Origin: a virus
Virus record (IMG/VR): IMGVR_UViG_3300005530_000039
Span: 1 to 45,552 of that record
Length of the DNA: 45,552 nt
Direction: 5' to 3' (one strand)
Part shown: positions 1 to 45,552 of the stretch, in pieces
Position numbering within the stretch: the stretch's first letter is position 1
How the letters are laid out: every line of letters starts with the position of its first letter
Made by a program: the position numbers and the translations under genes
Notes under the pieces: generated by a model
Told to the model about the DNA's origin: nothing
Database searches by the model: none
Seen by the model: the letters and a program-made list of their open reading frames with translations, nothing else

Positions 1-2
1 CT

Positions 3-1943
3 CAAGATAGAAAGATAGTAGTAAATGTAACTAAGCTCAATGTTATGAGCGGAAGAGTTACTCTTCTTCTTAGTAAACCATCATTTATATTTGATGATTT
101 TATTAGATTGATGTATCCATATCGACCAACTGTTGGTGAGTATATAATTGAAGTTAAGGATTTGGAGAAAGTTATAGAGTGGATGAAACCATACGCTGAA
201 ATCGAAGTATTATGGGAAAAGAAATCAAAGGATGTGTATGAAGAGTGGAAGAATGCTCCAGATATTCAAGTGGATATTAGGAAGTCTTGGTGTATTATTA
301 AGTTGGGAATGAAGATGCGGGGCAGTTTGTATCTCAATCAAGAACTTGCATCATTCACTCAAGATGTGATTAGTAAGGAATTAAGATTTGCTGTAGCTGA
401 GTTGCATAAGTTCCCAACATCAGTTAAAAAGCTATATGGTGATGTAACTATAGTTTATAGTGAAGTAGCACAAGCTGAACTATTGAAACAATTAGAAAGA
501 AGAAGTGTATTAGCTGAATTAGCTAATGCTATGGATACTGAATGGCCTAATCCATTTACTCAACCTGGAATGGATTTAAAAGGTCATCAAAGAGTTGCAG
601 CTAAGTTCTGTTCATATTCAGATAATCGTGCAATTATTGCATATGACATGGGAACAGGTAAATCTCCTACATCAGTAGGAATTGCTGAAGCTCATGAAGA
701 ATGGGAAAGGGTGGTAGTTATATGCCCGGCAAGCTTAAAAACAAATTGGAAGCGGGAAATTTTTAAGTTCACAGGAAAAGAGGCTATCATATTCCAAGGA
801 GTTGAGCCGGATGAATTGGCAATTGAATATCTAGTTGATAAGAAGTCTAAGTATTTTATTATCAATTATGATATCATCGGAAGGAAGTTTGGAGAAGTAG
901 TTAAGGATGGTAAAGTGGTTGAGAAAGGTGTGCAGCCTTGGGTAGAGCTATTCAATGCTGTAGGGATTGACCTATTCATCATTGATGAAGCTCATTATAT
1001 TAAGAATTTAGATAGTAAGAGATCACAAGGCGTACGTAATTTGAAATTTAGTCATGTATTACCAATGTCTGGAACTCCAATTGTGAATCGGCCAATGGAA
1101 ATCTGGCCACTTCTAAATATTGTAGATCCAGTTGCATTCGCTTCAGCAGAGCAATTTAGGCAACAGTTTGTAGATTTTGAAGGTAAGCCTAAGAATGTAG
1201 GGAAGCTACATGAGTTGATGCTTCCATATATGATTAGACGAACAAGAGAAGATGTGTATGGTAAGTTGCATATTGAGAGAATCCCATTCACAAAGGAATT
1301 GGGCAAAGAAGCTAGAGCTAGATATGAAAGAGTCCTGGCAGGGATTTATGAGAGTCTAAGAGATAATCGTGAATTCAATGTCACTAGTTTCCTAGCTGAG
1401 ATTATGAGATGTAAGCAAATCTGCTCATATGATAATCTCCAAGCAACAGTGGATTTAGCAGTAGATGCATTTGAAGAGACAGATAAGAAGGTAATTATCT
1501 GCTCACAGTTTAAAGATTCGCAGTATGCAATTAAGCAATTGCTGGGAGATTCAGCGGAAGTAATTAATGGTGATGTAAGTGATGATTTTAGATATATTAA
1601 GAAGGATGAGTTTCAGGATAAGGATTCATCGCTTAAATTCTGGATTACCAATATCCCAGAAGGATTAACTCTAACTGAGGCTCATACTGTAATCTTCAAT
1701 GATCTATGGTGGACACCAAAGGATCATCAACAACTGGAAGGTAGAGCATTTGGTAGAATCAACGATCCACATGGAGGTAATGCGTATTATCTTCAGAATG
1801 AAAATACAATTGATGAGTTCATTAACCAACTATTGCTAGATAAGATGGCAATTGTAAATGAGATGGTAGATGGAATTAGAGTTAGTTCAGAGAGTGAGGG
1901 AGATATCGTTAAACAACTTATTGCACATTTGAAAGGATTTTGA
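3..1943 (+). CDS. SNF2/DEAH superfamily 2 helicase, probably 5'-partial
   Basis: ATP-dependent superfamily 2 DNA translocase or helicase of the SNF2-like phage type. Counting from the first in-window ATG (45), Walker A is DMGTGKS (201-207), the Walker B DEAH box is 314-317, motif III is SGTPI (342-346), and a C-terminal helicase lobe carries motif VI (QLEGRAFGRIND, about 565). Both RecA lobes are therefore complete. The frame stays open to base 3 and the ATG at 45 has no Shine-Dalgarno, so the true start may lie outside the window. Residues 1-170 are a family-specific N-terminal region without a recognisable motif. It leads the rightward early/replication block, where such proteins probably remodel replication or recombination intermediates (inference). 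Confidence 0.88.
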   Translation, partial: QDRKIVVNVTKLNVMSGRVTLLLSKPSFIFDDFIRLMYPYRPTVGEYIIEVKDLEKVIEWMKPYAEIEVLWEKKSKDVYEEWKNAPDIQVDIRKSWCIIKLGMKMRGSLYLNQELASFTQDVISKELRFAVAELHKFPTSVKKLYGDVTIVYSEVAQAELLKQLERRSVLAELANAMDTEWPNPFTQPGMDLKGHQRVAAKFCSYSDNRAIIAYDMGTGKSPTSVGIAEAHEEWERVVVICPASLKTNWKREIFKFTGKEAIIFQGVEPDELAIEYLVDKKSKYFIINYDIIGRKFGEVVKDGKVVEKGVQPWVELFNAVGIDLFIIDEAHYIKNLDSKRSQGVRNLKFSHVLPMSGTPIVNRPMEIWPLLNIVDPVAFASAEQFRQQFVDFEGKPKNVGKLHELMLPYMIRRTREDVYGKLHIERIPFTKELGKEARARYERVLAGIYESLRDNREFNVTSFLAEIMRCKQICSYDNLQATVDLAVDAFEETDKKVIICSQFKDSQYAIKQLLGDSAEVINGDVSDDFRYIKKDEFQDKDSSLKFWITNIPEGLTLTEAHTVIFNDLWWTPKDHQQLEGRAFGRINDPHGGNAYYLQNENTIDEFINQLLLDKMAIVNEMVDGIRVSSESEGDIVKQLIAHLKGF

Positions 1944-1944
1944 T

Positions 1945-2103
1945 ATGCCATATTGGCTCAACACACTTATCACGTTTGCTTCTGGTTGTATAATGGGGTA
2001 TAGTTTTCATGCATTTAAAGTAAGTAATTGGATTAGAAAGAATATGAATTCGATTGAAAGTGTAGAGGCTCTTAGAGTATTACGGAAGATTAATAATCTT
2101 TAG
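1945..2103 (+). CDS. small single-span membrane protein (52 aa)
   Basis: Begins one base after the helicase stop and encodes 52 residues. A hydrophobic stretch at about residues 5-25 (TLITFASGCIMGYSF core) is followed by a basic, amphipathic tail, so an N-terminal membrane anchor with a cytoplasmic tail is likely. Tight coupling to the helicase gene supports expression. No family is recognised. It ends exactly where the first GC-rich repeat element begins. Confidence 0.6.
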   Translation: MPYWLNTLITFASGCIMGYSFHAFKVSNWIRKNMNSIESVEALRVLRKINNL

Positions 2104-2253
2104 GCTCGGCGAGGATAAAAACGGAGCCGTAGGTGCGCATGGAGCGCAAGCGACGCGCACCACGGCCAGAAAGAAGAAACCTGCACGAAAGAGATTTTAG
2201 CCTGGCCGGCAACAGAACCCAGCACAACTTACCACGAAAAGCGCAGTTGACTA
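2104..2253 (+). repeat. GC-rich structured repeat element, copy 1
   Basis: Non-coding gap with much higher GC than its surroundings. A stem pairs GGTGCGC (2132-2138) with GCGCACC (2155-2161) and extends through GCCG (2126-2129) and CGGC (2163-2166). Downstream are the family blocks GATTTTAGCCTGGCCGGC (2193-2210) and CGAAAAGCGCAGTT (2235-2248). The last block ends 5 nt before the ATG of the next gene, which has no Shine-Dalgarno. Related copies lie at about 15.5, 15.8, 32.6 and 41.9 kb. Function unknown; a structured 5' leader, promoter region or miniature mobile element are the options. Confidence 0.75.
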
Positions 2254-2496
2254 ATGTTAATTCCAATTAAACGTATCTATCTAACATCTGGTATAGAAGT
2301 AGAAATCTTAATTAATACTAATTATATTATTAAAATTTCTCCAACTGATCCAAAAGAATTTGAAAAACCTGTAACTAGAATTCTATTATGCTCAAATGTA
2401 TCTAGTGATCCAGATATCATGTATACTAACGAATCAATTTCGACAATCAAAGGCAAACTAACCAAAGCTAGAAATAAGAAACAGGAGGAAGAATAA
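2254..2496 (+). CDS. hypothetical protein (80 aa)
   Basis: An 80-residue protein, beta-rich in its first half (alternating hydrophobics in IYLTSGIEVEILINTNYIIKI) with a charged, lysine/glutamate-rich C-terminal tail. No family is recognised. Its ATG lies directly behind repeat copy 1 and lacks a visible Shine-Dalgarno. Its stop overlaps the next start (TAATG), indicating translational coupling. Confidence 0.65.
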   Translation: MLIPIKRIYLTSGIEVEILINTNYIIKISPTDPKEFEKPVTRILLCSNVSSDPDIMYTNESISTIKGKLTKARNKKQEEE

Positions 2497-2693
2497 TGAA
2501 AATCCGAATCATAAATAAACTATCTCTCCAAACTTGGTTCAGCATAGATATAGCGTCTCCAACAATGACATTGGAAGAAGCTAAGGAAGTATTTCTCAAT
2601 CGTTATTTCATATTCGAGGAGATAAATGAGACGCCTAATGCTGATTCGTCTAAAGTTCTTCCACATCTTGATCAAAATATCAGAAGCAATTAA
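2496..2693 (+). CDS. hypothetical protein (65 aa)
   Basis: Small protein coupled to the upstream gene by a TAATG overlap, with an AGGAGGAAG ribosome-binding site just before its start. It contains a short beta/alpha region (LQTWFSIDIA, then a helix over TLEEAKEVFLNRYF) suggestive of a small globular fold. No known family. It is the last gene before a roughly 120-nt non-coding leader. Confidence 0.6.
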   Translation: MKIRIINKLSLQTWFSIDIASPTMTLEEAKEVFLNRYFIFEEINETPNADSSKVLPHLDQNIRSN

Positions 2694-2724
2694 TGATTAT
2701 GTAGCTGCAAGAATTTAATGCCAC

Positions 2725-2775
2725 TTGACAAAAATGGGGGCTAGTGCTACCTTGCTATAGGTGACACTGGTCCCC
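2725..2775 (+). promoter_or_regulatory. possible promoter element and long leader hairpin
   Basis: A consensus -35 hexamer TTGACA (2725-2730) is followed at once by an inverted repeat, GGGGGCTAGTG (2736-2746) against CACTGGTCCCC (2765-2775), pairing over 11 positions with two G-U pairs. An inner ACCT/AGGT stem extends it. No good -10 is present at the normal spacing; TACCTT sits 17 nt downstream and TATAGG further on. The hairpin has no T-run, so it is more likely a 5'-UTR structure or operator than a terminator. Confidence 0.4.
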
Positions 2776-2813
2776 ATAGTCATATATACACCTAAATGAT
2801 CGGAGATAGTCAA

Positions 2814-3113
2814 ATGTCAATCCTTTTGCATCTAAAAGGAGTAGTGATCTCTAATATGAAGGATGAGATTCCTGGATTAAAGCAAGCAACTCTTGATCTG
2901 ATCAATAATATTGATTCAGATTTGGATGGAATTGAACAAACATATGATGAGATTGAGTGGTCAGATGAAACTCAAAAGGCATTGGCTGCTTTTGATAAAG
3001 TGCTAGTAGGTGAGGAAGAGTCACCTTATATTAATAAGGATAATGAAGAGGATATTGTTGAAACCGATAGGTTGGAGGGATTAGGAGATGTTGACGACGA
3101 AAACAAGAACTAA
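2814..3113 (+). CDS. acidic hypothetical protein (99 aa)
   Basis: Start chosen at 2814 because GGAG lies 8 nt upstream; an in-frame ATG at 2796 would add six residues and has no such site. The protein is strongly acidic, especially in its last 50 residues (runs of D and E), and mostly helical. No family recognised. Acidic early phage proteins can mimic DNA or bind host enzymes, but nothing here proves that. It overlaps the next gene by 26 nt. Confidence 0.6.
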   Translation: MSILLHLKGVVISNMKDEIPGLKQATLDLINNIDSDLDGIEQTYDEIEWSDETQKALAAFDKVLVGEEESPYINKDNEEDIVETDRLEGLGDVDDENKN

Positions 3114-3471
3114 ATGGGATAATGTAACTATTAAGTTACGTTGTCCGGAAGGAACAGCATTTATTGAGATCGCAGAAGAGTATCCTGGCAAGATCAATCG
3201 TATATCTATTACGATTGGGAAGGCTGGATCTTCTGTAAATGCTCAAGCATATGCGATTGCTGAGTTAACTACTGAGCTATTTAATCTAGGCAAGAGTATC
3301 AATGATGTGATTGCAAAGCTAACTGGAATAACTTCTGATAGAGTTGTTCGTGCAGAAAGTGGAGTTGATGTCAGAAGCATTCCTGAAGCATTGATTCTAG
3401 CATTGCATCAATATAGATCGACAGTTCCAACAACTAGAGTCTCTAGATTCAGAATCAAACGGAATAGATGA
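3088..3471 (+). CDS. TSCPD-domain protein
   Basis: A 127-residue protein resembling the TSCPD domain found at the C-terminus of class II ribonucleotide reductases and as stand-alone phage proteins. The pattern is a beta hairpin (INRISITIGKAGSSV, residues about 35-50), a long helix (AYAIAELTTELFNLG) and the terminal LTGITSDR segment matching the family's 'L.GI' ending. The cysteines typical of zinc-binding members are not retained except one near residue 19. A role tied to nucleotide metabolism is suggested by the family only. It overlaps its neighbours by a few codons, as in an operon. Confidence 0.6.
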   Translation: MLTTKTRTKWDNVTIKLRCPEGTAFIEIAEEYPGKINRISITIGKAGSSVNAQAYAIAELTTELFNLGKSINDVIAKLTGITSDRVVRAESGVDVRSIPEALILALHQYRSTVPTTRVSRFRIKRNR

Positions 3472-3707
3472 TTGAACTATCAATAATTAATCGAACAGCT
3501 AAGATAGTTGTCATTACTTTCTTGCGTGATGATATAGGAATTGGCTCCATGAATCTTTATGGTGAAGAAGATATGGAGCTAATTCCTATATTACGCGAGG
3601 CTATAGATAAATACAATGGACGAATCGCAGAGCGACTTAATCCAAGAGCGCAAACGATTACTGGAGGGGATGATAGCAGAAGCAGAAGTCATGTTGAGAA
3701 CAAATAA
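3468..3707 (+). CDS. hypothetical protein (79 aa)
   Basis: Starts with an ATGATTGA overlap of the preceding stop. The first 55 residues look like a compact alpha/beta protein (IELSIINRTAKIVVITFL, then a helical ILREAIDKYNG). The final 30 residues overlap the next gene by 92 nt and are low in hydrophobics. No family recognised. The overlap is long for this genome, so the C-terminal end may be dispensable. Confidence 0.5.
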   Translation: MIELSIINRTAKIVVITFLRDDIGIGSMNLYGEEDMELIPILREAIDKYNGRIAERLNPRAQTITGGDDSRSRSHVENK

Positions 3708-3900
3708 GAAGATATCTCAATATGATTTAGTTTGTATGTGGTTAGCTATTACTTCTACACAAATTCCTCCTATAGTATCAGCTAATGCAGTTAAGGTATT
3801 AAAGGTAATAACTACAGAGATATTAGATGGTTATTTAGAAATAGAAAGACGAGATAAAGAGAATGGAGTGGTTAAGAAGGATCATCTTAAATTAATGTAA
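3616..3900 (+). CDS. helical hypothetical protein (94 aa)
   Basis: Mostly alpha-helical protein with an N-terminal charged helix (RKRLLEGMIAEAEVMLR), a hydrophobic centre and a lysine-rich tail. No family recognised. Its first third overlaps the preceding gene in another frame. A later start is possible but no better ribosome-binding site is visible. Confidence 0.55.
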   Translation: MDESQSDLIQERKRLLEGMIAEAEVMLRTNKKISQYDLVCMWLAITSTQIPPIVSANAVKVLKVITTEILDGYLEIERRDKENGVVKKDHLKLM

Positions 3901-3901
3901 G

Positions 3902-4225
3902 ATGCCATTAACAGTTGAACACCAACTAGAGATAGATGCTTTGATAGAATCTATTAGTCTAAGCCAAATTATTGGACACCATTCGGCAGCAATAATTAAA
4001 GTTTCACAGAAAGATGCAGGAAGATTAACTTTAGATGAGGAACAATCATTAGTTCCTTATGTAACTAGAAGATTTAGAAATAAATTATATGAGCTATTAT
4101 CTGAGTCAAAGCAACGAGAAGATAATCAAGCCATTCACGATCATTCTATCAAAATCGAAAGGGGAAGTGAGACTGGACACATACTCCCCGGCGAGGTTGA
4201 TATACCTTCTAAGAGCGGGTGCTAA
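3902..4225 (+). CDS. helical hypothetical protein (107 aa)
   Basis: Begins 2 nt after the previous stop. The first 75 residues are predicted helical (HQLEIDALIESISLSQII; TRRFRNKLYELLSES). The remaining 35 overlap the next gene in another frame and are polar. No family recognised. Part of the run of small early genes with unknown roles. Confidence 0.5.
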   Translation: MPLTVEHQLEIDALIESISLSQIIGHHSAAIIKVSQKDAGRLTLDEEQSLVPYVTRRFRNKLYELLSESKQREDNQAIHDHSIKIERGSETGHILPGEVDIPSKSGC

Positions 4226-4505
4226 TACTAAATATCCCGAGTTGAAGAATTGGATATTCAAGATTAAGCATGATCATGTATTGGCAATTCCAAGAGATCC
4301 AACTATTGAGAATGAAGTAGAACATCCTGATTATCTAGATTATGTCGATCTAGTTAATCATCTTATCCAGACTAAGCCAGATAATATTGTCTATACAAAT
4401 GCATTCTTAACTGAAGCTGAAATGGCTAAGTTAATTAATACAGCAACTAAGTTAGGATACTCGACAATAGAAAAAACGGATAAAGGAGTTAAGATTAAAA
4501 AATGA
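4089..4505 (+). CDS. hypothetical protein (138 aa; start uncertain)
   Basis: The region from about residue 30 on is a coherent alpha/beta protein. The ATG at 4089 would overlap the previous gene by 137 nt. An in-frame GTG at 4167, just after AAGGGG, would make a 112-residue product beginning VRLDTYSPARL, which fits the genome's compact style better. The C-terminus (LGYSTIEKTDKGVKIKK) looks like a beta-hairpin end. No family recognised. Confidence 0.55.
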   Translation: MSYYLSQSNEKIIKPFTIILSKSKGEVRLDTYSPARLIYLLRAGANTKYPELKNWIFKIKHDHVLAIPRDPTIENEVEHPDYLDYVDLVNHLIQTKPDNIVYTNAFLTEAEMAKLINTATKLGYSTIEKTDKGVKIKK

Positions 4506-4801
4506 AAACAGTATTTATAGTTAATCATTCTGGTCAGCATTCATACGAAGCTGCCAAAGAAAAGGGTGAATTGGTGTATCTAACTCGTGGGTTCATTGAC
4601 ATTGCAAATGATTTGAAATCTATCGTTCATTCCATAGAATCACTAATTGCAACGTCAGAGCCAGAGGATTACTTACTGTTATCCGGGAACGGTTTACTCT
4701 GTGTTATGGCATTTGATCTATGGAAAAGAAAGCATGGCAAGGTGACCGTGCTACATACGATCAATTCCGGGCGGAGCTATACCGAACATGAGTTCAACTA
4801 G
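4502..4801 (+). CDS. conserved phage protein, alpha/beta (99 aa)
   Basis: Alpha/beta protein opening with a beta strand and turn (KTVFIVNHSGQ) followed by LVYLTRG, SEPEDYLLLSGNG and HGKVTVLHT. This arrangement matches a small uncharacterised protein seen in many tailed phages, recognised from memory and not by search. The function is unknown in that group. It overlaps the previous stop (AAAATGA) and runs 14 nt into the next gene. Confidence 0.6.
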   Translation: MKTVFIVNHSGQHSYEAAKEKGELVYLTRGFIDIANDLKSIVHSIESLIATSEPEDYLLLSGNGLLCVMAFDLWKRKHGKVTVLHTINSGRSYTEHEFN

Positions 4802-5063
4802 AAGTGAAAGTAAAATACGGAAACATGTAGAGTTCTCAAAAGATGATTATGAGTGGTTTATAGCTACACATCATGTTGGTGATGATACATTGCGTACAGG
4901 ATTCTCTGCTGTTATAGCAATGTTATTACATAACTATAGAACTGTCTGCGAGAATCCAGCAGACTTTCCACTAACAGGAGTAGCATTAATTGATACAACA
5001 AAAGAAGCAGCAAAGGAGACGAAAAAAGAACTTGATAGCGTTAGAGATTTGGACAATAGCTAA
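4788..5063 (+). CDS. hypothetical protein, possible small DNA-binding fold (91 aa)
   Basis: Starts inside the previous gene (CATGAGTTC). The N-terminus is basic (SSTRSESKIRKHVEFSKDDYEWF), then come a predicted helix pair and a charged, lysine/glutamate-rich tail. The layout loosely recalls ribbon-helix-helix regulators (one strand, then two helices), but no diagnostic motif is seen. Treat the DNA-binding idea as inference. Confidence 0.5.
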   Translation: MSSTRSESKIRKHVEFSKDDYEWFIATHHVGDDTLRTGFSAVIAMLLHNYRTVCENPADFPLTGVALIDTTKEAAKETKKELDSVRDLDNS

Positions 5064-5070
5064 AGAATTG

Positions 5071-5214
5071 ATGGATTTGAATGGTATTAAGTGGCGGAAA
5101 GTTAATCGTGAATTGATTATTGAGGCACCATATAAAGGCGAATGGTTGCTTAGTAAAGAGCTTATTGATGATGATATTAATAGCAGAAGTTGGCCTCACT
5201 TATATGAAATATGA
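5071..5214 (+). CDS. small hypothetical protein (47 aa; start uncertain)
   Basis: Starting from the ATG at 5071, just past the previous stop, the product is a 47-residue alpha/beta peptide with WRKVNRELIIEAPYKGEWLL and a tryptophan-containing C-terminus. The frame is open to 4990 but the extra residues are a basic low-complexity stretch overlapping the previous gene. It overlaps the nuclease gene start by ATGA. Confidence 0.45.
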   Translation: MDLNGIKWRKVNRELIIEAPYKGEWLLSKELIDDDINSRSWPHLYEI

Positions 5215-6125
5215 AATTCTTTGATCATCCAAATAAGTGGTTCATGGCTAAGTTCGATCGTTATGAGCCTATTATTCAAGATCATACGGCGATGAATATT
5301 GCCAAAACCTGTAAGAGAAAGTATTTTTACAGGATCGTATTAGGTTTTACCCCCCGCCAAGAAAAGTACCAAACTGTATTTGACTTTGGTACTGCCTACC
5401 ACAAGTTAAAAGAAGTTCTGCGTCGTACTGGTAATATTGGTGAGGCCATTCAGGCTGCTTCCCGATTACCAATTCTATCTCCAAGTCCCGTTAAAAAGTT
5501 TCATTATCTAACTAAGGCTGCCTTAATGAAGGCGGCTCATGTTGCTAATGAACAATGGGAAAAAGATCAAGAACAAAAGAAGATTAAATTAATTCCAGAC
5601 ATGATTGAACAGCCACTTAATGTTCAACTGCCTGATGGATCTTTTGTTGGTGGTAGATTAGATGCTGGTGTAGAATGGATGGGACAAATCTGGGATGAGG
5701 ATGATAAAACATCTTCTAAAGATGAAGAAGGATTTGCTTCCCAGAAAGCTGTAGATGATCAGACAACTCGATACATTTACATGCTTACCAAGCTTCATGG
5801 TGATGATATTGGTGGTATTATCTTCAATGTTCTTCATCATAACTATACTGAGAAGAATGGCTTAAAGATGTGGCTAAATAAAGTCACATTCCAACGTACA
5901 GATAGACAACTTAAAGAATGGGAAAGAGAGCAGATTCATTTCAATAAAGAGTTAGCTCTTGCTCGTGAGTCAGATATTTGGGTTAAAGAAGAACATAATT
6001 GTGCTTGGTGTCCATTCATGTGGGTATGCAAGCAATCAAATGAAGCTGCACAAATGGCTAAGTTAGAATCTGATTTCAAATTACAGCCCTGGGATTTTGA
6101 GAAGGTTGAGCAGGGGGGAGAATGA
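5211..6125 (+). CDS. Cas4/RecB-like PD-(D/E)XK nuclease
   Basis: Nuclease of the PD-(D/E)XK superfamily, Cas4/RecB-like branch. Visible motifs are the conserved His in GTAYHKL (about 64), the GGRLDAG Asp (151), the DDKTS segment (164-168) supplying the Asp-x-Lys pair, and a downstream Gln/Tyr helix (DDQTTRYIYML). Four cysteines (C34, C264, C267, C273; the last three in CAWCPFMWVC) have the spacing of the 4Fe-4S cluster in Cas4 and AddB-type exonucleases. With the Sak4-like ATPase and putative ssDNA-binding protein downstream it probably resects double-strand ends for phage recombination. No other cas gene or array is present, so a CRISPR role is unlikely. Confidence 0.85.
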   Translation: MKFFDHPNKWFMAKFDRYEPIIQDHTAMNIAKTCKRKYFYRIVLGFTPRQEKYQTVFDFGTAYHKLKEVLRRTGNIGEAIQAASRLPILSPSPVKKFHYLTKAALMKAAHVANEQWEKDQEQKKIKLIPDMIEQPLNVQLPDGSFVGGRLDAGVEWMGQIWDEDDKTSSKDEEGFASQKAVDDQTTRYIYMLTKLHGDDIGGIIFNVLHHNYTEKNGLKMWLNKVTFQRTDRQLKEWEREQIHFNKELALARESDIWVKEEHNCAWCPFMWVCKQSNEAAQMAKLESDFKLQPWDFEKVEQGGE

Positions 6126-6304
6126 GTAACTTCGATAAAGAATTAGAAGATAAGTTATTAGCAATTGGTTGTTTTCCAGATTGGGTTGATACAGATTTTG
6201 CTGGAGGTTTAGGAATGGAATTTTCGATAGCGTGGAATAAAGTTCCTGAATTTTGTAGAATACTTAAGGAATTTTATCATACTAGGATAGAGAATAAAAA
6301 ATGA
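6122..6304 (+). CDS. hypothetical protein (60 aa)
   Basis: Small acidic/aromatic protein (FDKELEDKLLAIGCFPDWVDTDF) between recombination genes. It is coupled to the nuclease by ATGA after a GGGGGAG ribosome-binding site. Its stop overlaps the next start. No family recognised. Confidence 0.6.
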   Translation: MSNFDKELEDKLLAIGCFPDWVDTDFAGGLGMEFSIAWNKVPEFCRILKEFYHTRIENKK

Positions 6305-6504
6305 AAATAAACATTGAATTTGATGAAGATGAATTAACTAGATTGATTATTAATAAACTAGAAGATATCTTAAATGTAACTCTAACTCCCGAAGATATTA
6401 AAATTGAAGTTAAATCTACACAGAATTATAGATCAGAGTGGGAGAAAGCTAAGTTTAGAGCTAGAGTAATTAAAGGTGGAGAAATAAATGATCCACTTAA
6501 GTGA
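6301..6504 (+). CDS. hypothetical protein (67 aa)
   Basis: Small protein starting by an ATGA overlap. It begins with KINIEFDEDELTRLIINKL, a strand-helix pattern common to short phage proteins whose ending here is rich in R and K. No family recognised. Confidence 0.55.
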   Translation: MKINIEFDEDELTRLIINKLEDILNVTLTPEDIKIEVKSTQNYRSEWEKAKFRARVIKGGEINDPLK

Positions 6505-6670
6505 AAAACCAAAATGTCCTTGTGGTTCGCTTAGGCCACAGGAAAGTGATTATCTAACTAAAGCCAGATACTTAGAAAAATTAAGAGAATGGAAGATGAT
6601 TCATCATATTCATCTTTATAGTATCCCACGAGAGAAGTTAATGGAGTTAATAAATGACCCGTCTAAATGA
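6488..6670 (+). CDS. small protein with a CPCG motif (60 aa)
   Basis: Starts inside the preceding gene after AGGTGGAG. It holds one CPCG knuckle near residue 10 and then two helices with several histidines (MIHHIHLY). Only two cysteines are present, so a full zinc ribbon is absent unless the histidines take part. Overlaps the next gene by 17 nt. Confidence 0.55.
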   Translation: MIHLSEKPKCPCGSLRPQESDYLTKARYLEKLREWKMIHHIHLYSIPREKLMELINDPSK

Positions 6671-7526
6671 AGTTCCAACTGGAGAATCTATTACAGGATG
6701 TTTTTATGGTGGTGCAGGTAAAGGTAAGACATGGTGTATGGGTACAGCAGGAGATAGAACTTTATATTGTGATGTAGAGAATCGTTTAGCTACAATACAA
6801 TCTAAAGCATTTCAATCTAAGTTCAAGTTCAATCCACTTCTAATTCAAGTATCAGAAGAACCAATTCCAGATGGTGGAGCTAAAGCATTAGCGGAATTAA
6901 CTAGACTTATTAAGCAGAATATTAAAGAGCATTCAACAGAATTTGATATCATAGAAGTTGATGGTGCGTCAGCATTGCGTAGATTTGCTAGAAATATGGG
7001 ACTAGAGTTAAATGGTAAAACGGGTAAATCTAAATCGTTAGTTGACGCTCAAGTAGAAGGTGGTAAGATAGCAGCAATTGTAGATGGATTTCCGTATGCA
7101 GATATTACAAGACAGGATTTTGGTATTGAAATGGATCTTATTGAGAGATTCATTTACAGTATGAAAGAGTATTGTGCAGATGCAAAGAAGCATTTCTTTC
7201 TCACAGCACACGAAAGAGTTGAGTATCCACCGCCATCAAAGGAGAATCCTAGCCCAGAACCAAAATCAATTAGACCGGGATTCACCGGACAAACATTTCC
7301 AGATACAATTCCTGGCATGTTTGATTTAGTGTGGAGATTTGAATCAATTGGTGCAGCAGAACAGACACAGTTTTATGCTAGGACAATCGGTGATGAATCT
7401 AACTTTGGTGTAACAAGTGTAGGAACTAAGATAGTATCAAAGACTTGTTATCCAGGTGTATTCAAAGCCAAAGAGTATAATCCTAATATACTTGATATCA
7501 TTAAACGAATTAAGGAGAGTAGATAA
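6654..7526 (+). CDS. Sak4-like RecA-fold ATPase, single-strand annealing
   Basis: P-loop ATPase of the Sak4/RecA-like phage type. Walker A is GGAGKGKT (residues 19-26) and Walker B ends in FDIIEVDG (97-104). A later strand, HFFLTAHE (about 181-188), holds the polar sensor position. The length of 290 residues is typical for Sak4-like proteins, which bind ssDNA and promote annealing. A Cas4-like nuclease lies upstream and a putative ssDNA-binding protein downstream, the usual recombination module. An alternative is a generic phage NTP-binding protein. Confidence 0.8.
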   Translation: MTRLNEVPTGESITGCFYGGAGKGKTWCMGTAGDRTLYCDVENRLATIQSKAFQSKFKFNPLLIQVSEEPIPDGGAKALAELTRLIKQNIKEHSTEFDIIEVDGASALRRFARNMGLELNGKTGKSKSLVDAQVEGGKIAAIVDGFPYADITRQDFGIEMDLIERFIYSMKEYCADAKKHFFLTAHERVEYPPPSKENPSPEPKSIRPGFTGQTFPDTIPGMFDLVWRFESIGAAEQTQFYARTIGDESNFGVTSVGTKIVSKTCYPGVFKAKEYNPNILDIIKRIKESR

Positions 7527-7742
7527 ATGCCTAAAGGCAAATATAATCGAAAGCCGAAGAAGATTGATGTCCCAAAAGTTGAACCACCTAATACAAATAT
7601 TGTTGAAGGATATAGTCCAGGTGGTGTAAAACTAGTTGAATCAACATATCGTCCACGAATGATGGTATTATGTATCTCAAAGCGATATTATTCTGATGGT
7701 TCTGTGGACGAAAGTGTAGAAACATATAACACTCATAGATAA
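7527..7742 (+). CDS. hypothetical protein (71 aa)
   Basis: Directly abuts the Sak4-like gene. It has a basic, proline-rich N-terminus (PKGKYNRKPKKIDVPKVEPP) and a short beta-rich C-terminus (MMVLCISKRYYSDGSV). No family recognised. The stop shares TAATG with the Tad2-like gene that follows. Confidence 0.55.
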   Translation: MPKGKYNRKPKKIDVPKVEPPNTNIVEGYSPGGVKLVESTYRPRMMVLCISKRYYSDGSVDESVETYNTHR

Positions 7743-7954
7743 TGAACTTCTCAGATGCATTAAAGGAAATCAAATCGGGTCAAGATTTGAGACGTAAAGG
7801 ATGGAATGGTAAGGGTATGAATGTTCATTATAGAGCCAGTAAAATACAAGGCGAATTACCATATCTTGAAATGACCACAGTTCAAGGAACATTAGTTCCT
7901 TGGTTAGCTTCACAAACTGATATTCTTGCTGAAGATTGGGAGTTTGCAACATGA
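7742..7954 (+). CDS. tad2: DUF2829 / Tad2-like anti-Thoeris protein
   Basis: A 70-residue protein with the DUF2829 signature from end to end. It has an opening helix (FSDALKEIKSG), WNGKGM (21-26), PYLEM (40-44), VPWLASQTD (52-60) and LAEDWE (62-67). DUF2829 is the family of Tad2, which forms oligomers that sequester the cyclic ADP-ribose-type signal of Thoeris defence and thereby stop ThsA activation (established for tested members, such as that of phage SPO1). Activity here is inferred from the family. It is coupled by TAATG to the gene before and ATGA to the Acb2/Tad1-like gene after. Confidence 0.88.
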   Translation: MNFSDALKEIKSGQDLRRKGWNGKGMNVHYRASKIQGELPYLEMTTVQGTLVPWLASQTDILAEDWEFAT

Positions 7955-8163
7955 TAACACCAGAAATTGATAAACTATTTACATATCATGATCCGACAGA
8001 AGCAAGTATCATATATTTAAAAAATGTAAGAGAATCAGCTAAGTCTTTAGCAAATGTAATTAATGAAAACATTCCAGAATGTGCAGATAAGTCAGCAGCA
8101 ATTCGTAAGCTTCGTGAATGTGTAATGACGGCTAATACGGCTATTCTTCTTAATCAATCTTAA
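7951..8163 (+). CDS. Acb2/Tad1 hairpin-domain protein, likely cyclic-nucleotide sponge
   Basis: A 70-residue helical-hairpin protein matching the phage family now named for the Acb2/Tad1 hairpin domain. It has FTYHDPT (10-16), a first helix (IYLKNVRESAKSLANVI), the CADKSAAIRKLRE segment (44-56) and a closing helix MTANTAILL. Characterised members bind cyclic di- and trinucleotides (Acb2, anti-CBASS) or ADP-ribose signals (Tad1, anti-Thoeris). The short length fits Acb2-type better than full Tad1, but the ligand cannot be read from sequence. Start 7951 is chosen for GGGAG 9 nt upstream and the ATGA overlap. The neighbouring tad2 suggests a two-gene anti-defence unit. Confidence 0.75.
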   Translation: MITPEIDKLFTYHDPTEASIIYLKNVRESAKSLANVINENIPECADKSAAIRKLRECVMTANTAILLNQS

Positions 8164-8174
8164 CTAATCCTCAA

Positions 8175-8642
8175 ATGCCAAAGTTTGATTTCAATCCAGC
8201 CGATGCAGTTTCTGGTATTCCTGTATACCCGAAGGATTCATATGAAGTTGAATTGGGTGAGCCAGTTTCTTTCTATCGTGCAGGTAAAGATGGAAAGGCA
8301 GATAATTATGGTGTGATGTTCAAGTCCAAGATTCGTGATGGTAAGTTTGCTGGCAAGCCGACGATTATTAATTGTTACATGCACAATGAAGATTCACTCG
8401 GATTTACGAAGTCAGTTCAGATGGCTGCACTTGGATATACTCCTCGTAAGTCTGGTGAGGATGAAAGATTTAATGCAGATCATGGTACAGATGGTTGGGG
8501 AATTAATACTGACGATCGTACTTGTGATCAAGGTTGGCATAATATGAAGGGTCAGACATTAGTTTGGGATGCTGATACTAAGATTGATAAGAATGGTGAG
8601 CAGCAACAAGTTACTCTTGGTTATCGCCCTTTAGGTTCATAA
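8175..8642 (+). CDS. putative ssDNA-binding protein of the recombination module
   Basis: A 155-residue beta-rich protein. It opens with FDFNPADA and VYPKDSYEVELGEPVSF, then FKSKIRDGKFAGKPTIINCYM, a pattern like the DUF669-type phage ssDNA-binding proteins that accompany Sak4 ATPases. It ends in a strand pair (QVTLGYRPLGS) instead of the usual acidic tail of SSBs. Assignment rests on the pattern and on position behind nuclease and Sak4-like genes. If correct, it coats ssDNA for the annealing ATPase. Confidence 0.5.
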   Translation: MPKFDFNPADAVSGIPVYPKDSYEVELGEPVSFYRAGKDGKADNYGVMFKSKIRDGKFAGKPTIINCYMHNEDSLGFTKSVQMAALGYTPRKSGEDERFNADHGTDGWGINTDDRTCDQGWHNMKGQTLVWDADTKIDKNGEQQQVTLGYRPLGS

Positions 8643-8726
8643 TAGAACGAGATTTAGATAGAGCATTCTTTGAGTATCGTGAATATAGATTAAGATATTT
8701 AAAGAATGATATGAAGATAGAATAAA

Positions 8727-8882
8727 ATCATCTTAGGTAGTGTAGCCTCGCTCAAGATTAGTGAAGCTTACCAGCTAGAAATGAAAAAGTATCCCTATAT
8801 AAATCAGTATGGTCGCATGGGATGACCCATCTAGTATAGCAATGTGCTAATTGAGAGATAAAAAGCAGCTACCTAAGATGAT
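8727..8882 (+). ncRNA. candidate rod-like structured RNA closed by a 14-bp stem
   Basis: ATCATCTTAGGTAG (8727-8740) pairs perfectly with CTACCTAAGATGAT (8869-8882). Inside, CTCAA plus TTAG (8751-8761) pairs with CTAA plus TTGAG (8847-8855), continuing the helix after a bubble. Near the tip, GGTC and GACC can pair around 8812-8826. The result is a long hairpin with internal loops, broadly the outline of 6S-type RNAs. There is no convincing gene in 8643-8885, and a tRNA fragment starts 4 nt after the stem. It is probably processed from the same transcript. No known RNA family is claimed. Confidence 0.5.
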
Positions 8883-8885
8883 CTC

Positions 8886-8915
8886 GGACCCTTAGCTCAG
8901 TTGGTTAGAGCAGAA
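8886..8915 (+). pseudogene. 5' half of an interrupted tRNA gene
   Basis: GGACCCT (acceptor), TA, a D-arm GCTC-AGTTGGTTA-GAGC and then AGA match a tRNA exactly up to the start of the anticodon stem, where an HNH endonuclease gene begins. The matching acceptor strand AGGGTCC lies 477 nt away at 9392-9398. The anticodon arm is missing, so the amino acid identity is unknown and the gene is probably non-functional. Confidence 0.7.
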
Positions 8916-8916
8916 T

Positions 8917-9312
8917 ATGTTAGATAATCTTCTCTCCCTGTATCCTAATTATACAACTTGGTATGGTCCTACTTTTCATAAAAGTGAAGGTAGATATTAT
9001 ATCTATTTGTATAATAAGGATACAAAGAAGAGAACAACTATAGCTTACGCTAAAGCTATAATCCAATGTAAGCTTAATAGACTATTAAATAAGAATGAAG
9101 AAGTAGATCATATAGATAATAATAAAGTAAATGATACAGTAGAAAATCTACAAATTATAACTAAGTTAAATAATACAAGAAAAACAAGTTTAGACAAATA
9201 CGTAGAAGTTACATGTATGTATTGCAGTAGAAATTTTAATAAATTAAAAAGTAGAGTTAGTAATAAAGTATATTGCAGTAACTCTTGTAGATTTGCTGCT
9301 AAGCGCGTGTAA
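8917..9312 (+). CDS. HNH homing endonuclease inserted in a tRNA gene
   Basis: HNH nuclease of 131 residues. The core is EEVDHIDNNKVNDTVENLQ (about 61-79) with the catalytic DH pair at 64-65 and Asn at 68 and 78. A C-terminal zinc-finger-like module has C100, C103, C120 and C124. It starts 2 nt after the 5' half of a broken tRNA, and its stop lies inside the tRNA-Ile gene (9303-9375). Free-standing phage HNH genes often spread by homing. Here the insertion appears to have removed the anticodon arm of the host tRNA gene. Very AT-rich codon use agrees with recent acquisition or drift. Confidence 0.85.
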   Translation: MLDNLLSLYPNYTTWYGPTFHKSEGRYYIYLYNKDTKKRTTIAYAKAIIQCKLNRLLNKNEEVDHIDNNKVNDTVENLQIITKLNNTRKTSLDKYVEVTCMYCSRNFNKLKSRVSNKVYCSNSCRFAAKRV

Positions 9313-9375
9313 CTCAGCGGTTAGAGTATTCGCCTTATAAGCGAAGAGTCGAAGGTTCAACTCCTTCCACGCGCA
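9303..9375 (+). tRNA. tRNA-Ile (anticodon UAU)
   Basis: Complete cloverleaf. The acceptor pairs GCGCGTG with CACGCGC, the D-arm is ACTC/GAGT, the anticodon stem TTCGC/GCGAA holds loop CTTATAA (anticodon TAT), and the T-arm is GAAGG-TTCAACT-CCTTC, with discriminator A. It reads AUA, a codon frequent in this phage. The HNH stop codon lies in its acceptor stem, so the two genes share 10 nt. CCA is not encoded. Confidence 0.9.
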
Positions 9376-9399
9376 TAGGTTCAATTCCTTCAGGGTCCA
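9376..9399 (+). pseudogene. 3' half of the interrupted tRNA gene
   Basis: AGG-TTCAATT-CCTTC forms most of a T-arm, followed by the acceptor strand AGGGTCC and discriminator A. That strand pairs with GGACCCT of the fragment at 8886. Two bases of the T-stem have been replaced at the junction with the tRNA-Ile 3' end. No anticodon arm lies between the halves apart from that of tRNA-Ile. Confidence 0.65.
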
Positions 9400-9427
9400 C
9401 TTGTAGTACAACATTCATGGAGAATTT

Positions 9428-9703
9428 ATGGCAAAAGAAAATCTAATCGAGCTTGGCGATCTAGTAAAAGATAAGATAACTGGATTTGAGGGAGTAGTAA
9501 CTGGATATACTAAGTGGTTAACTGGTTGTGATAGAGTAGTTGTGCAACCTAGACAATTAGGCGATAGTGGTCATCTAAGAATGACAGAATCATTTGATAT
9601 ATCTCAGATAGATGTGATTGAGAAAAATGTTATCAAATTGAACCAAAGAACAAAAGAAGAAAAGAAATCGGGTGGTCCAATGCCAACACCAAAACCTTGG
9701 TAA
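9428..9703 (+). CDS. conserved small phage protein (91 aa)
   Basis: [35 protein letters not shown] matches, from memory, a widespread phage protein with an SH3-like small beta-barrel look. The function is unknown. The C-terminus is a proline/lysine tail (PMPTPKPW). A GGAG ribosome-binding site sits 8 nt before the start. It is the first gene after the tRNA cluster. Confidence 0.65.
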
Positions 9704-9707
9704 TAAA

Positions 9708-9845
9708 ATGCCCCTAAAATCTGGTTCATCCAAGAAAACAATCTCAGAGAATATCAAGAAAGAAAAAGCTGTCGGCAAGCCACAAAAGCAAGCAGTTGCA
9801 ATTGCATTAAATAAGGCCGGGAAGAGTAATAAGAAGAGGAAGTAA
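9708..9845 (+). CDS. conserved small basic phage protein (45 aa)
   Basis: [19 protein letters not shown] followed by [17 protein letters not shown] is the near-invariant sequence of a short basic protein common in tailed phages, recognised from memory. It is helix-rich and lysine-rich, so nucleic-acid or membrane binding is possible. Starts 4 nt after the preceding stop. A strong inverted repeat follows its stop. Confidence 0.75.
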
Positions 9846-9847
9846 TA

Positions 9848-9883
9848 TTCATCCTATATATAATGTACTATATATAGGATGAA
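9848..9883 (+). terminator. perfect 15-bp inverted repeat; possible terminator or processing hairpin
   Basis: TTCATCCTATATATA (9848-9862) pairs perfectly with TATATATAGGATGAA (9869-9883) around a 6-nt loop. No T-run follows, so classical intrinsic termination is doubtful. An RNase III-type processing site or RNA stabiliser before tRNA-Leu is equally likely. Confidence 0.45.
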
Positions 9884-9901
9884 GGGGTTCTAGTTTATGG
9901 A

Positions 9902-9939
9902 AAGGTTTCTTATTCTCCCCAGTATAAAATAACGAAACC
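9902..9939 (+). promoter_or_regulatory. second inverted repeat before tRNA-Leu
   Basis: AAGGTTTC (9902-9909) and GAAACCTT (about 9933-9940) form an 8-bp stem around a 23-nt loop that contains TATAAA. It sits a few bases before the tRNA-Leu 5' end. It may be a leader or processing structure, or an operator around a weak -10. Confidence 0.35.
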
Positions 9940-9943
9940 TTAC

Positions 9944-10025
9944 GCCGCCTTGGCGAAATTGGTAGACGCGAGGGACTTAAAATCCCTTTCTTAACAGAGT
10001 ATCGGTTCGAGTCCGATAGGTGGCA
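9944..10025 (+). tRNA. tRNA-Leu (anticodon UAA)
   Basis: Acceptor GCCGCCT pairs with AGGTGGC (one G-U), discriminator A. The anticodon stem AGGGA/TCCCT holds loop CTTAAAA (anticodon TAA). A long variable arm and the T-arm (TCGG-TTCGAGT-CCGA core) are typical of leucine tRNAs. It reads UUA/UUG, heavily used here. The next gene starts one base after its end, and CCA is not encoded. Confidence 0.92.
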
Positions 10026-10026
10026 T

Positions 10027-10296
10027 ATGACAGATGTTATAGGTATAGTTACACCATATTATTATGTATTTAGACGATTTTGTAAGAAGTATGATATAAA
10101 TCATACTGAAGCTTTTTTTATTCCTAATGTAGGTTCTTCTTGTGGGTTATACTTTGATAGATTAATATTTACATGTGGATACGCTAAAATACATTGGGAC
10201 GAATTAGATAGTATAGCAATGAGAACACGAAACGCAGCAGACGGTATAGGCTATCTTAGCTGTTGTCATTTAGATAAACCAGACGCACGAATATGA
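10027..10296 (+). CDS. hypothetical protein (89 aa)
   Basis: Starts 2 nt after tRNA-Leu without a clear ribosome-binding site. It is rich in aromatics and cysteines (six Cys over the length, including CC near the end), but they show no regular zinc-finger spacing. No family recognised. Overlaps the next gene by ATGA. Confidence 0.5.
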   Translation: MTDVIGIVTPYYYVFRRFCKKYDINHTEAFFIPNVGSSCGLYFDRLIFTCGYAKIHWDELDSIAMRTRNAADGIGYLSCCHLDKPDARI

Positions 10297-10481
10297 TAAT
10301 TAGAGCACATAATCATACAATAGTTCTATATATGACTGAGAAAGGAGATGTAAGAGTTAATATATCTCATGACGTACATATCAAAGAGCATATCAGTATG
10401 AGTTGGACAGAATTACAAGGAATAGGATTAGCTATTAATAGAAATATGCCTGAGCTTAAATATCAGCAAGGTTTAGAATAA
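10293..10481 (+). CDS. hypothetical protein (62 aa)
   Basis: Begins as a beta-rich peptide (MIIRAHNHTIVLYMTEKGDVRVNI) and ends in a helix (WTELQGIGLAINRNM). Coupled to its upstream neighbour by ATGA and abutting the next gene. No family recognised. Confidence 0.5.
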   Translation: MIIRAHNHTIVLYMTEKGDVRVNISHDVHIKEHISMSWTELQGIGLAINRNMPELKYQQGLE

Positions 10482-10673
10482 ATGGGAAAATCGTATTCAA
10501 GAATGACTAATAATAAAATACTAAGAAAACAAGTATTAGAGAAATATAGATGCCCAGATTGTAGAACTACAATAGAGATATTTAGACATAAGAATCACAC
10601 AAAAGAAGAAGGACATAAGAAGTTTCTATTTTGTACTAAGTGTCAACATATAACTAATCATATTAGGATATGA
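10482..10673 (+). CDS. zinc-ribbon-like protein (63 aa)
   Basis: Two CxxC knuckles, CPDC (24-27) and CTKC (51-54), about 24 residues apart with intervening histidines form a likely zinc ribbon. The N-terminus is basic. Such small phage proteins are often nucleic-acid binding or transcription factors, but no specific family is recognised. Overlaps the following gene by ATGA. Confidence 0.55.
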   Translation: MGKSYSRMTNNKILRKQVLEKYRCPDCRTTIEIFRHKNHTKEEGHKKFLFCTKCQHITNHIRI

Positions 10674-10897
10674 GCCTAAATAATTATGATTATCATCTAA
10701 TGTTGCGGGCAGCAAATGTCAAAGCAACTATTCATGAATTAAATATGATTCCCAAATCAGATATGGACCCAGAAGAGAAACTGATATATAAAGTAATGAC
10801 AAATGAATTAGAGAAATTAGCCAATAAATTATGGCAAGATGGGATGGGTAGTACAAAGGGTGTTAATCGTTCACAACCTTTATTTGAAACTAAATGA
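10670..10897 (+). CDS. helical hypothetical protein (75 aa)
   Basis: Mostly alpha-helical (YHLMLRAANVKATIHELNM; EEKLIYKVMTNELEKLANKL). Linked to both neighbours by four-base ATGA overlaps, which supports a real operonic gene. No family recognised. Confidence 0.5.
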   Translation: MSLNNYDYHLMLRAANVKATIHELNMIPKSDMDPEEKLIYKVMTNELEKLANKLWQDGMGSTKGVNRSQPLFETK

Positions 10898-11481
10898 TCC
10901 ATCTAACAAGTAATAAGGTAGCAATAACTCCAATTTTAGATCCTGATAAGACACCAGGTGGATTATATATTCCTGATATTGCTAAAGAACGAGCAGACCA
11001 AGGAATAGTAAAGTATATCGGACCTAGAGTTAAGGATATTAAGATTGGAGATTATGTTTTATTTGGTGGATATGATGGTACGACAGTTCGCTTGGAAGGT
11101 GAAGGAACATTTATTCTTATCCGTGAACCATTTATTAAATGTATCTTAGATAGACCAGATACAGATATTAATGGATTGTATTTTAGGAGTAAGATTGATA
11201 AGGATGAGCAGGAAGAGATTCGTAGAGAAATATTAGATGCAATTAGAGTAGCTATTGAAACTAATAATGTTAGTGATGATATAATAGACTCAATATTAGA
11301 AATATATGCCAAACATGATCCATATTTCACAGCAACACATGAAATGGCTATAAATCTAGTAGCAGAAGCATGGAAGGATCATCCAGTTAGAATTACAACT
11401 AGAGCTAATGATCCTAAGAAAGGAGATAAGATTCATGATAGAGCAATGGTAGATCACATTATAGAAGAGGAAGATGAATAA
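10894..11481 (+). CDS. GroES-like co-chaperonin with C-terminal extension
   Basis: Residues 1-88 match the GroES (Cpn10) fold. They include ITPILDPDKTPGGLYIPD, where GGLYIP is the conserved turn, then GIVKYIGPRVKDIKIGDYVLFGGYDGTTVRL and the closing strand FILIREPFIKCIL. The mobile loop is shortened to DPDKTP. A further roughly 107 residues are helical and acidic and not part of GroES. Phage co-chaperonins, such as T4 gp31, partner host GroEL to fold capsid protein. The extension, set in an early operon, is unusual and may alter GroEL partnering or add another binding task. Confidence 0.8.
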   Translation: MIHLTSNKVAITPILDPDKTPGGLYIPDIAKERADQGIVKYIGPRVKDIKIGDYVLFGGYDGTTVRLEGEGTFILIREPFIKCILDRPDTDINGLYFRSKIDKDEQEEIRREILDAIRVAIETNNVSDDIIDSILEIYAKHDPYFTATHEMAINLVAEAWKDHPVRITTRANDPKKGDKIHDRAMVDHIIEEEDE

Positions 11482-11696
11482 TGACACAGTTCGTTGAGAT
11501 TCTACTTATAAATGGCAGAAAGATTGGAGTAAATATAGATAATATTTTAGAGTTTGCTCCACATCCACAAGAAATTGGAGTATGTAATATTATAGTTAAA
11601 GTACCATCAGGTGGTGTATATCCAGTCAAGATGCCATATAGTGATTTGAGAAAGTTATTTATTCCTCCTGGAAGTGATTTAAAGTTGATTAATTAA
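11481..11696 (+). CDS. hypothetical protein (71 aa)
   Basis: Small beta-rich protein (QFVEILLINGRKIGVNIDNIL, then GVCNIIVKVPSGGVYPVKM) with glycines at turns. Overlaps the GroES-like stop (TAATG) and is itself overlapped by the polymerase gene start (TAATGA). No family recognised. Confidence 0.55.
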   Translation: MTQFVEILLINGRKIGVNIDNILEFAPHPQEIGVCNIIVKVPSGGVYPVKMPYSDLRKLFIPPGSDLKLIN

Positions 11697-13384
11697 TGAC
11701 AGCATTAATATCTAATAGAAAGGTCCCGCCATCGGGACCAGAAGATGCTGAAATCCTAATAATAGGTGAAGCACCTGGATATGAAGAAGACAAAGAGCTT
11801 ATTCCATTTATTGGTGATGCTGGAAAGGAGCTTAATAGGGGATTGGCGGTTGCTGGATTTGACAGGAATAACATTCGTGTTACTAATGTGTGTAACTACC
11901 GTCCTAATAACAATAAGTTTGAGTTATTAGAGGATACTTGGCAACTTCAAGAAGGAATAAACGATGTCAAAGAATTCATCGAAACGCATAAATCTACACT
12001 TAAATTTGTCGTACTCTGCGGAGGGAAACCGCTCGAATACATCGGAAGAAAACACGGAATCGACAAGTGGCGATCTTCGGTCATCGAAGAATCTGGAGTT
12101 AAGTTCTTTTGTTCATATCATCCTTCCGCAATCATTCGAGATAGATCTTTATACAGTACGTTTACATTCGATTTTCGAAAACTTTACAGGTACGTTAAAG
12201 AGGGTTATAGAAAGCCCGAATATAGATTTAACATTAACCCAACTGGAACAGATCGTGAAGAAGCTCTCAGAGAGCTAGAAAGCCATGGACGATTATATAT
12301 TGACATTGAGAGTGTTAAAGGAACTACTCATATATTGTGTTGTGGCTTTGCTAGTTCTCCTACCGAAGCAACCGTATTTAGTAATAGTAATTTTGGTTTT
12401 CTCGATTTTGAATTCCACTCTAGCTTATCTAGAATTCTTGAGAATCCTAAAATTGAGAAGTTTTATCATAACGGATTTGGTTACGATATCGAAGTATTAA
12501 GATTGAATGGTATAAATGTACAGAATTATGTATATGATACAATGATTGGTGCTCATGTACTAGAACCTGAATTACCTTATAGTCTAGCTTATCTTACAAC
12601 TTTATACACAGATCAAGCTTATTATAAGGATAAAGGTAAGTCAGCAATTCCAGATGATGAAGAAAAAGGATGGAGTGAGAAAGTAGATAGACAAACATTG
12701 TACGAATATAATGCAACTGACTGTGTAGTCACAGCTAAGGTTGCTATTGAACAAATAAAAGAAATAAATGAGCGTAAACTCTGGAGAACATATAATTATA
12801 AAGCTTCTCTTATTCCCCTCGGACAAGAATTAAGTCGAAATGGATTAGAAGTATTTCAGGAACAAAGAGAGTTATTAAGAGAAGCAGTTAAACTAAAATG
12901 GAAATATTATCAGGAGATTCTTAATGGCATAGCAGGATTTAAAGTCAATGCCAAATCTCCAAAACATATGACTAAGTTACTCCTAGAGCAATTTGGTTTA
13001 CCTGAAAGACGAAATAGGAACGCTGGCATAACCTTCGATGAAGATGCTATCGTATCCTATTTTTCTTTTATACAGGCTAAGATAGATGAATCTAAAAGGG
13101 AAGCAACGATTGAACAATGGACATTGAGATTAGCTGCCTGTAAGTGTATTTTATTAATTAGGGGATTTAGACAGCTAATTTCTAACTATGTCAAAGTTAA
13201 GATATCATCTGATAATCGACTTAGATCTGTTTATAATTTATCGGCTGCAACTGAAACAGGTAGAGGATCTTCGCATAAATGGGTTGATGGAACTGGTCTT
13301 AATGCGCAGACATTTCCAAGAGAAAGACTTGAACTAGATGACTTTGAGGTTGAACTCTTAAAGAAAAAAGGATTTTTGTTATGA
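11696..13384 (+). CDS. uracil-DNA glycosylase / 3'-5' exonuclease / N-terminal part of DNA polymerase A
   Basis: First half of a split family A polymerase. Residues 1-170 are a UDG-superfamily domain: GEAPG (24-28), PFIGDAG (37-43), VTNVCNYRP (62-70) and YHPSA (141-145), the SPO1-polymerase type arrangement. Residues about 195-350 are a DnaQ-like exonuclease: Exo I D203/E205 in YIDIE, Exo II N259 and D264, and Exo III Y338 to D342. The rest is thumb/palm up to LSAATETGRGSSHKW and LNAQTFPRE, the family A segment just before motif A, plus an unrelated 19-residue tail. The remaining palm and fingers are encoded separately at 14647. The halves probably assemble as one enzyme. Confidence 0.88.
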   Translation: MTALISNRKVPPSGPEDAEILIIGEAPGYEEDKELIPFIGDAGKELNRGLAVAGFDRNNIRVTNVCNYRPNNNKFELLEDTWQLQEGINDVKEFIETHKSTLKFVVLCGGKPLEYIGRKHGIDKWRSSVIEESGVKFFCSYHPSAIIRDRSLYSTFTFDFRKLYRYVKEGYRKPEYRFNINPTGTDREEALRELESHGRLYIDIESVKGTTHILCCGFASSPTEATVFSNSNFGFLDFEFHSSLSRILENPKIEKFYHNGFGYDIEVLRLNGINVQNYVYDTMIGAHVLEPELPYSLAYLTTLYTDQAYYKDKGKSAIPDDEEKGWSEKVDRQTLYEYNATDCVVTAKVAIEQIKEINERKLWRTYNYKASLIPLGQELSRNGLEVFQEQRELLREAVKLKWKYYQEILNGIAGFKVNAKSPKHMTKLLLEQFGLPERRNRNAGITFDEDAIVSYFSFIQAKIDESKREATIEQWTLRLAACKCILLIRGFRQLISNYVKVKISSDNRLRSVYNLSAATETGRGSSHKWVDGTGLNAQTFPRERLELDDFEVELLKKKGFLL

Positions 13385-13698
13385 ATCGGGAAGTAATAGC
13401 AGTTGATTTCGATGGAACTATCTTTAATAGAGAAACTGGAGTATTATTTGTTGGTGCAGTGGAATTTCTTAGAACATTAAATACCCAGTATGATTTAGTA
13501 ATTTTCTCTGCAAGATGTTCTCAACTTAGTGGTAGATCTTTTATAATGGATGTACTAAGAAAGCATCAGTTAGTAGGTATTATCACAGAGGTTACAGATA
13601 GAAAGAAATTTGATTTCAAGTTAATAATAGATGATCGAGCTAGGTATTGTAATGGTAATCAACACTATGGCGAGATATTGGATAGTTTAAGACTATGA
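13381..13698 (+). CDS. HAD-family phosphatase/hydrolase
   Basis: Haloacid-dehalogenase hydrolase of 105 residues. Motif I is VDFDGT (nucleophile D9, general acid D11), motif II is the Ser in VIFSAR, and motif IV is IIDDRA (about 84-89). The small size, lacking a big cap, fits phage nucleotidase or nucleic-acid phosphatase types. It starts by ATGA overlap with the first polymerase half, as the first of five genes inserted between the halves. Confidence 0.8.
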   Translation: MNREVIAVDFDGTIFNRETGVLFVGAVEFLRTLNTQYDLVIFSARCSQLSGRSFIMDVLRKHQLVGIITEVTDRKKFDFKLIIDDRARYCNGNQHYGEILDSLRL

Positions 13699-13889
13699 TA
13701 GAAGAATATGTGAAGGAACTAGTAGAGAATACACCAGAGAAAGAGAATATAATGGTTACTATCTCTGTGACTAGACCTCTATTAGCTAGGATTAATAAGT
13801 TAAGAATACAACGTAAGATGAACAGAGAACCACAGTTTAAGTGTTTAGAAAGAATAGTCAAGTTCTATGAGGAGAATCATGGAACATGA
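13695..13889 (+). CDS. hypothetical protein, possible ribbon-helix-helix (64 aa)
   Basis: A strand-like ENIMVTISVT followed by RPLLARINKLRIQRKM and a last helix (ECLERIVKFYEEN-like) has the shape of a ribbon-helix-helix regulator. No diagnostic match is certain. Overlaps both neighbours by a few bases, inside the insertion between polymerase halves. Confidence 0.45.
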   Translation: MIEEYVKELVENTPEKENIMVTISVTRPLLARINKLRIQRKMNREPQFKCLERIVKFYEENHGT

Positions 13890-14046
13890 AATAACGTGGG
13901 AAGCAGTAAGCCCTAAAAAGATAATGGTTACTTGTAGTTGTGGTGAGAAATGGTCACATCCAATTGATGTAACATTCGATAAGATGAATGATATATTTAA
14001 GGCTCACGTTAAATATTATACACGAGTTAAACAAGAGACTTTATGA
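13879..14046 (+). CDS. small protein with CSCG motif (55 aa)
   Basis: Starts behind GGAG (AGGAGAATCATG) and encodes 55 residues with a CSCG knuckle (19-22) preceded by strand IMVTCS and followed by EKWSHPIDVTF. A partial zinc-ribbon look, but only one cysteine pair. Ends in ATGA overlap with the next gene. Confidence 0.55.
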   Translation: MEHEITWEAVSPKKIMVTCSCGEKWSHPIDVTFDKMNDIFKAHVKYYTRVKQETL

Positions 14047-14429
14047 AAACTAAGGATCAAGTCCAAGAAATATTTGGACAAATTTGGCAAGAAATAAATA
14101 AGCTAAGGGAAGCAGGTCAAAAGGAATATGCAGGTGGAGAAAATGCATTCGGTAATTTCGAGCGATTAGCAACAGAGCTAAATCTAACCCGTGAAAAGGT
14201 TCTTTGGGTATATTTTACTAAGCATTTAGATGGCATTAGAGCTTATCTAAATGGGCATGTATCTCAGAGGGAATCAATAGAAGGTAGAATTAATGATGCT
14301 ATTGTTTATCTTATGTTATTGAGATGTATGGTTCAGGATAGTAAAGAATCTTTATTATCTCCATCTCTATTACAAAATGATAATAGTTGGATAAATCGAA
14401 CTGGGAAGCTGAAGAATAAACTAAAATGA
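14043..14429 (+). CDS. MazG/Nmad1-like phage protein (128 aa)
   Basis: Helical protein with EYAGGENAFGNFERLATELNL, WVYFTKHLDGIRAYL and GRINDAIVYLMLLR. This arrangement (K-x-x-x-Y-x-x-G-x-x-N-A-x-x-N-F, then K-H, then D-x-x-x-Y-L) is typical of the DUF1599/nucleotide-modification-associated, MazG-like phage proteins. MazG relatives hydrolyse NTPs, but whether this one is catalytic cannot be told. Inserted between the polymerase halves, it is at least in nucleotide/replication context. Confidence 0.6.
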   Translation: MKTKDQVQEIFGQIWQEINKLREAGQKEYAGGENAFGNFERLATELNLTREKVLWVYFTKHLDGIRAYLNGHVSQRESIEGRINDAIVYLMLLRCMVQDSKESLLSPSLLQNDNSWINRTGKLKNKLK

Positions 14430-14650
14430 TCAAATCACTCCTTGAATCATATAGCTATACTCCATTCGAAATTAAAGATAAGATTAACGAGATTATTAAT
14501 ATAGTTAATCAGTTAGATAGTCAGAGTCCTGCCAAAAGAGTAATTGAATATGTTGTATTGATAGATTTACTCGGTGGTGCAGATAATATAAATAGAGCAT
14601 TACTAGCTAACTTACACATGAATAGTTATTTGGCTCGCGAAATAAAGTGA
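14426..14650 (+). CDS. helical hypothetical protein (74 aa)
   Basis: Alpha-helical protein (FEIKDKINEIINIVNQL; AKRVIEYVVLIDLLGG). No family recognised. Its stop overlaps the GTG start of the second polymerase half (GTGA), so translation of that half probably depends on it. Confidence 0.5.
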   Translation: MIKSLLESYSYTPFEIKDKINEIINIVNQLDSQSPAKRVIEYVVLIDLLGGADNINRALLANLHMNSYLAREIK

Positions 14651-15441
14651 AAATCCCAATCCGTTCAATGATCCACGCACCAAAGGATCATCTTCTATTA
14701 TCTTGTGATTTATCTCAAGCAGAAGCTTGGGTAGTAGCATATGCAGCTGATGAACCTAGAATGAAAGCTGCATTAAAGACAGGTAAGATTCACGAGACAA
14801 CAGCACAATTCTGTTTAGAATTACCTTCAATGGTAATGTCAGAGGAACAGAGATACGTCGGGAAGAAATGTAATCATGCCTTTAATTATAGAATGGGGCC
14901 TGAGCGATGCTGTGAGATCATCAATAAAGAAGGACTCATTACAGTCTCAAATAAACAAACAAAGAAGTTCCATAGTAAATACCTCGAACTATATCGTATC
15001 CAAGACTGGTGGAGAGAAATCGAAGAGAAGCTCAAATATGAGCGATCACTTCAAAACTATTATGGATTCAGAAGAAATTTCCATCAGGCGATTTCTCCTG
15101 AATTATTTAAAGAGGGGACCGCATTCATACCACAATCTACGATTGCAGACCACATGTATGGTAATATTCAACCTAACTTTCCAAGAAGTGGAGGACTACT
15201 TGAAGTCCATAAGCAAATCACTGGCCCTAGCAAGGGCGAATTCAAATTAGTTCATTCAGCACATGATAGCTGTATCATAGAATTTCCGAAGAGACACGAT
15301 GTTAAAGAATTATATTGTCGAGTTAAGAATCTTTTGGAAAGACCTATGATGATTAATGGAGAAGAATTCACAGTTCCTATGGATGGTAAGTATGGAGAGG
15401 TTTGGGAGGATGGAATGGAGAAAATAAAGAATGCTGCTTAA
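14647..15441 (+). CDS. C-terminal half of split DNA polymerase A (palm/fingers)
   Basis: Carries the catalytic core of a family A polymerase. Motif A is SCDLSQAE (D21, steric-gate-position E26). The O-helix (motif B) is RYVGKKCNHAFNY, with R69, K73 and Y81 aligning to Pol I R754, K758 and Y766. Motif C is SAHDSC (H206, D207). Two departures are visible by alignment with Pol I: the F762 position is His77, and the residue after the motif C Asp is Ser, not Glu. The gene begins with GTG, overlapping the previous stop. The first half of the enzyme ends at 13384, so the gap holds five unrelated genes. Neither half could polymerise alone. Confidence 0.88.
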   Translation: MKIPIRSMIHAPKDHLLLSCDLSQAEAWVVAYAADEPRMKAALKTGKIHETTAQFCLELPSMVMSEEQRYVGKKCNHAFNYRMGPERCCEIINKEGLITVSNKQTKKFHSKYLELYRIQDWWREIEEKLKYERSLQNYYGFRRNFHQAISPELFKEGTAFIPQSTIADHMYGNIQPNFPRSGGLLEVHKQITGPSKGEFKLVHSAHDSCIIEFPKRHDVKELYCRVKNLLERPMMINGEEFTVPMDGKYGEVWEDGMEKIKNAA

Positions 15442-15442
15442 C

Positions 15443-15582
15443 AACAGCGCTTTTCGGGTAATCGTTTGGGCTACCCTCCTGCCGGCCAGTACAAAACTCT
15501 ATCGGGCCACCTTTCTTAAGTTAAGCTCCTCTTGCGTGCTCGCTGCGCTCGCACACCCAACTCCTCGCGCCGGGCTGAGATT
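15443..15582 (-). repeat. GC-rich structured repeat element, copy 2 (antisense to its neighbours)
   Basis: Read on the minus strand, the 3' block is CGAAAAGCGCTGTT (15443-15456) and the inner block is GAGTTTTGTACTGGCCGGC (15481-15499). A hairpin-forming stretch (GTGCGAGC..GCGAGCAC) lies at about 15533-15555. GGGTA/TACCC pair within it. This copy points against the polymerase gene and lies head-to-head with copy 3, flanking a small gene. Function unknown. Confidence 0.65.
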
Positions 15583-15801
15583 ATGATAATGTTAATAATG
15601 AGAATCATATGTTATTTTAAAGGACATAAACCATATCCTTTATTTCTAGCTCGCGCAAGACGAAATCCTTGGTATCTAGCTAGATGCGAACGATGCCATA
15701 AATATGATGAATCATTTGAGATTAATTATATGCACTACGCGCCGCAAGAGGGCCAGCGAAGCGAAGCGGAGCTAGGCACGAAAGAAGCCGGCCCGAATTA
15801 G
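15583..15801 (+). CDS. small zinc-ribbon-like protein with a C-terminus run into the repeat (72 aa)
   Basis: From the ATG at 15583 (15598 is an alternative, giving MRIICYFKGHKP), the protein has C..GHKP and a CERCH knuckle, like many short phage zinc proteins. After about residue 52 (NYMHYAPQ) the sequence becomes GC-rich and matches repeat copy 3, so the last 20 residues look newly formed from repeat DNA. Flanked by head-to-head repeats, as if captured or invaded by the elements. Confidence 0.5.
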   Translation: MIMLIMRIICYFKGHKPYPLFLARARRNPWYLARCERCHKYDESFEINYMHYAPQEGQRSEAELGTKEAGPN

Positions 15802-15863
15802 ATTTTAGCCTCGCCGGACGGAGCCTTCATTACTTATTCACGAGAAGCGTAGTTCAGAAATCT
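15733..15863 (+). repeat. GC-rich structured repeat element, copy 3
   Basis: Contains GCGAAGCGGAGC (15762-15773), the short stem GGGCC (15750-15754)/GGCCC (15790-15794), the block GATTTTAGCC followed by TCGCCGG (15801-15817), and 3' CGAGAAGCGTAGTT (15841-15854). It ends 9 nt before the ATG at 15864, which has no Shine-Dalgarno. The 5' part overlaps the preceding reading frame. Confidence 0.72.
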
Positions 15864-16034
15864 ATGTCAATTTATCCAAGACCGAGTACTAATAGAACAT
15901 ACCTCAGAAAATATCAACGAGACGTTAAGCGACAAGAAAGAATAGCTAATTCAGATTATAAACTAATAGAAGATACTCGTAAAGCTAAAGCTGAAGCTAA
16001 ACGGAAACGAAAAAAGAATCGCAATGCCCTATGA
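15864..16034 (+). CDS. short basic helical protein (56 aa)
   Basis: A 56-residue, strongly basic protein (YLRKYQRDVKRQERIA; KAKAEAKRKRKKNRN), probably one long helix that binds nucleic acid. It starts directly behind repeat copy 3 without a Shine-Dalgarno, and its stop overlaps the start of the P-loop ATPase gene by 11 nt. The lysine/arginine tail may tether it to DNA or to the following protein (inference). Confidence 0.6.
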   Translation: MSIYPRPSTNRTYLRKYQRDVKRQERIANSDYKLIEDTRKAKAEAKRKRKKNRNAL

Positions 16035-17211
16035 GAGGAAATGCAAAAACTGGATTGCAACGTATAATGATTGGATATATGATAGATCCCAGTTAATGAC
16101 TAAGTTGATTGATTGGTCTGCGATATGGACATTAAATATGGCTCTTCGCAGAAAGGTAGCATTAACTAAACAATCAGCATTCTTAGGTAGTTGGGATTGT
16201 TATCCATTCACATATCTAATGGCCATAGGTCCATCAGGTGTAGGTAAGACTACAGCTATTAAATATTCATTTGATCTATTAGACCAAGTTCCAGCATTAG
16301 CAAAACCCCCTACCTTTGCAACAGTAGAGGGTTTGATTGATGCGATTATTAAATCAGATGACGCTTCTACAAATCTAGTGGTAGAAGAGTTTGGCGATTT
16401 GATGATGAAGGATCACTCAGGAAAAATCTACCAATTTCTAACTTCAGTATACGATGGAAAAGCAAATATTAGGCAGAGAACTCTATCCCGTGACATGGAG
16501 TTTGCAGATAAACCATGTGTTAATATGTTTGCTGGAACAACTCCTGAGTGGCTTGCTGATAATATTTCAGCTAATACTCTTAATGGTGGTTTTGGCTCTA
16601 GATGTATTTGGCTTCATGTTCCCGGATTAAGACGTAGAAGGATGTTCTATGAGAAGGAAATGAAGGAGAGAAATTATGGAGCTATAGAGAAAGATTTAGT
16701 AGCTGATCTTAATCATATAGCTAAGAATATTGAAGGTGAGTTTACGATTGAGAAAGAAGGTAGAGATTGGATGGAAGATTGGAATAGTAAATTAGAAAGT
16801 AAAATTAAGTATAAGAAAATAGCTGGTTACATAATGCGTAAACCAGTATTTGTATTAAAGGTAGCTATAGCATTCCATGTAGCATATTCAGATACACCAG
16901 AGTTATCTCTAGGTGATTTACAGAATGCCGAGAAGATGGTTACAGCTCTAGAAGATGATCTACCTAAGATATTTGAAGGTATAGGTAAGAATGAATACTC
17001 ATTAGAGATGAAAGAAATACTTAATGAGATTAAGGATCATCCCGGCATCGCTGAATCTGAATTGAGGGAGATGTTCAAATCTGCTGCTGGACCTGCTAAG
17101 TTATCAGAACTTATAGATGGATTACTTCTTGCCGATCTAGCTAAGTCAGAAATAGGTGAAGAGAATCGACGAATATTCTTTGCAGTAGAAATGAAGAATG
17201 GTAAGAAATAA
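16024..17211 (+). CDS. P-loop ATPase, primase/helicase-associated (DUF3987-like)
   Basis: A 395-residue ATPase. Walker A is GPSGVGKT (about 68-75) and Walker B is NLVVEEFGDLM (117-127). Sensor 1 is FAGTTPEWL (about 170-178), followed by NGGFGSRCIW and a basic stretch (GLRRRRM) that may act as the arginine finger. The layout resembles DUF3987-type replicative helicase or primase-associated ATPases without an attached primase. It ends the rightward replication block in front of a bidirectional terminator. Probable role: helicase loading or helicase in phage replication. Confidence 0.75.
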   Translation: MPYERKCKNWIATYNDWIYDRSQLMTKLIDWSAIWTLNMALRRKVALTKQSAFLGSWDCYPFTYLMAIGPSGVGKTTAIKYSFDLLDQVPALAKPPTFATVEGLIDAIIKSDDASTNLVVEEFGDLMMKDHSGKIYQFLTSVYDGKANIRQRTLSRDMEFADKPCVNMFAGTTPEWLADNISANTLNGGFGSRCIWLHVPGLRRRRMFYEKEMKERNYGAIEKDLVADLNHIAKNIEGEFTIEKEGRDWMEDWNSKLESKIKYKKIAGYIMRKPVFVLKVAIAFHVAYSDTPELSLGDLQNAEKMVTALEDDLPKIFEGIGKNEYSLEMKEILNEIKDHPGIAESELREMFKSAAGPAKLSELIDGLLLADLAKSEIGEENRRIFFAVEMKNGKK

Positions 17212-17212
17212 G

Positions 17213-17248
17213 AAAAACCCCCTACCGAATTAGTAGGGGGCTTTTTTA
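17213..17248 (+). terminator. bidirectional intrinsic terminator between convergent blocks
   Basis: CCCCCTAC (17218-17225) and GTAGGGGG (17233-17240) form a perfect 8-bp GC-rich stem with a 7-nt loop. It is followed by CTTTTTT on the plus strand and preceded by AAAAA, which reads as a T-run on the minus strand. It sits exactly between the last rightward gene and the end of the leftward structural block, stopping transcription from both sides. Confidence 0.92.
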
Positions 17249-17249
17249 T

Positions 17250-20200
17250 TTACTTCTCAAAACTAGTTTCATCTTTGTTCTTCAGATATGTCCTATTTCT
17301 ATTCCTATCTATCTTATATGGTGTATATCCTGCATTCTTCTGTAATGGACTTCTAGTATCAATTGCCTTAAATCCTAGAGCAGTCATTCCAGCTACAGGT
17401 CCATAATTCTGATTAGCTTGATTATAGCTATCTACTATTCCTTGCATCATTTGAGAATATGGAATCCACATATGAGCAATTGTCTTATCATTATGCGGAA
17501 CAAAATCATATAAAGCTTGTTGAGCTTTCTGTCTACTAGCTACGTTAGGATTAGTTAAATCAGTTAGTGTTTGTCTAGTTGCATCATATGCTCCTAATAT
17601 AGGAGAATTACCAACTAAATCAAATGGAGAAATCATCCATCTATTCAAGTTAACTCCAGCAGCATATCCTGCGCCGAGTATTGCAGCGTTGGAAGCACCC
17701 CATCTAAGTCCATACGCCAATCTATCGCCTCTAGACCCTCTTAAAGTGCCGTCTACGAGCGTCTGTATCTGATTAGTGCCCCAACTCATAAATGTACCCG
17801 CTAGCCTGCCCCAGGAGCTAGACCAAGCAAGTGGCGAGTTATTATTACCAAAAATGTTCACGGCAGATTTTACACGATACTTAGCTAATAATTTAGCTGC
17901 ACCTATTGTATTACCTGCTGTTATATAATCATCAAAGAGCTTAGCATTAGTTGGATCAATCTGACCAATCTTCAATTCTTTATATGCATCTGCTTTAGAA
18001 ATCTCATTCTTAAGCATATCTCCAGATAAATCAGCTACTTGTTCCATTGTAGCTTTATATATACCAACTGATAACTGTTGGTGAGCTAATCTAGCTCCAT
18101 TCATTCTCTGACCAAAATCAGCAGCTTTAGCTAATCTATCTACTCCATTATGAATAGTCTCACCAGGATTTAATAACTCTAATCCAGATTGTGATGGAAT
18201 ATCACCAGCAGCATATAATGCATTTGCATAGTCAGCAGATATACTATTTCCTAATACTCTAGCTGCAAACTTCGCGCCATAAGTATTATAGATATTCTGC
18301 ATTCCATTAGTAATATCACGTAATGGTAATGCTAATCTACCTCCAAGATAAGATACATTGGCTAATAGATTGATAGCTCTAATACCCTGTGGACTCTTAG
18401 ATAGAGTCTTACCTAACATATCTGATAATGCTTTCTGTGCAGCTGTACCTAACTGCTCAGATAGATCAGGTATACCTTTAATATCAGCTACATGTTCTGC
18501 GAAAGTAGCTGCATGAGCTGGATCAGCCTTGCCATCTTTAAGTAGGTTAGCATTATATTTTTCAGCATTCTTAACAACTTCATTGAAGCTTACTTTTTGT
18601 GTTGGATCAATATTCCTACCATATAGATTAGGATAGACATCAACTAATGGTGCAATAGGTTCAGTTCTAGTAGCTGAATATAAGAAGTTCCTTGCCAGAA
18701 GTAATGGATTCCTAATTAGAGATCCATTTAAATCATAGCTCTGTTTGGCAAACTGAGATTGGAAATCCTTGTTGTCATACACATCCATTCCTAGTGCATC
18801 AGCTATCTTAGCATTATTAAGATGTATATCAATGGCATCTTGTGGATTCAATCCAGTTACTTCTTTAGTCTTTTCAAATAGTCTATCTAATCTATTTACG
18901 ATCTTAATCTCATTAGCTGTAAGATCATATCTAGCTGCATGATCTGCTCTTGTTAATGCTTGATCTGGAAACTTTAGTGCTTGAGCTAATCTAACAATAG
19001 CTAATGGATTAGCCTTATCACTAAACTGCGTCATCTTAAATAATTCATCTGCTGCTTGAACTTCTTTAGGATCATATACAAGATTGCCACTTGCATCTAC
19101 TTTACTGGCAACCTCATTCATTTTTCCTAAGAATTCATTTCCACCTATATCTCCATCTATATTAGATGTTACCTGATGCATGAAGTCTACAACATTATCA
19201 ACATCTAACTTAGACAATTCACCAGCTTTAAATGCTTCAAAGCCATTCATCTTCCTATCTAAGAACGTATTCAATATCTCTTTAGGAGATTTAGTTTCAA
19301 GATTATCAGTGATTAGATGTAATCTATCTTCTGGTAATCCTTTAGCTAGATCTTGAATATCATTATAATCACTTTCAAGTCCCTTATATTTAGTTCCACC
19401 TAGATACTTCATTATTCCTTTAACACGTTGCATTGCATTGACATGCGTAGTGAAGTCAGTTCCAGTTGTAGCATCAATAGATGCAAGCTGTTTACCAACT
19501 CCAACTAGATATTTACTAAGACCTCCTGTATTCCATATATCAAATCTCTTAGCCCATTTATTAGTCTGATATGAATATGGATCTGCTAAGCTACCTAAAC
19601 TAGCGGGAGCAGTAGGAGTTCCATTAGTATCACCGCCATCTAAATCTAATCCATTGGTAAGTCCAGACTTAGTGACGAACTTGTACGCTTCTTCCGCACT
19701 TCCCACGTTTTGTAACGTGGTTTGGGAAGATATATCGCGAATGTCGTATCTACCTCCCCCACGGGAAACGATATACATTCCATTTCCTTGGAGCGCTTGA
19801 GAGAGTTTTGTTCCTGTTTCTTTGCGAAACGTTTCGCTCCATTTCTCAAGTTGGCTTTTGACATTAGTAATAGCCTCATTCTCAGGCATTCCATTCTGTA
19901 CCTCTTCCTGAATCTTAGAATAGAATCCCTTCTGTATACCTTCTATATCACCCTTATTAGATATACCAAAGCTCTTAGCAAACTTAATGATTTCATTAGC
20001 ATATGAATCATTAGGTACTTCATCTAATATAAACTTCTGCTTAAATGCATCATACATATTAGAGAAGTAATTATCTCTATTTAATACTCCAGCACGACCA
20101 ATCTGATTACCAGATTGATCTTTATACATTTCAGAATTGATATTTGTGTTATCTCTAGTTACATTATCTAAGCTAGCTTTAACTTTCTCCCTAGTTGTCA

Positions 20201-21779
20201 GATTCTCTAATTCATCTATTCCTCTAACAATATGTGGAGCACCATTTAAGCTAACAACCTCATTAGGCATATAACCAGTCTTCTCAAAGAATTCTTGAGT
20301 AGGCTGATTAAGCTTCCAAGGTGTCATCATAGTAGTACCACCATCTGACCTATATACATTATAGGCATATGGAGTTCTACCCATTTGACCATCAAAGTTC
20401 TGCTTAGGTATATCTAAAGTTCCAACGTTAGCGGGTACATTAGGAGCATTATTCTTAATAAACTCCTTAATATTAGCTCTATGCGATAATATTTCAGGTT
20501 CAGTTAATCCTGTAGAATTAACCAAATCTTCCATAATAATTGGAGCAGATTTACCATTTCCACCAGCTAAATAGACAGCCTTATCGAAAGGATCAGCAAA
20601 GTTAGGTACAAGAATACCACGAACACCACCAAGATTCGGTCTAGACATATTAAGAATACGCTGGACTTTATCGGATGGCTTATATGCTCCTTCTGACATT
20701 CTGGTGGAAGGAGATAATTCATCTCGTAACTGATTGGTTCGTTCCTCAGATAAGTCTTCAATAATAGCTGCCTGCCCAACATTAAGCTTAGATTTAACAA
20801 ACGCAGTTGCAAGATTATCAGATGATGCCAGAGCATCAACATTAGATATAACATCCTCTACTGAGGAATTATTAGTAGTTTGTAATGCTTTAGTCTGAGC
20901 TAATTCTTGAGCATTCTCAACTGATTTATTTAATATAGTTGCCCTTTCTGTTCCAACTTCCTTTAATTGTGTCTTAGCTCTTAACGTACCAAATAATACA
21001 CCCAATGGAGCAAAACTAACTAAATCTCCGAGAGACTTAGCTATTTGATCATCTTGTCCCATTCCACTAACCATACCTTGTGCAAATCCACCAGCAGCAT
21101 TAGCAGCTGTACTAGCTCCAATATTTTTAGCTAATATACCAATCTTAGATGGAGTTAATGCAGCTTCTCCTTTTAATGCTGGTGCCATCATATCTGTAAT
21201 CTTGCCTACAGTATATGCTTGAGCAGCCATTCCAGCTAACTTCTGAATATTTTCAGCTTGCTGTTGAGGAGTAGATGGAACTGCTACACCATTCTCATCA
21301 TGAGTTTGTGTTAATACTCCAATAGGAACAGTAAGGAAGCTAGTTAATCCTTTTACTGCCCCGCCAACAGTTTCAGCTATTGTACCACCAATACCCTTAT
21401 TCTGTAAATTAGATTGAAATGTATTAGCTGCTTGATCTACTTGAGCAGTTATATCAGATATTTGCTGTCTAGGATTTGAGAAATCTAGACCACTCTTAAA
21501 GAACTTACCAATGTTCTTAGCTAGTATATTTCCAGTTTCTCTACTATAATCTAACTGCTGTTGAGTATAATTATGATATGGATCTAGGGTCTGGGCTATT
21601 GCTGATAAAGCTTTAGGTGTAGCATTACGTAAATAGGAAAACATATTCCCGATACCAAACATATCATCGTTAGTATCGGGAGGTATATTTTCTAGCTGAG
21701 GGGCTATAGAGCCCCAATCTATTCCAGTTCCTTTTGGTTTAGACTGGGGCTTTACAGCATTCCAATCAATACCTGTCAT
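17250..21779 (-). CDS. very large virion/ejection protein (1509 aa)
   Basis: The longest gene. It lies at the end of the leftward block, where podovirus internal ejection proteins sit (compare T7 gp16, 1318 residues). The N-terminus repeats a short motif: TGIDWNAVKPQ then TGIDWGSIAPQ. Residues about 130-270 are alanine/glycine-rich with hydrophobic helices (VGGAVKGLTSFLTVPIGVL; ANAAGGFAQGMVSG), fitting membrane insertion or channel formation. No lysozyme or transglycosylase motif was identified. Family homology cannot be named, so the role is inferred from size and position. Confidence 0.7.
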   Translation of the reverse strand: MTGIDWNAVKPQSKPKGTGIDWGSIAPQLENIPPDTNDDMFGIGNMFSYLRNATPKALSAIAQTLDPYHNYTQQQLDYSRETGNILAKNIGKFFKSGLDFSNPRQQISDITAQVDQAANTFQSNLQNKGIGGTIAETVGGAVKGLTSFLTVPIGVLTQTHDENGVAVPSTPQQQAENIQKLAGMAAQAYTVGKITDMMAPALKGEAALTPSKIGILAKNIGASTAANAAGGFAQGMVSGMGQDDQIAKSLGDLVSFAPLGVLFGTLRAKTQLKEVGTERATILNKSVENAQELAQTKALQTTNNSSVEDVISNVDALASSDNLATAFVKSKLNVGQAAIIEDLSEERTNQLRDELSPSTRMSEGAYKPSDKVQRILNMSRPNLGGVRGILVPNFADPFDKAVYLAGGNGKSAPIIMEDLVNSTGLTEPEILSHRANIKEFIKNNAPNVPANVGTLDIPKQNFDGQMGRTPYAYNVYRSDGGTTMMTPWKLNQPTQEFFEKTGYMPNEVVSLNGAPHIVRGIDELENLTTREKVKASLDNVTRDNTNINSEMYKDQSGNQIGRAGVLNRDNYFSNMYDAFKQKFILDEVPNDSYANEIIKFAKSFGISNKGDIEGIQKGFYSKIQEEVQNGMPENEAITNVKSQLEKWSETFRKETGTKLSQALQGNGMYIVSRGGGRYDIRDISSQTTLQNVGSAEEAYKFVTKSGLTNGLDLDGGDTNGTPTAPASLGSLADPYSYQTNKWAKRFDIWNTGGLSKYLVGVGKQLASIDATTGTDFTTHVNAMQRVKGIMKYLGGTKYKGLESDYNDIQDLAKGLPEDRLHLITDNLETKSPKEILNTFLDRKMNGFEAFKAGELSKLDVDNVVDFMHQVTSNIDGDIGGNEFLGKMNEVASKVDASGNLVYDPKEVQAADELFKMTQFSDKANPLAIVRLAQALKFPDQALTRADHAARYDLTANEIKIVNRLDRLFEKTKEVTGLNPQDAIDIHLNNAKIADALGMDVYDNKDFQSQFAKQSYDLNGSLIRNPLLLARNFLYSATRTEPIAPLVDVYPNLYGRNIDPTQKVSFNEVVKNAEKYNANLLKDGKADPAHAATFAEHVADIKGIPDLSEQLGTAAQKALSDMLGKTLSKSPQGIRAINLLANVSYLGGRLALPLRDITNGMQNIYNTYGAKFAARVLGNSISADYANALYAAGDIPSQSGLELLNPGETIHNGVDRLAKAADFGQRMNGARLAHQQLSVGIYKATMEQVADLSGDMLKNEISKADAYKELKIGQIDPTNAKLFDDYITAGNTIGAAKLLAKYRVKSAVNIFGNNNSPLAWSSSWGRLAGTFMSWGTNQIQTLVDGTLRGSRGDRLAYGLRWGASNAAILGAGYAAGVNLNRWMISPFDLVGNSPILGAYDATRQTLTDLTNPNVASRQKAQQALYDFVPHNDKTIAHMWIPYSQMMQGIVDSYNQANQNYGPVAGMTALGFKAIDTRSPLQKNAGYTPYKIDRNRNRTYLKNKDETSFEK

Positions 21780-23323
21780 TTCTTAGTTCCCTTTTTAGCT
21801 CTGTAAGCAGCTACAATAGCATCAAGTATTTCAGGTGGAGCATTATTCTTCTTACCTTCAGCTATTATCTGCTCTTCAGTTGCACCACTCTTAATTGCTG
21901 CATCAGCCATTGCTTGAATCTTAGGATCAATAGCTTCTTTCTTTTGTTCAGTTCCTGCTAATGGTATACCAGTTGCTGTAGATACATCACTAGCTATATC
22001 AGGATCTCCAGCTACTCTTAATTGAGTATGTTTCTCTGGACCAACAAGTCCACCAGTTAATGAATGTACTATATCTTTATTAGGAGTAGCATTAACAGAG
22101 AATACTGGAGCTGGAACATAATTACCTTTATAGGCAGTTGCAGCTTCCATATTTAAGAAATTTAAATCTCCCTGCGATATATCTTCTCCATTACCTGCTC
22201 TCTTTAATATATCATTTACGCCAGGTGATTTAGCAAATGCAGAGAATGCGCTAGCTTTATTCTGTTTAGCATTCCCAGCACCGATAGCTTTAAATGTATC
22301 TCTTATATATTGTGTCTTAGGATCTGTAGAATCTAATATAGCTCTTGGGTCATCAATCATTTGGCTGATATCATCCATACCTAATGGCATACCAACCTTA
22401 GCAGACATCTCATATATATGACTAGCTAATGCTTGATTTCTAGCATCTATTTGAGCCTGCTTATTAGCTGCATTTAGATCCTTAGCTCGCTGATCTCCTA
22501 ATTGCTGGAAATGAGCTTGCATATCTCTTTCATATATCTCCTTATATGCAGGATCATCTGATGCAACTAAATGTTCAACTGGAGATATTTTACCTGCCGT
22601 TTTAGCTTCAAATAAGTTAGTACCTTTAGGTAAACGCTTCATTATATTTGCTGCAGCTGCTGAACTAGCTTTAGCTTGCTCTGCATCAGCATTTAGTTTA
22701 TTAGTTCTAGCTTCTTCTTCTGCTGATTGAGCTAATTGCTGCTTAGTAGAAGCTTCAGTAGCTGCAACTAAAGCTTTACCATGTGCTCTTTGCTCATCAG
22801 TTTGAATACCACCTTGAGTCATTAATTCCCGATAACGCTGATAATCATCAGGAGTTATTCCTGGACCTTTAACTACTGAAATATCTTCTATTCCTTGTTC
22901 AGCATCACCAGGATTATTAGGTGCAGGTAATACTTGTCCACCTTCACCTGTTCTTTCAAATCTATCAAATGCATCTCCAGCAGATATTATTCTACCTCTA
23001 CCTTTCTCTATAGCTAAATCATTCTGTGCCTTAGCTTGAGCAGCTAAATATTTAGGATCAGTAATTGGTTGAGAAAGTAATGCAGATAATTCATCATAAT
23101 TACTCTTACCGAATAATGGCTTTCTGCCTAATATAGCTGATGGATTTTGACCATATTGTTCTTGATACTGAGGTAGAGCTTGAGGATTAGCTTGAAGATA
23201 GGCTAGTAATTTAGCTCGCTCTTGGGCTTTAGGATCACGTAAAGCATTTAAGCCTTCGAGTAATCCTGCGGCTCCACTTAATGTTCCACCTAATCCTGGT
23301 CCAGGTTGATATGGTCCTGTCAT
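21776..23323 (-). CDS. probable internal virion protein (515 aa)
   Basis: Helical, Ala/Gln-rich protein with a long coiled-coil-like middle (about 170-300; QLAQSAEEEARTNKLNADA). The glycine/proline-rich beginning (TGPYQPGPGLGGTLSGAAG) is typical of internal virion proteins that pass through the portal. Overlaps the 1509-residue gene by ATGA. With its two flanking genes it makes a likely three-protein ejection set. No homologue named. Confidence 0.6.
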   Translation of the reverse strand: MTGPYQPGPGLGGTLSGAAGLLEGLNALRDPKAQERAKLLAYLQANPQALPQYQEQYGQNPSAILGRKPLFGKSNYDELSALLSQPITDPKYLAAQAKAQNDLAIEKGRGRIISAGDAFDRFERTGEGGQVLPAPNNPGDAEQGIEDISVVKGPGITPDDYQRYRELMTQGGIQTDEQRAHGKALVAATEASTKQQLAQSAEEEARTNKLNADAEQAKASSAAAANIMKRLPKGTNLFEAKTAGKISPVEHLVASDDPAYKEIYERDMQAHFQQLGDQRAKDLNAANKQAQIDARNQALASHIYEMSAKVGMPLGMDDISQMIDDPRAILDSTDPKTQYIRDTFKAIGAGNAKQNKASAFSAFAKSPGVNDILKRAGNGEDISQGDLNFLNMEAATAYKGNYVPAPVFSVNATPNKDIVHSLTGGLVGPEKHTQLRVAGDPDIASDVSTATGIPLAGTEQKKEAIDPKIQAMADAAIKSGATEEQIIAEGKKNNAPPEILDAIVAAYRAKKGTKK

Positions 23324-23332
23324 ATATTTATC

Positions 23333-25141
23333 TTAGCTGAATGCTGCCATAGCGGTTAATATACTTCCAATACCTTGTAATGTACCACCTATATTACTTC
23401 CAGATGTTTGACCCGGATTCCCGACACTAATATTAGGAGATCCTGGTATTCCAGCTAATCCGAAGTTACCAGTTAATCCTAATATTTGACTTAATGCTTG
23501 AACCTGATTTTGAATCTGTGCTTGTGCAGCTTGCTGATTCAATGTACCAAGTGCAAGATTTTGTGTATTAGTTTGACCAGTATTGAATTGAGATAAGCTA
23601 GATAATATATTATTTAAACCTAACTGATTAGCATTTTGAGCATTTAATAATGTACCAGCATTTTGACTATTTAATGTATTACCAGCTAATCCATACTGAT
23701 TCAACATCTGTGCATTACTTAACAATCCTTGCTGAGTTAAGTTAGCACTATTTAACTGATTACCAACTTCTTGTTGTCTAACATTGCCTAATGCTGCTGT
23801 CATTTGTGGAATCTCTTGCCCACGTAACTGAGCTTGAGCATAAGATGCACCTGTACCTCTAGATGTACCTGTTCCAGTAAACGATTCAGCAGTGTCTGCT
23901 CTATCTTTAGTAAATTGGTTATTTAATATCTGACTTACTGCATCATAATAAGACTGATTAGTTGGATTTAAGGCTAATGAATTAGGTACTTGAGATAAAT
24001 CAGCGGTAGCTGGTGTACCAGAAAAATTACTTGTTAATGTATTAACTGCTCTAGGATCTAATCCAGATAAATTTAATCCTTGAGTTCCAGCTTGAGCTAT
24101 TCCAGGAATAGATAAATCACCTGCCCCAGTTCCACCAGCAGGAGCACCATTAGATGATGGAGCAGGACCTAAATAATTACCATTCTGGTCTACATATTGA
24201 CCATTTTGAATAGATAAGAATGGAGCATTAGTAGATCCTTGTGGTGAAGGTTGACCAGTAAATACATTATATCCACTTGGTACATCTGAGAATAATGCGT
24301 TACCACTAGTATTAGTTAACGGTGAACCATAGACAAATTGAGGTGAAGATAATATTGAAGCCATGCTTGGATTAGCATTAGCAAACTGATTCAAGTATGA
24401 GTAATCATATTTATCTTGACCTTGGACTAAATCAGCTAAATCAGATGATGTACTATATGATCCTGATGGTGCTAACGCTCCAGTTGTAGGATCATACCAA
24501 CCAGACATTGAATTTCCATTAGCATACTGTTGACCATATTGTATGCTAGTTGAACCATCAGGATTTGTTACTTGATATCCAGGTCTATAATTAGTTGGAT
24601 TACCTTGTGCATCTGTATATGCATATTGACCAGCATATTTTTGAGTTATGGCATTTAATGCGGCAGTTCTTTGATCTGGTGTCATTCCAGCAATAGCTAT
24701 TCTATTGCTCAATGGACCATATTGCTGCTCTAAATCAGCCTCAGTTTGATTACGATCAGCAAAGTCATAAGATGTACCATTAGGTACAAATGTAGAATTT
24801 GGTCCAAATCCAGTTCCTTGCGGCGCTGCTGGAGATACACTACTAGATTGAGAATTAGTGGTGCTTCCTGGACCTTGATACTGAGGTAAACTAGTAAATG
24901 GAGTTCCAGTTCCTATCTGTGAATAATTACCACCAATAGGAGCTGATCCCTGGCGATTCAAAAATGCATTCCCAATCAGATTAGTATTTAATAATCTACT
25001 TAATACACCAGTCATCGAGTTCTGTAATGCACCCGAAAACTGTTGAGATAAGTCAGATTTAGGCTGATTAGATTGCTGTAAACCCTGCTCCTGCAAATTA
25101 ATTGCAGATTGTGCTATTCTGGCTTGGTTGTCTGTGCCCAT
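23333..25141 (-). CDS. Gln/Asn/Gly-rich virion protein (602 aa)
   Basis: Low-complexity protein very rich in Q, N, G, S and T with almost no cysteine. It has an N-terminal helix (NQARIAQSAINLQEQGLQQ) and a C-terminal half of Q/N-rich helices (QILGLTGNFGLAG). The composition and position favour a tail or ejection component. The start overlaps the GNAT gene end by 28 nt. The exact role is unknown. Confidence 0.55.
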   Translation of the reverse strand: MGTDNQARIAQSAINLQEQGLQQSNQPKSDLSQQFSGALQNSMTGVLSRLLNTNLIGNAFLNRQGSAPIGGNYSQIGTGTPFTSLPQYQGPGSTTNSQSSSVSPAAPQGTGFGPNSTFVPNGTSYDFADRNQTEADLEQQYGPLSNRIAIAGMTPDQRTAALNAITQKYAGQYAYTDAQGNPTNYRPGYQVTNPDGSTSIQYGQQYANGNSMSGWYDPTTGALAPSGSYSTSSDLADLVQGQDKYDYSYLNQFANANPSMASILSSPQFVYGSPLTNTSGNALFSDVPSGYNVFTGQPSPQGSTNAPFLSIQNGQYVDQNGNYLGPAPSSNGAPAGGTGAGDLSIPGIAQAGTQGLNLSGLDPRAVNTLTSNFSGTPATADLSQVPNSLALNPTNQSYYDAVSQILNNQFTKDRADTAESFTGTGTSRGTGASYAQAQLRGQEIPQMTAALGNVRQQEVGNQLNSANLTQQGLLSNAQMLNQYGLAGNTLNSQNAGTLLNAQNANQLGLNNILSSLSQFNTGQTNTQNLALGTLNQQAAQAQIQNQVQALSQILGLTGNFGLAGIPGSPNISVGNPGQTSGSNIGGTLQGIGSILTAMAAFS

Positions 25142-25743
25142 TCTTGTTCTCTAGGCCACGCAGAACCCATTAACACTTCGTCACGAGTAAGAGCATATAA
25201 GTTGCTATCAAACTTATTGCCCTTGTATTCTCTATTCTGTCTTATTCTGCCTTCTTTTCTGAACCCAATATCTTCTACAAACTTAAGAGTAGGTTTAGAA
25301 AATAGTGGTACTTGTGTCCATAATCGGTTAAATCCATACCAATCAAATACATATTCTATAGCTTTCCTGCATAGATTCAATCTACCATTAGTACGTCTAT
25401 CAAAGAATGTATAATGGATAGATGCATCATGTGGAGGATGTTGTAGATTAATATCAGTTAACCAGAATATACCAACATAATCATCTACTCTTGCACAGAT
25501 TCCTTTAGATTTGAAGAAATCTGGATCGCTTCTATTTGATGTAGGAGTTATAAAGAACTCTAAGAATTGATCATATGTAAGTATTTCCCATCCCATTAAT
25601 GTCCTAAATTCTTTTGCTTTATTATATATCTCTTCTAAGCTCTCTGGTGTGAATGCAACTTTGTATACATTTCTTATAATCTTACCAACTTTAGGTTCGT
25701 CACATTCACACGAGAACATTAACTCACCCGAATTGACACCCAT
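25114..25743 (-). CDS. GNAT-family N-acetyltransferase
   Basis: GCN5-related acetyltransferase of 209 residues. The C-terminal two thirds has the fold's signature, with IHYTFFDRRTNGRLNLCRKAIEYVFDWYGFNRLWTQV (strands 4-5 and helix 3) and KFVEDIGFRKEGRIRQ (strand/helix 4, acetyl-CoA region near the RimJ/RimL type). The R/Q-x-x-G-x-G/A loop is degenerate here (RRTNGRL). It lies inside the tail/ejection cluster, so it may modify a virion protein or a host target (inference). Confidence 0.82.
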   Translation of the reverse strand: MGVNSGELMFSCECDEPKVGKIIRNVYKVAFTPESLEEIYNKAKEFRTLMGWEILTYDQFLEFFITPTSNRSDPDFFKSKGICARVDDYVGIFWLTDINLQHPPHDASIHYTFFDRRTNGRLNLCRKAIEYVFDWYGFNRLWTQVPLFSKPTLKFVEDIGFRKEGRIRQNREYKGNKFDSNLYALTRDEVLMGSAWPREQEWAQTTKPE

Positions 25744-27395
25744 TATTTAGATACTCCTGCCGTTACGGCGCGTATATTAAACCCATTAAGGGCGAACATA
25801 CAATTTGAAGTTGTTATTCGCCATTGGAACCTTCTAGCTTTTCTGGCTCTGCGTATCTGTAATAGCTGAGCTTTATTCAATTGAGTAGATTGTACTGTTA
25901 CAGTCTTCATTGTAGTCCACGTATTACCATCATCTTTAGAATATTCTAAATTTATAGTTCCAGTAGTATATGGAGTATAAGCAAATCTAACTAAGTTAAT
26001 TATTGTATCATATATAGGAATTTCAAATATCTTACTTCTTATTTCGGTAGTGAATGATGTACCGTTATCTGTTAGGGATATATTACCTACCTCAGATGCC
26101 ATTCCAGAATAGAATGGTGAAGTATCTATATCTCCATTATCAAATCCATAGAATCTAGTAGAGTTAGCTACCAATCCGCCAAGTGAATTAATAGTACCTA
26201 AAAGCGCATTAATAGTACCCTGTAAATCATTTATAGTAATAGTAGAAGCAGAGAAATCTAAATCAGTAGTACATGATGGACTATTATTAAATTCCTCTGT
26301 ATTCCATGTCTTAGTAATGAAATTGAATGTAGCTACTGAAACTGTAGATGAATTACTGTACTTGAAGTATAATGAATATGTTTTATTATCTTGTGAATAT
26401 GCTCCCCATACTTCAGATGCTGTACTAAATTGCTGCTTTAAGTATCTACGAACAGTTGTAGCAGATATAGCTTCAGGAGCATTATTTTGATAGCTATTAG
26501 TAGGAATACTCCAAACATAAACATCATTTTTACTGCTATTAAACCAAACTAAACCAAAATCATCCGTTAACTGTATAGTTCTTGGAGTGTCTGCACCTAG
26601 TTTTGGTAATGCTGAATAGAAAGAAAATGGGTTAGTAGATGATCTAGTGAACGATCCTAACCACATTGATTTCTCTCTACATGCTATTAATGTATTACCA
26701 TATGATGAAATACCTGTTAAATCATCAGATGTATCAGATGGAGAATCAACTAATGGAGTTAGACCAGCAGATAAATCTACAGTTGGATCGTACTCTCCAT
26801 AATTCATTAATCCAGACCAACCAATTTCATATGGAACATTAGTTGTATCTACTCTATTAGCTCCTATTAGCCTATTAAAGGCCATAGTTATATACTTATA
26901 TACTGGAGCATTTCCTAGTTGCTTATATTGTAAAGCAACAGGATCTATTTCTCTTATTGGATCTACACCATTACAAAAGAATGTTCTATTATCACCAGCA
27001 GTAAATGAAAAATAGTCAGTTAATCCACCAGAGTTAGCTGCTATAATATTAGGAGTTATTTCTACAAATCCTGTGGATCTAGCCACATATATCTTACTCT
27101 GGTCAAATCTATAGATATTTAAACCACTGCCAACCTGATTAGCTGCATATATATTTAGGACTTTAGAGCTATTAGGCTTAGTCAATGAGTATGGCTGTAA
27201 CCCATTACGCCTAAATAGCATATTACGTATATATGCTACATTATCAGCAACTACTAAAGCATTAGGTGGGAGCTGAGCTGGATCTGAATCATTAATAAAT
27301 CCAGCTAAAAAATCTTCAGATCCACCTACCTGAGTCTCCTCTTGTTTAAGCTGAGGAATGGGTATCTGATTTGTTCTTGCTTGTGGTTTAGCCAT
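25743..27395 (-). CDS. putative tail hub / stabilisation-type beta-rich protein (550 aa)
   Basis: Beta-rich protein whose N-terminus (GGSEDFLAGFINDSDPAQLPPNALVVADNV) resembles podovirus tail-hub or P22 gp10-type stabilisation proteins that open with a 'G.N.D..P..LP..A....N' pattern. Repeated aromatic/Gly strands (FTAGDNRTFFCNG, TLIACREKSMWLG) suggest a propeller. It sits between ejection genes and the tail fibre, as a hub component would. Moderate confidence only. Confidence 0.5.
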   Translation of the reverse strand: MAKPQARTNQIPIPQLKQEETQVGGSEDFLAGFINDSDPAQLPPNALVVADNVAYIRNMLFRRNGLQPYSLTKPNSSKVLNIYAANQVGSGLNIYRFDQSKIYVARSTGFVEITPNIIAANSGGLTDYFSFTAGDNRTFFCNGVDPIREIDPVALQYKQLGNAPVYKYITMAFNRLIGANRVDTTNVPYEIGWSGLMNYGEYDPTVDLSAGLTPLVDSPSDTSDDLTGISSYGNTLIACREKSMWLGSFTRSSTNPFSFYSALPKLGADTPRTIQLTDDFGLVWFNSSKNDVYVWSIPTNSYQNNAPEAISATTVRRYLKQQFSTASEVWGAYSQDNKTYSLYFKYSNSSTVSVATFNFITKTWNTEEFNNSPSCTTDLDFSASTITINDLQGTINALLGTINSLGGLVANSTRFYGFDNGDIDTSPFYSGMASEVGNISLTDNGTSFTTEIRSKIFEIPIYDTIINLVRFAYTPYTTGTINLEYSKDDGNTWTTMKTVTVQSTQLNKAQLLQIRRARKARRFQWRITTSNCMFALNGFNIRAVTAGVSK

Positions 27396-27714
27396 CTTCT
27401 ACCCAAACGTCGTCTATTATAGTAAATGTATAGAACTTATTTACTGCCAGTAATTTATCTGCGCCTGTACTAGTTTTAATAGTAGAATTATTCTTTATTG
27501 TAGTATTACCATCACCTAATAGCTTCAATGTTTGTCCATCTACTGAACCAACAAAATTAGTAACAGTAACTGCACCGGTATTTTTAAAAACTAATACTTG
27601 AATATTTAAGACATTAGGAACTGTCTCAGATTTAGAATTCTGTCTATTTATATCTGGTAGTTGACCAAATATGGTTCTACCTAGAAATGTATTGTCTTCG
27701 AAATGTTGTTGCAT
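27388..27714 (-). CDS. small beta-rich tail-region protein (108 aa)
   Basis: Beta-rich: GAVTVTNFVGSVDGQTLKLLGDGNTTI followed by LLAVNKFYTFTIIDDVWVEDG. This resembles the beta-strand 'stem' ends of phage tail-fibre or surface proteins, where a final loop reads 'W.E.G'. No named family. Overlaps the hub-like gene by 8 nt. Confidence 0.5.
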   Translation of the reverse strand: MQQHFEDNTFLGRTIFGQLPDINRQNSKSETVPNVLNIQVLVFKNTGAVTVTNFVGSVDGQTLKLLGDGNTTIKNNSTIKTSTGADKLLAVNKFYTFTIIDDVWVEDG

Positions 27715-28053
27715 TTAACACCTATTATGTTGACCTCGTATACATCTTAGCTGAGAATCAACGCCAGCTACACGAGCGTCTAAACTATTTAATCGCTGTA
27801 GAATGAGATATGTAGATGCAGCTGTTTCAACTGAATCTAATAAATGACTAGTATGTTCTACAAGCATATGACTTTCATAATCAGTCTTTTTTACATACAC
27901 ACTATCCGCATGATGTGTTGTTTCTACACTATTAACATTAGCTTTTAGTGTACCAAATGCTGTGAGTAATACAGTTATTGTACCAGCAATCCAAACAATT
28001 CTCTTTAACCCAGGATTATTCTCTAACTTCATCCTCTCGGACAATCTGGACAT
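27715..28053 (-). CDS. single-span membrane protein, lysis-accessory candidate (112 aa)
   Basis: N-terminal basic segment, then one transmembrane helix (about 20-38: IVWIAGTITVLLTAFGTL), then a heptad-like coiled coil (SLDARVAGVDSQLR) and two terminal cysteines. The layout, a membrane anchor with a long periplasmic helix, resembles inner-membrane spanins or accessory lysis proteins. No endolysin is present to support it, so it could also be a membrane ejection partner. Confidence 0.4.
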   Translation of the reverse strand: MSRLSERMKLENNPGLKRIVWIAGTITVLLTAFGTLKANVNSVETTHHADSVYVKKTDYESHMLVEHTSHLLDSVETAASTYLILQRLNSLDARVAGVDSQLRCIRGQHNRC

Positions 28054-28435
28054 TTTTAATCGGGTTAATTTCTTCTATTTCAGCAGTCTCAAGTATATCG
28101 TACACATCTGCAACTGTCTCAGAAATAGCAGCAATCCAAGGATCATTATTATCAAATAACTTAACTAACATTTCATATTCTGCGTCTTCTAATCTTATAT
28201 ATGAATATTCATTATTAAATATTCTAGAATCATTATCTTTATCTTTAGGTAATGAAGCTACTTTTAATCTTCTCTTTAAATTTCTAACAACTCTGTGATC
28301 GTTTTTAGATAATGCTAATTTAGATTTTTGTATACCAGTCCACAATAACTCAAATATTCCAACGATACCATCATTATATACAAATGTACCATTTCTATCC
28401 GTATAGGACTCTTTAGGAAAAGTAAGTTTACGCAT
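28016..28435 (-). CDS. charged hypothetical protein (139 aa)
   Basis: Mostly helical, charged protein (KRRLKVASLPKDKDNDSRIF; EDAEYEMLVKLFDNND) with an acidic C-terminus, located immediately downstream of the tail-fibre gene. Starts one base after the fibre stop. No family recognised; possibly a fibre-assembly chaperone by position only. Confidence 0.45.
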   Translation of the reverse strand: MRKLTFPKESYTDRNGTFVYNDGIVGIFELLWTGIQKSKLALSKNDHRVVRNLKRRLKVASLPKDKDNDSRIFNNEYSYIRLEDAEYEMLVKLFDNNDPWIAAISETVADVYDILETAEIEEINPIKNVQIVREDEVRE

Positions 28436-29742
28436 TAGGATGTTTGTATGGCAATTAGTGAAGTGCCTTTAAGTAACTGTTGAGTTTCTGTGCCAGATTC
28501 GTTAGCAAACTGAAGATCGAATGTTGATGAGCCAGATAACTTCACATAGCAATGTAATACTGTATAGAATCCACCAGAAGTATCAGCATCATTTAAAGCT
28601 GTAGAAGTAGTAAGTGTAGTATCATACTTGCCCTGAATCGTAGCAAATACTGAACCTATATTAGAATAACCTAGTTTAGACTCAGTAAGATTACCTGGCG
28701 TTCCTGCAACTAACTTAACTAATAATCTCTTAACACCCGCGCCAGCAGAGGATTTGGAATATATAATAATTGCTATATCCCAAGTTCCAGTAGTTAAAGC
28801 ACCTAAACCTGTAATTGCATTAATAAAACTAGTTGTGGTTGTACTAGTATCAGCAGTTAATTCCTTAGTAAATGCACCAATTACTGGTATAGTTATATTA
28901 GCTGTACCATCAAAGCTTACACCATTAATGGTTCTAGGAGTCTGTAAAGCTGTAGCTGTCGATGCATTACCTGTTAAAGCTCCTGTAATACCTCCAGTTA
29001 CAGCTAAACCACCACCAGTTATATTTATTCCACCTGCGACAGTTGCTCCACCACCAGTAATATTTAACCCAGAAGATAAGGTTAATGTACTAGCAGTTAG
29101 TGGAGCATCAGCAGAATCATCCGCTAATCTAATTTTTACTGTAGTAGCGTTTCTAGCTATTGCTGGAAATGATGCCGATGTACCACCTAATTGAATTCTA
29201 TTAAATCCAGTAACTGCATTATTTGTTACAGTTAGTACACCATCAGATGGAGATGATATTTTACTTTGTGCATTCCATATTACTGCACTTGATCCACCAA
29301 CAGTTAGATTTAATATTGATAAATCAGCAACTGTATTAGCATCACCTAATAATTGAAATGCTGATGCACTTGTAGATTCTAATCTCCTTCGTCCAGTTAC
29401 TGTACCTATTGCTAATCCAGCAGTTCCTGTAACATTAACTGGTACAGCTGGATTTACAACTGTAGAGTTAATAGTAAGATAAGTATTAGCTCCTGCTTTA
29501 TCTTTAACTATTAAAGATCTAGGAGTACCAGTATTATCACCAAGATTTATAACTGCATCTTGAGCATCAGTTAACTTTAATCCATACGGCCGAAGTGGAT
29601 CAGCCGTAAAGTTAGGCATAGCAAATAAATCAGTAAATCTCTGCTCAATATCTACCTTTAGTGAGCGAAAGATATCATCAATAGTATTTGCCGCTTCTGC
29701 ACCAGTCGGAGTTGTATCCGACCAGACGTTAGTATAAGCCAT
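28435..29742 (-). CDS. tail fibre / receptor-binding protein (435 aa)
   Basis: The N-terminus AYTNVWSDTTPTGAEAANTIDDIFRSLKVDIEQRF is a recurrent virion-attachment module of tail-fibre and spike proteins. The middle is a long Gly/Thr/Asn-rich, beta-helical-looking shaft (LTLSSGLNITGGGATVAGGINITGGGLAV). The C-terminal 130 residues form a beta domain likely to bind the host surface. Overlaps the connector gene by 1 nt (ATGGC). Confidence 0.75.
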   Translation of the reverse strand: MAYTNVWSDTTPTGAEAANTIDDIFRSLKVDIEQRFTDLFAMPNFTADPLRPYGLKLTDAQDAVINLGDNTGTPRSLIVKDKAGANTYLTINSTVVNPAVPVNVTGTAGLAIGTVTGRRRLESTSASAFQLLGDANTVADLSILNLTVGGSSAVIWNAQSKISSPSDGVLTVTNNAVTGFNRIQLGGTSASFPAIARNATTVKIRLADDSADAPLTASTLTLSSGLNITGGGATVAGGINITGGGLAVTGGITGALTGNASTATALQTPRTINGVSFDGTANITIPVIGAFTKELTADTSTTTTSFINAITGLGALTTGTWDIAIIIYSKSSAGAGVKRLLVKLVAGTPGNLTESKLGYSNIGSVFATIQGKYDTTLTTSTALNDADTSGGFYTVLHCYVKLSGSSTFDLQFANESGTETQQLLKGTSLIAIQTS

Positions 29743-30425
29743 TACGAATGCCTCACACTATAAGCTGGACGTATAGCCCTAACACCAGCATTCTTATTCT
29801 GAGCATCTTCTTTTGAATCTGTAGTTTGCAACTCATCTATCTTAATCTTATATTGAGCTTGCATTTGTGTTGCAGATGCATAATCTCTAGCTCTTAAATG
29901 ACCTCTATATATAGCTCCATATAGTATTGCTTCATGCCAGTCTTGAGGTATAGTTGGATCAACTGATCCCGAAAGATCAGGTAATACCATCATATACCAG
30001 ATATTTATTGTATATACTTGATCTGGTGTAGGATACAGATATAACTTACCATCATTATGAAAGTAGTTAGTTGGTTGTGCCTGAAGTGTAGATTGTTCGT
30101 TAAAATTCTCTTCATAGAAATTCTCAGACATTTGTGTTACAGGCATATGCTGTAACGTCTGAGGATCTACTACTGATATATTCTGTACAGCCTCTAAGAA
30201 TAATGGAGATAATACAGTGACTACTGTATAGTTTCTTTGACCAGCGACTGTATTAAAAGTAGATAACTGATCTTTTTCTTTAAACGCAAATTCTGTAGAT
30301 ACTGCCCACCATGATCTATTTATAAGTAAATCTAGATTCGCGGTTCCAGACGAATCTAAATCCGTAGCGTCGATTCCTAGAGCTTCAAGAGTTTCACTCC
30401 GAAGCTGCGCCATGCTTAGTGACAT
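29742..30425 (-). CDS. head-tail adaptor / connector protein (227 aa)
   Basis: Resembles podovirus adaptor/connector proteins below the portal. It has a helical N-terminal part (LRSETLEALGIDATDLDSS), the segment TNYFHNDGKLYLYPTPDQVYTINIWYMMVLPDLSG, and PTIPQDWHEAILYGAIYRGHLR, the 'IP..WH..I.Y' ending seen in this family. Sits between head and tail genes, as expected for the ring that docks on the portal. Confidence 0.7.
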   Translation of the reverse strand: MSLSMAQLRSETLEALGIDATDLDSSGTANLDLLINRSWWAVSTEFAFKEKDQLSTFNTVAGQRNYTVVTVLSPLFLEAVQNISVVDPQTLQHMPVTQMSENFYEENFNEQSTLQAQPTNYFHNDGKLYLYPTPDQVYTINIWYMMVLPDLSGSVDPTIPQDWHEAILYGAIYRGHLRARDYASATQMQAQYKIKIDELQTTDSKEDAQNKNAGVRAIRPAYSVRHS

Positions 30426-30664
30426 TTTATAGCACTAATTGAGATTGATCTTTCGGTACCGGGATTTCTTATTTCTATCCAAACTATAGTATCTTCTGTT
30501 ATTATCCAATCAACTAAAGCATTATTACTTAGACCTTGAGAGCAGAGCCAAGTATCAGAATCTTTATGGTTGCTCTCAAAGGTCCAAGTTCCAGCACTAA
30601 GAAATACTTTCGGCCCTTCCCGAGTAGTTTTTGGATTGGCCATTACGAGTAAAGGAGTTTTCAT
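30416..30664 (-). CDS. hypothetical head/tail-region protein (82 aa)
   Basis: A short beta-rich protein (PKVFLSAGTWTFESNHK; WIITEDTIVWIEIRN) between capsid and connector genes, in the position where head-completion or decoration proteins are often found. No family recognised. Overlaps the adaptor gene start. Confidence 0.5.
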   Translation of the reverse strand: MKTPLLVMANPKTTREGPKVFLSAGTWTFESNHKDSDTWLCSQGLSNNALVDWIITEDTIVWIEIRNPGTERSISISAIKCH

Positions 30665-30667
30665 TTA

Positions 30668-31579
30668 TCAGCCTAATTCTATTAAGAGTGCATGACCAGC
30701 AGTACCATCACTTACATCTAATGAAACACCTAAGCGATTTCTACGACCAAAGATATCATAGTAAACCGCATTCGGAACTACAGTAGCATCATCTAATGCA
30801 GTTGTGCCACCAACAAATCCACCAGTTCCAGTTGGGTGAACAATAACTGCACCATATGTTGCTAAGTTGGCAGCACCAGCAGTCGGCCAAATAATTGCTG
30901 ACATAGATGCAGCATCAGCAGCTTTAGCAGAAGTAACTGATGTACCATTTGTTGCAACTCTAAATACATACATACCATACTGTCCATTTGCAGTAGTACC
31001 AGACAGTGCAGCAGTATCTAGATTTGCAGCAGTATTAGTTCCTGGAGCACCAGCAATTTGTGTTGCCATTACATTAACTGACTTAGCTAATGCAGATGCA
31101 GCACCATGAATTGCTAATGCGGCAGGATTTGAAGCATAAGATCCAGCAGAAACACCACCTAAAACTCTACCAGCAGTAGATTGACCAGGGTATATACTAT
31201 GACCAACTTGAATAATTGCAGTAGAATCAACCGAAACATAGCAAACTCCAGAACGTTGAATAATAACATTCTGGCCTACAGTTGCCATTGTTTGACCAAT
31301 TAAACCACTATCCGTAGTTGGATATTCATAGTTTCCTACTTTACCGCCAACAACTACACCCCAATCAAATGCAAAGTATGGAGACGATTCTAAAGACTTC
31401 TCCATTCTTCCACCAAAATTACGAAATACTATATCTCCGTATAATAAAGTTCCAGCGGCAACCTCTACTGTAACTCTTCCACCAGGGCTCTGAGGAAATT
31501 CAGGAGTTACAAAATTACCAAGAAAGGGAATGGTAGAAGCTTTGCCAGCAAACTTATTATAATTCTGCTGAGCAGTCAT
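30668..31579 (-). CDS. probable capsid decoration / head fibre protein (303 aa)
   Basis: Gly/Ala/Thr-rich beta protein (GRVTVEVAAGTLLYGDIVFR, GLIGQTMATVGQNVII, IIQVGHSIYPGQSTAGRVLGG), whose pattern matches phage head-decoration or capsid-accessory proteins lying next to the major capsid gene. Starts directly after the capsid stop with 12 nt between. A head surface role is inferred. Confidence 0.6.
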   Translation of the reverse strand: MTAQQNYNKFAGKASTIPFLGNFVTPEFPQSPGGRVTVEVAAGTLLYGDIVFRNFGGRMEKSLESSPYFAFDWGVVVGGKVGNYEYPTTDSGLIGQTMATVGQNVIIQRSGVCYVSVDSTAIIQVGHSIYPGQSTAGRVLGGVSAGSYASNPAALAIHGAASALAKSVNVMATQIAGAPGTNTAANLDTAALSGTTANGQYGMYVFRVATNGTSVTSAKAADAASMSAIIWPTAGAANLATYGAVIVHPTGTGGFVGGTTALDDATVVPNAVYYDIFGRRNRLGVSLDVSDGTAGHALLIELG

Positions 31580-31591
31580 GGTTCCTCCCTA

Positions 31592-32503
31592 TTATGTTGC
31601 GTTGGAACCGTACCACCCACGCCAGTTAACGAACCAGATAAGGAATCGAGTAGAAACCTTATATAACGCAGCAGCAGTGCTCCAATCAAAATCATCTTCA
31701 AAAAGTGGAGCGCGACGAGTAACGAAATGCGCATCATTGATTCGGCTATCAATCATGAAATAATTGGTAGCAGAAGCCATATAATGCGACATCACCTTCT
31801 TGATGTTACTATAACGCATACGTAATGCATTCTCCTGATTATCAGTCGTAAACGGCTCTAACTGAGAACCAAAGATCTGCATAACCTTCTGATGCGTAGC
31901 AGCATCATTTCCATAAAGAATGGTATCCGGGAATAACTTCTGAGGATCACCATTCTCATCCTTGCACAGCTGTGCAAGATTCGTTAAAGCAGTGATTCCT
32001 GCAATAGACATCCCAACAGGAGTCGATAACGAATTAGCAACAGTTGTTCCAGAATTGATAAGTGTATGCGAAGTATTGCATAATGAAAGATTATCAATTC
32101 CCTTAAATGTATTTCCGTTGAAAGCATCATCAATAAGCTGAGCAGAACGATATTCACGCGTCATGTTAACCGCATGACCTAACCACTTAGCAGACTGATT
32201 AGCCTTACCATACTGATCATCTTCAACAGTCTTACGCGTTAATGCAAAGCCAAGGGCAAATTCCTTATCAATACCCATGACTTTCGGACCCATCTTCGGA
32301 ACATCAAATGGAGTGGGTTCACCATCTCCAATTTCAAACAATCTTGGCATACCAACAAGAATAGAAGCCGCTAATTCTGGCCCATCCATTGTTGATTGCT
32401 TCAAGAACTGTGTGTACTCATCTTCATATTCGTACAACGTATCTAAGAAATCATCTCTCAGACCGGCACGGAACAGAAGATTAAATGCGCCTAAGACTAG
32501 CAT
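31592..32503 (-). CDS. major capsid protein, Mu gpT-like HK97 fold
   Basis: A 303-residue protein with the gpT-type (HK97 fold) pattern. The N-terminal arm reads FLDTLYEYEDEYTQFLKQS, the E-loop region MGPKVMGIDKEFALGFALTRKTVEDDQYG, and FNGNTFKGIDNLSLCNTSHTLINSG is a signature of Mu-like capsid proteins. The A-domain strand FPDTILYGND lies mid-protein, and the C-terminus (LIWFVNWRGWYGSNAT) is conserved in this family. The gene follows repeat copy 4. It lacks a visible Shine-Dalgarno, which is surprising for the most abundant virion protein. Confidence 0.85.
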   Translation of the reverse strand: MLVLGAFNLLFRAGLRDDFLDTLYEYEDEYTQFLKQSTMDGPELAASILVGMPRLFEIGDGEPTPFDVPKMGPKVMGIDKEFALGFALTRKTVEDDQYGKANQSAKWLGHAVNMTREYRSAQLIDDAFNGNTFKGIDNLSLCNTSHTLINSGTTVANSLSTPVGMSIAGITALTNLAQLCKDENGDPQKLFPDTILYGNDAATHQKVMQIFGSQLEPFTTDNQENALRMRYSNIKKVMSHYMASATNYFMIDSRINDAHFVTRRAPLFEDDFDWSTAAALYKVSTRFLIWFVNWRGWYGSNAT

Positions 32504-32574
32504 TTTAGATTATAGATTATAAATGTGGGATTTTAGTGAATGATCTCACAATTAGAGTATAATTCAATTAAAAC

Positions 32575-32718
32575 TGCAACTGCGCTTTGCGGATCATAGT
32601 TAGTGCAAGCTCAGGCCCGCCAAGACTTTTTTCTAATCCGGGACGGTTATTTCAGGCAAGATCATTGCGCCGGGGCCGGCCTCCGCTTCGCTTCTGGCCT
32701 CCTAGCCGGCCCCTAATT
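32575..32718 (-). repeat. GC-rich structured repeat element, copy 4, upstream of the capsid gene
   Basis: On the minus strand a perfect 9-bp stem, GGGGCCGGC (32705-32713)/GCCGGCCCC (32672-32680), encloses GCGAAGCGGAGG. Then ATGATCTTGCC, a GGCGGGCCTGAGC block and CGCAAAGCGCAGTT (32578-32591) follow. It points toward the capsid gene, whose start is 71 nt further. That 71-nt leader contains TATAAT (32516-32521, minus) close to the start codon. The element lies between the decoration gene and capsid gene, separating transcripts or leaders. Confidence 0.75.
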
Positions 32719-32721
32719 ATA

Positions 32722-33228
32722 TTATGCTAAGAACGATGCAATGAATTTCCAGAAGATAACATTCTGATCAGTGTCAATACCAGTAACAACAACTCTAGCA
32801 TTACCGGCAGTTTTATTCTTATCAACTGTCCAAATACCAGAATAAGCAGTAATACCATACTGAATGCCTATATCTGTCTTAGCCGGAGCAATAACAGTTG
32901 AAGAGTTATTAGTAAATTCAGATTCAAAGATTGTCTGATCATTCGGGCGAACGACAGAAACCTTCTGTGAACGTCCAGTGAAAGTAGTGGGACTATTTGC
33001 AGCAGCAAAACCAGGAGAAGTATCAGCAGCCTGCAATGAAACTCCAACAATAGTGCCAGAACCTGGATTTGCAGATGCAACAATAACGTTACCAGTTGAG
33101 CCACCTTCAAATACTAAAACTTCACCTAATAAGAAGGTTTGACCAGTAGCATAATCCATATACTGGACACCTTCAATCTTTCCACCTTGAATCTGATGTA
33201 CTCTTATTGCCTTCTTGGCTGTAGCCAT
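32722..33228 (-). CDS. putative head decoration/cement protein (168 aa)
   Basis: Beta-rich protein (KIEGVQYMDYATGQTFLLGEVLVFEGG; SGTIVGVSLQAADTSPGF) that fits small capsid-stabilising (cement) proteins encoded before the major capsid gene. The N-terminus MATAKKAIRVHQI is basic. The only gene between the scaffold region and repeat copy 4. Role inferred from position and fold pattern. Confidence 0.55.
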   Translation of the reverse strand: MATAKKAIRVHQIQGGKIEGVQYMDYATGQTFLLGEVLVFEGGSTGNVIVASANPGSGTIVGVSLQAADTSPGFAAANSPTTFTGRSQKVSVVRPNDQTIFESEFTNNSSTVIAPAKTDIGIQYGITAYSGIWTVDKNKTAGNARVVVTGIDTDQNVIFWKFIASFLA

Positions 33229-33231
33229 TTG

Positions 33232-33765
33232 TTAGCCTTTTGGCGTTAATGTTCTCTCAATTTCAACGCCATCAACTTCCTGTAAACTAGACGCTACTAA
33301 ATCTCCCTTGCCAGAAGTTAATGGCATTCCTAGTCCACGATTGTTAGCTTCGAAATCTGACTCTTCTTTCTGCTTTCTTCGATTACGTAGGTGCGTATCA
33401 CGATACTTATCTCGCGCAACCTGATCAATTATTTCTTTCTTCCACTTAGGAATCGTCATGAAAACTACATCACCGAGATTAGCAGTACCATCTCCATGAT
33501 CATTTGCAGACTTCTTCGGTGCAAATTCTGTATCTATGGAGTATCCATAAATTTCCATCCTCTTAACGAACTGAGGATCTCTTGCAACCCATTCACCATG
33601 TATATGGTCTGGTAACTCTACATGTAATCTATCTATTACTAATCCTCTATCGAACACTCCAGCCATTCTCGCTTTATATTCAGCGACTTCACTTGGAGTT
33701 GGAACATGTCCAAGATGTGTGGCAGTGGAGTTTGTTAAGTCGATATCAATCTCGCGCTCTGGCAT
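33232..33765 (-). CDS. head-region hypothetical protein (177 aa)
   Basis: Mixed alpha/beta protein with charged helix (IIDQVARDKYRDTHLRNRRKQKEESDF) and acidic N-terminus (PEREIDIDLTNST). Lies 2 nt from the scaffold gene and 3 nt from the cement gene. No family recognised. A head-assembly role is suggested only by location. Confidence 0.5.
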   Translation of the reverse strand: MPEREIDIDLTNSTATHLGHVPTPSEVAEYKARMAGVFDRGLVIDRLHVELPDHIHGEWVARDPQFVKRMEIYGYSIDTEFAPKKSANDHGDGTANLGDVVFMTIPKWKKEIIDQVARDKYRDTHLRNRRKQKEESDFEANNRGLGMPLTSGKGDLVASSLQEVDGVEIERTLTPKG

Positions 33766-33767
33766 GA

Positions 33768-34565
33768 TTATTTACTCCTCTTCTTACGATCTTCTTTTAT
33801 CTTTCTCCATGCAGCCTCAAATTGATCGGGAGGAGTATCACGCATAATAATAAATTCTTCTGGTGTATATCCTTTCTCACGAGCTAACCTACGCTCATTC
33901 TCATTTAAATCATTAACTGTAGGCACTTTAGGTATGGCCGGATCGGAAGTAGCCGGAACTCTAGCAGATGGTTGTAAATGCGGTGGGATTATATCATTCC
34001 TCGCCGGAGGATTACTAGCTGGGGGAGGATTTGGATTTGGATTCGGCGGAGGATTTCTACCAGGATTCTGCATATTAGCTAATGCAGCATCTGCTATTAA
34101 TAACTTAATTTGTGCAACTACAGCCGGTTCATTAACAACGAAATTTGGATTGTCAACTAAGAATGTCTTATCTAATATTGGTTCTAGTTGACCGATAAGC
34201 TGAACAAGATGCGGATTCTGTGCCTTAAGCCGAGTCTTAATATCATGATAATCATTCTTACGTTGCATACTAGCCAACGTATCATTCATCGGCCTAATTG
34301 TTTCTCTTACATCACTTAATACACGTTGAGCAAATCTTTCTGGATCAGTATGAACAACTCCAGGCTCTAATGGAGCAGGCGGAGTCGGAGGAGTACGTCT
34401 AGCTTCTTCTAGTTCTTTACGTAATCTTTCAGCTTCTTGTTGAGCAGCTAGGCGAGCATTATTATTTTCATATAATAACGCTTGCCATTGTCTATCAATC
34501 GGTGGATCTTCATTTCCACCAGGGTCTGGATTGATCGTTGGGTCTATTATCGGAGGGTTCGTCAT
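33768..34565 (-). CDS. capsid scaffolding protein (265 aa)
   Basis: Long, highly helical, charged and proline-punctuated protein. It has a coiled coil near 30-55 (ARLAAQQEAERLRKELEEAR), a second helical core about 90-170, a low-complexity Pro/Asn linker (NPPPNPNPNPPPASNPPAR) and a basic C-terminus (EDRKKRSK). This composition and its place right before the capsid group are typical of podovirus scaffolds, in which the basic tail binds the coat protein. Overlaps the preceding small gene by 56 nt. Confidence 0.78.
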   Translation of the reverse strand: MTNPPIIDPTINPDPGGNEDPPIDRQWQALLYENNNARLAAQQEAERLRKELEEARRTPPTPPAPLEPGVVHTDPERFAQRVLSDVRETIRPMNDTLASMQRKNDYHDIKTRLKAQNPHLVQLIGQLEPILDKTFLVDNPNFVVNEPAVVAQIKLLIADAALANMQNPGRNPPPNPNPNPPPASNPPARNDIIPPHLQPSARVPATSDPAIPKVPTVNDLNENERRLAREKGYTPEEFIIMRDTPPDQFEAAWRKIKEDRKKRSK

Positions 34566-34806
34566 TTCGTTTATCTCTTGGGTCCGAGTATAAGTTAGTA
34601 AATACGTTTAATAATGTACGAGTAGCTTTAATCACACCTCTTATTTCTTGTGTTTCATCGTGTGATTTATCACGCTCCAGTAGAAGTTGTGCCTGCTTCT
34701 GGAATCCCTCCACCACTCGAATTAGAACTAGGAATCCCCGTGTTCGGCTGATTTCCCGGAGTTCCTTGATTTGGTCCTCCGCCAGGCCCAATTGTTTTAG
34801 GTCCAT
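34510..34806 (-). CDS. helical protein overlapping portal and scaffold genes (98 aa)
   Basis: A coherent helical protein (DLKQLGLAEDQIKELREISRT; FLVLIRVVEGFQKQAQLLLERDK; EIRGVIKATRTLLNVF) overlapping the portal gene by 137 nt at one end and the scaffold by 56 nt at the other, in different frames. The quality of the helical pattern argues it is translated. It may be a scaffold-like or head-assembly partner. Long overlaps are unusual elsewhere in this genome. Confidence 0.55.
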   Translation of the reverse strand: MDLKQLGLAEDQIKELREISRTRGFLVLIRVVEGFQKQAQLLLERDKSHDETQEIRGVIKATRTLLNVFTNLYSDPRDKRNDEPSDNRPNDQSRPWWK

Positions 34807-36574
34807 TAGGACTCATTAACATCGCAATTAATTGTTGTGGGATCAAGAATCTATCTGCACCACGAATGTTAAATGAATCAGATATTTGTTGCATTGCTTC
34901 TGTACCAGCCTTAATAGCTTGCACAACAAGAACTGGTAACAATTGTGGCAATGCCATCTGAGCTAACTGTATCATCTGTGTATAATACTGAGTTAGCATT
35001 CCAGCATATTGAGTATAATTATTTCTATCTACAAGATCATTTTGTGATTGAGAAACTATATTAACATCAAATAAAAATCCAGATCTAATTACATCACATG
35101 GAGCTTTTAGAATCTGTTCAATTGCAGATCCATTAGGTCCTAATACTGTGAAGAATCTAGGATCTCTAAATCCGAATTGAGATTCATTACATAAGACGTC
35201 TATAGCAATTTCTCTCATGAAGATTTTATGATTATCATGAGAGTAATCAAAACGTCTATTATATTCCGCCATTCGCTGCATATCAGATGTTGCAGTTCCT
35301 GGCGTTCCAGATTGTGGCATACCTAAGTTTAATTCATTTACTCCCAATCGCTGTTGGGAATATGTAACCAACATTTGTTCATCATTAAACGAAGATGGAT
35401 AGATTTCTCCAAGCTGAATATCTTGAACATCATCCATCTCATCTACGAACCATATCTTACCAGGGAATAATGGTTCGTCAGGTGATATACCAATTCCTTG
35501 CTTAACTTTAAACATTCGCATATTGGCAAGTGTAGCATTGTCAATACGCTGACGATGTTGTGTAGTTACTTCAGATTGAAATTGTTCATTCTGTTTCCCA
35601 ACTCCAATTCCTGCCCAACGATGTTCAAGTGGAAAGTATCTTGCAATTCTATATGGTCTGTGTAAATCATCATGCCAGTTATATCTAATTGAGAAAAAGA
35701 ATTGGTACATTCTGTGATAATGTACAACTATCTCTTTCTCTTTACCCGAACCATCCACATCAAATGATAACCAAATCTCCTGCCAACCAATTTCCTTTGG
35801 CCACTGAATAGGAGTTTGATCTTGGAATTTTCTAACTTCTTGTGTATATGGTGTGGATGATAAGTTCTGACCATATCCTACTACCGAATCTGTTAATTTC
35901 TCATATGCTTCTGGCCGGAAGAATCCAGAATCACAATAAGATTTAACTAATGAAAGATTCTCTAAATGTTCTTCACCACACCAAGGCGCTGTTTGTGGGT
36001 CAATAGCTGTAAATGGCATTAAAAAGTTAGCCAAAGGTACAGCTGTAGCAGTAGATCCTTGCTTTGTAACTACTTCAAACTCAGTTTCTACCCCTCCTGG
36101 ATCGACTTTTACAGCTGTTTTGACTACTTTTTGATAGCCGGATTTGCCTACACAAGTGCCTAATTTAGTCGATTCTAACAGCGCCTCATCAGCAAAATGC
36201 CTTAAATTTGCCCCATTTTTGAGCAAAGTATAGTTAACTGCACGCTGTAGATCGTGATTTAAGTCTTGTTGTGTAGGATCTAATATGGTTGTAGCCGCAA
36301 TTTGATCAGGTAATGCGAACAGGGAAGTCATTTCCCTGGCATGGATTGATTCAACTGCAATTGCTGTTAATGGAACAATAACATTTGCAGCCCCTTTATA
36401 GGGATATGTAGCTACAGATGTGCTAGGAGAAGCCCAATAATCATCTTGCCATGACTGTAAGTCACGAACCCACGTTGCCCTTTCGGACTGGTGGGTCATT
36501 AATTCTGTATTTAAATAAGATATTAAAGCTGCTTCCCTTTCAGGATCTAGCTTTAACTCGCGAGGGTATTCCAT
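34670..36574 (-). CDS. portal protein (634 aa)
   Basis: Podovirus-type portal protein, the dodecameric ring at one capsid vertex through which DNA is packaged. Features include the N-terminal helix/wing region (HQSERATWVRDLQSWQDDYWAS), the GAANVIVPLTAIAVESIHAREMTSLFALPD segment typical of this portal type, GTCVGKSGYQKV, YRIARYFPLEHRWAGIGVGKQNEQFQSEVTT (clip/wing) and a Gly/Pro/Asn-rich C-terminal tail (GPNQGTPGNQPNTG). Its 634 residues fit such portals. Lies downstream of the terminase and of small genes that resemble packaging accessories. Confidence 0.85.
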   Translation of the reverse strand: MEYPRELKLDPEREAALISYLNTELMTHQSERATWVRDLQSWQDDYWASPSTSVATYPYKGAANVIVPLTAIAVESIHAREMTSLFALPDQIAATTILDPTQQDLNHDLQRAVNYTLLKNGANLRHFADEALLESTKLGTCVGKSGYQKVVKTAVKVDPGGVETEFEVVTKQGSTATAVPLANFLMPFTAIDPQTAPWCGEEHLENLSLVKSYCDSGFFRPEAYEKLTDSVVGYGQNLSSTPYTQEVRKFQDQTPIQWPKEIGWQEIWLSFDVDGSGKEKEIVVHYHRMYQFFFSIRYNWHDDLHRPYRIARYFPLEHRWAGIGVGKQNEQFQSEVTTQHRQRIDNATLANMRMFKVKQGIGISPDEPLFPGKIWFVDEMDDVQDIQLGEIYPSSFNDEQMLVTYSQQRLGVNELNLGMPQSGTPGTATSDMQRMAEYNRRFDYSHDNHKIFMREIAIDVLCNESQFGFRDPRFFTVLGPNGSAIEQILKAPCDVIRSGFLFDVNIVSQSQNDLVDRNNYTQYAGMLTQYYTQMIQLAQMALPQLLPVLVVQAIKAGTEAMQQISDSFNIRGADRFLIPQQLIAMLMSPNGPKTIGPGGGPNQGTPGNQPNTGIPSSNSSGGGIPEAGTTSTGA

Positions 36575-36578
36575 CTAA

Positions 36579-36761
36579 CTATTTATTGACAGAATTTGGA
36601 GAAACTTCAATAGCAACCTCAGAAACTACCTGTGTTCGATTAGGTTGATACCATTTTCTAGCCGGAAGTGTTACTTTTGTATCAGTATTTTGATCAATTT
36701 TAGGCAACATTGATGGGGCTTTGTCTTTTAAGCGATTAATTGGCTTAATTTCACCCATCAT
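36579..36761 (-). CDS. small hypothetical protein (60 aa)
   Basis: Polar, proline-containing 60-residue protein (GEIKPINRLKDKAPSMLPKI; LPARKWYQPNRTQ). Coupled by ATGA to the conserved small gene upstream (36758-36913) and 4 nt from the portal gene. Unstructured-looking; no family recognised. Confidence 0.55.
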   Translation of the reverse strand: MMGEIKPINRLKDKAPSMLPKIDQNTDTKVTLPARKWYQPNRTQVVSEVAIEVSPNSVNK

Positions 36762-36913
36762 TTCACCTTTTTAAGGTTCGGATTCTTCTTTTTTGCTGCT
36801 GGCGACGCTTTACGAGTTGCTGAAGCAAGTATTGCTCCCGCTGCTTTCTTAGATACTCCTTCCCTTTTCGATATTTTGTCTTGTTCCGCTTTAAAGCCAG
36901 GATGTTTAGCCAT
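36758..36913 (-). CDS. conserved small basic phage protein (51 aa)
   Basis: Reads MAKHPGFKAEQDKISKREG, then VSKKAAGAILASATRKASP and AAKKKNPNLKKVK. This is a well-known short family near portal and head genes in podoviruses and siphoviruses, recognised by pattern (GFK..Q..I....G.....AGAILAS.TR.AS..AKK.NP.L..V). Probably a nucleic-acid-binding or head-assembly accessory; function not established. Confidence 0.72.
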   Translation of the reverse strand: MAKHPGFKAEQDKISKREGVSKKAAGAILASATRKASPAAKKKNPNLKKVK

Positions 36914-36948
36914 ACCCTAAGCCTCTTATGAATGTTAAACATGGCATA

Positions 36949-37107
36949 TTACTTCTTATTGAACCCCGCACGAACGCCATTAGTGTCATTCTTATTACTC
37001 GTACCAGGTTTAATACCCTTATTCTTAAGTTTTGAGGCTCCCTGGCGAACAACTTTGCCAGTTTTATCAGTTTTAGTATATGCAGAAGAGTTTGAGCAGT
37101 CTTTCAT
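36949..37107 (-). CDS. small basic hypothetical protein (52 aa)
   Basis: Start at 37107, preceded by CTGGAG, gives 52 residues, mostly Lys/Asn/Ser/Gly (GKVVRQGASKLKNKGIKPG) with a cysteine near the start. A longer frame begins at 37146 but would overlap the preceding gene. Probably disordered and nucleic-acid binding. No family recognised. Confidence 0.5.
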   Translation of the reverse strand: MKDCSNSSAYTKTDKTGKVVRQGASKLKNKGIKPGTSNKNDTNGVRAGFNKK

Positions 37108-37120
37108 TTTAATTCTCCAG

Positions 37121-38455
37121 TTAAACTCCAACTCCAACTCCAACAAAACCTCTAACTATACTCCTACTAGAACCAGCACCAGAAAATGCTTGTGGGATAC
37201 CTAAAGATGCATTTAATAAGAAACCAGTTGGCTTACTAACAAGCCCAGAGTTGAGAACTGTCGGCGAACCTAAGCTTGCAGTTAACCCAAATCCAGTCGG
37301 ATTTAATGTTAATATGCTAAAGCTTGGTGTACCTAATGAAGCTGTAACACTTAATCCAGTTACAGTAATATTTTTGTCAAATGCAACAGATGGTACACCA
37401 ATTGATGCATTTAATCCAAAGCCTATTGGATTAATTGTTGCACCACTACTATTATTAATATTTACAGCCGGTGTACCAATTGATGTTGTTGCTAATAAAC
37501 CAAAATTACCTACTATATTTATATCTGATTCTATAGTAAATGTACCTAAACTTACATTTAATAAGAAACCAGTCGGTATAAGCTTGACTGTATTTAATAC
37601 AGTTGGTGTACCAACTGAAGCAGTTACTAATATTCCTGTTGGAGTAACTGTCCCAGAACCAGAAACATTAATTGTTGGTGAACCGATACTAGCATTTAAT
37701 CCAAAGCCTACTGGAGCAACCTGTACACCAGAAATATTTACAGTTGGTGTACCTAATGATGTAGATAATGCAAATCCAGTTGGAGTTTGTGTATTATTAG
37801 TTCCGCCAGCTGCAATAACATGGATAGCAGCTAATGCTTTAACTGATCCACCAGAGCCAGTAAATGTATGTGCATTTGATGTACCACCTAACTGATAGCT
37901 TGCACCACCGCAAGGTCTATCTGGATCAATTGCAAATATCTGATTAAAGTTAGTAGTTGGTACAGAACCATTTGCACAAAATACAGCAACAGTAGCTCCA
38001 TCAGTTGTTGAAGCTTCTGTAATTGATGTTACATTAGTTGCTGTTGTATTATCTGCAACAACTATACCTGTTGTTGTATCTGTACCTGTAAATGAAACTG
38101 CACCAAGATAACAATCGTAATGACCAGACCACGATCCAGCTAATGTAAATAGTCCAGTAGCAGGATTTATTAAATAAAAGAATTGTACAGTTACAACATC
38201 AGTACCATCATTTACATTAACAGTTGGTCCAGCAGTCATTGCTGCACCATTCCATGTAAATGAAACTGAGGACGGTGCAGTTGTACCGCCAGCAAATATA
38301 TTTTGCCAGCAAATAGGTATAACTAATAAAGTTGATGAGGCACCAACTGTTAAAGCGGATGAAATAGAAACTGAAGTTGCATTCGCTACTTGATGTGCCT
38401 TTCCACTTTGTGCATTACCACCAGATAAGAAGGCATCAAATGCAACATTAGCCAT
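37121..38455 (-). CDS. surface protein with nine 'PTGF.LNASLGTPTV' repeats (444 aa)
   Basis: The N-terminal 210 residues form a beta domain (Gly/Thr-rich, with GSWSGHYDCYLGAVSF). They are followed by at least nine repeats of 20-25 residues with consensus P-T-G-F-x-L-N-A-S-L-G-T-P-T-V, for example PTGFALSTSLGTPTV, PVGFGLNASIGSPTI and PTGFGLTASLGSPTV. The C-terminus ends in a hydrophobic Gly/Val stretch (FVGVGVGV). The repeats resemble 'G..ATG.VGTVTV' repeats in other virion proteins, so a multivalent capsid or tail surface role is likely. The rest is inference. Confidence 0.65.
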   Translation of the reverse strand: MANVAFDAFLSGGNAQSGKAHQVANATSVSISSALTVGASSTLLVIPICWQNIFAGGTTAPSSVSFTWNGAAMTAGPTVNVNDGTDVVTVQFFYLINPATGLFTLAGSWSGHYDCYLGAVSFTGTDTTTGIVVADNTTATNVTSITEASTTDGATVAVFCANGSVPTTNFNQIFAIDPDRPCGGASYQLGGTSNAHTFTGSGGSVKALAAIHVIAAGGTNNTQTPTGFALSTSLGTPTVNISGVQVAPVGFGLNASIGSPTINVSGSGTVTPTGILVTASVGTPTVLNTVKLIPTGFLLNVSLGTFTIESDINIVGNFGLLATTSIGTPAVNINNSSGATINPIGFGLNASIGVPSVAFDKNITVTGLSVTASLGTPSFSILTLNPTGFGLTASLGSPTVLNSGLVSKPTGFLLNASLGIPQAFSGAGSSRSIVRGFVGVGVGV

Positions 38456-39153
38456 TATAAATTACCAGCTTGATAAGATGACCAACCTTGATTACCAGTT
38501 ATAGCACCATCTACAGGCCATGTTCCCATTCCAGCCTGACCACTAGCCCATGTATTATCTATAACTGTAAGCAAAACTCTAGTATTTTGTTTCAAAGTTA
38601 TTACATTACCGGCTGTAATTTCTGCATATAATACATCACCATTAGCAAGTGTAGTAGGAACATTAACATAACTTCCTATCCCACTACCAGGATCTTTTAA
38701 TGTTGTATAGTTAGCTATTGGTCCATTCCATCTTACAATAAATGCATATGTACCACTAGGATTCTGACCTATCGAACATTCATATCCTCGTGCTACATTT
38801 GCTGAGATAGAAAAACGTAATAGTAATTCACATTCATGTGATCCACCATTACCAGTATATCCAGCTAACTTATATGCTACTGCTGTTGCAAATTGTGCTG
38901 GTGTAAATGTCTTTACTGACGTTTTAATATGCGCTATATTATCTGCAACACGTGATGTTAAGTAGAATGTATCACTAGAACCTACTGCACCATTTGCAGT
39001 AGTTTTCATGTTATGCCAATCTACTCCATCAACTAAACCATTTAGCCAGGACCCACCCTGAGAAATTGGATTCTCTATAACAGGAAAGTTTGTAGAGAAT
39101 CCAGTACTCGGTGTAATATCAATATTACTTTGTGATTGAATAATTCCCGGCAT
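38455..39153 (-). CDS. concanavalin/laminin-G-like lectin surface protein (232 aa)
   Basis: Begins MPGIIQSQSNIDITPS, almost the same opening as the neighbouring 364-residue protein (MPGLIWSQSTINPT). The rest has the jelly-roll lectin pattern: NGGSHECELLLRFSISANVARGYECSI, FIVRWNG, GDVLYAEITAGNVITLKQNTRVLLTV and terminal GNQGWSSYQAGNL, typical of concanavalin A-like glucanase/lectin domains. Probably binds polysaccharide on host or environment. Coupled by one base to its neighbours. Confidence 0.62.
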   Translation of the reverse strand: MPGIIQSQSNIDITPSTGFSTNFPVIENPISQGGSWLNGLVDGVDWHNMKTTANGAVGSSDTFYLTSRVADNIAHIKTSVKTFTPAQFATAVAYKLAGYTGNGGSHECELLLRFSISANVARGYECSIGQNPSGTYAFIVRWNGPIANYTTLKDPGSGIGSYVNVPTTLANGDVLYAEITAGNVITLKQNTRVLLTVIDNTWASGQAGMGTWPVDGAITGNQGWSSYQAGNL

Positions 39154-40247
39154 TAGTTATAATATACAGGAAAACCTATTGGACCACTACGAGGACCATA
39201 ACATACATGGAACATATGACGGAATACTTGTCCATGTGATCCATACATACCATAATGCCCAAATGTTGGGCTTCCTACTTGAGTATCCTGAATATCATTA
39301 GGACTCCAATTCTCCGCCCATGTCACACCAAGAAGCGAATACGACGGACTCGCATTATAGCCAAAGTCTATATTGGTAAAACGCGAACGAAGGGTTGGCG
39401 TCTGACCAGAGAAATCCCCCGTAGGTCCACCATCATTGACATAGAGTTCAAATATACCATCTGCAACACCACTTGCCGAATTCAACTTTATGTGGTGCTC
39501 TTCATACATCCAGTGCCCCGACTGATGTATAATTTGGCTTATATTCTGATTAAATGAAGTGCCACCACCAGGACCATGATTATTAGTATATTTCAGTACA
39601 CTGCTAGTGCTTTGATCAGTAGGTCCGCCGCCAATATTAAAACCAAGAGCATACCAGAAGATACCAGCATCATCGGGAGGTGGACCTGCACGATTTCCTG
39701 TGTGATGCTTTAAATTATTCCAAAGAAATCCAATTGAAGGATTACCTGCACCAAAGTAATTTGCTGGGACAAAGAACGAGAACGAGCGATTCCAAATTTC
39801 ATCATATCCATTTGCTGCTCGACCAGGTTCACGATGTGTTTCTGCATTCATGTACTCATGCATTCCATCATTGCCCTGATTATTCACCGGATTAACTGTA
39901 TTCGACGGCCCGATGATACCAGATGTTGCAACGTATGGAGAACGTGAGAATGCTGGCTGTAATCCTAATGCTCCAAGATTAATAATTCCACCAGCAGGAT
40001 TTGGTGGTGCAAATCCTTGATCGTTCATGCCCCAATCAAAACCACTTACACCACCAACTGGCCAGCCTTTACCCGCAATATTATTCTCATCAATAGTTTT
40101 AATGCCCATGTACCCTCTACGAAAATCATCAAGAAGTACACAGTTGGGCTGCGCAACTTCATTAGATTTAATGTAGAGGGTATCTGCTGGTGCATTAGAT
40201 GCAACAGTAGGATTAATTGTACTTTGAGACCAAATTAATCCAGGCAT
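39153..40247 (-). CDS. lectin-like / lyase-fold surface protein (364 aa)
   Basis: Shares the MPGxIxSQS opening with the next protein downstream. The beta-sandwich features are FFVPANYFGAGNPSIGFLWN, GIFWYALGFNIGGG and GHWMYEEHHIKLNSASGVADGIFELYVNDGG. The last is strongly reminiscent of concanavalin-like and polysaccharide-lyase-like folds, where 'W....H.K....G..DG...L..NG' forms the core. Gly, His and aromatic richness suggest sugar binding; catalytic residues cannot be assigned. Confidence 0.58.
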   Translation of the reverse strand: MPGLIWSQSTINPTVASNAPADTLYIKSNEVAQPNCVLLDDFRRGYMGIKTIDENNIAGKGWPVGGVSGFDWGMNDQGFAPPNPAGGIINLGALGLQPAFSRSPYVATSGIIGPSNTVNPVNNQGNDGMHEYMNAETHREPGRAANGYDEIWNRSFSFFVPANYFGAGNPSIGFLWNNLKHHTGNRAGPPPDDAGIFWYALGFNIGGGPTDQSTSSVLKYTNNHGPGGGTSFNQNISQIIHQSGHWMYEEHHIKLNSASGVADGIFELYVNDGGPTGDFSGQTPTLRSRFTNIDFGYNASPSYSLLGVTWAENWSPNDIQDTQVGSPTFGHYGMYGSHGQVFRHMFHVCYGPRSGPIGFPVYYN

Positions 40248-40928
40248 TTACGCAATTCTAATAATAGCGTTAGAAGAATCTGCAGCCGGCCACTGAATTG
40301 TAAACGTTCCGGCTGTAACTGTCTGGTCAGCTCCGAATGCAATAACAAAGACTGCCTTATTTGACTTAGATGAATTATATGCTAAACATCCATTAGCAGT
40401 AAAAGTAGCGCTTGTCCACTGTGCATCTGCCCAATCAAAAATAGCAGTCGTACCAGAAGTAACGGGGGTAGCATTTGCAACAGTAACACCAGCAGCAGTG
40501 TAACCAGTACCAGAAATTTCATTAGTAGCAGAATAAGCTGTAGTAGATGCACCTAAGGTTGCAGAAGAAGTATAAAGTGCAATCTTAACTACGTCACCAG
40601 TTGTAATGGTAAAGTTATGCGTACCAACACCAATTTCACCTTTCCACGATGTAGCAACAGCAGATGATATAGCTCCCATCACTAACGGCTGTAAGTGAAT
40701 AGAAGCATCAAATGCTGCACTCTGACTATTTAACATAGACGAGAGTGCTATAGCCGCCATCAATGGACCAAACTTCTTAACAGCCCACCTCAACATACGT
40801 CTTATAACCTTTTTTGCTAATTCTCCTACACCGACAACTTGACATACTCTTTCGCGGTGGCCATAAATATCATCTATGATAACCTTGGCCTCACCTAAAG
40901 AGATTCCATACGCATTAAGCTGAAACAT
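40248..40928 (-). CDS. virion protein with N-terminal helical module (226 aa)
   Basis: Residues about 75-226 are a beta-rich Thr/Ala/Gly domain (GEIGVGTHNFTITTGDVVKIALYTSSATLG; NEISGTGYTAAGVTVANATPV; GTFTIQWP), typical of phage head-decoration or structural proteins. The first 70 residues are a distinct, basic helical segment (IIDDIYGHRERVCQVVGVGELAKKVIRRMLRWAVKKF), probably a fused module or membrane/DNA-facing arm. The junction near residue 75 reads like two originally separate genes. No named family. Confidence 0.5.
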   Translation of the reverse strand: MFQLNAYGISLGEAKVIIDDIYGHRERVCQVVGVGELAKKVIRRMLRWAVKKFGPLMAAIALSSMLNSQSAAFDASIHLQPLVMGAISSAVATSWKGEIGVGTHNFTITTGDVVKIALYTSSATLGASTTAYSATNEISGTGYTAAGVTVANATPVTSGTTAIFDWADAQWTSATFTANGCLAYNSSKSNKAVFVIAFGADQTVTAGTFTIQWPAADSSNAIIRIA

Positions 40929-40933
40929 TGTTA

Positions 40934-41302
40934 TTAATTCTCCTGTGGGGCAATGATATTAACCGGAGTACCTACGTTATTTTCAATTGCAATTGCTGGC
41001 TTACCCAGCGTAGTCTTCCGATTATTATCAACAAATGGTTCATTTAAACGAACCAAGCCCCATGCAGCAACTGATCCATCAGAATTCGTAACAACTTTAC
41101 CATTACTGTCTACACCAGGGATACGTTTAATAACAGTAATATTATGATCTTCAGGATCATCACCAATCTTTACTCCCCAAACATCTTCTCTAACTGGGGC
41201 ATGAAAGAAAGATATTTTACCTAACTCTGATCCATCAGCCTTATAAACTATATCACCAATTTCAGGATGTCCGCCTGGACCAGATGCAAATTGAATCGTC
41301 AT
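40934..41302 (-). CDS. hypothetical structural-region protein (122 aa)
   Basis: Beta-rich 122-residue protein (GDIVYKADGSELGKISFFHAPVREDVWGVKIGDDPEDH) resembling small phage proteins with an SH3-like barrel, and ending in an alternating Val/Ile region. No family recognised. Likely one of the accessory virion proteins encoded between terminase and the surface proteins. Confidence 0.5.
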   Translation of the reverse strand: MTIQFASGPGGHPEIGDIVYKADGSELGKISFFHAPVREDVWGVKIGDDPEDHNITVIKRIPGVDSNGKVVTNSDGSVAAWGLVRLNEPFVDNNRKTTLGKPAIAIENNVGTPVNIIAPQEN

Positions 41303-41313
41303 CTTACTCTCCG

Positions 41314-41661
41314 TTATAATCTATGAGACTTAGCTAACGTAAACACTCTATCTGCTGCTACGTTACCGGAAGCATGAAGCTTAATATGAGTTATAGCAGT
41401 AAATATTCCATTGTATATAATAGTCTTTGTTGCAGGTGGAACAAGTACCGCTGTACCTGTCAAATCAATTAATGTATTATATGTAGTTCCTCTATCATTA
41501 GATACTAACCAGGTATATGTTAATGCATCTAGTACAGCAGGAGCAGCAACAGATAATGCTTCTGAATCATATTCTGCTTTAAGACACTCTAATACATTTG
41601 AATCTGCTGCACCATTTGGAATGGTGAGACTGGGCATTGAAGCCCAAAATAATTGTGTCAT
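41314..41661 (-). CDS. hypothetical beta-rich virion protein (115 aa)
   Basis: Beta-rich with Ala/Thr-rich strands (LTYTWLVSNDRGTTYNTLIDLTGTAVLVPPATKTIIYNGIF), fitting an immunoglobulin-like or small surface domain. The gene overlaps the preceding one by ATGA and ends 12 nt before the next. No family recognised. Confidence 0.5.
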   Translation of the reverse strand: MTQLFWASMPSLTIPNGAADSNVLECLKAEYDSEALSVAAPAVLDALTYTWLVSNDRGTTYNTLIDLTGTAVLVPPATKTIIYNGIFTAITHIKLHASGNVAADRVFTLAKSHRL

Positions 41662-41879
41662 GTTCTTTTCCAGGAATCAGATGAGTCTCCATCCGAATCT
41701 ATTTGCATATCTGCTAAACGATTATAGATGGCATTTAACTTCCACATAGTTAATGCTTCTGCTAATGTAATACCATACTTTTGATAAGCAGGATATACAG
41801 TATCTATAAACTCTTGTATAAATTCATCAGCAGATGTTTTACAACTTTCAGGATCTATTATATATTTTGTTTCTTTCAT
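41658..41879 (-). CDS. hypothetical protein (73 aa), start behind repeat copy 5
   Basis: Start taken at 41879, giving 73 residues (KETKYIIDPESCKTSADEF; LAEALTMWKLNAIYNRL), because AGGA lies 5 nt upstream, at the very end of repeat copy 5. A longer open frame to 41978 would run through the repeat and is rejected. Acidic and helical; no family recognised. The element supplies its ribosome-binding site. Confidence 0.55.
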   Translation of the reverse strand: MKETKYIIDPESCKTSADEFIQEFIDTVYPAYQKYGITLAEALTMWKLNAIYNRLADMQIDSDGDSSDSWKRT

Positions 41880-42033
41880 ATTAATCCTGAACTGCGCTTT
41901 TCGAGACGTAAGTAGTGTGAGCTCCGTGCCGGCCAAGCTAAAATCCTTTTCGGGCGAGCTACGTAGTGCTAAGATCATATCGCCGCGCGCCGTTCCGCTT
42001 CGCGTCCCCGGCTTTCTAGCGCGCGGCTAATTA
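41880..42033 (-). repeat. GC-rich structured repeat element, copy 5
   Basis: On the minus strand a perfect 9-bp stem, GCCGCGCGC (42019-42027)/GCGCGCGGC (41982-41990), encloses GCGAAGCGGAAC. It is followed by ATGATCTTAGC, then GATTTTAGCTTGGCCGGC, the arm GGAGCTCACACTACTTA and CGAAAAGCGCAGTT (41890-41903). The ATG of the next gene follows 11 nt further. This is the best-preserved copy and the reference for the family. Confidence 0.78.
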
Positions 42034-42039
42034 GATTAT

Positions 42040-42351
42040 TCACACACTTTTAGAATTGGATGAGGATTCGGTTTGTGACTGGCCGACATTTAATTGAGTA
42101 ACAGTAATACTTACACAATCATTAGCATATAATGGCTGTGGTTCATGGCCTGGATTAGCATGACCATAAATATGAATCTGAAAATCTTTCTCACTACCTA
42201 ATGTACCGCCCTCAAATAATAATTGTGCTGCCTTTCTAGCCTGAGCAAATGCTTCTGCTACTTCTGGTTTAGCGTCAATAAAGCCATATTGCGATGATGG
42301 TTCATTAGCATAGAAGCTAGCTTTATTCGGATACTCTGCGCCATATGACAT
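42040..42351 (-). CDS. hypothetical protein downstream of terminase (103 aa)
   Basis: A short protein with Tyr/Asn-rich N-terminus (SYGAEYPNKASFYANEPSSQYGF), a helical middle (EVAEAFAQARKAAQLLFEGG) and a beta ending with VSITVTQLNVG followed by a Ser-rich tail. Coupled to the terminase large subunit by 1-nt overlap. No family recognised. Position suggests packaging or head accessory. Confidence 0.55.
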   Translation of the reverse strand: MSYGAEYPNKASFYANEPSSQYGFIDAKPEVAEAFAQARKAAQLLFEGGTLGSEKDFQIHIYGHANPGHEPQPLYANDCVSITVTQLNVGQSQTESSSNSKSV

Positions 42352-44045
42352 TATCGTGTCCTCGAATAACCAGTTAAAGGATCTCTTTTATCTTTACTTA
42401 CTTTAGGTTTATTTGGATCATTAAATGGATTACGCGTCCCACCTTTCCTCCAAACCCGGCTACCACTTTTTCCAATTCGAGGACCCATAGCTAAAGCATC
42501 TAATATATGATAGTCATCTGAAGCCCCGAACTGATCATACTCTTGCTCCAACTTGATCATGTACTTGCCAGGCTCAGCTAAAGCTTCAGTATGACTCATC
42601 TTCTTGAAATAGATTAATCCAGAATCAAACCAAGGAGCTAATGCAGTTACTCTTTCGGCCTTCTCCTTTTGTTGAGTCTTGACCATCTCTATCTTAAATC
42701 TCTTATTGCGAAGTGTCATCTCTGCCCTAAACCAATTCTCATAGAGTACAGAGAATCCAACTTCTTCAACTACTAATTGTCTTGGATTCCATTTATAGAT
42801 AAGAGAGAATATCTTATTACAGAATGCTTCCGGTCTAATAGCTTCTGCATATGCTTCTAGTATAAATACTCTCTCATATCTATCCATCCCTGTTACAACT
42901 AATCCAGTATCGTCTCCCGTCTCGGTCAACGCTGGATCAACTATAACACAAATATCTAATTCTTCTATAGATATTTCTTCTATAACAGGATCACTAAATG
43001 GAGTCCTGATTGTCTCAACTATTAATGTCCTACCCCGCTGTGTATAATATCTCTTCCACTCTTCTTTGAATTTAGATGATCCCTCTTTAGGATCATTTAT
43101 ATACTGTGCATTCCAAACCTTCTTATTCTTCTCAAGGATCTTAAGAGATTCCCAAGTAAATTGTTCTGGAAATATAGGAATCTCTCTACCCTTCTCATCC
43201 TTTTTAAATTTACCTTTCTCATCTCTTTCCCATACTGATCTAATGAATGTCTTTAAGTTAGTTCCATATGTATCCATCGCGTGGGCATATACATCATCGA
43301 ATGCCCATCTCGTACCGCGAATTCGTATGAAATCAGTTGCCGGAGTAATAAGGAACGACTGGCAGTTATCAAACCATTGTATTCTAGACTCTCTTTCGGT
43401 TTTAGAATCTCTGGCTGCCTCTCCATAAATATCATCCAGCTTTAATATATTATAGTGATTACCTTGTCCTCTACCACTAACTCCCATCGTATCGAATGTT
43501 GACTCATTCCAATATGATGTACGAGGAAGTTCTAACTCTTTAATATTAATCTTATGCTTCTTAGGATCTGGAACACACTCAGGAAATAATCCCATCAATA
43601 AGGGATTCTTCGTGAAGTGTTGAGTTATAGATCTTAAGAATTTCTGGGCCATCCCTTCAACATCATGTACTATACATAACCTAACATTAGTTCCTAGGTT
43701 ATAGGGATATTGTATAGTATTTAGATCATCTGGTAAAGCAGTTTGTAAACTATCTGATATAGTATCAAGTGTTGATTTGTAGTGGGATCTAGGTATCAGA
43801 AGTAGAGTATACTGATCATATCTCGTTTCGCGAATCCATAAACAGATTTCGCCATGAAGATTGGGAGATAGCTTATTATACCCTAATACCCCGTGTGCTA
43901 ACCAACCTAAATCCCATTTAGCTTTAATTCGTAATTCTTTAATCTCAGAATCGGTAAATCCGTGTATCCTTTTATCAGCTTGCTTTCTCGCTTCTGTTAT
44001 CTCCGATTCTGATATTAGTTGTGGGAATTCTAGATCTATCGCCAT
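42351..44045 (-). CDS. terL: terminase large subunit (packaging ATPase/nuclease)
   Basis: DNA-packaging motor of 564 residues. Walker A-like PRSHYKST (85-92), Walker B LKLDDIYGE (201-209) with acidic DD, and a coupling motif follow. The RNase H-like nuclease has IVDPALTETGDD (Asp 370 with D378/D379), the LVVEEVGF strand with E427/E428 and the final Asp in YHILDALAM. It docks on the portal and cuts concatemers. Overlaps the putative small subunit gene by 71 nt, the first genes of the leftward block. Confidence 0.92.
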   Translation of the reverse strand: MAIDLEFPQLISESEITEARKQADKRIHGFTDSEIKELRIKAKWDLGWLAHGVLGYNKLSPNLHGEICLWIRETRYDQYTLLLIPRSHYKSTLDTISDSLQTALPDDLNTIQYPYNLGTNVRLCIVHDVEGMAQKFLRSITQHFTKNPLLMGLFPECVPDPKKHKINIKELELPRTSYWNESTFDTMGVSGRGQGNHYNILKLDDIYGEAARDSKTERESRIQWFDNCQSFLITPATDFIRIRGTRWAFDDVYAHAMDTYGTNLKTFIRSVWERDEKGKFKKDEKGREIPIFPEQFTWESLKILEKNKKVWNAQYINDPKEGSSKFKEEWKRYYTQRGRTLIVETIRTPFSDPVIEEISIEELDICVIVDPALTETGDDTGLVVTGMDRYERVFILEAYAEAIRPEAFCNKIFSLIYKWNPRQLVVEEVGFSVLYENWFRAEMTLRNKRFKIEMVKTQQKEKAERVTALAPWFDSGLIYFKKMSHTEALAEPGKYMIKLEQEYDQFGASDDYHILDALAMGPRIGKSGSRVWRKGGTRNPFNDPNKPKVSKDKRDPLTGYSRTR

Positions 44046-44559
44046 GAATTTCTTTTACACGATTAGAGAAATCATTTGCGGCTAATAACTTCTTAACATT
44101 ATCTTCAGTAGCTAATATCATTGTATTGTTAGTGATATTAACTCCATTACCATTAGATTCAGAAGGAGCAGTCTTATGTATAACTTCTATAGCTCTTATA
44201 GCTCTATCGGCAACTCTAAATTTTCCTTCAGCACTCTGCCTTAGTTCCTCATCATCTAATACTTCTTCAACTCTCTTATGAGCCAGCTCTTCTATTCTTA
44301 TCTTCCTGGCAATGATATCATCAACTCCCAATCGCTTCCTAACATCTTCTATTCTAGCTTTAGCTAATTTACCTTCTAATATATTAATAATCTGTGCGAC
44401 ACTATATCCCGAAGCTTCCTGAATCTCTTTATGTGTTTTCCCAGATATATGTAAAAGTAATACGAACTCGTATTCAAATTTCCAATGTGTTGGCTCCCAT
44501 TTCCGTAATCCTGAGCCATTGCGACTACCCCTTGGTCTTCCTCGGCGTTCTACCTTCAT
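43975..44559 (-). CDS. terS: putative terminase small subunit, HTH
   Basis: A 194-residue basic protein immediately upstream of terL. The N-terminus is arginine/glycine-rich (ERRGRPRGSRNGSGLRKW). The segment THKEIQEASGYSVAQIINILEG (about 43-63) reads as a helix-turn-helix. The middle is a helical oligomerisation region (DDIIARKIRIEELAHKRVEEVLDDE). These are the layout and position of DNA-recognising small terminases. No search was done, so a phage regulator is possible. Confidence 0.7.
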   Translation of the reverse strand: MKVERRGRPRGSRNGSGLRKWEPTHWKFEYEFVLLLHISGKTHKEIQEASGYSVAQIINILEGKLAKARIEDVRKRLGVDDIIARKIRIEELAHKRVEEVLDDEELRQSAEGKFRVADRAIRAIEVIHKTAPSESNGNGVNITNNTMILATEDNVKKLLAANDFSNRVKEIHGDRSRIPTTNIRIGDNRSEKAS

Positions 44560-44674
44560 GATTAGATCCAGTGGATAATTTAACTTGAGTTCTATTAGTG
44601 AGACGCTTGTTCTTAGATTTAATTATCCTGGCCATCACAGACTTCTTATTGGATGATATTCGTCTAAAGCCCAT
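44525..44674 (-). CDS. small basic protein at the start of the leftward block (49 aa)
   Basis: Start taken at 44674 (MGFRRISSNKK), preceded by GAGGATAAA, a good ribosome-binding site. A longer frame to 44746 would run into the promoter. The protein is very basic (KSKNKRLTNRTQVKL) and probably binds nucleic acid. First gene of the structural transcript, it overlaps the terS start by 35 nt. Confidence 0.55.
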   Translation of the reverse strand: MGFRRISSNKKSVMARIIKSKNKRLTNRTQVKLSTGSNHEGRTPRKTKG

Positions 44675-44707
44675 TTTATCCTCTATCCCATCAATAATCG
44701 TGGAATA

Positions 44708-44736
44708 AATATAGTAAAGTTGGAAAGAATGGTCAA
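44708..44736 (-). promoter_or_regulatory. leftward sigma70-like promoter for the structural block
   Basis: On the minus strand, TTGACC (44736-44731) and TATATT (44713-44708) are separated by exactly 17 nt, close to the sigma70 consensus. They lie about 35 nt before the first leftward gene start at 44674. This is the best host-type promoter in the window and is well placed to drive the whole morphogenesis block. Confidence 0.6.
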
Positions 44737-44738
44737 GC

Positions 44739-44794
44739 TGTGACACGCTACTCGGTGAGGATGGACCATTGTCACATGTACGGTTGTCACGCCT
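44739..44794. promoter_or_regulatory. three TGTCAC-type sites (candidate operators)
   Basis: TGTGACACG (44740-44748), TTGTCACAT (about 44769-44777) and TTGTCACGC (about 44784-44792) are related sites in different orientations, clustered next to the leftward promoter. They could bind a phage or host regulator; none is identified. Confidence 0.35.
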
Positions 44795-44895
44795 ATACTA
44801 TTTTAAAATTTTATTGTTTATATTATAAGAATGTCTTGCGCGGTCGATAGTGATTCTATTTTTCCCCTCCCCCGGGTTGAAAATATGGGAACCAA

Positions 44896-44979
44896 TTGAA
44901 TACAATATTGTATACAACTTTGTATCCAGAATTGTATACGTTTATGTATTCGTATACATATTCATATGCATATTCCTAA
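44896..44979. repeat. seven-unit 12-bp repeat array (iteron or operator-like)
   Basis: Seven 8-mers recur at exact 12-bp spacing: TTGAATAC, TTGTATAC, TTGTATCC, TTGTATAC, ATGTATTC, ACATATTC, GCATATTC, each followed by a 4-nt spacer. The first unit abuts a 14-bp palindrome (44900-44913). It is located in the divergent control region. An origin/iteron or multi-site operator is likely. No CRISPR resemblance, since spacers are too short. Confidence 0.65.
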
Positions 44980-45040
44980 ATAGTAATATAGTTATATGGT
45001 TATTCATTCATCTACTAAGTTTATAGTATATTGGATCAAT

Positions 45041-45056
45041 ACTAAGAAATCTTAGT
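45041..45056. promoter_or_regulatory. dyad-symmetric operator candidate
   Basis: ACTAAGA-AA-TCTTAGT is a perfect 7-bp dyad with a 2-nt centre, upstream of the rightward gene. A possible -35/-10 pair (TTGTCG, 16 nt, TATCTT) lies downstream at about 45081-45108. Both are weak and unproven, but the position suits control of the gene at 45155. Confidence 0.35.
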
Positions 45057-45154
45057 GGGGATAAACTGACGTTTGCACTTGTCGGAAGTTGCGCGCCGAT
45101 TATCTTTATTCTCGTAGTCTATCGTTGTTCAACCCACTGCCCGAGGTTATCTAT

Positions 45155-45439
45155 ATGGCCACGTCGAAAAAGTCTCGTCGCGAAAAGATTTCCGAATATC
45201 TTGTCGCATTCTCCACGGTCTCAGCATCGACATCCAATATCGAAAAAATGCTGAAGTTGACCGAAAATCCCGAGCTGAAAAAGTATATTCAGGATCAAGA
45301 AGCGGCCCGCGTGAAGTTCAATCAGGAAAAAATCGACTACCTAAAGAAGCAAATTTTCTATCAGGCAGCGAAGATTGCCGATGAAATGGACGCAGAAAAG
45401 TTTGCCCGCTTCGCGAAGTTGGTGAGCGAGAATATCTAA
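45155..45439 (+). CDS. helical protein with different base composition (94 aa)
   Basis: Start taken at 45155 (GAGG upstream; an ATG at 45089 would add 22 poorly matched residues). The protein is almost wholly helical with charged coiled-coil features (SNIEKMLKLTENPELKKYIQDQ; ARVKFNQEKIDYLKKQIFY). Codons such as TCG, GTC and CCC are common here, unlike the AT-rich rest of the genome, hinting at a different origin. It is the only rightward gene beyond the control region, so it may be an immediate-early product. No family recognised. Confidence 0.6.
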   Translation: MATSKKSRREKISEYLVAFSTVSASTSNIEKMLKLTENPELKKYIQDQEAARVKFNQEKIDYLKKQIFYQAAKIADEMDAEKFARFAKLVSENI

Positions 45440-45460
45440 AAAATCGCTCAGAGTAGAAAA

Positions 45461-45504
45461 AAATTGAGAATCTCCCCAGAGTATCGGGGAGAATTTCTCA
45501 ATTT
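45461..45504. terminator. long hairpin after the last gene, terminator-like
   Basis: AAATTGAGAA-T-CTCCCC pairs with GGGGAG-AAT-TTCTCAATTT (about 16 bp with a small bulge) around AGAGTATC. The preceding AAAAAAA run would serve as a T-run for leftward transcription, and the 3' AATTTCT is only weakly T-rich. Probably a terminator, strongest for transcripts entering from the right edge. Confidence 0.6.
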
Positions 45505-45552
45505 CTGAAAGTATATCGCTCGCTGTCTACATATCAACATTTATTGCGGGGG

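Follow-up and report, generated by a model that had tools for sequence, protein, structure and literature searches.

Overlapping genes for a Tad2-like and an Acb2-like protein in the recombination region of a virus genome: a putative and recurrent pair of nucleotide sponges

Gene organization of the locus

The window, by which we mean the whole stretch of DNA that was analysed, is a virus record of 45,552 bases. Its replication and recombination half is encoded on the + strand, and its structural half on the - strand. Downstream of an exonuclease gene (5211-6125; phrog_1218) and of the gene for an AAA_24/Sak4-like recombination protein (6654-7526, + strand; phrog_124), the latter a neighbour that lies outside the pair discussed here, three short genes follow one another head-to-tail at 7527-7742, 7742-7954 and 7951-8163. 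A first-pass annotation had described the second and third as overlapping neighbours (7742-8163) inside the recombination module; these coordinates hold, and the description of the setting is a fair one with the exonuclease and Sak4-like genes just upstream.

The second gene (+ strand) begins with ATG at 7742, its stop codon ends at 7954, and it encodes a Tad2-like protein of 70 amino acids belonging to PF11195 (DUF2829). The third, also on the + strand, begins with ATG at 7951 and encodes an Acb2-like protein, likewise of 70 residues, with the Acb2/Tad1 hairpin (PF24729). The two are joined by a 4-nt start/stop overlap, ATGA, at 7951-7954 (+ strand), an arrangement that suggests translational coupling. 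In the program-made list of open reading frames the hairpin gene starts at TTG 7936; ATG 7951 is the better start: GGGAG (7938-7942), a likely ribosome-binding site, is located 8 nt upstream of it, and the resulting product has exactly the 70 residues previously proposed. The G+C contents of the two genes (0.37 and 0.31) present no sharp contrast with that of the flanking DNA (0.35).

The first of the three genes (7527-7742, + strand) encodes a 71-residue protein, P0002, to which no function is assigned, and shares one base with the Tad2-like gene through a TAATG overlap. It had been put forward as a third member of the unit, a suggestion that our searches leave unsupported: no family was matched in Pfam, PHROG or NCBIfam, no meaningful match was found in the PDB, and a pattern search of 2.9 million viral contigs returned no relatives, the best phage match having E=0.2. 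A match of 19 residues to designed TPR proteins was judged to be a chance motif. Since there is no evidence besides the gene overlap, we have left this ORF outside the unit.

Searches through the flanking Sak4-like gene and through the region 8175-8642 revealed no syntenic relatives. The sole find with the window terminase was a 10-kb contig (IMGVR_UViG_3300005336_000145) carrying an identical terminase, which is probably the same phage, or a very near one, assembled twice. Elsewhere in the window, a DNA polymerase I-like gene is split into two pieces, 11696-13384 (phrog_17 positions 476-989) and 14647-15441 (phrog_17 positions 995-1235), with a gap of about 1.26 kb between them that holds several small ORFs, one of these ribbon-helix-helix-like; no Rfam intron was found for the split gene at gathering score. 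Two tRNA genes are present, tRNA-Ile (anticodon TAT, 9303-9375), which overlaps the end of an HNH-like ORF (8917-9312), and tRNA-Leu (anticodon TAA, 9944-10025). The early small-gene cluster includes a TSCPD-domain protein (3088-3471) and a Pam3 gp32-like protein (4502-4801).

The Tad2-like protein

The product of 7742-7954 matches PF11195 over residues 1-68 with 81.8 bits (cut-off 25; E=5.3e-23), and it also matches phrog_1048/872. Its sequence matches in the PDB are to deposited Tad2s (8v3e, 9eib, 8sme and others), against which a profile of 42 sequences reaches E-values down to 2e-26. An AF2 model, for which an alignment of relatives served as input, has a pLDDT of 93.6 and retrieves 24 solved Tad2 chains with Foldseek at E 1e-5 or better (best about 1e-7; TMq 0.85-0.92), including forms bound to gcADPR, cADPR and His-ADPR. 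The initial assignment to DUF2829 (Tad2) is confirmed by sequence, profile and fold.

Tad2 from Bacillus phage SPO1 (8sme/8smf/8smg) and ModTad2, which comes from a Myroides odoratus prophage (8v3e, 9eib), belong to the same Pfam family and have the same fold (TMq 0.86-0.92), with about 28-40% identity to the window protein over the aligned core. The motifs Arg-x-Gly-Trp-Asn-Gly and Trp-x-x-Ser-x-x-Asp are common to all three proteins. Among the 42 relatives, residues R18, G20, W21, G23, W54, S57, D60, L62, D65 and W66 are invariant, and each of them is kept in the window protein.

The window Tad2 differs from SPO1 Tad2 and ModTad2 in being some 15 residues shorter between β2 and β5. The spacing between these strands is 14 residues here, as against 29 in SPO1 Tad2 and ModTad2, 40 in SptTad2 and 46 in HgmTad2, which places the window protein among the shortest seen; the insertion that it lacks occurs in some Tad2s only and does not define the family. 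The cyclic-dinucleotide site of Tad2 sits in this insertion (PMC12043709), and even the Tad2 of SPO1 shows no binding of 3'3'-cGAMP (PMC11722364). For the window protein we therefore predict a restriction to signals of the ADP-ribose type. Binding of His-ADPR is also documented within the family (PMC13299392; 9eib), and since both gcADPR/cADPR binders and His-ADPR binders are found among the best fold matches, the ligand may be of either kind.

The family has in addition been connected with CRISPR. AcrIIA7 originated from a functional metagenomic screen for Cas9 inhibitors (Uribe et al., as cited in PMC6739867), and the HgmTad2/AcrIIA7 entries 8kbi, 8kbk and 9kzr belong to the family of the window protein. 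If the Tad2-like protein were such an anti-CRISPR, the gene pair would be a general counter-defence cluster and not a signal-sponge unit. Against this, related entries were solved with 1',2'-cADPR and cGG bound (8kbj, 8kbk), by which signal binding is directly documented, and the long insertion of AcrIIA7 is missing from the window protein. Anti-CRISPR activity like that of AcrIIA7 may exist among Tad2 proteins but is the less likely alternative, and we regard it as very improbable that it accounts for this locus.

One of the contigs surveyed (L032) carries two diverged Tad2-like genes, at 2804-3088 and 3719-3961, with about 630 bases between them.

The Acb2-like hairpin protein and the proposed sponge pair

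The product of 7951-8163 matches PF24729 with 40.4 bits (cut-off 27; E=3.3e-10), and it also matches phrog_1454. Since Vs.4 (Acb2) of T4 itself scores 71.5 bits against PF24729, the link between the window hairpin and Acb2 through this curated family is sound. Its similarity to solved structures is more distant than that of the Tad2-like protein: the best PDB matches to a hairpin profile of 45 sequences are T4 Vs.4 and Acb2 homolog 43 (9ptq), at E 0.03-0.04. The AF2 model, again made with an alignment of relatives as input, has a pLDDT of 94.3 and consists of helices at residues 3-9, 17-40 and 45-67. It thereby displays the topology described for Acb2, namely one short N-terminal helix and two long antiparallel helices (PMC12043709). 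A ranking of PDB folds places 9ptq first, followed by T4 Vs.4 with cGAMP (7uq2); the best Foldseek E-value against the PDB is only 0.26, weak values being expected of a small helical hairpin. In the viral structure library BFVD, the top ten matches are all Acb2/Tad1-hairpin proteins, gp5 of phage MalagasyRose among them.

Sequence, profile and fold agree in this case as well, and the hairpin assignment made at first pass is upheld. Of its joint label "Acb2/Tad1" the Acb2-like part stands; Tad1 (7uaw, 8kbb) has PF24729 in common with the window protein through its C-terminal helical hairpin, with weak matches, but its N-terminal β-sheet domain is absent from the window protein, the model of which is all-helical. 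T4 Acb2 (Vs.4; 7uq2) and the Acb2 of Pseudomonas phages (8h2j, 8h2x) share both PF24729 and the three-helix layout; the window protein differs from them in its shorter helices (70 versus 88 residues in total length), in not keeping F82 and W76, and in an identity of 13-20% in structural alignments. The best fold match is the 3'cADPR-bound structure of Acb2 homolog 43 (9ptq; TM 0.73, rmsd 1.1 over 55 columns, 25% identity), which is also first or second in the sequence-profile ranking.

In T4 Acb2, the substitution Y8A disrupts the binding of cyclic dinucleotides, while F82 makes a stacking contact with the bound ligand (PMC12657218). Profile and multiple alignment place window residues Y12, R27, L66 and T60 at T4 positions Y8, K23, F82 and W76, respectively. 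R27 is invariant among the 45 relatives, Y12 is nearly so, and at the position of L66 the close relatives usually have Ala. T4 K23 presumably corresponds to K26 of PaMx33 Acb2, a ligand-binding lysine. Of the two published contacts, one is thus retained and the other replaced: the Tyr is present, together with a basic residue, but F82 gives way to Leu, at a position where Phe is not known to be universal in Acb2s.

The reading we favour, and hold to be somewhat more probable than all others together, is that of two complementary sponges, Tad2 for the ADP-ribose-type signal of Thoeris and the Acb2-like protein for the cyclic oligonucleotides of CBASS. The family and fold of each protein and the overlap of the genes are supported directly, as is the recurrence of the pair described below. 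For the action of the pair we infer timing, assembly, ligands and the defences defeated, as follows. The two proteins would be produced together during infection and would self-assemble, Tad2 into a tetramer and the Acb2-like protein into a hexamer, if they behave like their solved relatives. Each sponge would then bind and sequester a nucleotide signal, keeping the host effector inactive. Tad2, without the insertion that holds the cyclic-dinucleotide site, most likely takes a Thoeris signal of the ADP-ribose type (3'cADPR, 2'cADPR or His-ADPR). The cyclic di- or trinucleotides of CBASS are the most likely targets of the Acb2-like protein, which has a Tyr and a basic residue at T4 positions Y8 and K23.

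This division of labour is plausible but not secure. The two targets may overlap, since homolog 43, to which the hairpin protein is closest among solved Acb2s, binds 3'cADPR. The main rival to the Thoeris/CBASS split is that both sponges act on signals made by TIR proteins, that is, on the ADP-ribose-type signals of Thoeris, one taking for instance 3'cADPR and the other His-ADPR or another isomer, in which case the pair would widen coverage inside a single defence class. The annotation of 9ptq as 3'cADPR-bound would fit such an arrangement, as would the binding of gcADPR (8smf, 8smg) or His-ADPR (9eib; PMC13299392) by members of the Tad2 family. The characterised Acb2s, such as that of T4, nevertheless take cyclic oligonucleotides (PMC12657218, PMC12043709), and the Tyr of T4 Acb2 (Y8) is retained in the window protein and absent from homolog 43, which has Thr at the position of Y12. 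From this difference to a 3'cADPR binder, the hairpin protein seems to lean softly to the T4 type, and we consider it unlikely that both sponges serve the one class.

Recurrence and significance of the gene pair

Relatives of the window Tad2 were surveyed on 80 IMG/VR contigs and in 3 phage records. Ten of these 83 records also carry a PF24729 protein, and the other 73 are without a hairpin gene. Two of the ten contigs (L020 and L021) represent one lineage and were collapsed, leaving nine lineages with both genes. In five of the nine (MalagasyRose, L020/L021, L072, L073 and L089) the genes adjoin directly and share a strand; in L016 and L057 they are about 0.5-1 kb apart, and in L012 and L074 they are far apart. 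Uniform placement would yield 0.14-0.42 adjacent cases, and the probability of five or more is 1e-5 to 5e-8 depending on the rule applied, values to be read in the knowledge that the adjacency criterion was set after the first cases had been seen, that the Tad2 of the window served as the seed of the sample, and that many of the surveyed contigs are fragments. L072 and L089 may not be independent lineages, because a related neighbour gene, for a protein of 112 residues, is common to both.

In Mycobacterium phage MalagasyRose the hairpin gene (gp5) follows the Tad2-like gene (gp4) directly, with an overlap of one base; the pair is situated by the terminase genes, and not in a recombination module as in the window. 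Gp5 (922-1509) is a larger protein of 195 residues in which the hairpin occupies a middle position (residues 50-107), with unexplained extensions on either side.

A second sample was taken from the hairpin side, starting from the family found in L020, L072 and L089, which we refer to as INFNPS-type. Among its 79 loci, Tad2 is present within the flanks in 12, eight of these within 150 bases, and none of the 12 has a separation above about 730 bp. This search added the lineages L186-L188, L222 and L232. No Tad2 occurs anywhere on those 46 of the other INFNPS-type contigs that were searched whole, nor on any of 85 contigs that carry the closest relatives of the window hairpin. Counting both samples, direct adjacency, in either gene order, is found in about eight lineages other than that of the window, and the hairpin subfamilies differ.

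The co-occurrence anticipated at first pass is thus borne out as a pairing well beyond chance, but a sporadic one. Most occurrences of either family are without the other, but when both are on a common contig they tend strongly to adjoin. Since this holds for either order and for differing hairpin subfamilies, it fits the repeated assembly of a counter-defence cluster, and not one fixed operon inherited by descent. The proposed "unit" is accordingly retained in the sense of a recurrent neighbourhood, and not in that of a two-component system, because the pairing is facultative.

It might be argued that the two genes adjoin by accident, as members of a gathering of small accessory genes in the replication module, without any functional partnership. 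The many records in which one gene is present alone (73 of the 83 Tad2 records, and all of the 85 and 46 contigs mentioned above) agree with this explanation. It is at odds with the five adjacent cases among nine lineages, where less than one was expected, and with the close spacing in all 12 INFNPS-type loci that contain both genes; we judge it to be quite unlikely.

Several other candidates were rejected. A joined Tad2+Acb2 query seemed to match Pseudomonas phage phiAH14a over 79% of its length, but the gene after Tad2 there lies in a head-gene cluster and was not accepted as a hairpin gene. Gp5 of Curiosium, which adjoins the best Tad2 match, is not a hairpin protein. The idea of complementarity, whereby paired Tad2s would tend to lack the dinucleotide insertion, found no statistical support: the insertion is missing in 6 of 9 paired versus 30 of 73 other Tad2s (P=0.17), and so its absence is not significantly commoner in the pairs.

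GroES-like genes were noticed near hairpin or Tad2 genes in the window (10894-11481), L003 (6228-6551), L020 (2864-3229), L073 (7096-7479) and L089 (4417-4704). In L003 such a gene directly adjoins the hairpin gene, and in L020 the Tad2-hairpin pair. Pfam Cpn10 matches those of the window, L003 and L020, and weakly that of L089; the L073 gene is GroES-like by eye only.

We found no published Tad2-Acb2 gene pair in the open-text literature, and a prior description elsewhere is possible. Both proteins are new members of families already described, with predicted ligands, and the main interest of the finding is that their pairing recurs. The surprise is limited, because both families, and phages with several sponges, are already known. 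A more far-reaching proposal, for which we see about as little likelihood as for an accidental neighbourhood, is that the Tad2 and hairpin sponges constitute a recurrent two-gene module that arose by convergent assembly and is kept linked for a functional reason. That reason, going beyond mere co-location, might be the matched dosage of complementary sponges, the formation of a joint complex, or a defence against guards. Under the last of these, Panoptes-like systems, for example, would punish a phage that carries one sponge only.

The short window Tad2 would provide a clean test, supplied by nature, of the role of the insertion in the second, cyclic-dinucleotide activity of Tad2. Adjacency may likewise serve as a handle for finding more sponges among the uncharacterised small genes that lie beside Tad2 or hairpin genes. 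If the pair is functional, some 420 bases would shield the phage from two classes of nucleotide signal. The recurrence of the pair in several unrelated lineages is a testable sign of selection for stacked sponges.

What the first reader, a model, noticed from the sequence alone, without database searches (positions are those of the whole stretch)
8727..8882. Candidate novel structured RNA upstream of the tRNA cluster
A perfect 14-bp closing stem (ATCATCTTAGGTAG with CTACCTAAGATGAT) encloses about 130 nt that can fold further by CTCAA/TTGAG, TTAG/CTAA and GGTC/GACC pairings into a bulged rod. The region has no convincing gene, lies on the early transcript and ends 4 nt before a tRNA fragment, so RNase processing could release it. 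The outline is similar to 6S-like RNAs that bind RNA polymerase, an attractive function for a phage, but no family match is claimed.
Basis: partly seen in the sequence, partly recalled or inferred. Interest (0 to 1): 0.7.

Follow-up and report, generated by a model that had tools for sequence, protein, structure and literature searches.

The report
Stem-capped RNA beside phage tRNA genes
A phage carries, just in front of a (now broken) tRNA gene, a stretch whose RNA ends zip together into a 14-pair stem, and its distant relatives carry quite different sequences with the same kind of stem in the same place, so the stem itself appears to be selected, probably to release and protect a small RNA; nothing links it to RNA-polymerase-binding 6S RNA.

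Summary
The 14-bp perfect stem (8727-8740 / 8869-8882) is real. Stems this long arose in 4 of 60 shuffled windows. The enclosed 128 nt folds no better than shuffled sequence, so the "bulged rod" is not supported. Rfam has no match, 6S included, and no sequence homologue was found in IMG/VR or INPHARED. The stem is nevertheless not isolated. About 15 related phages share the gene order Sak4-like ATPase, SSB-position gene, tRNA/small-ORF slot, GroES-like gene, DNA polymerase. In that slot, perfect stems of 12 bp or more number 10 in 6.3 kb of non-coding DNA, against 0 in 8.7 kb of other non-coding DNA and 3 in 167 kb of coding DNA. The stems have unrelated sequences but often end 2-6 nt before a tRNA (stems of 9 bp or more: 8 of 17 tRNAs, 12 of 510 random positions). 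Some stand head to tail with 0-7 nt spacers. I read it as a stem-capped non-coding RNA unit of a phage tRNA array, organised like T4 species 1 and 2 RNAs: RNase P cuts beside it and the stem protects the ends (inferred). Its downstream tRNA has been broken by an HNH gene plus tRNA-Ile. Action in trans is unknown; expression is untested.

The parts
8175..8642 (+). 155-aa gene in the SSB position downstream of the Sak4-like ATPase; anchor of the conserved slot
   Evidence: ORF; no Pfam/PHROG hit; relatives by tblastn in syntenic loci. 'SSB' is inferred from position only.
8664..8708 (+). small imperfect hairpin between the SSB-position gene and the element (15-nt arms, 87% complementary)
   Evidence: inverted repeat I6; part of the -65.7 kcal/mol, z -6.0 fold of 8643-8886
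8727..8740 (+). 5' arm of the 14-bp closing stem
8741..8868 (+). enclosed 128 nt; no ORF, folding no better than shuffles
8869..8882 (+). 3' arm of the 14-bp closing stem
8883..8885 (+). 3-nt spacer (CTC) between stem and tRNA acceptor
   Evidence: sequence; relatives have 2-6 nt
8886..8914 (+). 5' half of a broken tRNA gene (acceptor GGACCCT, D-arm)
   Evidence: sequence; pairs with AGGGTCC 9392-9398; not called by ARAGORN or Rfam
8917..9312 (+). HNH endonuclease ORF inserted in the tRNA
   Evidence: PHROG 14913 E 7.5e-28; HNH_3 E 1.3e-4, below Pfam's cut-off
9303..9375 (+). intact tRNA-Ile (anticodon tat) next to the HNH ORF
9376..9399 (+). 3' remnant of the broken tRNA (partial T-arm, acceptor AGGGTCC, A)
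   Evidence: sequence; direct repeat D5 of the T-arm region
9848..9883 (+). 15-bp perfect hairpin; the only one of 10 bp or more with a loop of 3-14 nt in the window
9902..9941 (+). hairpin AAGGTTTC/GAAACCTT ending 2 nt before tRNA-Leu
9944..10025 (+). tRNA-Leu (taa)

Best explanation
8727-8882 is a stem-capped non-coding RNA unit in the tRNA array of a podovirus-like phage. Shown: a perfect 14-bp stem; its place between the SSB-position gene and a tRNA; and that relatives keep long perfect stems of unrelated sequence in the same slot, often 2-6 nt from a tRNA and sometimes packed head to tail, so base pairing and position rather than sequence are kept. Inferred: the unit is co-transcribed with its neighbours. 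RNase P (or the tRNA-maturation enzymes) cut at the tRNA 5' end, leaving the stem with a 3' tail of about 3 nt, too short for RNase R to engage well. The stem thereby defines and protects the ends of a roughly 160-nt RNA, and probably the 3' end of the upstream mRNA too. Further inferred, and weakest: the fast-changing, loosely folded interior acts in trans on quickly changing targets (host or defence RNAs or proteins) rather than through a conserved fold. In this genome the tRNA next to it has since been broken by an HNH gene plus tRNA-Ile, so the cut may now be impaired.
For: Stem real and unlikely by chance. Slot enrichment for stems of 12 bp or more: 10 in 6.3 kb non-coding slot DNA, 0 in 8.7 kb other non-coding, 3 in 167 kb coding (an earlier count gives 9 in slots against 3 elsewhere). 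Examples: L205 15 bp, L211 12 and 13 bp, L213 12, L215 12, L216 17 and 12, contig of L124 (L304, reverse strand) 13. tRNA 5' ends preceded within 1-8 nt by a stem of 9 bp or more: 8 of 17 in the clade, 12 of 510 random positions, p 2e-8; 3 of 42 tRNAs in other phage loci. Units packed with small spacers: L216 4546-4673 / 4677-4783 / tRNA 4786; L211 2067-2146 / 2154-2354 / tRNA 2359; L205 4750-4830 / 4833-4932. The sense strand has the lower shuffle z in 9 of 12 gap regions. T4 rnaC and rnaD are spaced 6 nt from each other and 1 nt from tRNA-Arg. RNase R needs about 7 nt of 3' overhang (PMC12320835).
Against: The interior has no excess folding and no detectable conservation, so 'RNA gene' rests on the stem and the packing. 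Five relatives (L206, L207, L209, L210, L214) have essentially no gap there. Expression and ends are untested. The slot was recognised after seeing several examples, although its borders are set by genes. No alignable homologues, hence no classical covariation. The neighbouring tRNA is broken in this genome. No antisense target beyond chance in the phage itself.
Confidence: 0.47

Rival explanations
1. Punctuation only: the stem is a processing and stability signal at the mRNA/tRNA border (RNase III substrate and/or exonuclease block) that separates the SSB-position mRNA from the tRNA; the enclosed 128 nt is passive spacer and no RNA acts in trans.
For: Interior folding at chance level in the window and in several relatives (L205a, L211a, L213c2, L304-reverse inner z between -0.3 and +0.4). 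Interiors unrelated. Simple short hairpins do the same job at other borders, e.g. window 9902-9941 and L208 4422-4468.
Against: Tandem units with 0-7 nt spacers (L216, L211, L215, L205) are not needed for punctuation. Some interiors are folded better than chance (L211b z -3.0, L204 -2.1, L216b -2.0), and L205b/L212b is a conserved tRNA-like RNA (alignment z 13.9).
Confidence: 0.27
2. A trans-acting structured RNA of the 6S type that binds host RNA polymerase.
For: Size (156 nt), closed ends and a rod-like minimum-energy fold.
Against: No match to any Rfam family up to E 10 other than the tRNA and sub-threshold chance hits. The interior does not fold better than shuffles and the minimum-energy structure is 1% of the ensemble.
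Confidence: 0.02
3. DNA-level feature: an inverted repeat used as a cruciform, protein site or relic of a mobile element, not an RNA.
For: Perfect Watson-Crick arms do not discriminate between RNA and DNA; an HNH insertion lies next door.
Against: Position relative to tRNA 5' ends, packing as units, and lower z on the sense strand in 9 of 12 gap regions point to RNA. Arms are unrelated between phages, unlike transposon ends.
Confidence: 0.1
4. Chance inverted repeat in AT-rich DNA.
For: Shuffled windows give a stem of this length 4 times in 60.
Against: It lies in the one slot where relatives carry independent long stems, 3 nt from a tRNA.
Confidence: 0.07

Closest known systems
Phage T4 small stable RNAs, species 1 (rnaC, 139 nt) and species 2 (rnaD, 119 nt)
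   Same: Non-coding units of similar size inside a phage tRNA array, packed 1-6 nt from neighbours, with a homing endonuclease gene (segB) in the same array.
   Different: No 12-17 bp closing stem is evident in either fold of T4 (rnaD z -0.9). rnaC ends in a tRNA T-arm (CCGGGTTCGAATCCCGG), which the window RNA lacks; L205b, L212b and L215a in relatives do carry T-arm-like ends. No sequence match found.
GOLLD and ROOL ornate RNAs
   Same: Phage or prophage non-coding RNAs of unknown function often near tRNA islands (PMC12286853).
   Different: GOLLD is much larger (many over 800 nt), and both have elaborate conserved structures; no Rfam hit in the window or in 11 relatives' loci.
Theta (HDV-like) ribozymes of gut phages
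   Same: RNA elements next to phage tRNAs proposed to act in tRNA maturation (PMC10879173).
   Different: They are associated downstream of tRNAs and are proposed to cut 3' trailers; the window element lies upstream and has no Rfam ribozyme match.
6S RNA
   Same: Overall size and closed rod in the minimum-energy drawing.
   Different: No family match and no significant interior fold.

Membership tests
6S RNA (RF00013) | covariance-model match | tested here: not met
   not reported at E up to 10 for 8650-9450
6S RNA (RF00013) | conserved rod with central bubble, folding beyond chance | tested here: not met
   interior z -0.44
6S RNA (RF00013) | binding to RNA polymerase holoenzyme | not testable with these tools
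   needs biochemistry
T4 species 1/2-type tRNA-array RNAs | non-coding unit packed within a few nt of tRNA genes | tested here: met
   3 nt from tRNA acceptor at 8886; T4 spacing 1-6 nt
T4 species 1/2-type tRNA-array RNAs | sequence or structural similarity to rnaC/rnaD | tested here: not met
   no meaningful BLAST hit in the phage records; no T-arm in the window RNA; folds differ
T4 species 1/2-type tRNA-array RNAs | stable processed RNA in infected cells | not testable with these tools
   no transcript data
Stem-capped RNAs of the SSB-to-GroES slot (set described here) | perfect closing stem of 12 bp or more in the syntenic slot | tested here: met
   14 bp
Stem-capped RNAs of the SSB-to-GroES slot (set described here) | common descent with relatives' elements | tested here: inconclusive
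   best pair L216 4677-4783, z 3.2, 4th of 325 pairs; a motif drawn from both finds only L216 and one unrelated coding site in IMG/VR
GOLLD / ROOL | covariance-model match | tested here: not met
Theta/HDV-like or other Rfam self-cleaving ribozyme | covariance-model match | tested here: not met
   no separate theta-specific model was tried

The most novel reading that the evidence does not exclude
The slot encodes arrays of a previously undescribed, very fast-evolving class of stem-capped phage RNAs, released by tRNA-type processing, that act as decoys or antisense RNAs against host or defence targets; only the capping stem, not the sequence, is kept under selection.
Probability: 0.2. Interest if true: 0.75.

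Novelty: new variant of a known kind. Interest (0 to 1): 0.48.

Why it matters
Two small stable RNAs are annotated in the T4 tRNA cluster without an assigned function in that record (to my knowledge still unexplained). A clade of phages in which similar units recur with different sequences but the same end-capping stem would give a handle on what is selected in such RNAs (ends and processing, or the interior) and a simple test: swap interiors or stems. It also shows how a search by sequence or covariance can miss a non-coding RNA locus that synteny plus stem statistics reveals.

Tried and rejected
6S or any Rfam family: none. Sequence homologues of the element: none by megablast or blastn in INPHARED beyond chance. 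Homology to L216 4677-4783: suggestive by eye (AAAAGTAT..CTATA..AGTATAG), shuffle p about 0.003, but other unrelated pairs reach similar z, and a pattern scan found no third member; left open. RNAalifold on that pair: no useful consensus. Terminator: no T-run after the stem on the + strand and no terminator-like call there. Antisense pairing to the phage's own genes: longest complement 10-11 nt, as in shuffles. Split or intron-containing tRNA: the two halves lack an anticodon arm, so a broken gene is likelier (reading).

Full report
What is there. ATCATCTTAGGTAG (8727-8740) pairs perfectly with CTACCTAAGATGAT (8869-8882). The 171-nt region folds at -46.7 kcal/mol, z -3.9, and the stem pairs have probability 0.83 to 1.0. 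Over the whole window a perfect stem of 14 bp or more with a loop of 15-250 nt occurs once; 4 of 60 shuffled windows have one. The feature is therefore the stem, not a rod. No ORF of 25 aa or more lies in 8643-8916.

Surroundings. Upstream is a 155-aa gene in the position where an SSB would follow a Sak4-like ATPase (SSB is inferred by position). Downstream, after CTC, begins GGACCCTTAGCTCAGTTGGTTAGAGCAGA, a tRNA 5' half. An HNH endonuclease ORF (8917-9312) and an intact tRNA-Ile (9303-9375) are inserted, and the 3' remnant TAGGTTCAATTCCTTCAGGGTCCA ends at 9399. The anticodon arm is missing, so that tRNA is broken. Two further hairpins lie nearby: 9848-9883 (15 bp, the only perfect hairpin of 10 bp or more with a loop of 3-14 nt in the window) and 9902-9941, which ends 2 nt before tRNA-Leu 9944.

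Finding relatives. The element itself has no detectable homologue. The polymerase, aligned with remote phage homologues, led to L124-L128 at 36-40% identity, and the GroES-like gene (named from its sequence and my own knowledge of the family) to L204-L219. The order Sak4-like ATPase, SSB-position gene, slot, GroES-like gene, polymerase is kept. In most of them the slot begins with non-coding DNA that folds well: L204 253 nt, L205 190, L211 365, L212 203, L215 282, L217 192, and also L216, 531 nt between two tRNAs, and the contig of L124 (L304, reverse strand). L206, L207, L209, L210 and L214 have an ORF there instead.

The shared trait. The relatives' elements do not resemble each other in sequence, except L205b/L212b, a 100-nt RNA with a tRNA-like acceptor and T-arm (z 13.9). 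They share long perfect closing stems. Stems of 12 bp or more: 10 in 6.3 kb of non-coding slot DNA, 0 in 8.7 kb of other non-coding DNA, 3 in 167 kb of coding DNA. Stems of 9 bp or more end 1-8 nt before 8 of 17 tRNAs of the clade, against 12 of 510 random positions (p 2e-8) and 3 of 42 tRNAs in other phage loci; two of those three, L262 and L267, are also polymerase relatives with hairpin arrays before tRNA-Leu. The window's own case is not among the 17, because ARAGORN does not call the broken tRNA. Two of the eight (window tRNA-Ile 9303 and L219 tRNA-Leu) have stems inside an upstream ORF and may be chance. In a wider census of 126 polymerase loci the enrichment upstream of the polymerase is only about twofold, so the trait is strongest in the close clade.

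Caveats on these statistics. The slot was noticed in a few genomes before it was counted, but its borders are gene borders and most loci were fetched by a protein query. Stems within one array are not independent. One-genome peculiarities (for example GC-rich repeats in L217) may contribute.

How it most likely works. Packing at 0-7 nt (L216, L211, L215, L205, L267) is how tRNA genes and the stable RNAs of T4 are packed (rnaC/rnaD 6 nt, rnaD/tRNA-Arg 1 nt). RNase P cleavage at a tRNA 5' end would leave each stem with a 2-6 nt tail. RNase R needs about 7 nt (PMC12320835), so such ends should be long-lived. This makes the stem a cap that turns tRNA-type cleavage into a stable 3' end, for a small RNA and perhaps for the upstream mRNA. 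This step is inferred. Whether the interior does anything is open: its lack of excess folding and conservation fits either spacer or a rapidly changing antisense/decoy RNA.

Known kinds. Closest in organisation are T4 species 1 and 2 RNAs; GOLLD and ROOL are other tRNA-island RNAs of phages (PMC12286853) but do not match. Theta ribozymes are associated with the downstream side of tRNAs (PMC10879173). 6S is not supported. I therefore call it a new variant of a known kind, with moderate confidence.

Noticed in passing
8886-9399: A tRNA gene is split by an HNH endonuclease ORF plus a complete tRNA-Ile(tat); the halves lack an anticodon arm, and the T-arm region is duplicated (15 nt, 93%). It looks like an endonuclease/tRNA cassette that destroyed the resident tRNA.
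   Followed up: partly
8627-8725: Perfect -1 slippery heptamer C CCT TTA at the end of the SSB-position gene, followed by an open -1 frame that stops 1 nt before the hairpin. May be coincidence.
   Followed up: no
11696-15441: Family A DNA polymerase encoded in two pieces, an N-terminal piece with UDG and exonuclease domains (11696-13384) and a C-terminal piece (14647-15441), separated by about 1.3 kb of small ORFs; Microcystis phage Mel-JY34 and two other phages have one gene.
   Followed up: no
L205:4833-4934 and L212:4475-4577: Conserved 100-nt tRNA-like RNA (GGCGCAA...TTGCGCC, T-arm with TTCGATT loop, compensatory changes in stems, possible TCCC/GGG pseudoknot, CGGCC loop) not called by ARAGORN or Rfam.
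   Followed up: partly
L258:6480-6530 and L262:6480-6530: Conserved element ACCGTGTGG(T/C)CCCGAGCGGTGGAGATTCGGG(A/G)CA upstream of tRNA-Leu with a T-A to C-G compensatory change; a possible separate small RNA motif.
   Followed up: no
L127:5676-6350: About 670 nt of non-coding, strongly folded sequence between tRNA-Lys and tRNA-Gln with several cloverleaf-like units.
   Followed up: partly
8901-9080 and 21601-21780: The strongest composition-corrected folding signals of the window: an imperfect long hairpin inside the start of the HNH ORF, and one near 21.6-21.8 kb.
   Followed up: no

Follow-up and report, generated by a model that had tools for sequence, protein, structure and literature searches.

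At the locus described here, the DNA polymerase of family A (PolA) is encoded by two separate open reading frames (ORFs) on the plus strand, both at the positions claimed by the original prediction. All coordinates refer to the analyzed stretch of 45,552 nt from IMG/VR record IMGVR_UViG_3300005530_000039 (denoted the window). The N-terminal half (562 residues; 11696..13384, +), recognized by its ORF, Pfam and PHROG matches and a structure model, comprises a UDG domain (residues 11-155), a 3'-5' exonuclease (residues 186-349), the thumb and first palm segment (residues ~395-541) and, after the sequence ...LNAQTFPRE, a C-terminal tail of 19 residues (13325..13381, +). The C-terminal half (264 residues; 14647..15441, +; GTG start), recognized by its ORF, Pfam match and motifs A, B and C, opens just before motif A, whose Asp codon is at 14707-14709. 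The sequence thus bears out the prediction of a break in the loop preceding motif A and of five intervening genes; on Klenow, the corresponding position is the segment immediately ahead of motif A. The 1,262 nt that separate the halves are taken up by five overlapping ORFs, and all seven genes form one chain (11696-15441) with start/stop overlaps of, in order, 4, 4, 11, 4, 4 and 4 nt; the third overlap is 23 nt if inserted gene 3 starts at 13867. The GTG start of the C half overlaps the stop of the upstream gene (GTGA) and has no evident ribosome-binding site. Sequencing error, named beforehand as a possible refutation, is ruled out for the window because no such error produces coding ORFs that tile 1,262 nt and because other records are split alike. 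A DUF3987/primase-like gene (phrog_14296; 16024..17211, +) follows the C half, and since this is the usual gene after polA in relatives, the locus is syntenic.

Together, the two ORFs cover the polymerase domain once. In Pfam, the N half matched UDG (E 1.7e-18), DNA_pol_A_exo1 (E 7.2e-11) and, weakly, the start of DNA_pol_A (E 0.009; profile positions 8-124), and the C half matched DNA_pol_A at profile positions 140-379 (E 1.5e-18). Similarly, phrog_17 runs on across both chains (476-989, then 995-1235). PF00476 is thereby spread over two chains: the C half has all three motifs (A, B and C), and the N half has the remainder of the domain; no further PolA or PolB was found in the record. Alignment accounted for every catalytic residue checked, of exonuclease and polymerase alike, in one or the other chain, including the 3'-5' exonuclease positions that we take to be the equivalents of Klenow D355, E357, D424, Y497 and D501. 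The N-terminal UDG domain is predicted from a Pfam match over the cut-off and from matching structures of family 4 UDGs, whereas its score against NCBIfam UDG_fam4 (88.5) is under the cut-off of 125.3. The order UDG-exonuclease-polymerase had correctly been called SPO1-type: it is common to these phages, and Goe9 matches the first 363 residues. An aminoadenine system was considered and rejected, as the matches to DpoZ were weak and far below the cut-off and the record held no adenylosuccinate synthetase family. The 19-residue length of the tail was also read correctly; its description as foreign is less clear, because fused relatives have a variable, often Gly-rich or acidic linker at the same place. 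When the N half was modelled alone, model confidence was low here (pLDDT 40-66 for blocks over residues 511-562, compared with 86-92 for blocks over residues 501-540 at the matching place of a fused relative), a contrast between two different sequences that may be caused by alignment depth.

The first inserted gene (105 residues; 13381..13698, +) encodes a HAD-like phosphatase according to PHROG (phrog_1238, E 4.8e-9; phrog_415, E 0.0011), while its Pfam match remains below the cut-off. The second (64 residues; 13695..13889, +) encodes a possible ribbon-helix-helix protein, a near match just under the Pfam cut-off (RHH_1, 18.7 versus 20.5 bits). The third (13879..14046, +) encodes a small CSCG protein of 55 residues if read from the ATG at 13879, which is preceded by GAGGAG, or of 59 residues from the alternative start at 13867. 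The fourth (128 residues; 14043..14429, +) had been described as MazG/Nmad1-like, for which neither Pfam nor NCBIfam gave support; by PHROG it is a member of phrog_6802, a family of unknown function. The fifth (74 residues; 14426..14650, +), predicted to be helical, and the CSCG protein gave no family match above a cut-off. An endonuclease gene would be expected in the gap of a gene split by a homing endonuclease; none of the five ORFs matched an endonuclease family of Pfam or PHROG. Nine other relatives have a phrog_6802 member as a neighbour upstream of polA, in six of them within ~400 nt of an intact polA; no relatives of inserted genes 1, 2, 3 and 5 were found in the fetched loci of polA relatives.

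The locus was compared with 131 non-redundant relatives. Most of them are fused and have the same neighbours; for example, MW202489 and Microcystis phage Mel-JY34 carry the domains of the window in one polypeptide, followed by DUF3987 in Mel-JY34 and by an unnamed ORF in MW202489. The search for a fused form suggested in the original prediction thus yielded fused relatives of the same synteny, and these sequences support a single fused gene as the ancestral state. In 24 of the 131 relatives the polymerase is split at the loop before motif A, so that the designation of the arrangement as unusual holds only in part, the more so as split family A polymerases are already in print for MEP401. Between zero and five genes separate the halves of split relatives, and the cargo differs by lineage: HNH endonuclease genes occupy the junction of three (L022, L169 and L174), and pyrophosphatase genes, which also occur upstream of polA in other relatives, lie in the gaps of L020 and L104. 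In eight of the 24, the halves overlap at stop and start or are 1-2 nt apart, the bare coupled form being TAATG. For the eight gapless relatives, sequencing error is less surely excluded one by one, but three of the splits (L157, L162 and L158) have a form in common, and the C half starts similarly in L123 and L145, across different metagenomes.

Both halves are well preserved in the split set. The motif A and motif C Asp and the motif B Lys and Tyr are each present in 24/24, as are Glu357 and Asp501 of the exonuclease; Asp355 is present in 23/24. When 14 split records were searched with PF00476, 13 gave exactly two part matches and one (L018) gave a single match. The pN/pS values were 0.11-0.30 in both halves for all 11 pairs of split relatives, indicating purifying selection; these pairs come from other split lineages, the highest identity of the window to any relative being 30%. 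Single-protein scans of IMG/VR found no close relatives of the N half and, for the C half, only one short match of 26 residues (L003), and no close relatives of the window were found among phages at the DNA level.

On the tree, the split state requires at least nine changes, seven of which are forced by well-supported branches, and these changes may include re-fusion or recombination. One clade of 14 members is wholly split (support 100), and split L145 and L123 adjoin fused L147 and L122. A single origin of the split was rejected by the AU test on a 39-row tree, with groups named after the larger tree had been seen: p-AU was 7e-26 for all 19 splits of this tree together, 1e-8 for the window plus nine members of the split clade, and 4e-6 for L129, L123 and L145 with the split clade. 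The exact position of the window is unsure because these are quick LG+G4 trees with long branches (1.68 for the window). With so many relatives broken at almost one position, the loop before motif A seems to be a place where breaks recur.

Split replication genes of other phages offer several comparisons. According to the available text of PMC10580990, Methylophilales phages MEP401/MEP402 also divide a family A polymerase between two ORFs, a small ORF lying in between, with the break likewise in the region ahead of motif A. Unlike in the window, their N part ends ...NLQNFDGEIKTLFLSRYGE, nearer motif A, a single ORF of 77 residues intervenes, and that text reports an exonuclease but no UDG domain. 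In Vibrio phage VS-ABTNL-3 (PVS_29, 28, 27), a member of the same family split at the same loop, a coupled ORF also separates the halves, but it is a single unrelated gene of 184 residues. The SPO1-type gene (Okubovirus, e.g. Goe9) shares the domain order and is interrupted within ~10 residues of the break in the window, but by intron DNA with I-HmuI. As described in the available part of PMC2988022, the replicative polymerase of Aeromonas phages 25 and 44RR (gene 43) is likewise divided into two genes, and in phage 25 the two halves, 43A and 43B, co-purify and are active as a polymerase; this enzyme differs from that of the window in belonging to family B and in being interrupted by one endonuclease gene (a homing endonuclease in phage 25) or an untranslated spacer instead of five genes. 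The same source describes nrdA of phage Aeh1, a conserved enzyme gene split by a freestanding HNH endonuclease (mobE insertion) whose product still works; here the enzyme is a ribonucleotide reductase and the insert is single.

We propose, with a probability of about 0.84, that the family A DNA polymerase of this phage consists of two chains and arose from a fused ancestor by fission at the loop, a recurrent event in the group, and filling of the gap. Judged from sequence, a working polymerase is very probably assembled from the two chains: assembly in trans is strongly implied by the catalytic residues kept in both halves, purifying selection in split relatives and the absence of any further PolA or PolB from the record. 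Chain 1 would supply the UDG-like and 3'-5' exonuclease domains together with the thumb and first palm segment; motif A, the fingers with motif B, and motif C would come from chain 2. The loop that is broken, between NxQNxP and motif A, is variable by nature, so the chains could fold separately, pair across the palm and rebuild the active site; no motif for binding between the halves was seen. Translation of chain 2 by reinitiation at the GTG is suggested by its overlap with the preceding stop and by the absence of a clear ribosome-binding site. The relatives point to one fused gene as ancestor, and the state changes on the tree to recurrent fission in this phage group. The gaps would have received homing endonucleases as well as genes from the replication neighbourhood of the phages themselves, as indicated in part by the HNH genes in three gaps and by phrog_6802 and pyrophosphatase genes upstream of polA elsewhere.

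Restoration of one polymerase by RNA splicing, the insert being a group I/II or trans-splicing intron with several ORFs, has precedents in the SPO1-type phages, where I-HmuI-bearing DNA with a group I intron match interrupts the same gene ~10 residues upstream, and in the intron that its authors proposed for the MEP401 split (available text of PMC10580990). We nevertheless regard it as highly improbable for the window, where no Rfam match was obtained in 13250-14750 at E up to 10 and no intron match in 11600-15900, RF00028 being absent from the gap at the gathering score as well as at the relaxed E-value; the same relaxed mode detected the SPO1-type intron at E 0.0013, although the Rfam intron model is weak and missed that intron at the gathering score. 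Moreover, overlapping ORFs tile the gap throughout, and eight of the 24 split relatives leave no space for an intron. In a split intein, the N-intein starts with Cys or Ser and the C-intein precedes the C-extein. The tail starts with neither residue, the C half opens directly with polymerase sequence and there is no space for intein blocks, which makes joining of the halves after translation barely credible, even if a split intein has been reported in the split PolB of phage MIJ3 (available text of PMC6892783). Decay of a broken gene, with reliance on the host polymerase, would fit the divergence of the halves in the window, which have no close relative for measuring selection; it is very unlikely given the intact catalytic residues, the two open frames, the coupled start, the purifying selection in other split lineages and the existence of a whole, stably split clade.

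Two further explanations concern origin and expression. A tandem duplication of the polA neighbourhood followed by complementary loss, leaving the N half, neighbours and C half, is compatible with a two-chain enzyme and would explain why phrog_6802, which lies in the gap here, and the pyrophosphatase genes, which lie in the gaps of L020 and L104, also occur upstream of polA in relatives. This origin is somewhat doubtful, as no duplicate trace is left, relatives upstream of polA were found for just one of the five inserted genes, and the HNH genes in three gaps favour insertion. It is unlikely that the N half acts mainly alone as a UDG-exonuclease, with polymerase made only when the coupled chain is read to its end and the split setting the dosage: the seven overlapping genes and the final position of the C half, with its GTG and no evident ribosome-binding site, would suit such control, but relatives without inserted genes are also split, so gap length is under no obvious control. 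For the proposed two-chain enzyme, we tentatively suggest, at somewhat less than even odds, that the loop before motif A is a site of recurrent fission and gene capture, opened by homing endonucleases that target polA where it is most conserved; the two-chain enzyme would then be stable for long, the gap would become a slot for swapping genes, up to five here, and the split may be of use in uncoupling the UDG-exonuclease chain from the dosage of polymerase.

Textbooks present family A polymerases as enzymes of one chain. In the open-licence literature, as far as its texts were available (most subscription journals lie outside it), MEP401 was the only split family A polymerase found. Split phage polymerases as such are already published, for family B (Aeromonas phage 25) and family A (MEP401) in the texts available; new are the insert of five genes and the repeated occurrence of the split at one loop. 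The relatives provide a natural series that leads from the fused gene through a coupled split with nothing inserted (TAATG) to forms with one, two and five genes between the halves, the state changing repeatedly on one tree. The polymerase is probably an enzyme that the phage cannot do without, and the series makes the fission of the gene of such a likely essential enzyme directly testable. Split relatives are in addition ready-made two-chain polymerases for biochemistry, and they carry a warning for annotation, namely that half polymerases with other genes between them can be one enzyme.

The original prediction of a family A polymerase (PolA) encoded in two pieces with five genes between them, the second piece being coupled to the last inserted gene through a GTG start, was borne out by the gene layout. 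The N half (11696-13384, plus strand, 562 aa) combines a UDG domain and a 3'-5' exonuclease with the first part of the family A polymerase; the C half (14647-15441, plus strand, 264 aa) comprises the remainder of the polymerase. A PHROG match to phrog_17 spans both (476-989 in the N half, 995-1235 in the C half). The 1,262-nt gap contains five ORFs, which overlap one another and both halves by 4 nt, except at one place (11/23 nt). The GTG of the C half lies inside AAGTGA, where it overlaps the stop codon of the preceding gene, and has no evident ribosome-binding site ahead of it. No other PolA and no PolB was found in the whole record. Upstream of polA are tRNA-Ile (tat, 9303-9375), tRNA-Leu (taa, 9944-10025) and a GroES-like co-chaperonin gene (10894-11481). 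A G+C-rich island (15430-15870; ∼0.45 versus ∼0.34 in the surroundings), inside which no direct repeat family was found, separates the C half from the DUF3987 gene.

Alignment with fused relatives showed that the N half ends with LNAQTFPRE plus 19 residues and that the C half opens with KIPIRSM ahead of motif A. The 19-residue tail, previously considered foreign, is present but need not be foreign, because fused relatives carry a variable-length linker, often Gly-rich and acidic, at that place. Comparison with solved structures revealed that the C-half profile starts directly ahead of motif A of Klenow and Taq. The predicted structure of a fused relative (L034, 823 aa; mean pLDDT 92.6) matches Klenow with a TM-score of ∼0.8, normalised to the target. 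The window N half modelled alone yielded a pLDDT of 86.2, with values of 40-66 for the last ∼50 residues; its UDG domain is similar to family 4 UDG structures. The pLDDT contrast, which compares two different proteins, is consistent with a palm segment that would need its partner.

Fused forms, which had been proposed as a check, were found among the relatives, including MW202489, Microcystis phage Mel-JY34 and a Desulfofustis phage. Scans of IMG/VR yielded two locus sets. The first (N-half patterns, best 80 of 207) contained 11 loci split at this loop, 67 fused, one broken elsewhere and one cut off; the second (best 80 of 341) contained 21 split, 57 fused and two cut off, and is enriched for splits because its queries were C halves of split phages. 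All 178 classed sequences comprised 36 split, 135 fused, three broken elsewhere and four cut off or unmatched. Removal of the last four, of L004, which duplicates the window, and of L015, the SPO1-type intron phage (both counted among the 36), and collapsing at 97% gave 131 representatives, of which 24 are split at this loop. Three of the other 107 (L009, L016, L082) break between exonuclease and polymerase; in L016, Caulobacter phage Kuura, that gap contains two small ORFs. The fused polA ORF of L087 (5992-9252) extends ∼270 aa beyond its relatives' length and has a normal junction linker.

The junction is empty of genes in 8 of the 24 split representatives: the halves overlap by TAATG in L047, L123 and L170, are spaced 1-2 nt stop to start in L129 and L145, and overlap further in L157, L158 and L162. 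The other 16 have gaps of ∼120 to 1,262 nt with differing contents, the five genes of the window being the largest set. These include HNH endonuclease genes (L022, L169, L174), a pyrophosphatase-like gene (L020, L104) and single small ORFs (L006, L026, L046, L081, L084); some of the small ORFs that match no family may not be genes. L022 also carries an HTH gene, relatives of which occur in L035 and L100. In Vibrio phage VS-ABTNL-3 the break falls in the same loop as in the window, and one unrelated 184-aa gene separates the halves. Several fused phages, L147, L155 and L120 among them, also have an HNH relative directly 3' of polA. Nine other representatives carry a relative of the window phrog_6802 gene, located upstream of polA or abutting its start: within ∼400 nt in L041, L038, L176, L033, L134 and L002, and ∼1.7 kb upstream in L088, L077 and L082. 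A search with the window DUF3987 gene gave 98 matches in the ORFs of the remaining 130 representatives, of which the best 14 all lie downstream of polA.

Catalytic residues were compared at aligned columns that we take to correspond to Klenow residues 355, 357, 424, 497, 501, 754 and 762. The motif A and C Asp, the motif B Lys and Tyr, and the exonuclease Glu357, Tyr497 and Asp501 equivalents are each present in 24/24 split representatives; Asp355 and Asp424 are each present in 23 (L046 deviates at both), as is the motif C His (exception L018). The Arg754 column holds Arg in 8, including the window, and Tyr in 16, a mix similar to that of the fused forms (58 Arg, 46 Tyr and 3 Asn of 107). The Phe762 equivalent, in motif B of the C half, is His in all 24 and in 99/107 others. 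The types shown for residue 762 in PMC6302109 are Tyr, Phe and Leu, and keyword searches of that paper and of PMC9069017 gave no mention of histidine. Across 11 pairs of split relatives, pN/pS was 0.11-0.30 in both halves; dN/dS, a rough measure with dS saturated in several pairs, was 0.05-0.16 where finite. Whole split records gave two part matches to PF00476 in 13/14 cases and one in L018. On the basis of the catalytic residues, pN/pS and these part matches, both halves are very likely working.

The window resembles MEP401/MEP402, which, with most of their group, are already described in PMC10580990 as having a split family A polymerase, an intron being suggested there for MEP401. In MEP401 (OP830906, 6111-8221) the split lies directly ahead of motif A, closer to it than in other splits, as also in L046 and L018, and the ORFs are nearly adjacent, a layout that suits a two-chain enzyme as well as an intron. 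At the window junction no intron was seen in a search run with a positive control, nor was an intein. Assembly in trans would therefore be the most plausible remaining route to a single active site. As precedents, PMC2988022 reports that the two halves of the phage 25 polymerase, 43A and 43B, purify together and have polymerase activity, and that the split nrdA of Aeh1 is functional.

On a quick maximum-likelihood tree of 131 rows, with junction columns left out, the split label changed at least nine times, seven of these forced by starred branches; some changes may represent re-fusion or recombination. Two groupings were rejected on a 39-row tree: all 19 splits as one group (p-AU 7e-26), and the window plus nine split-clade members (p-AU 1e-8). 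One clade of the 131-row tree (support 100) comprises 14 split rows, and the split is thus stable while the gap cargo changes. As far as searches of the open-licence literature show, the UDG-exonuclease-polymerase version, the five gap genes and recurrent fission at a single loop, with cargo that varies, are new.
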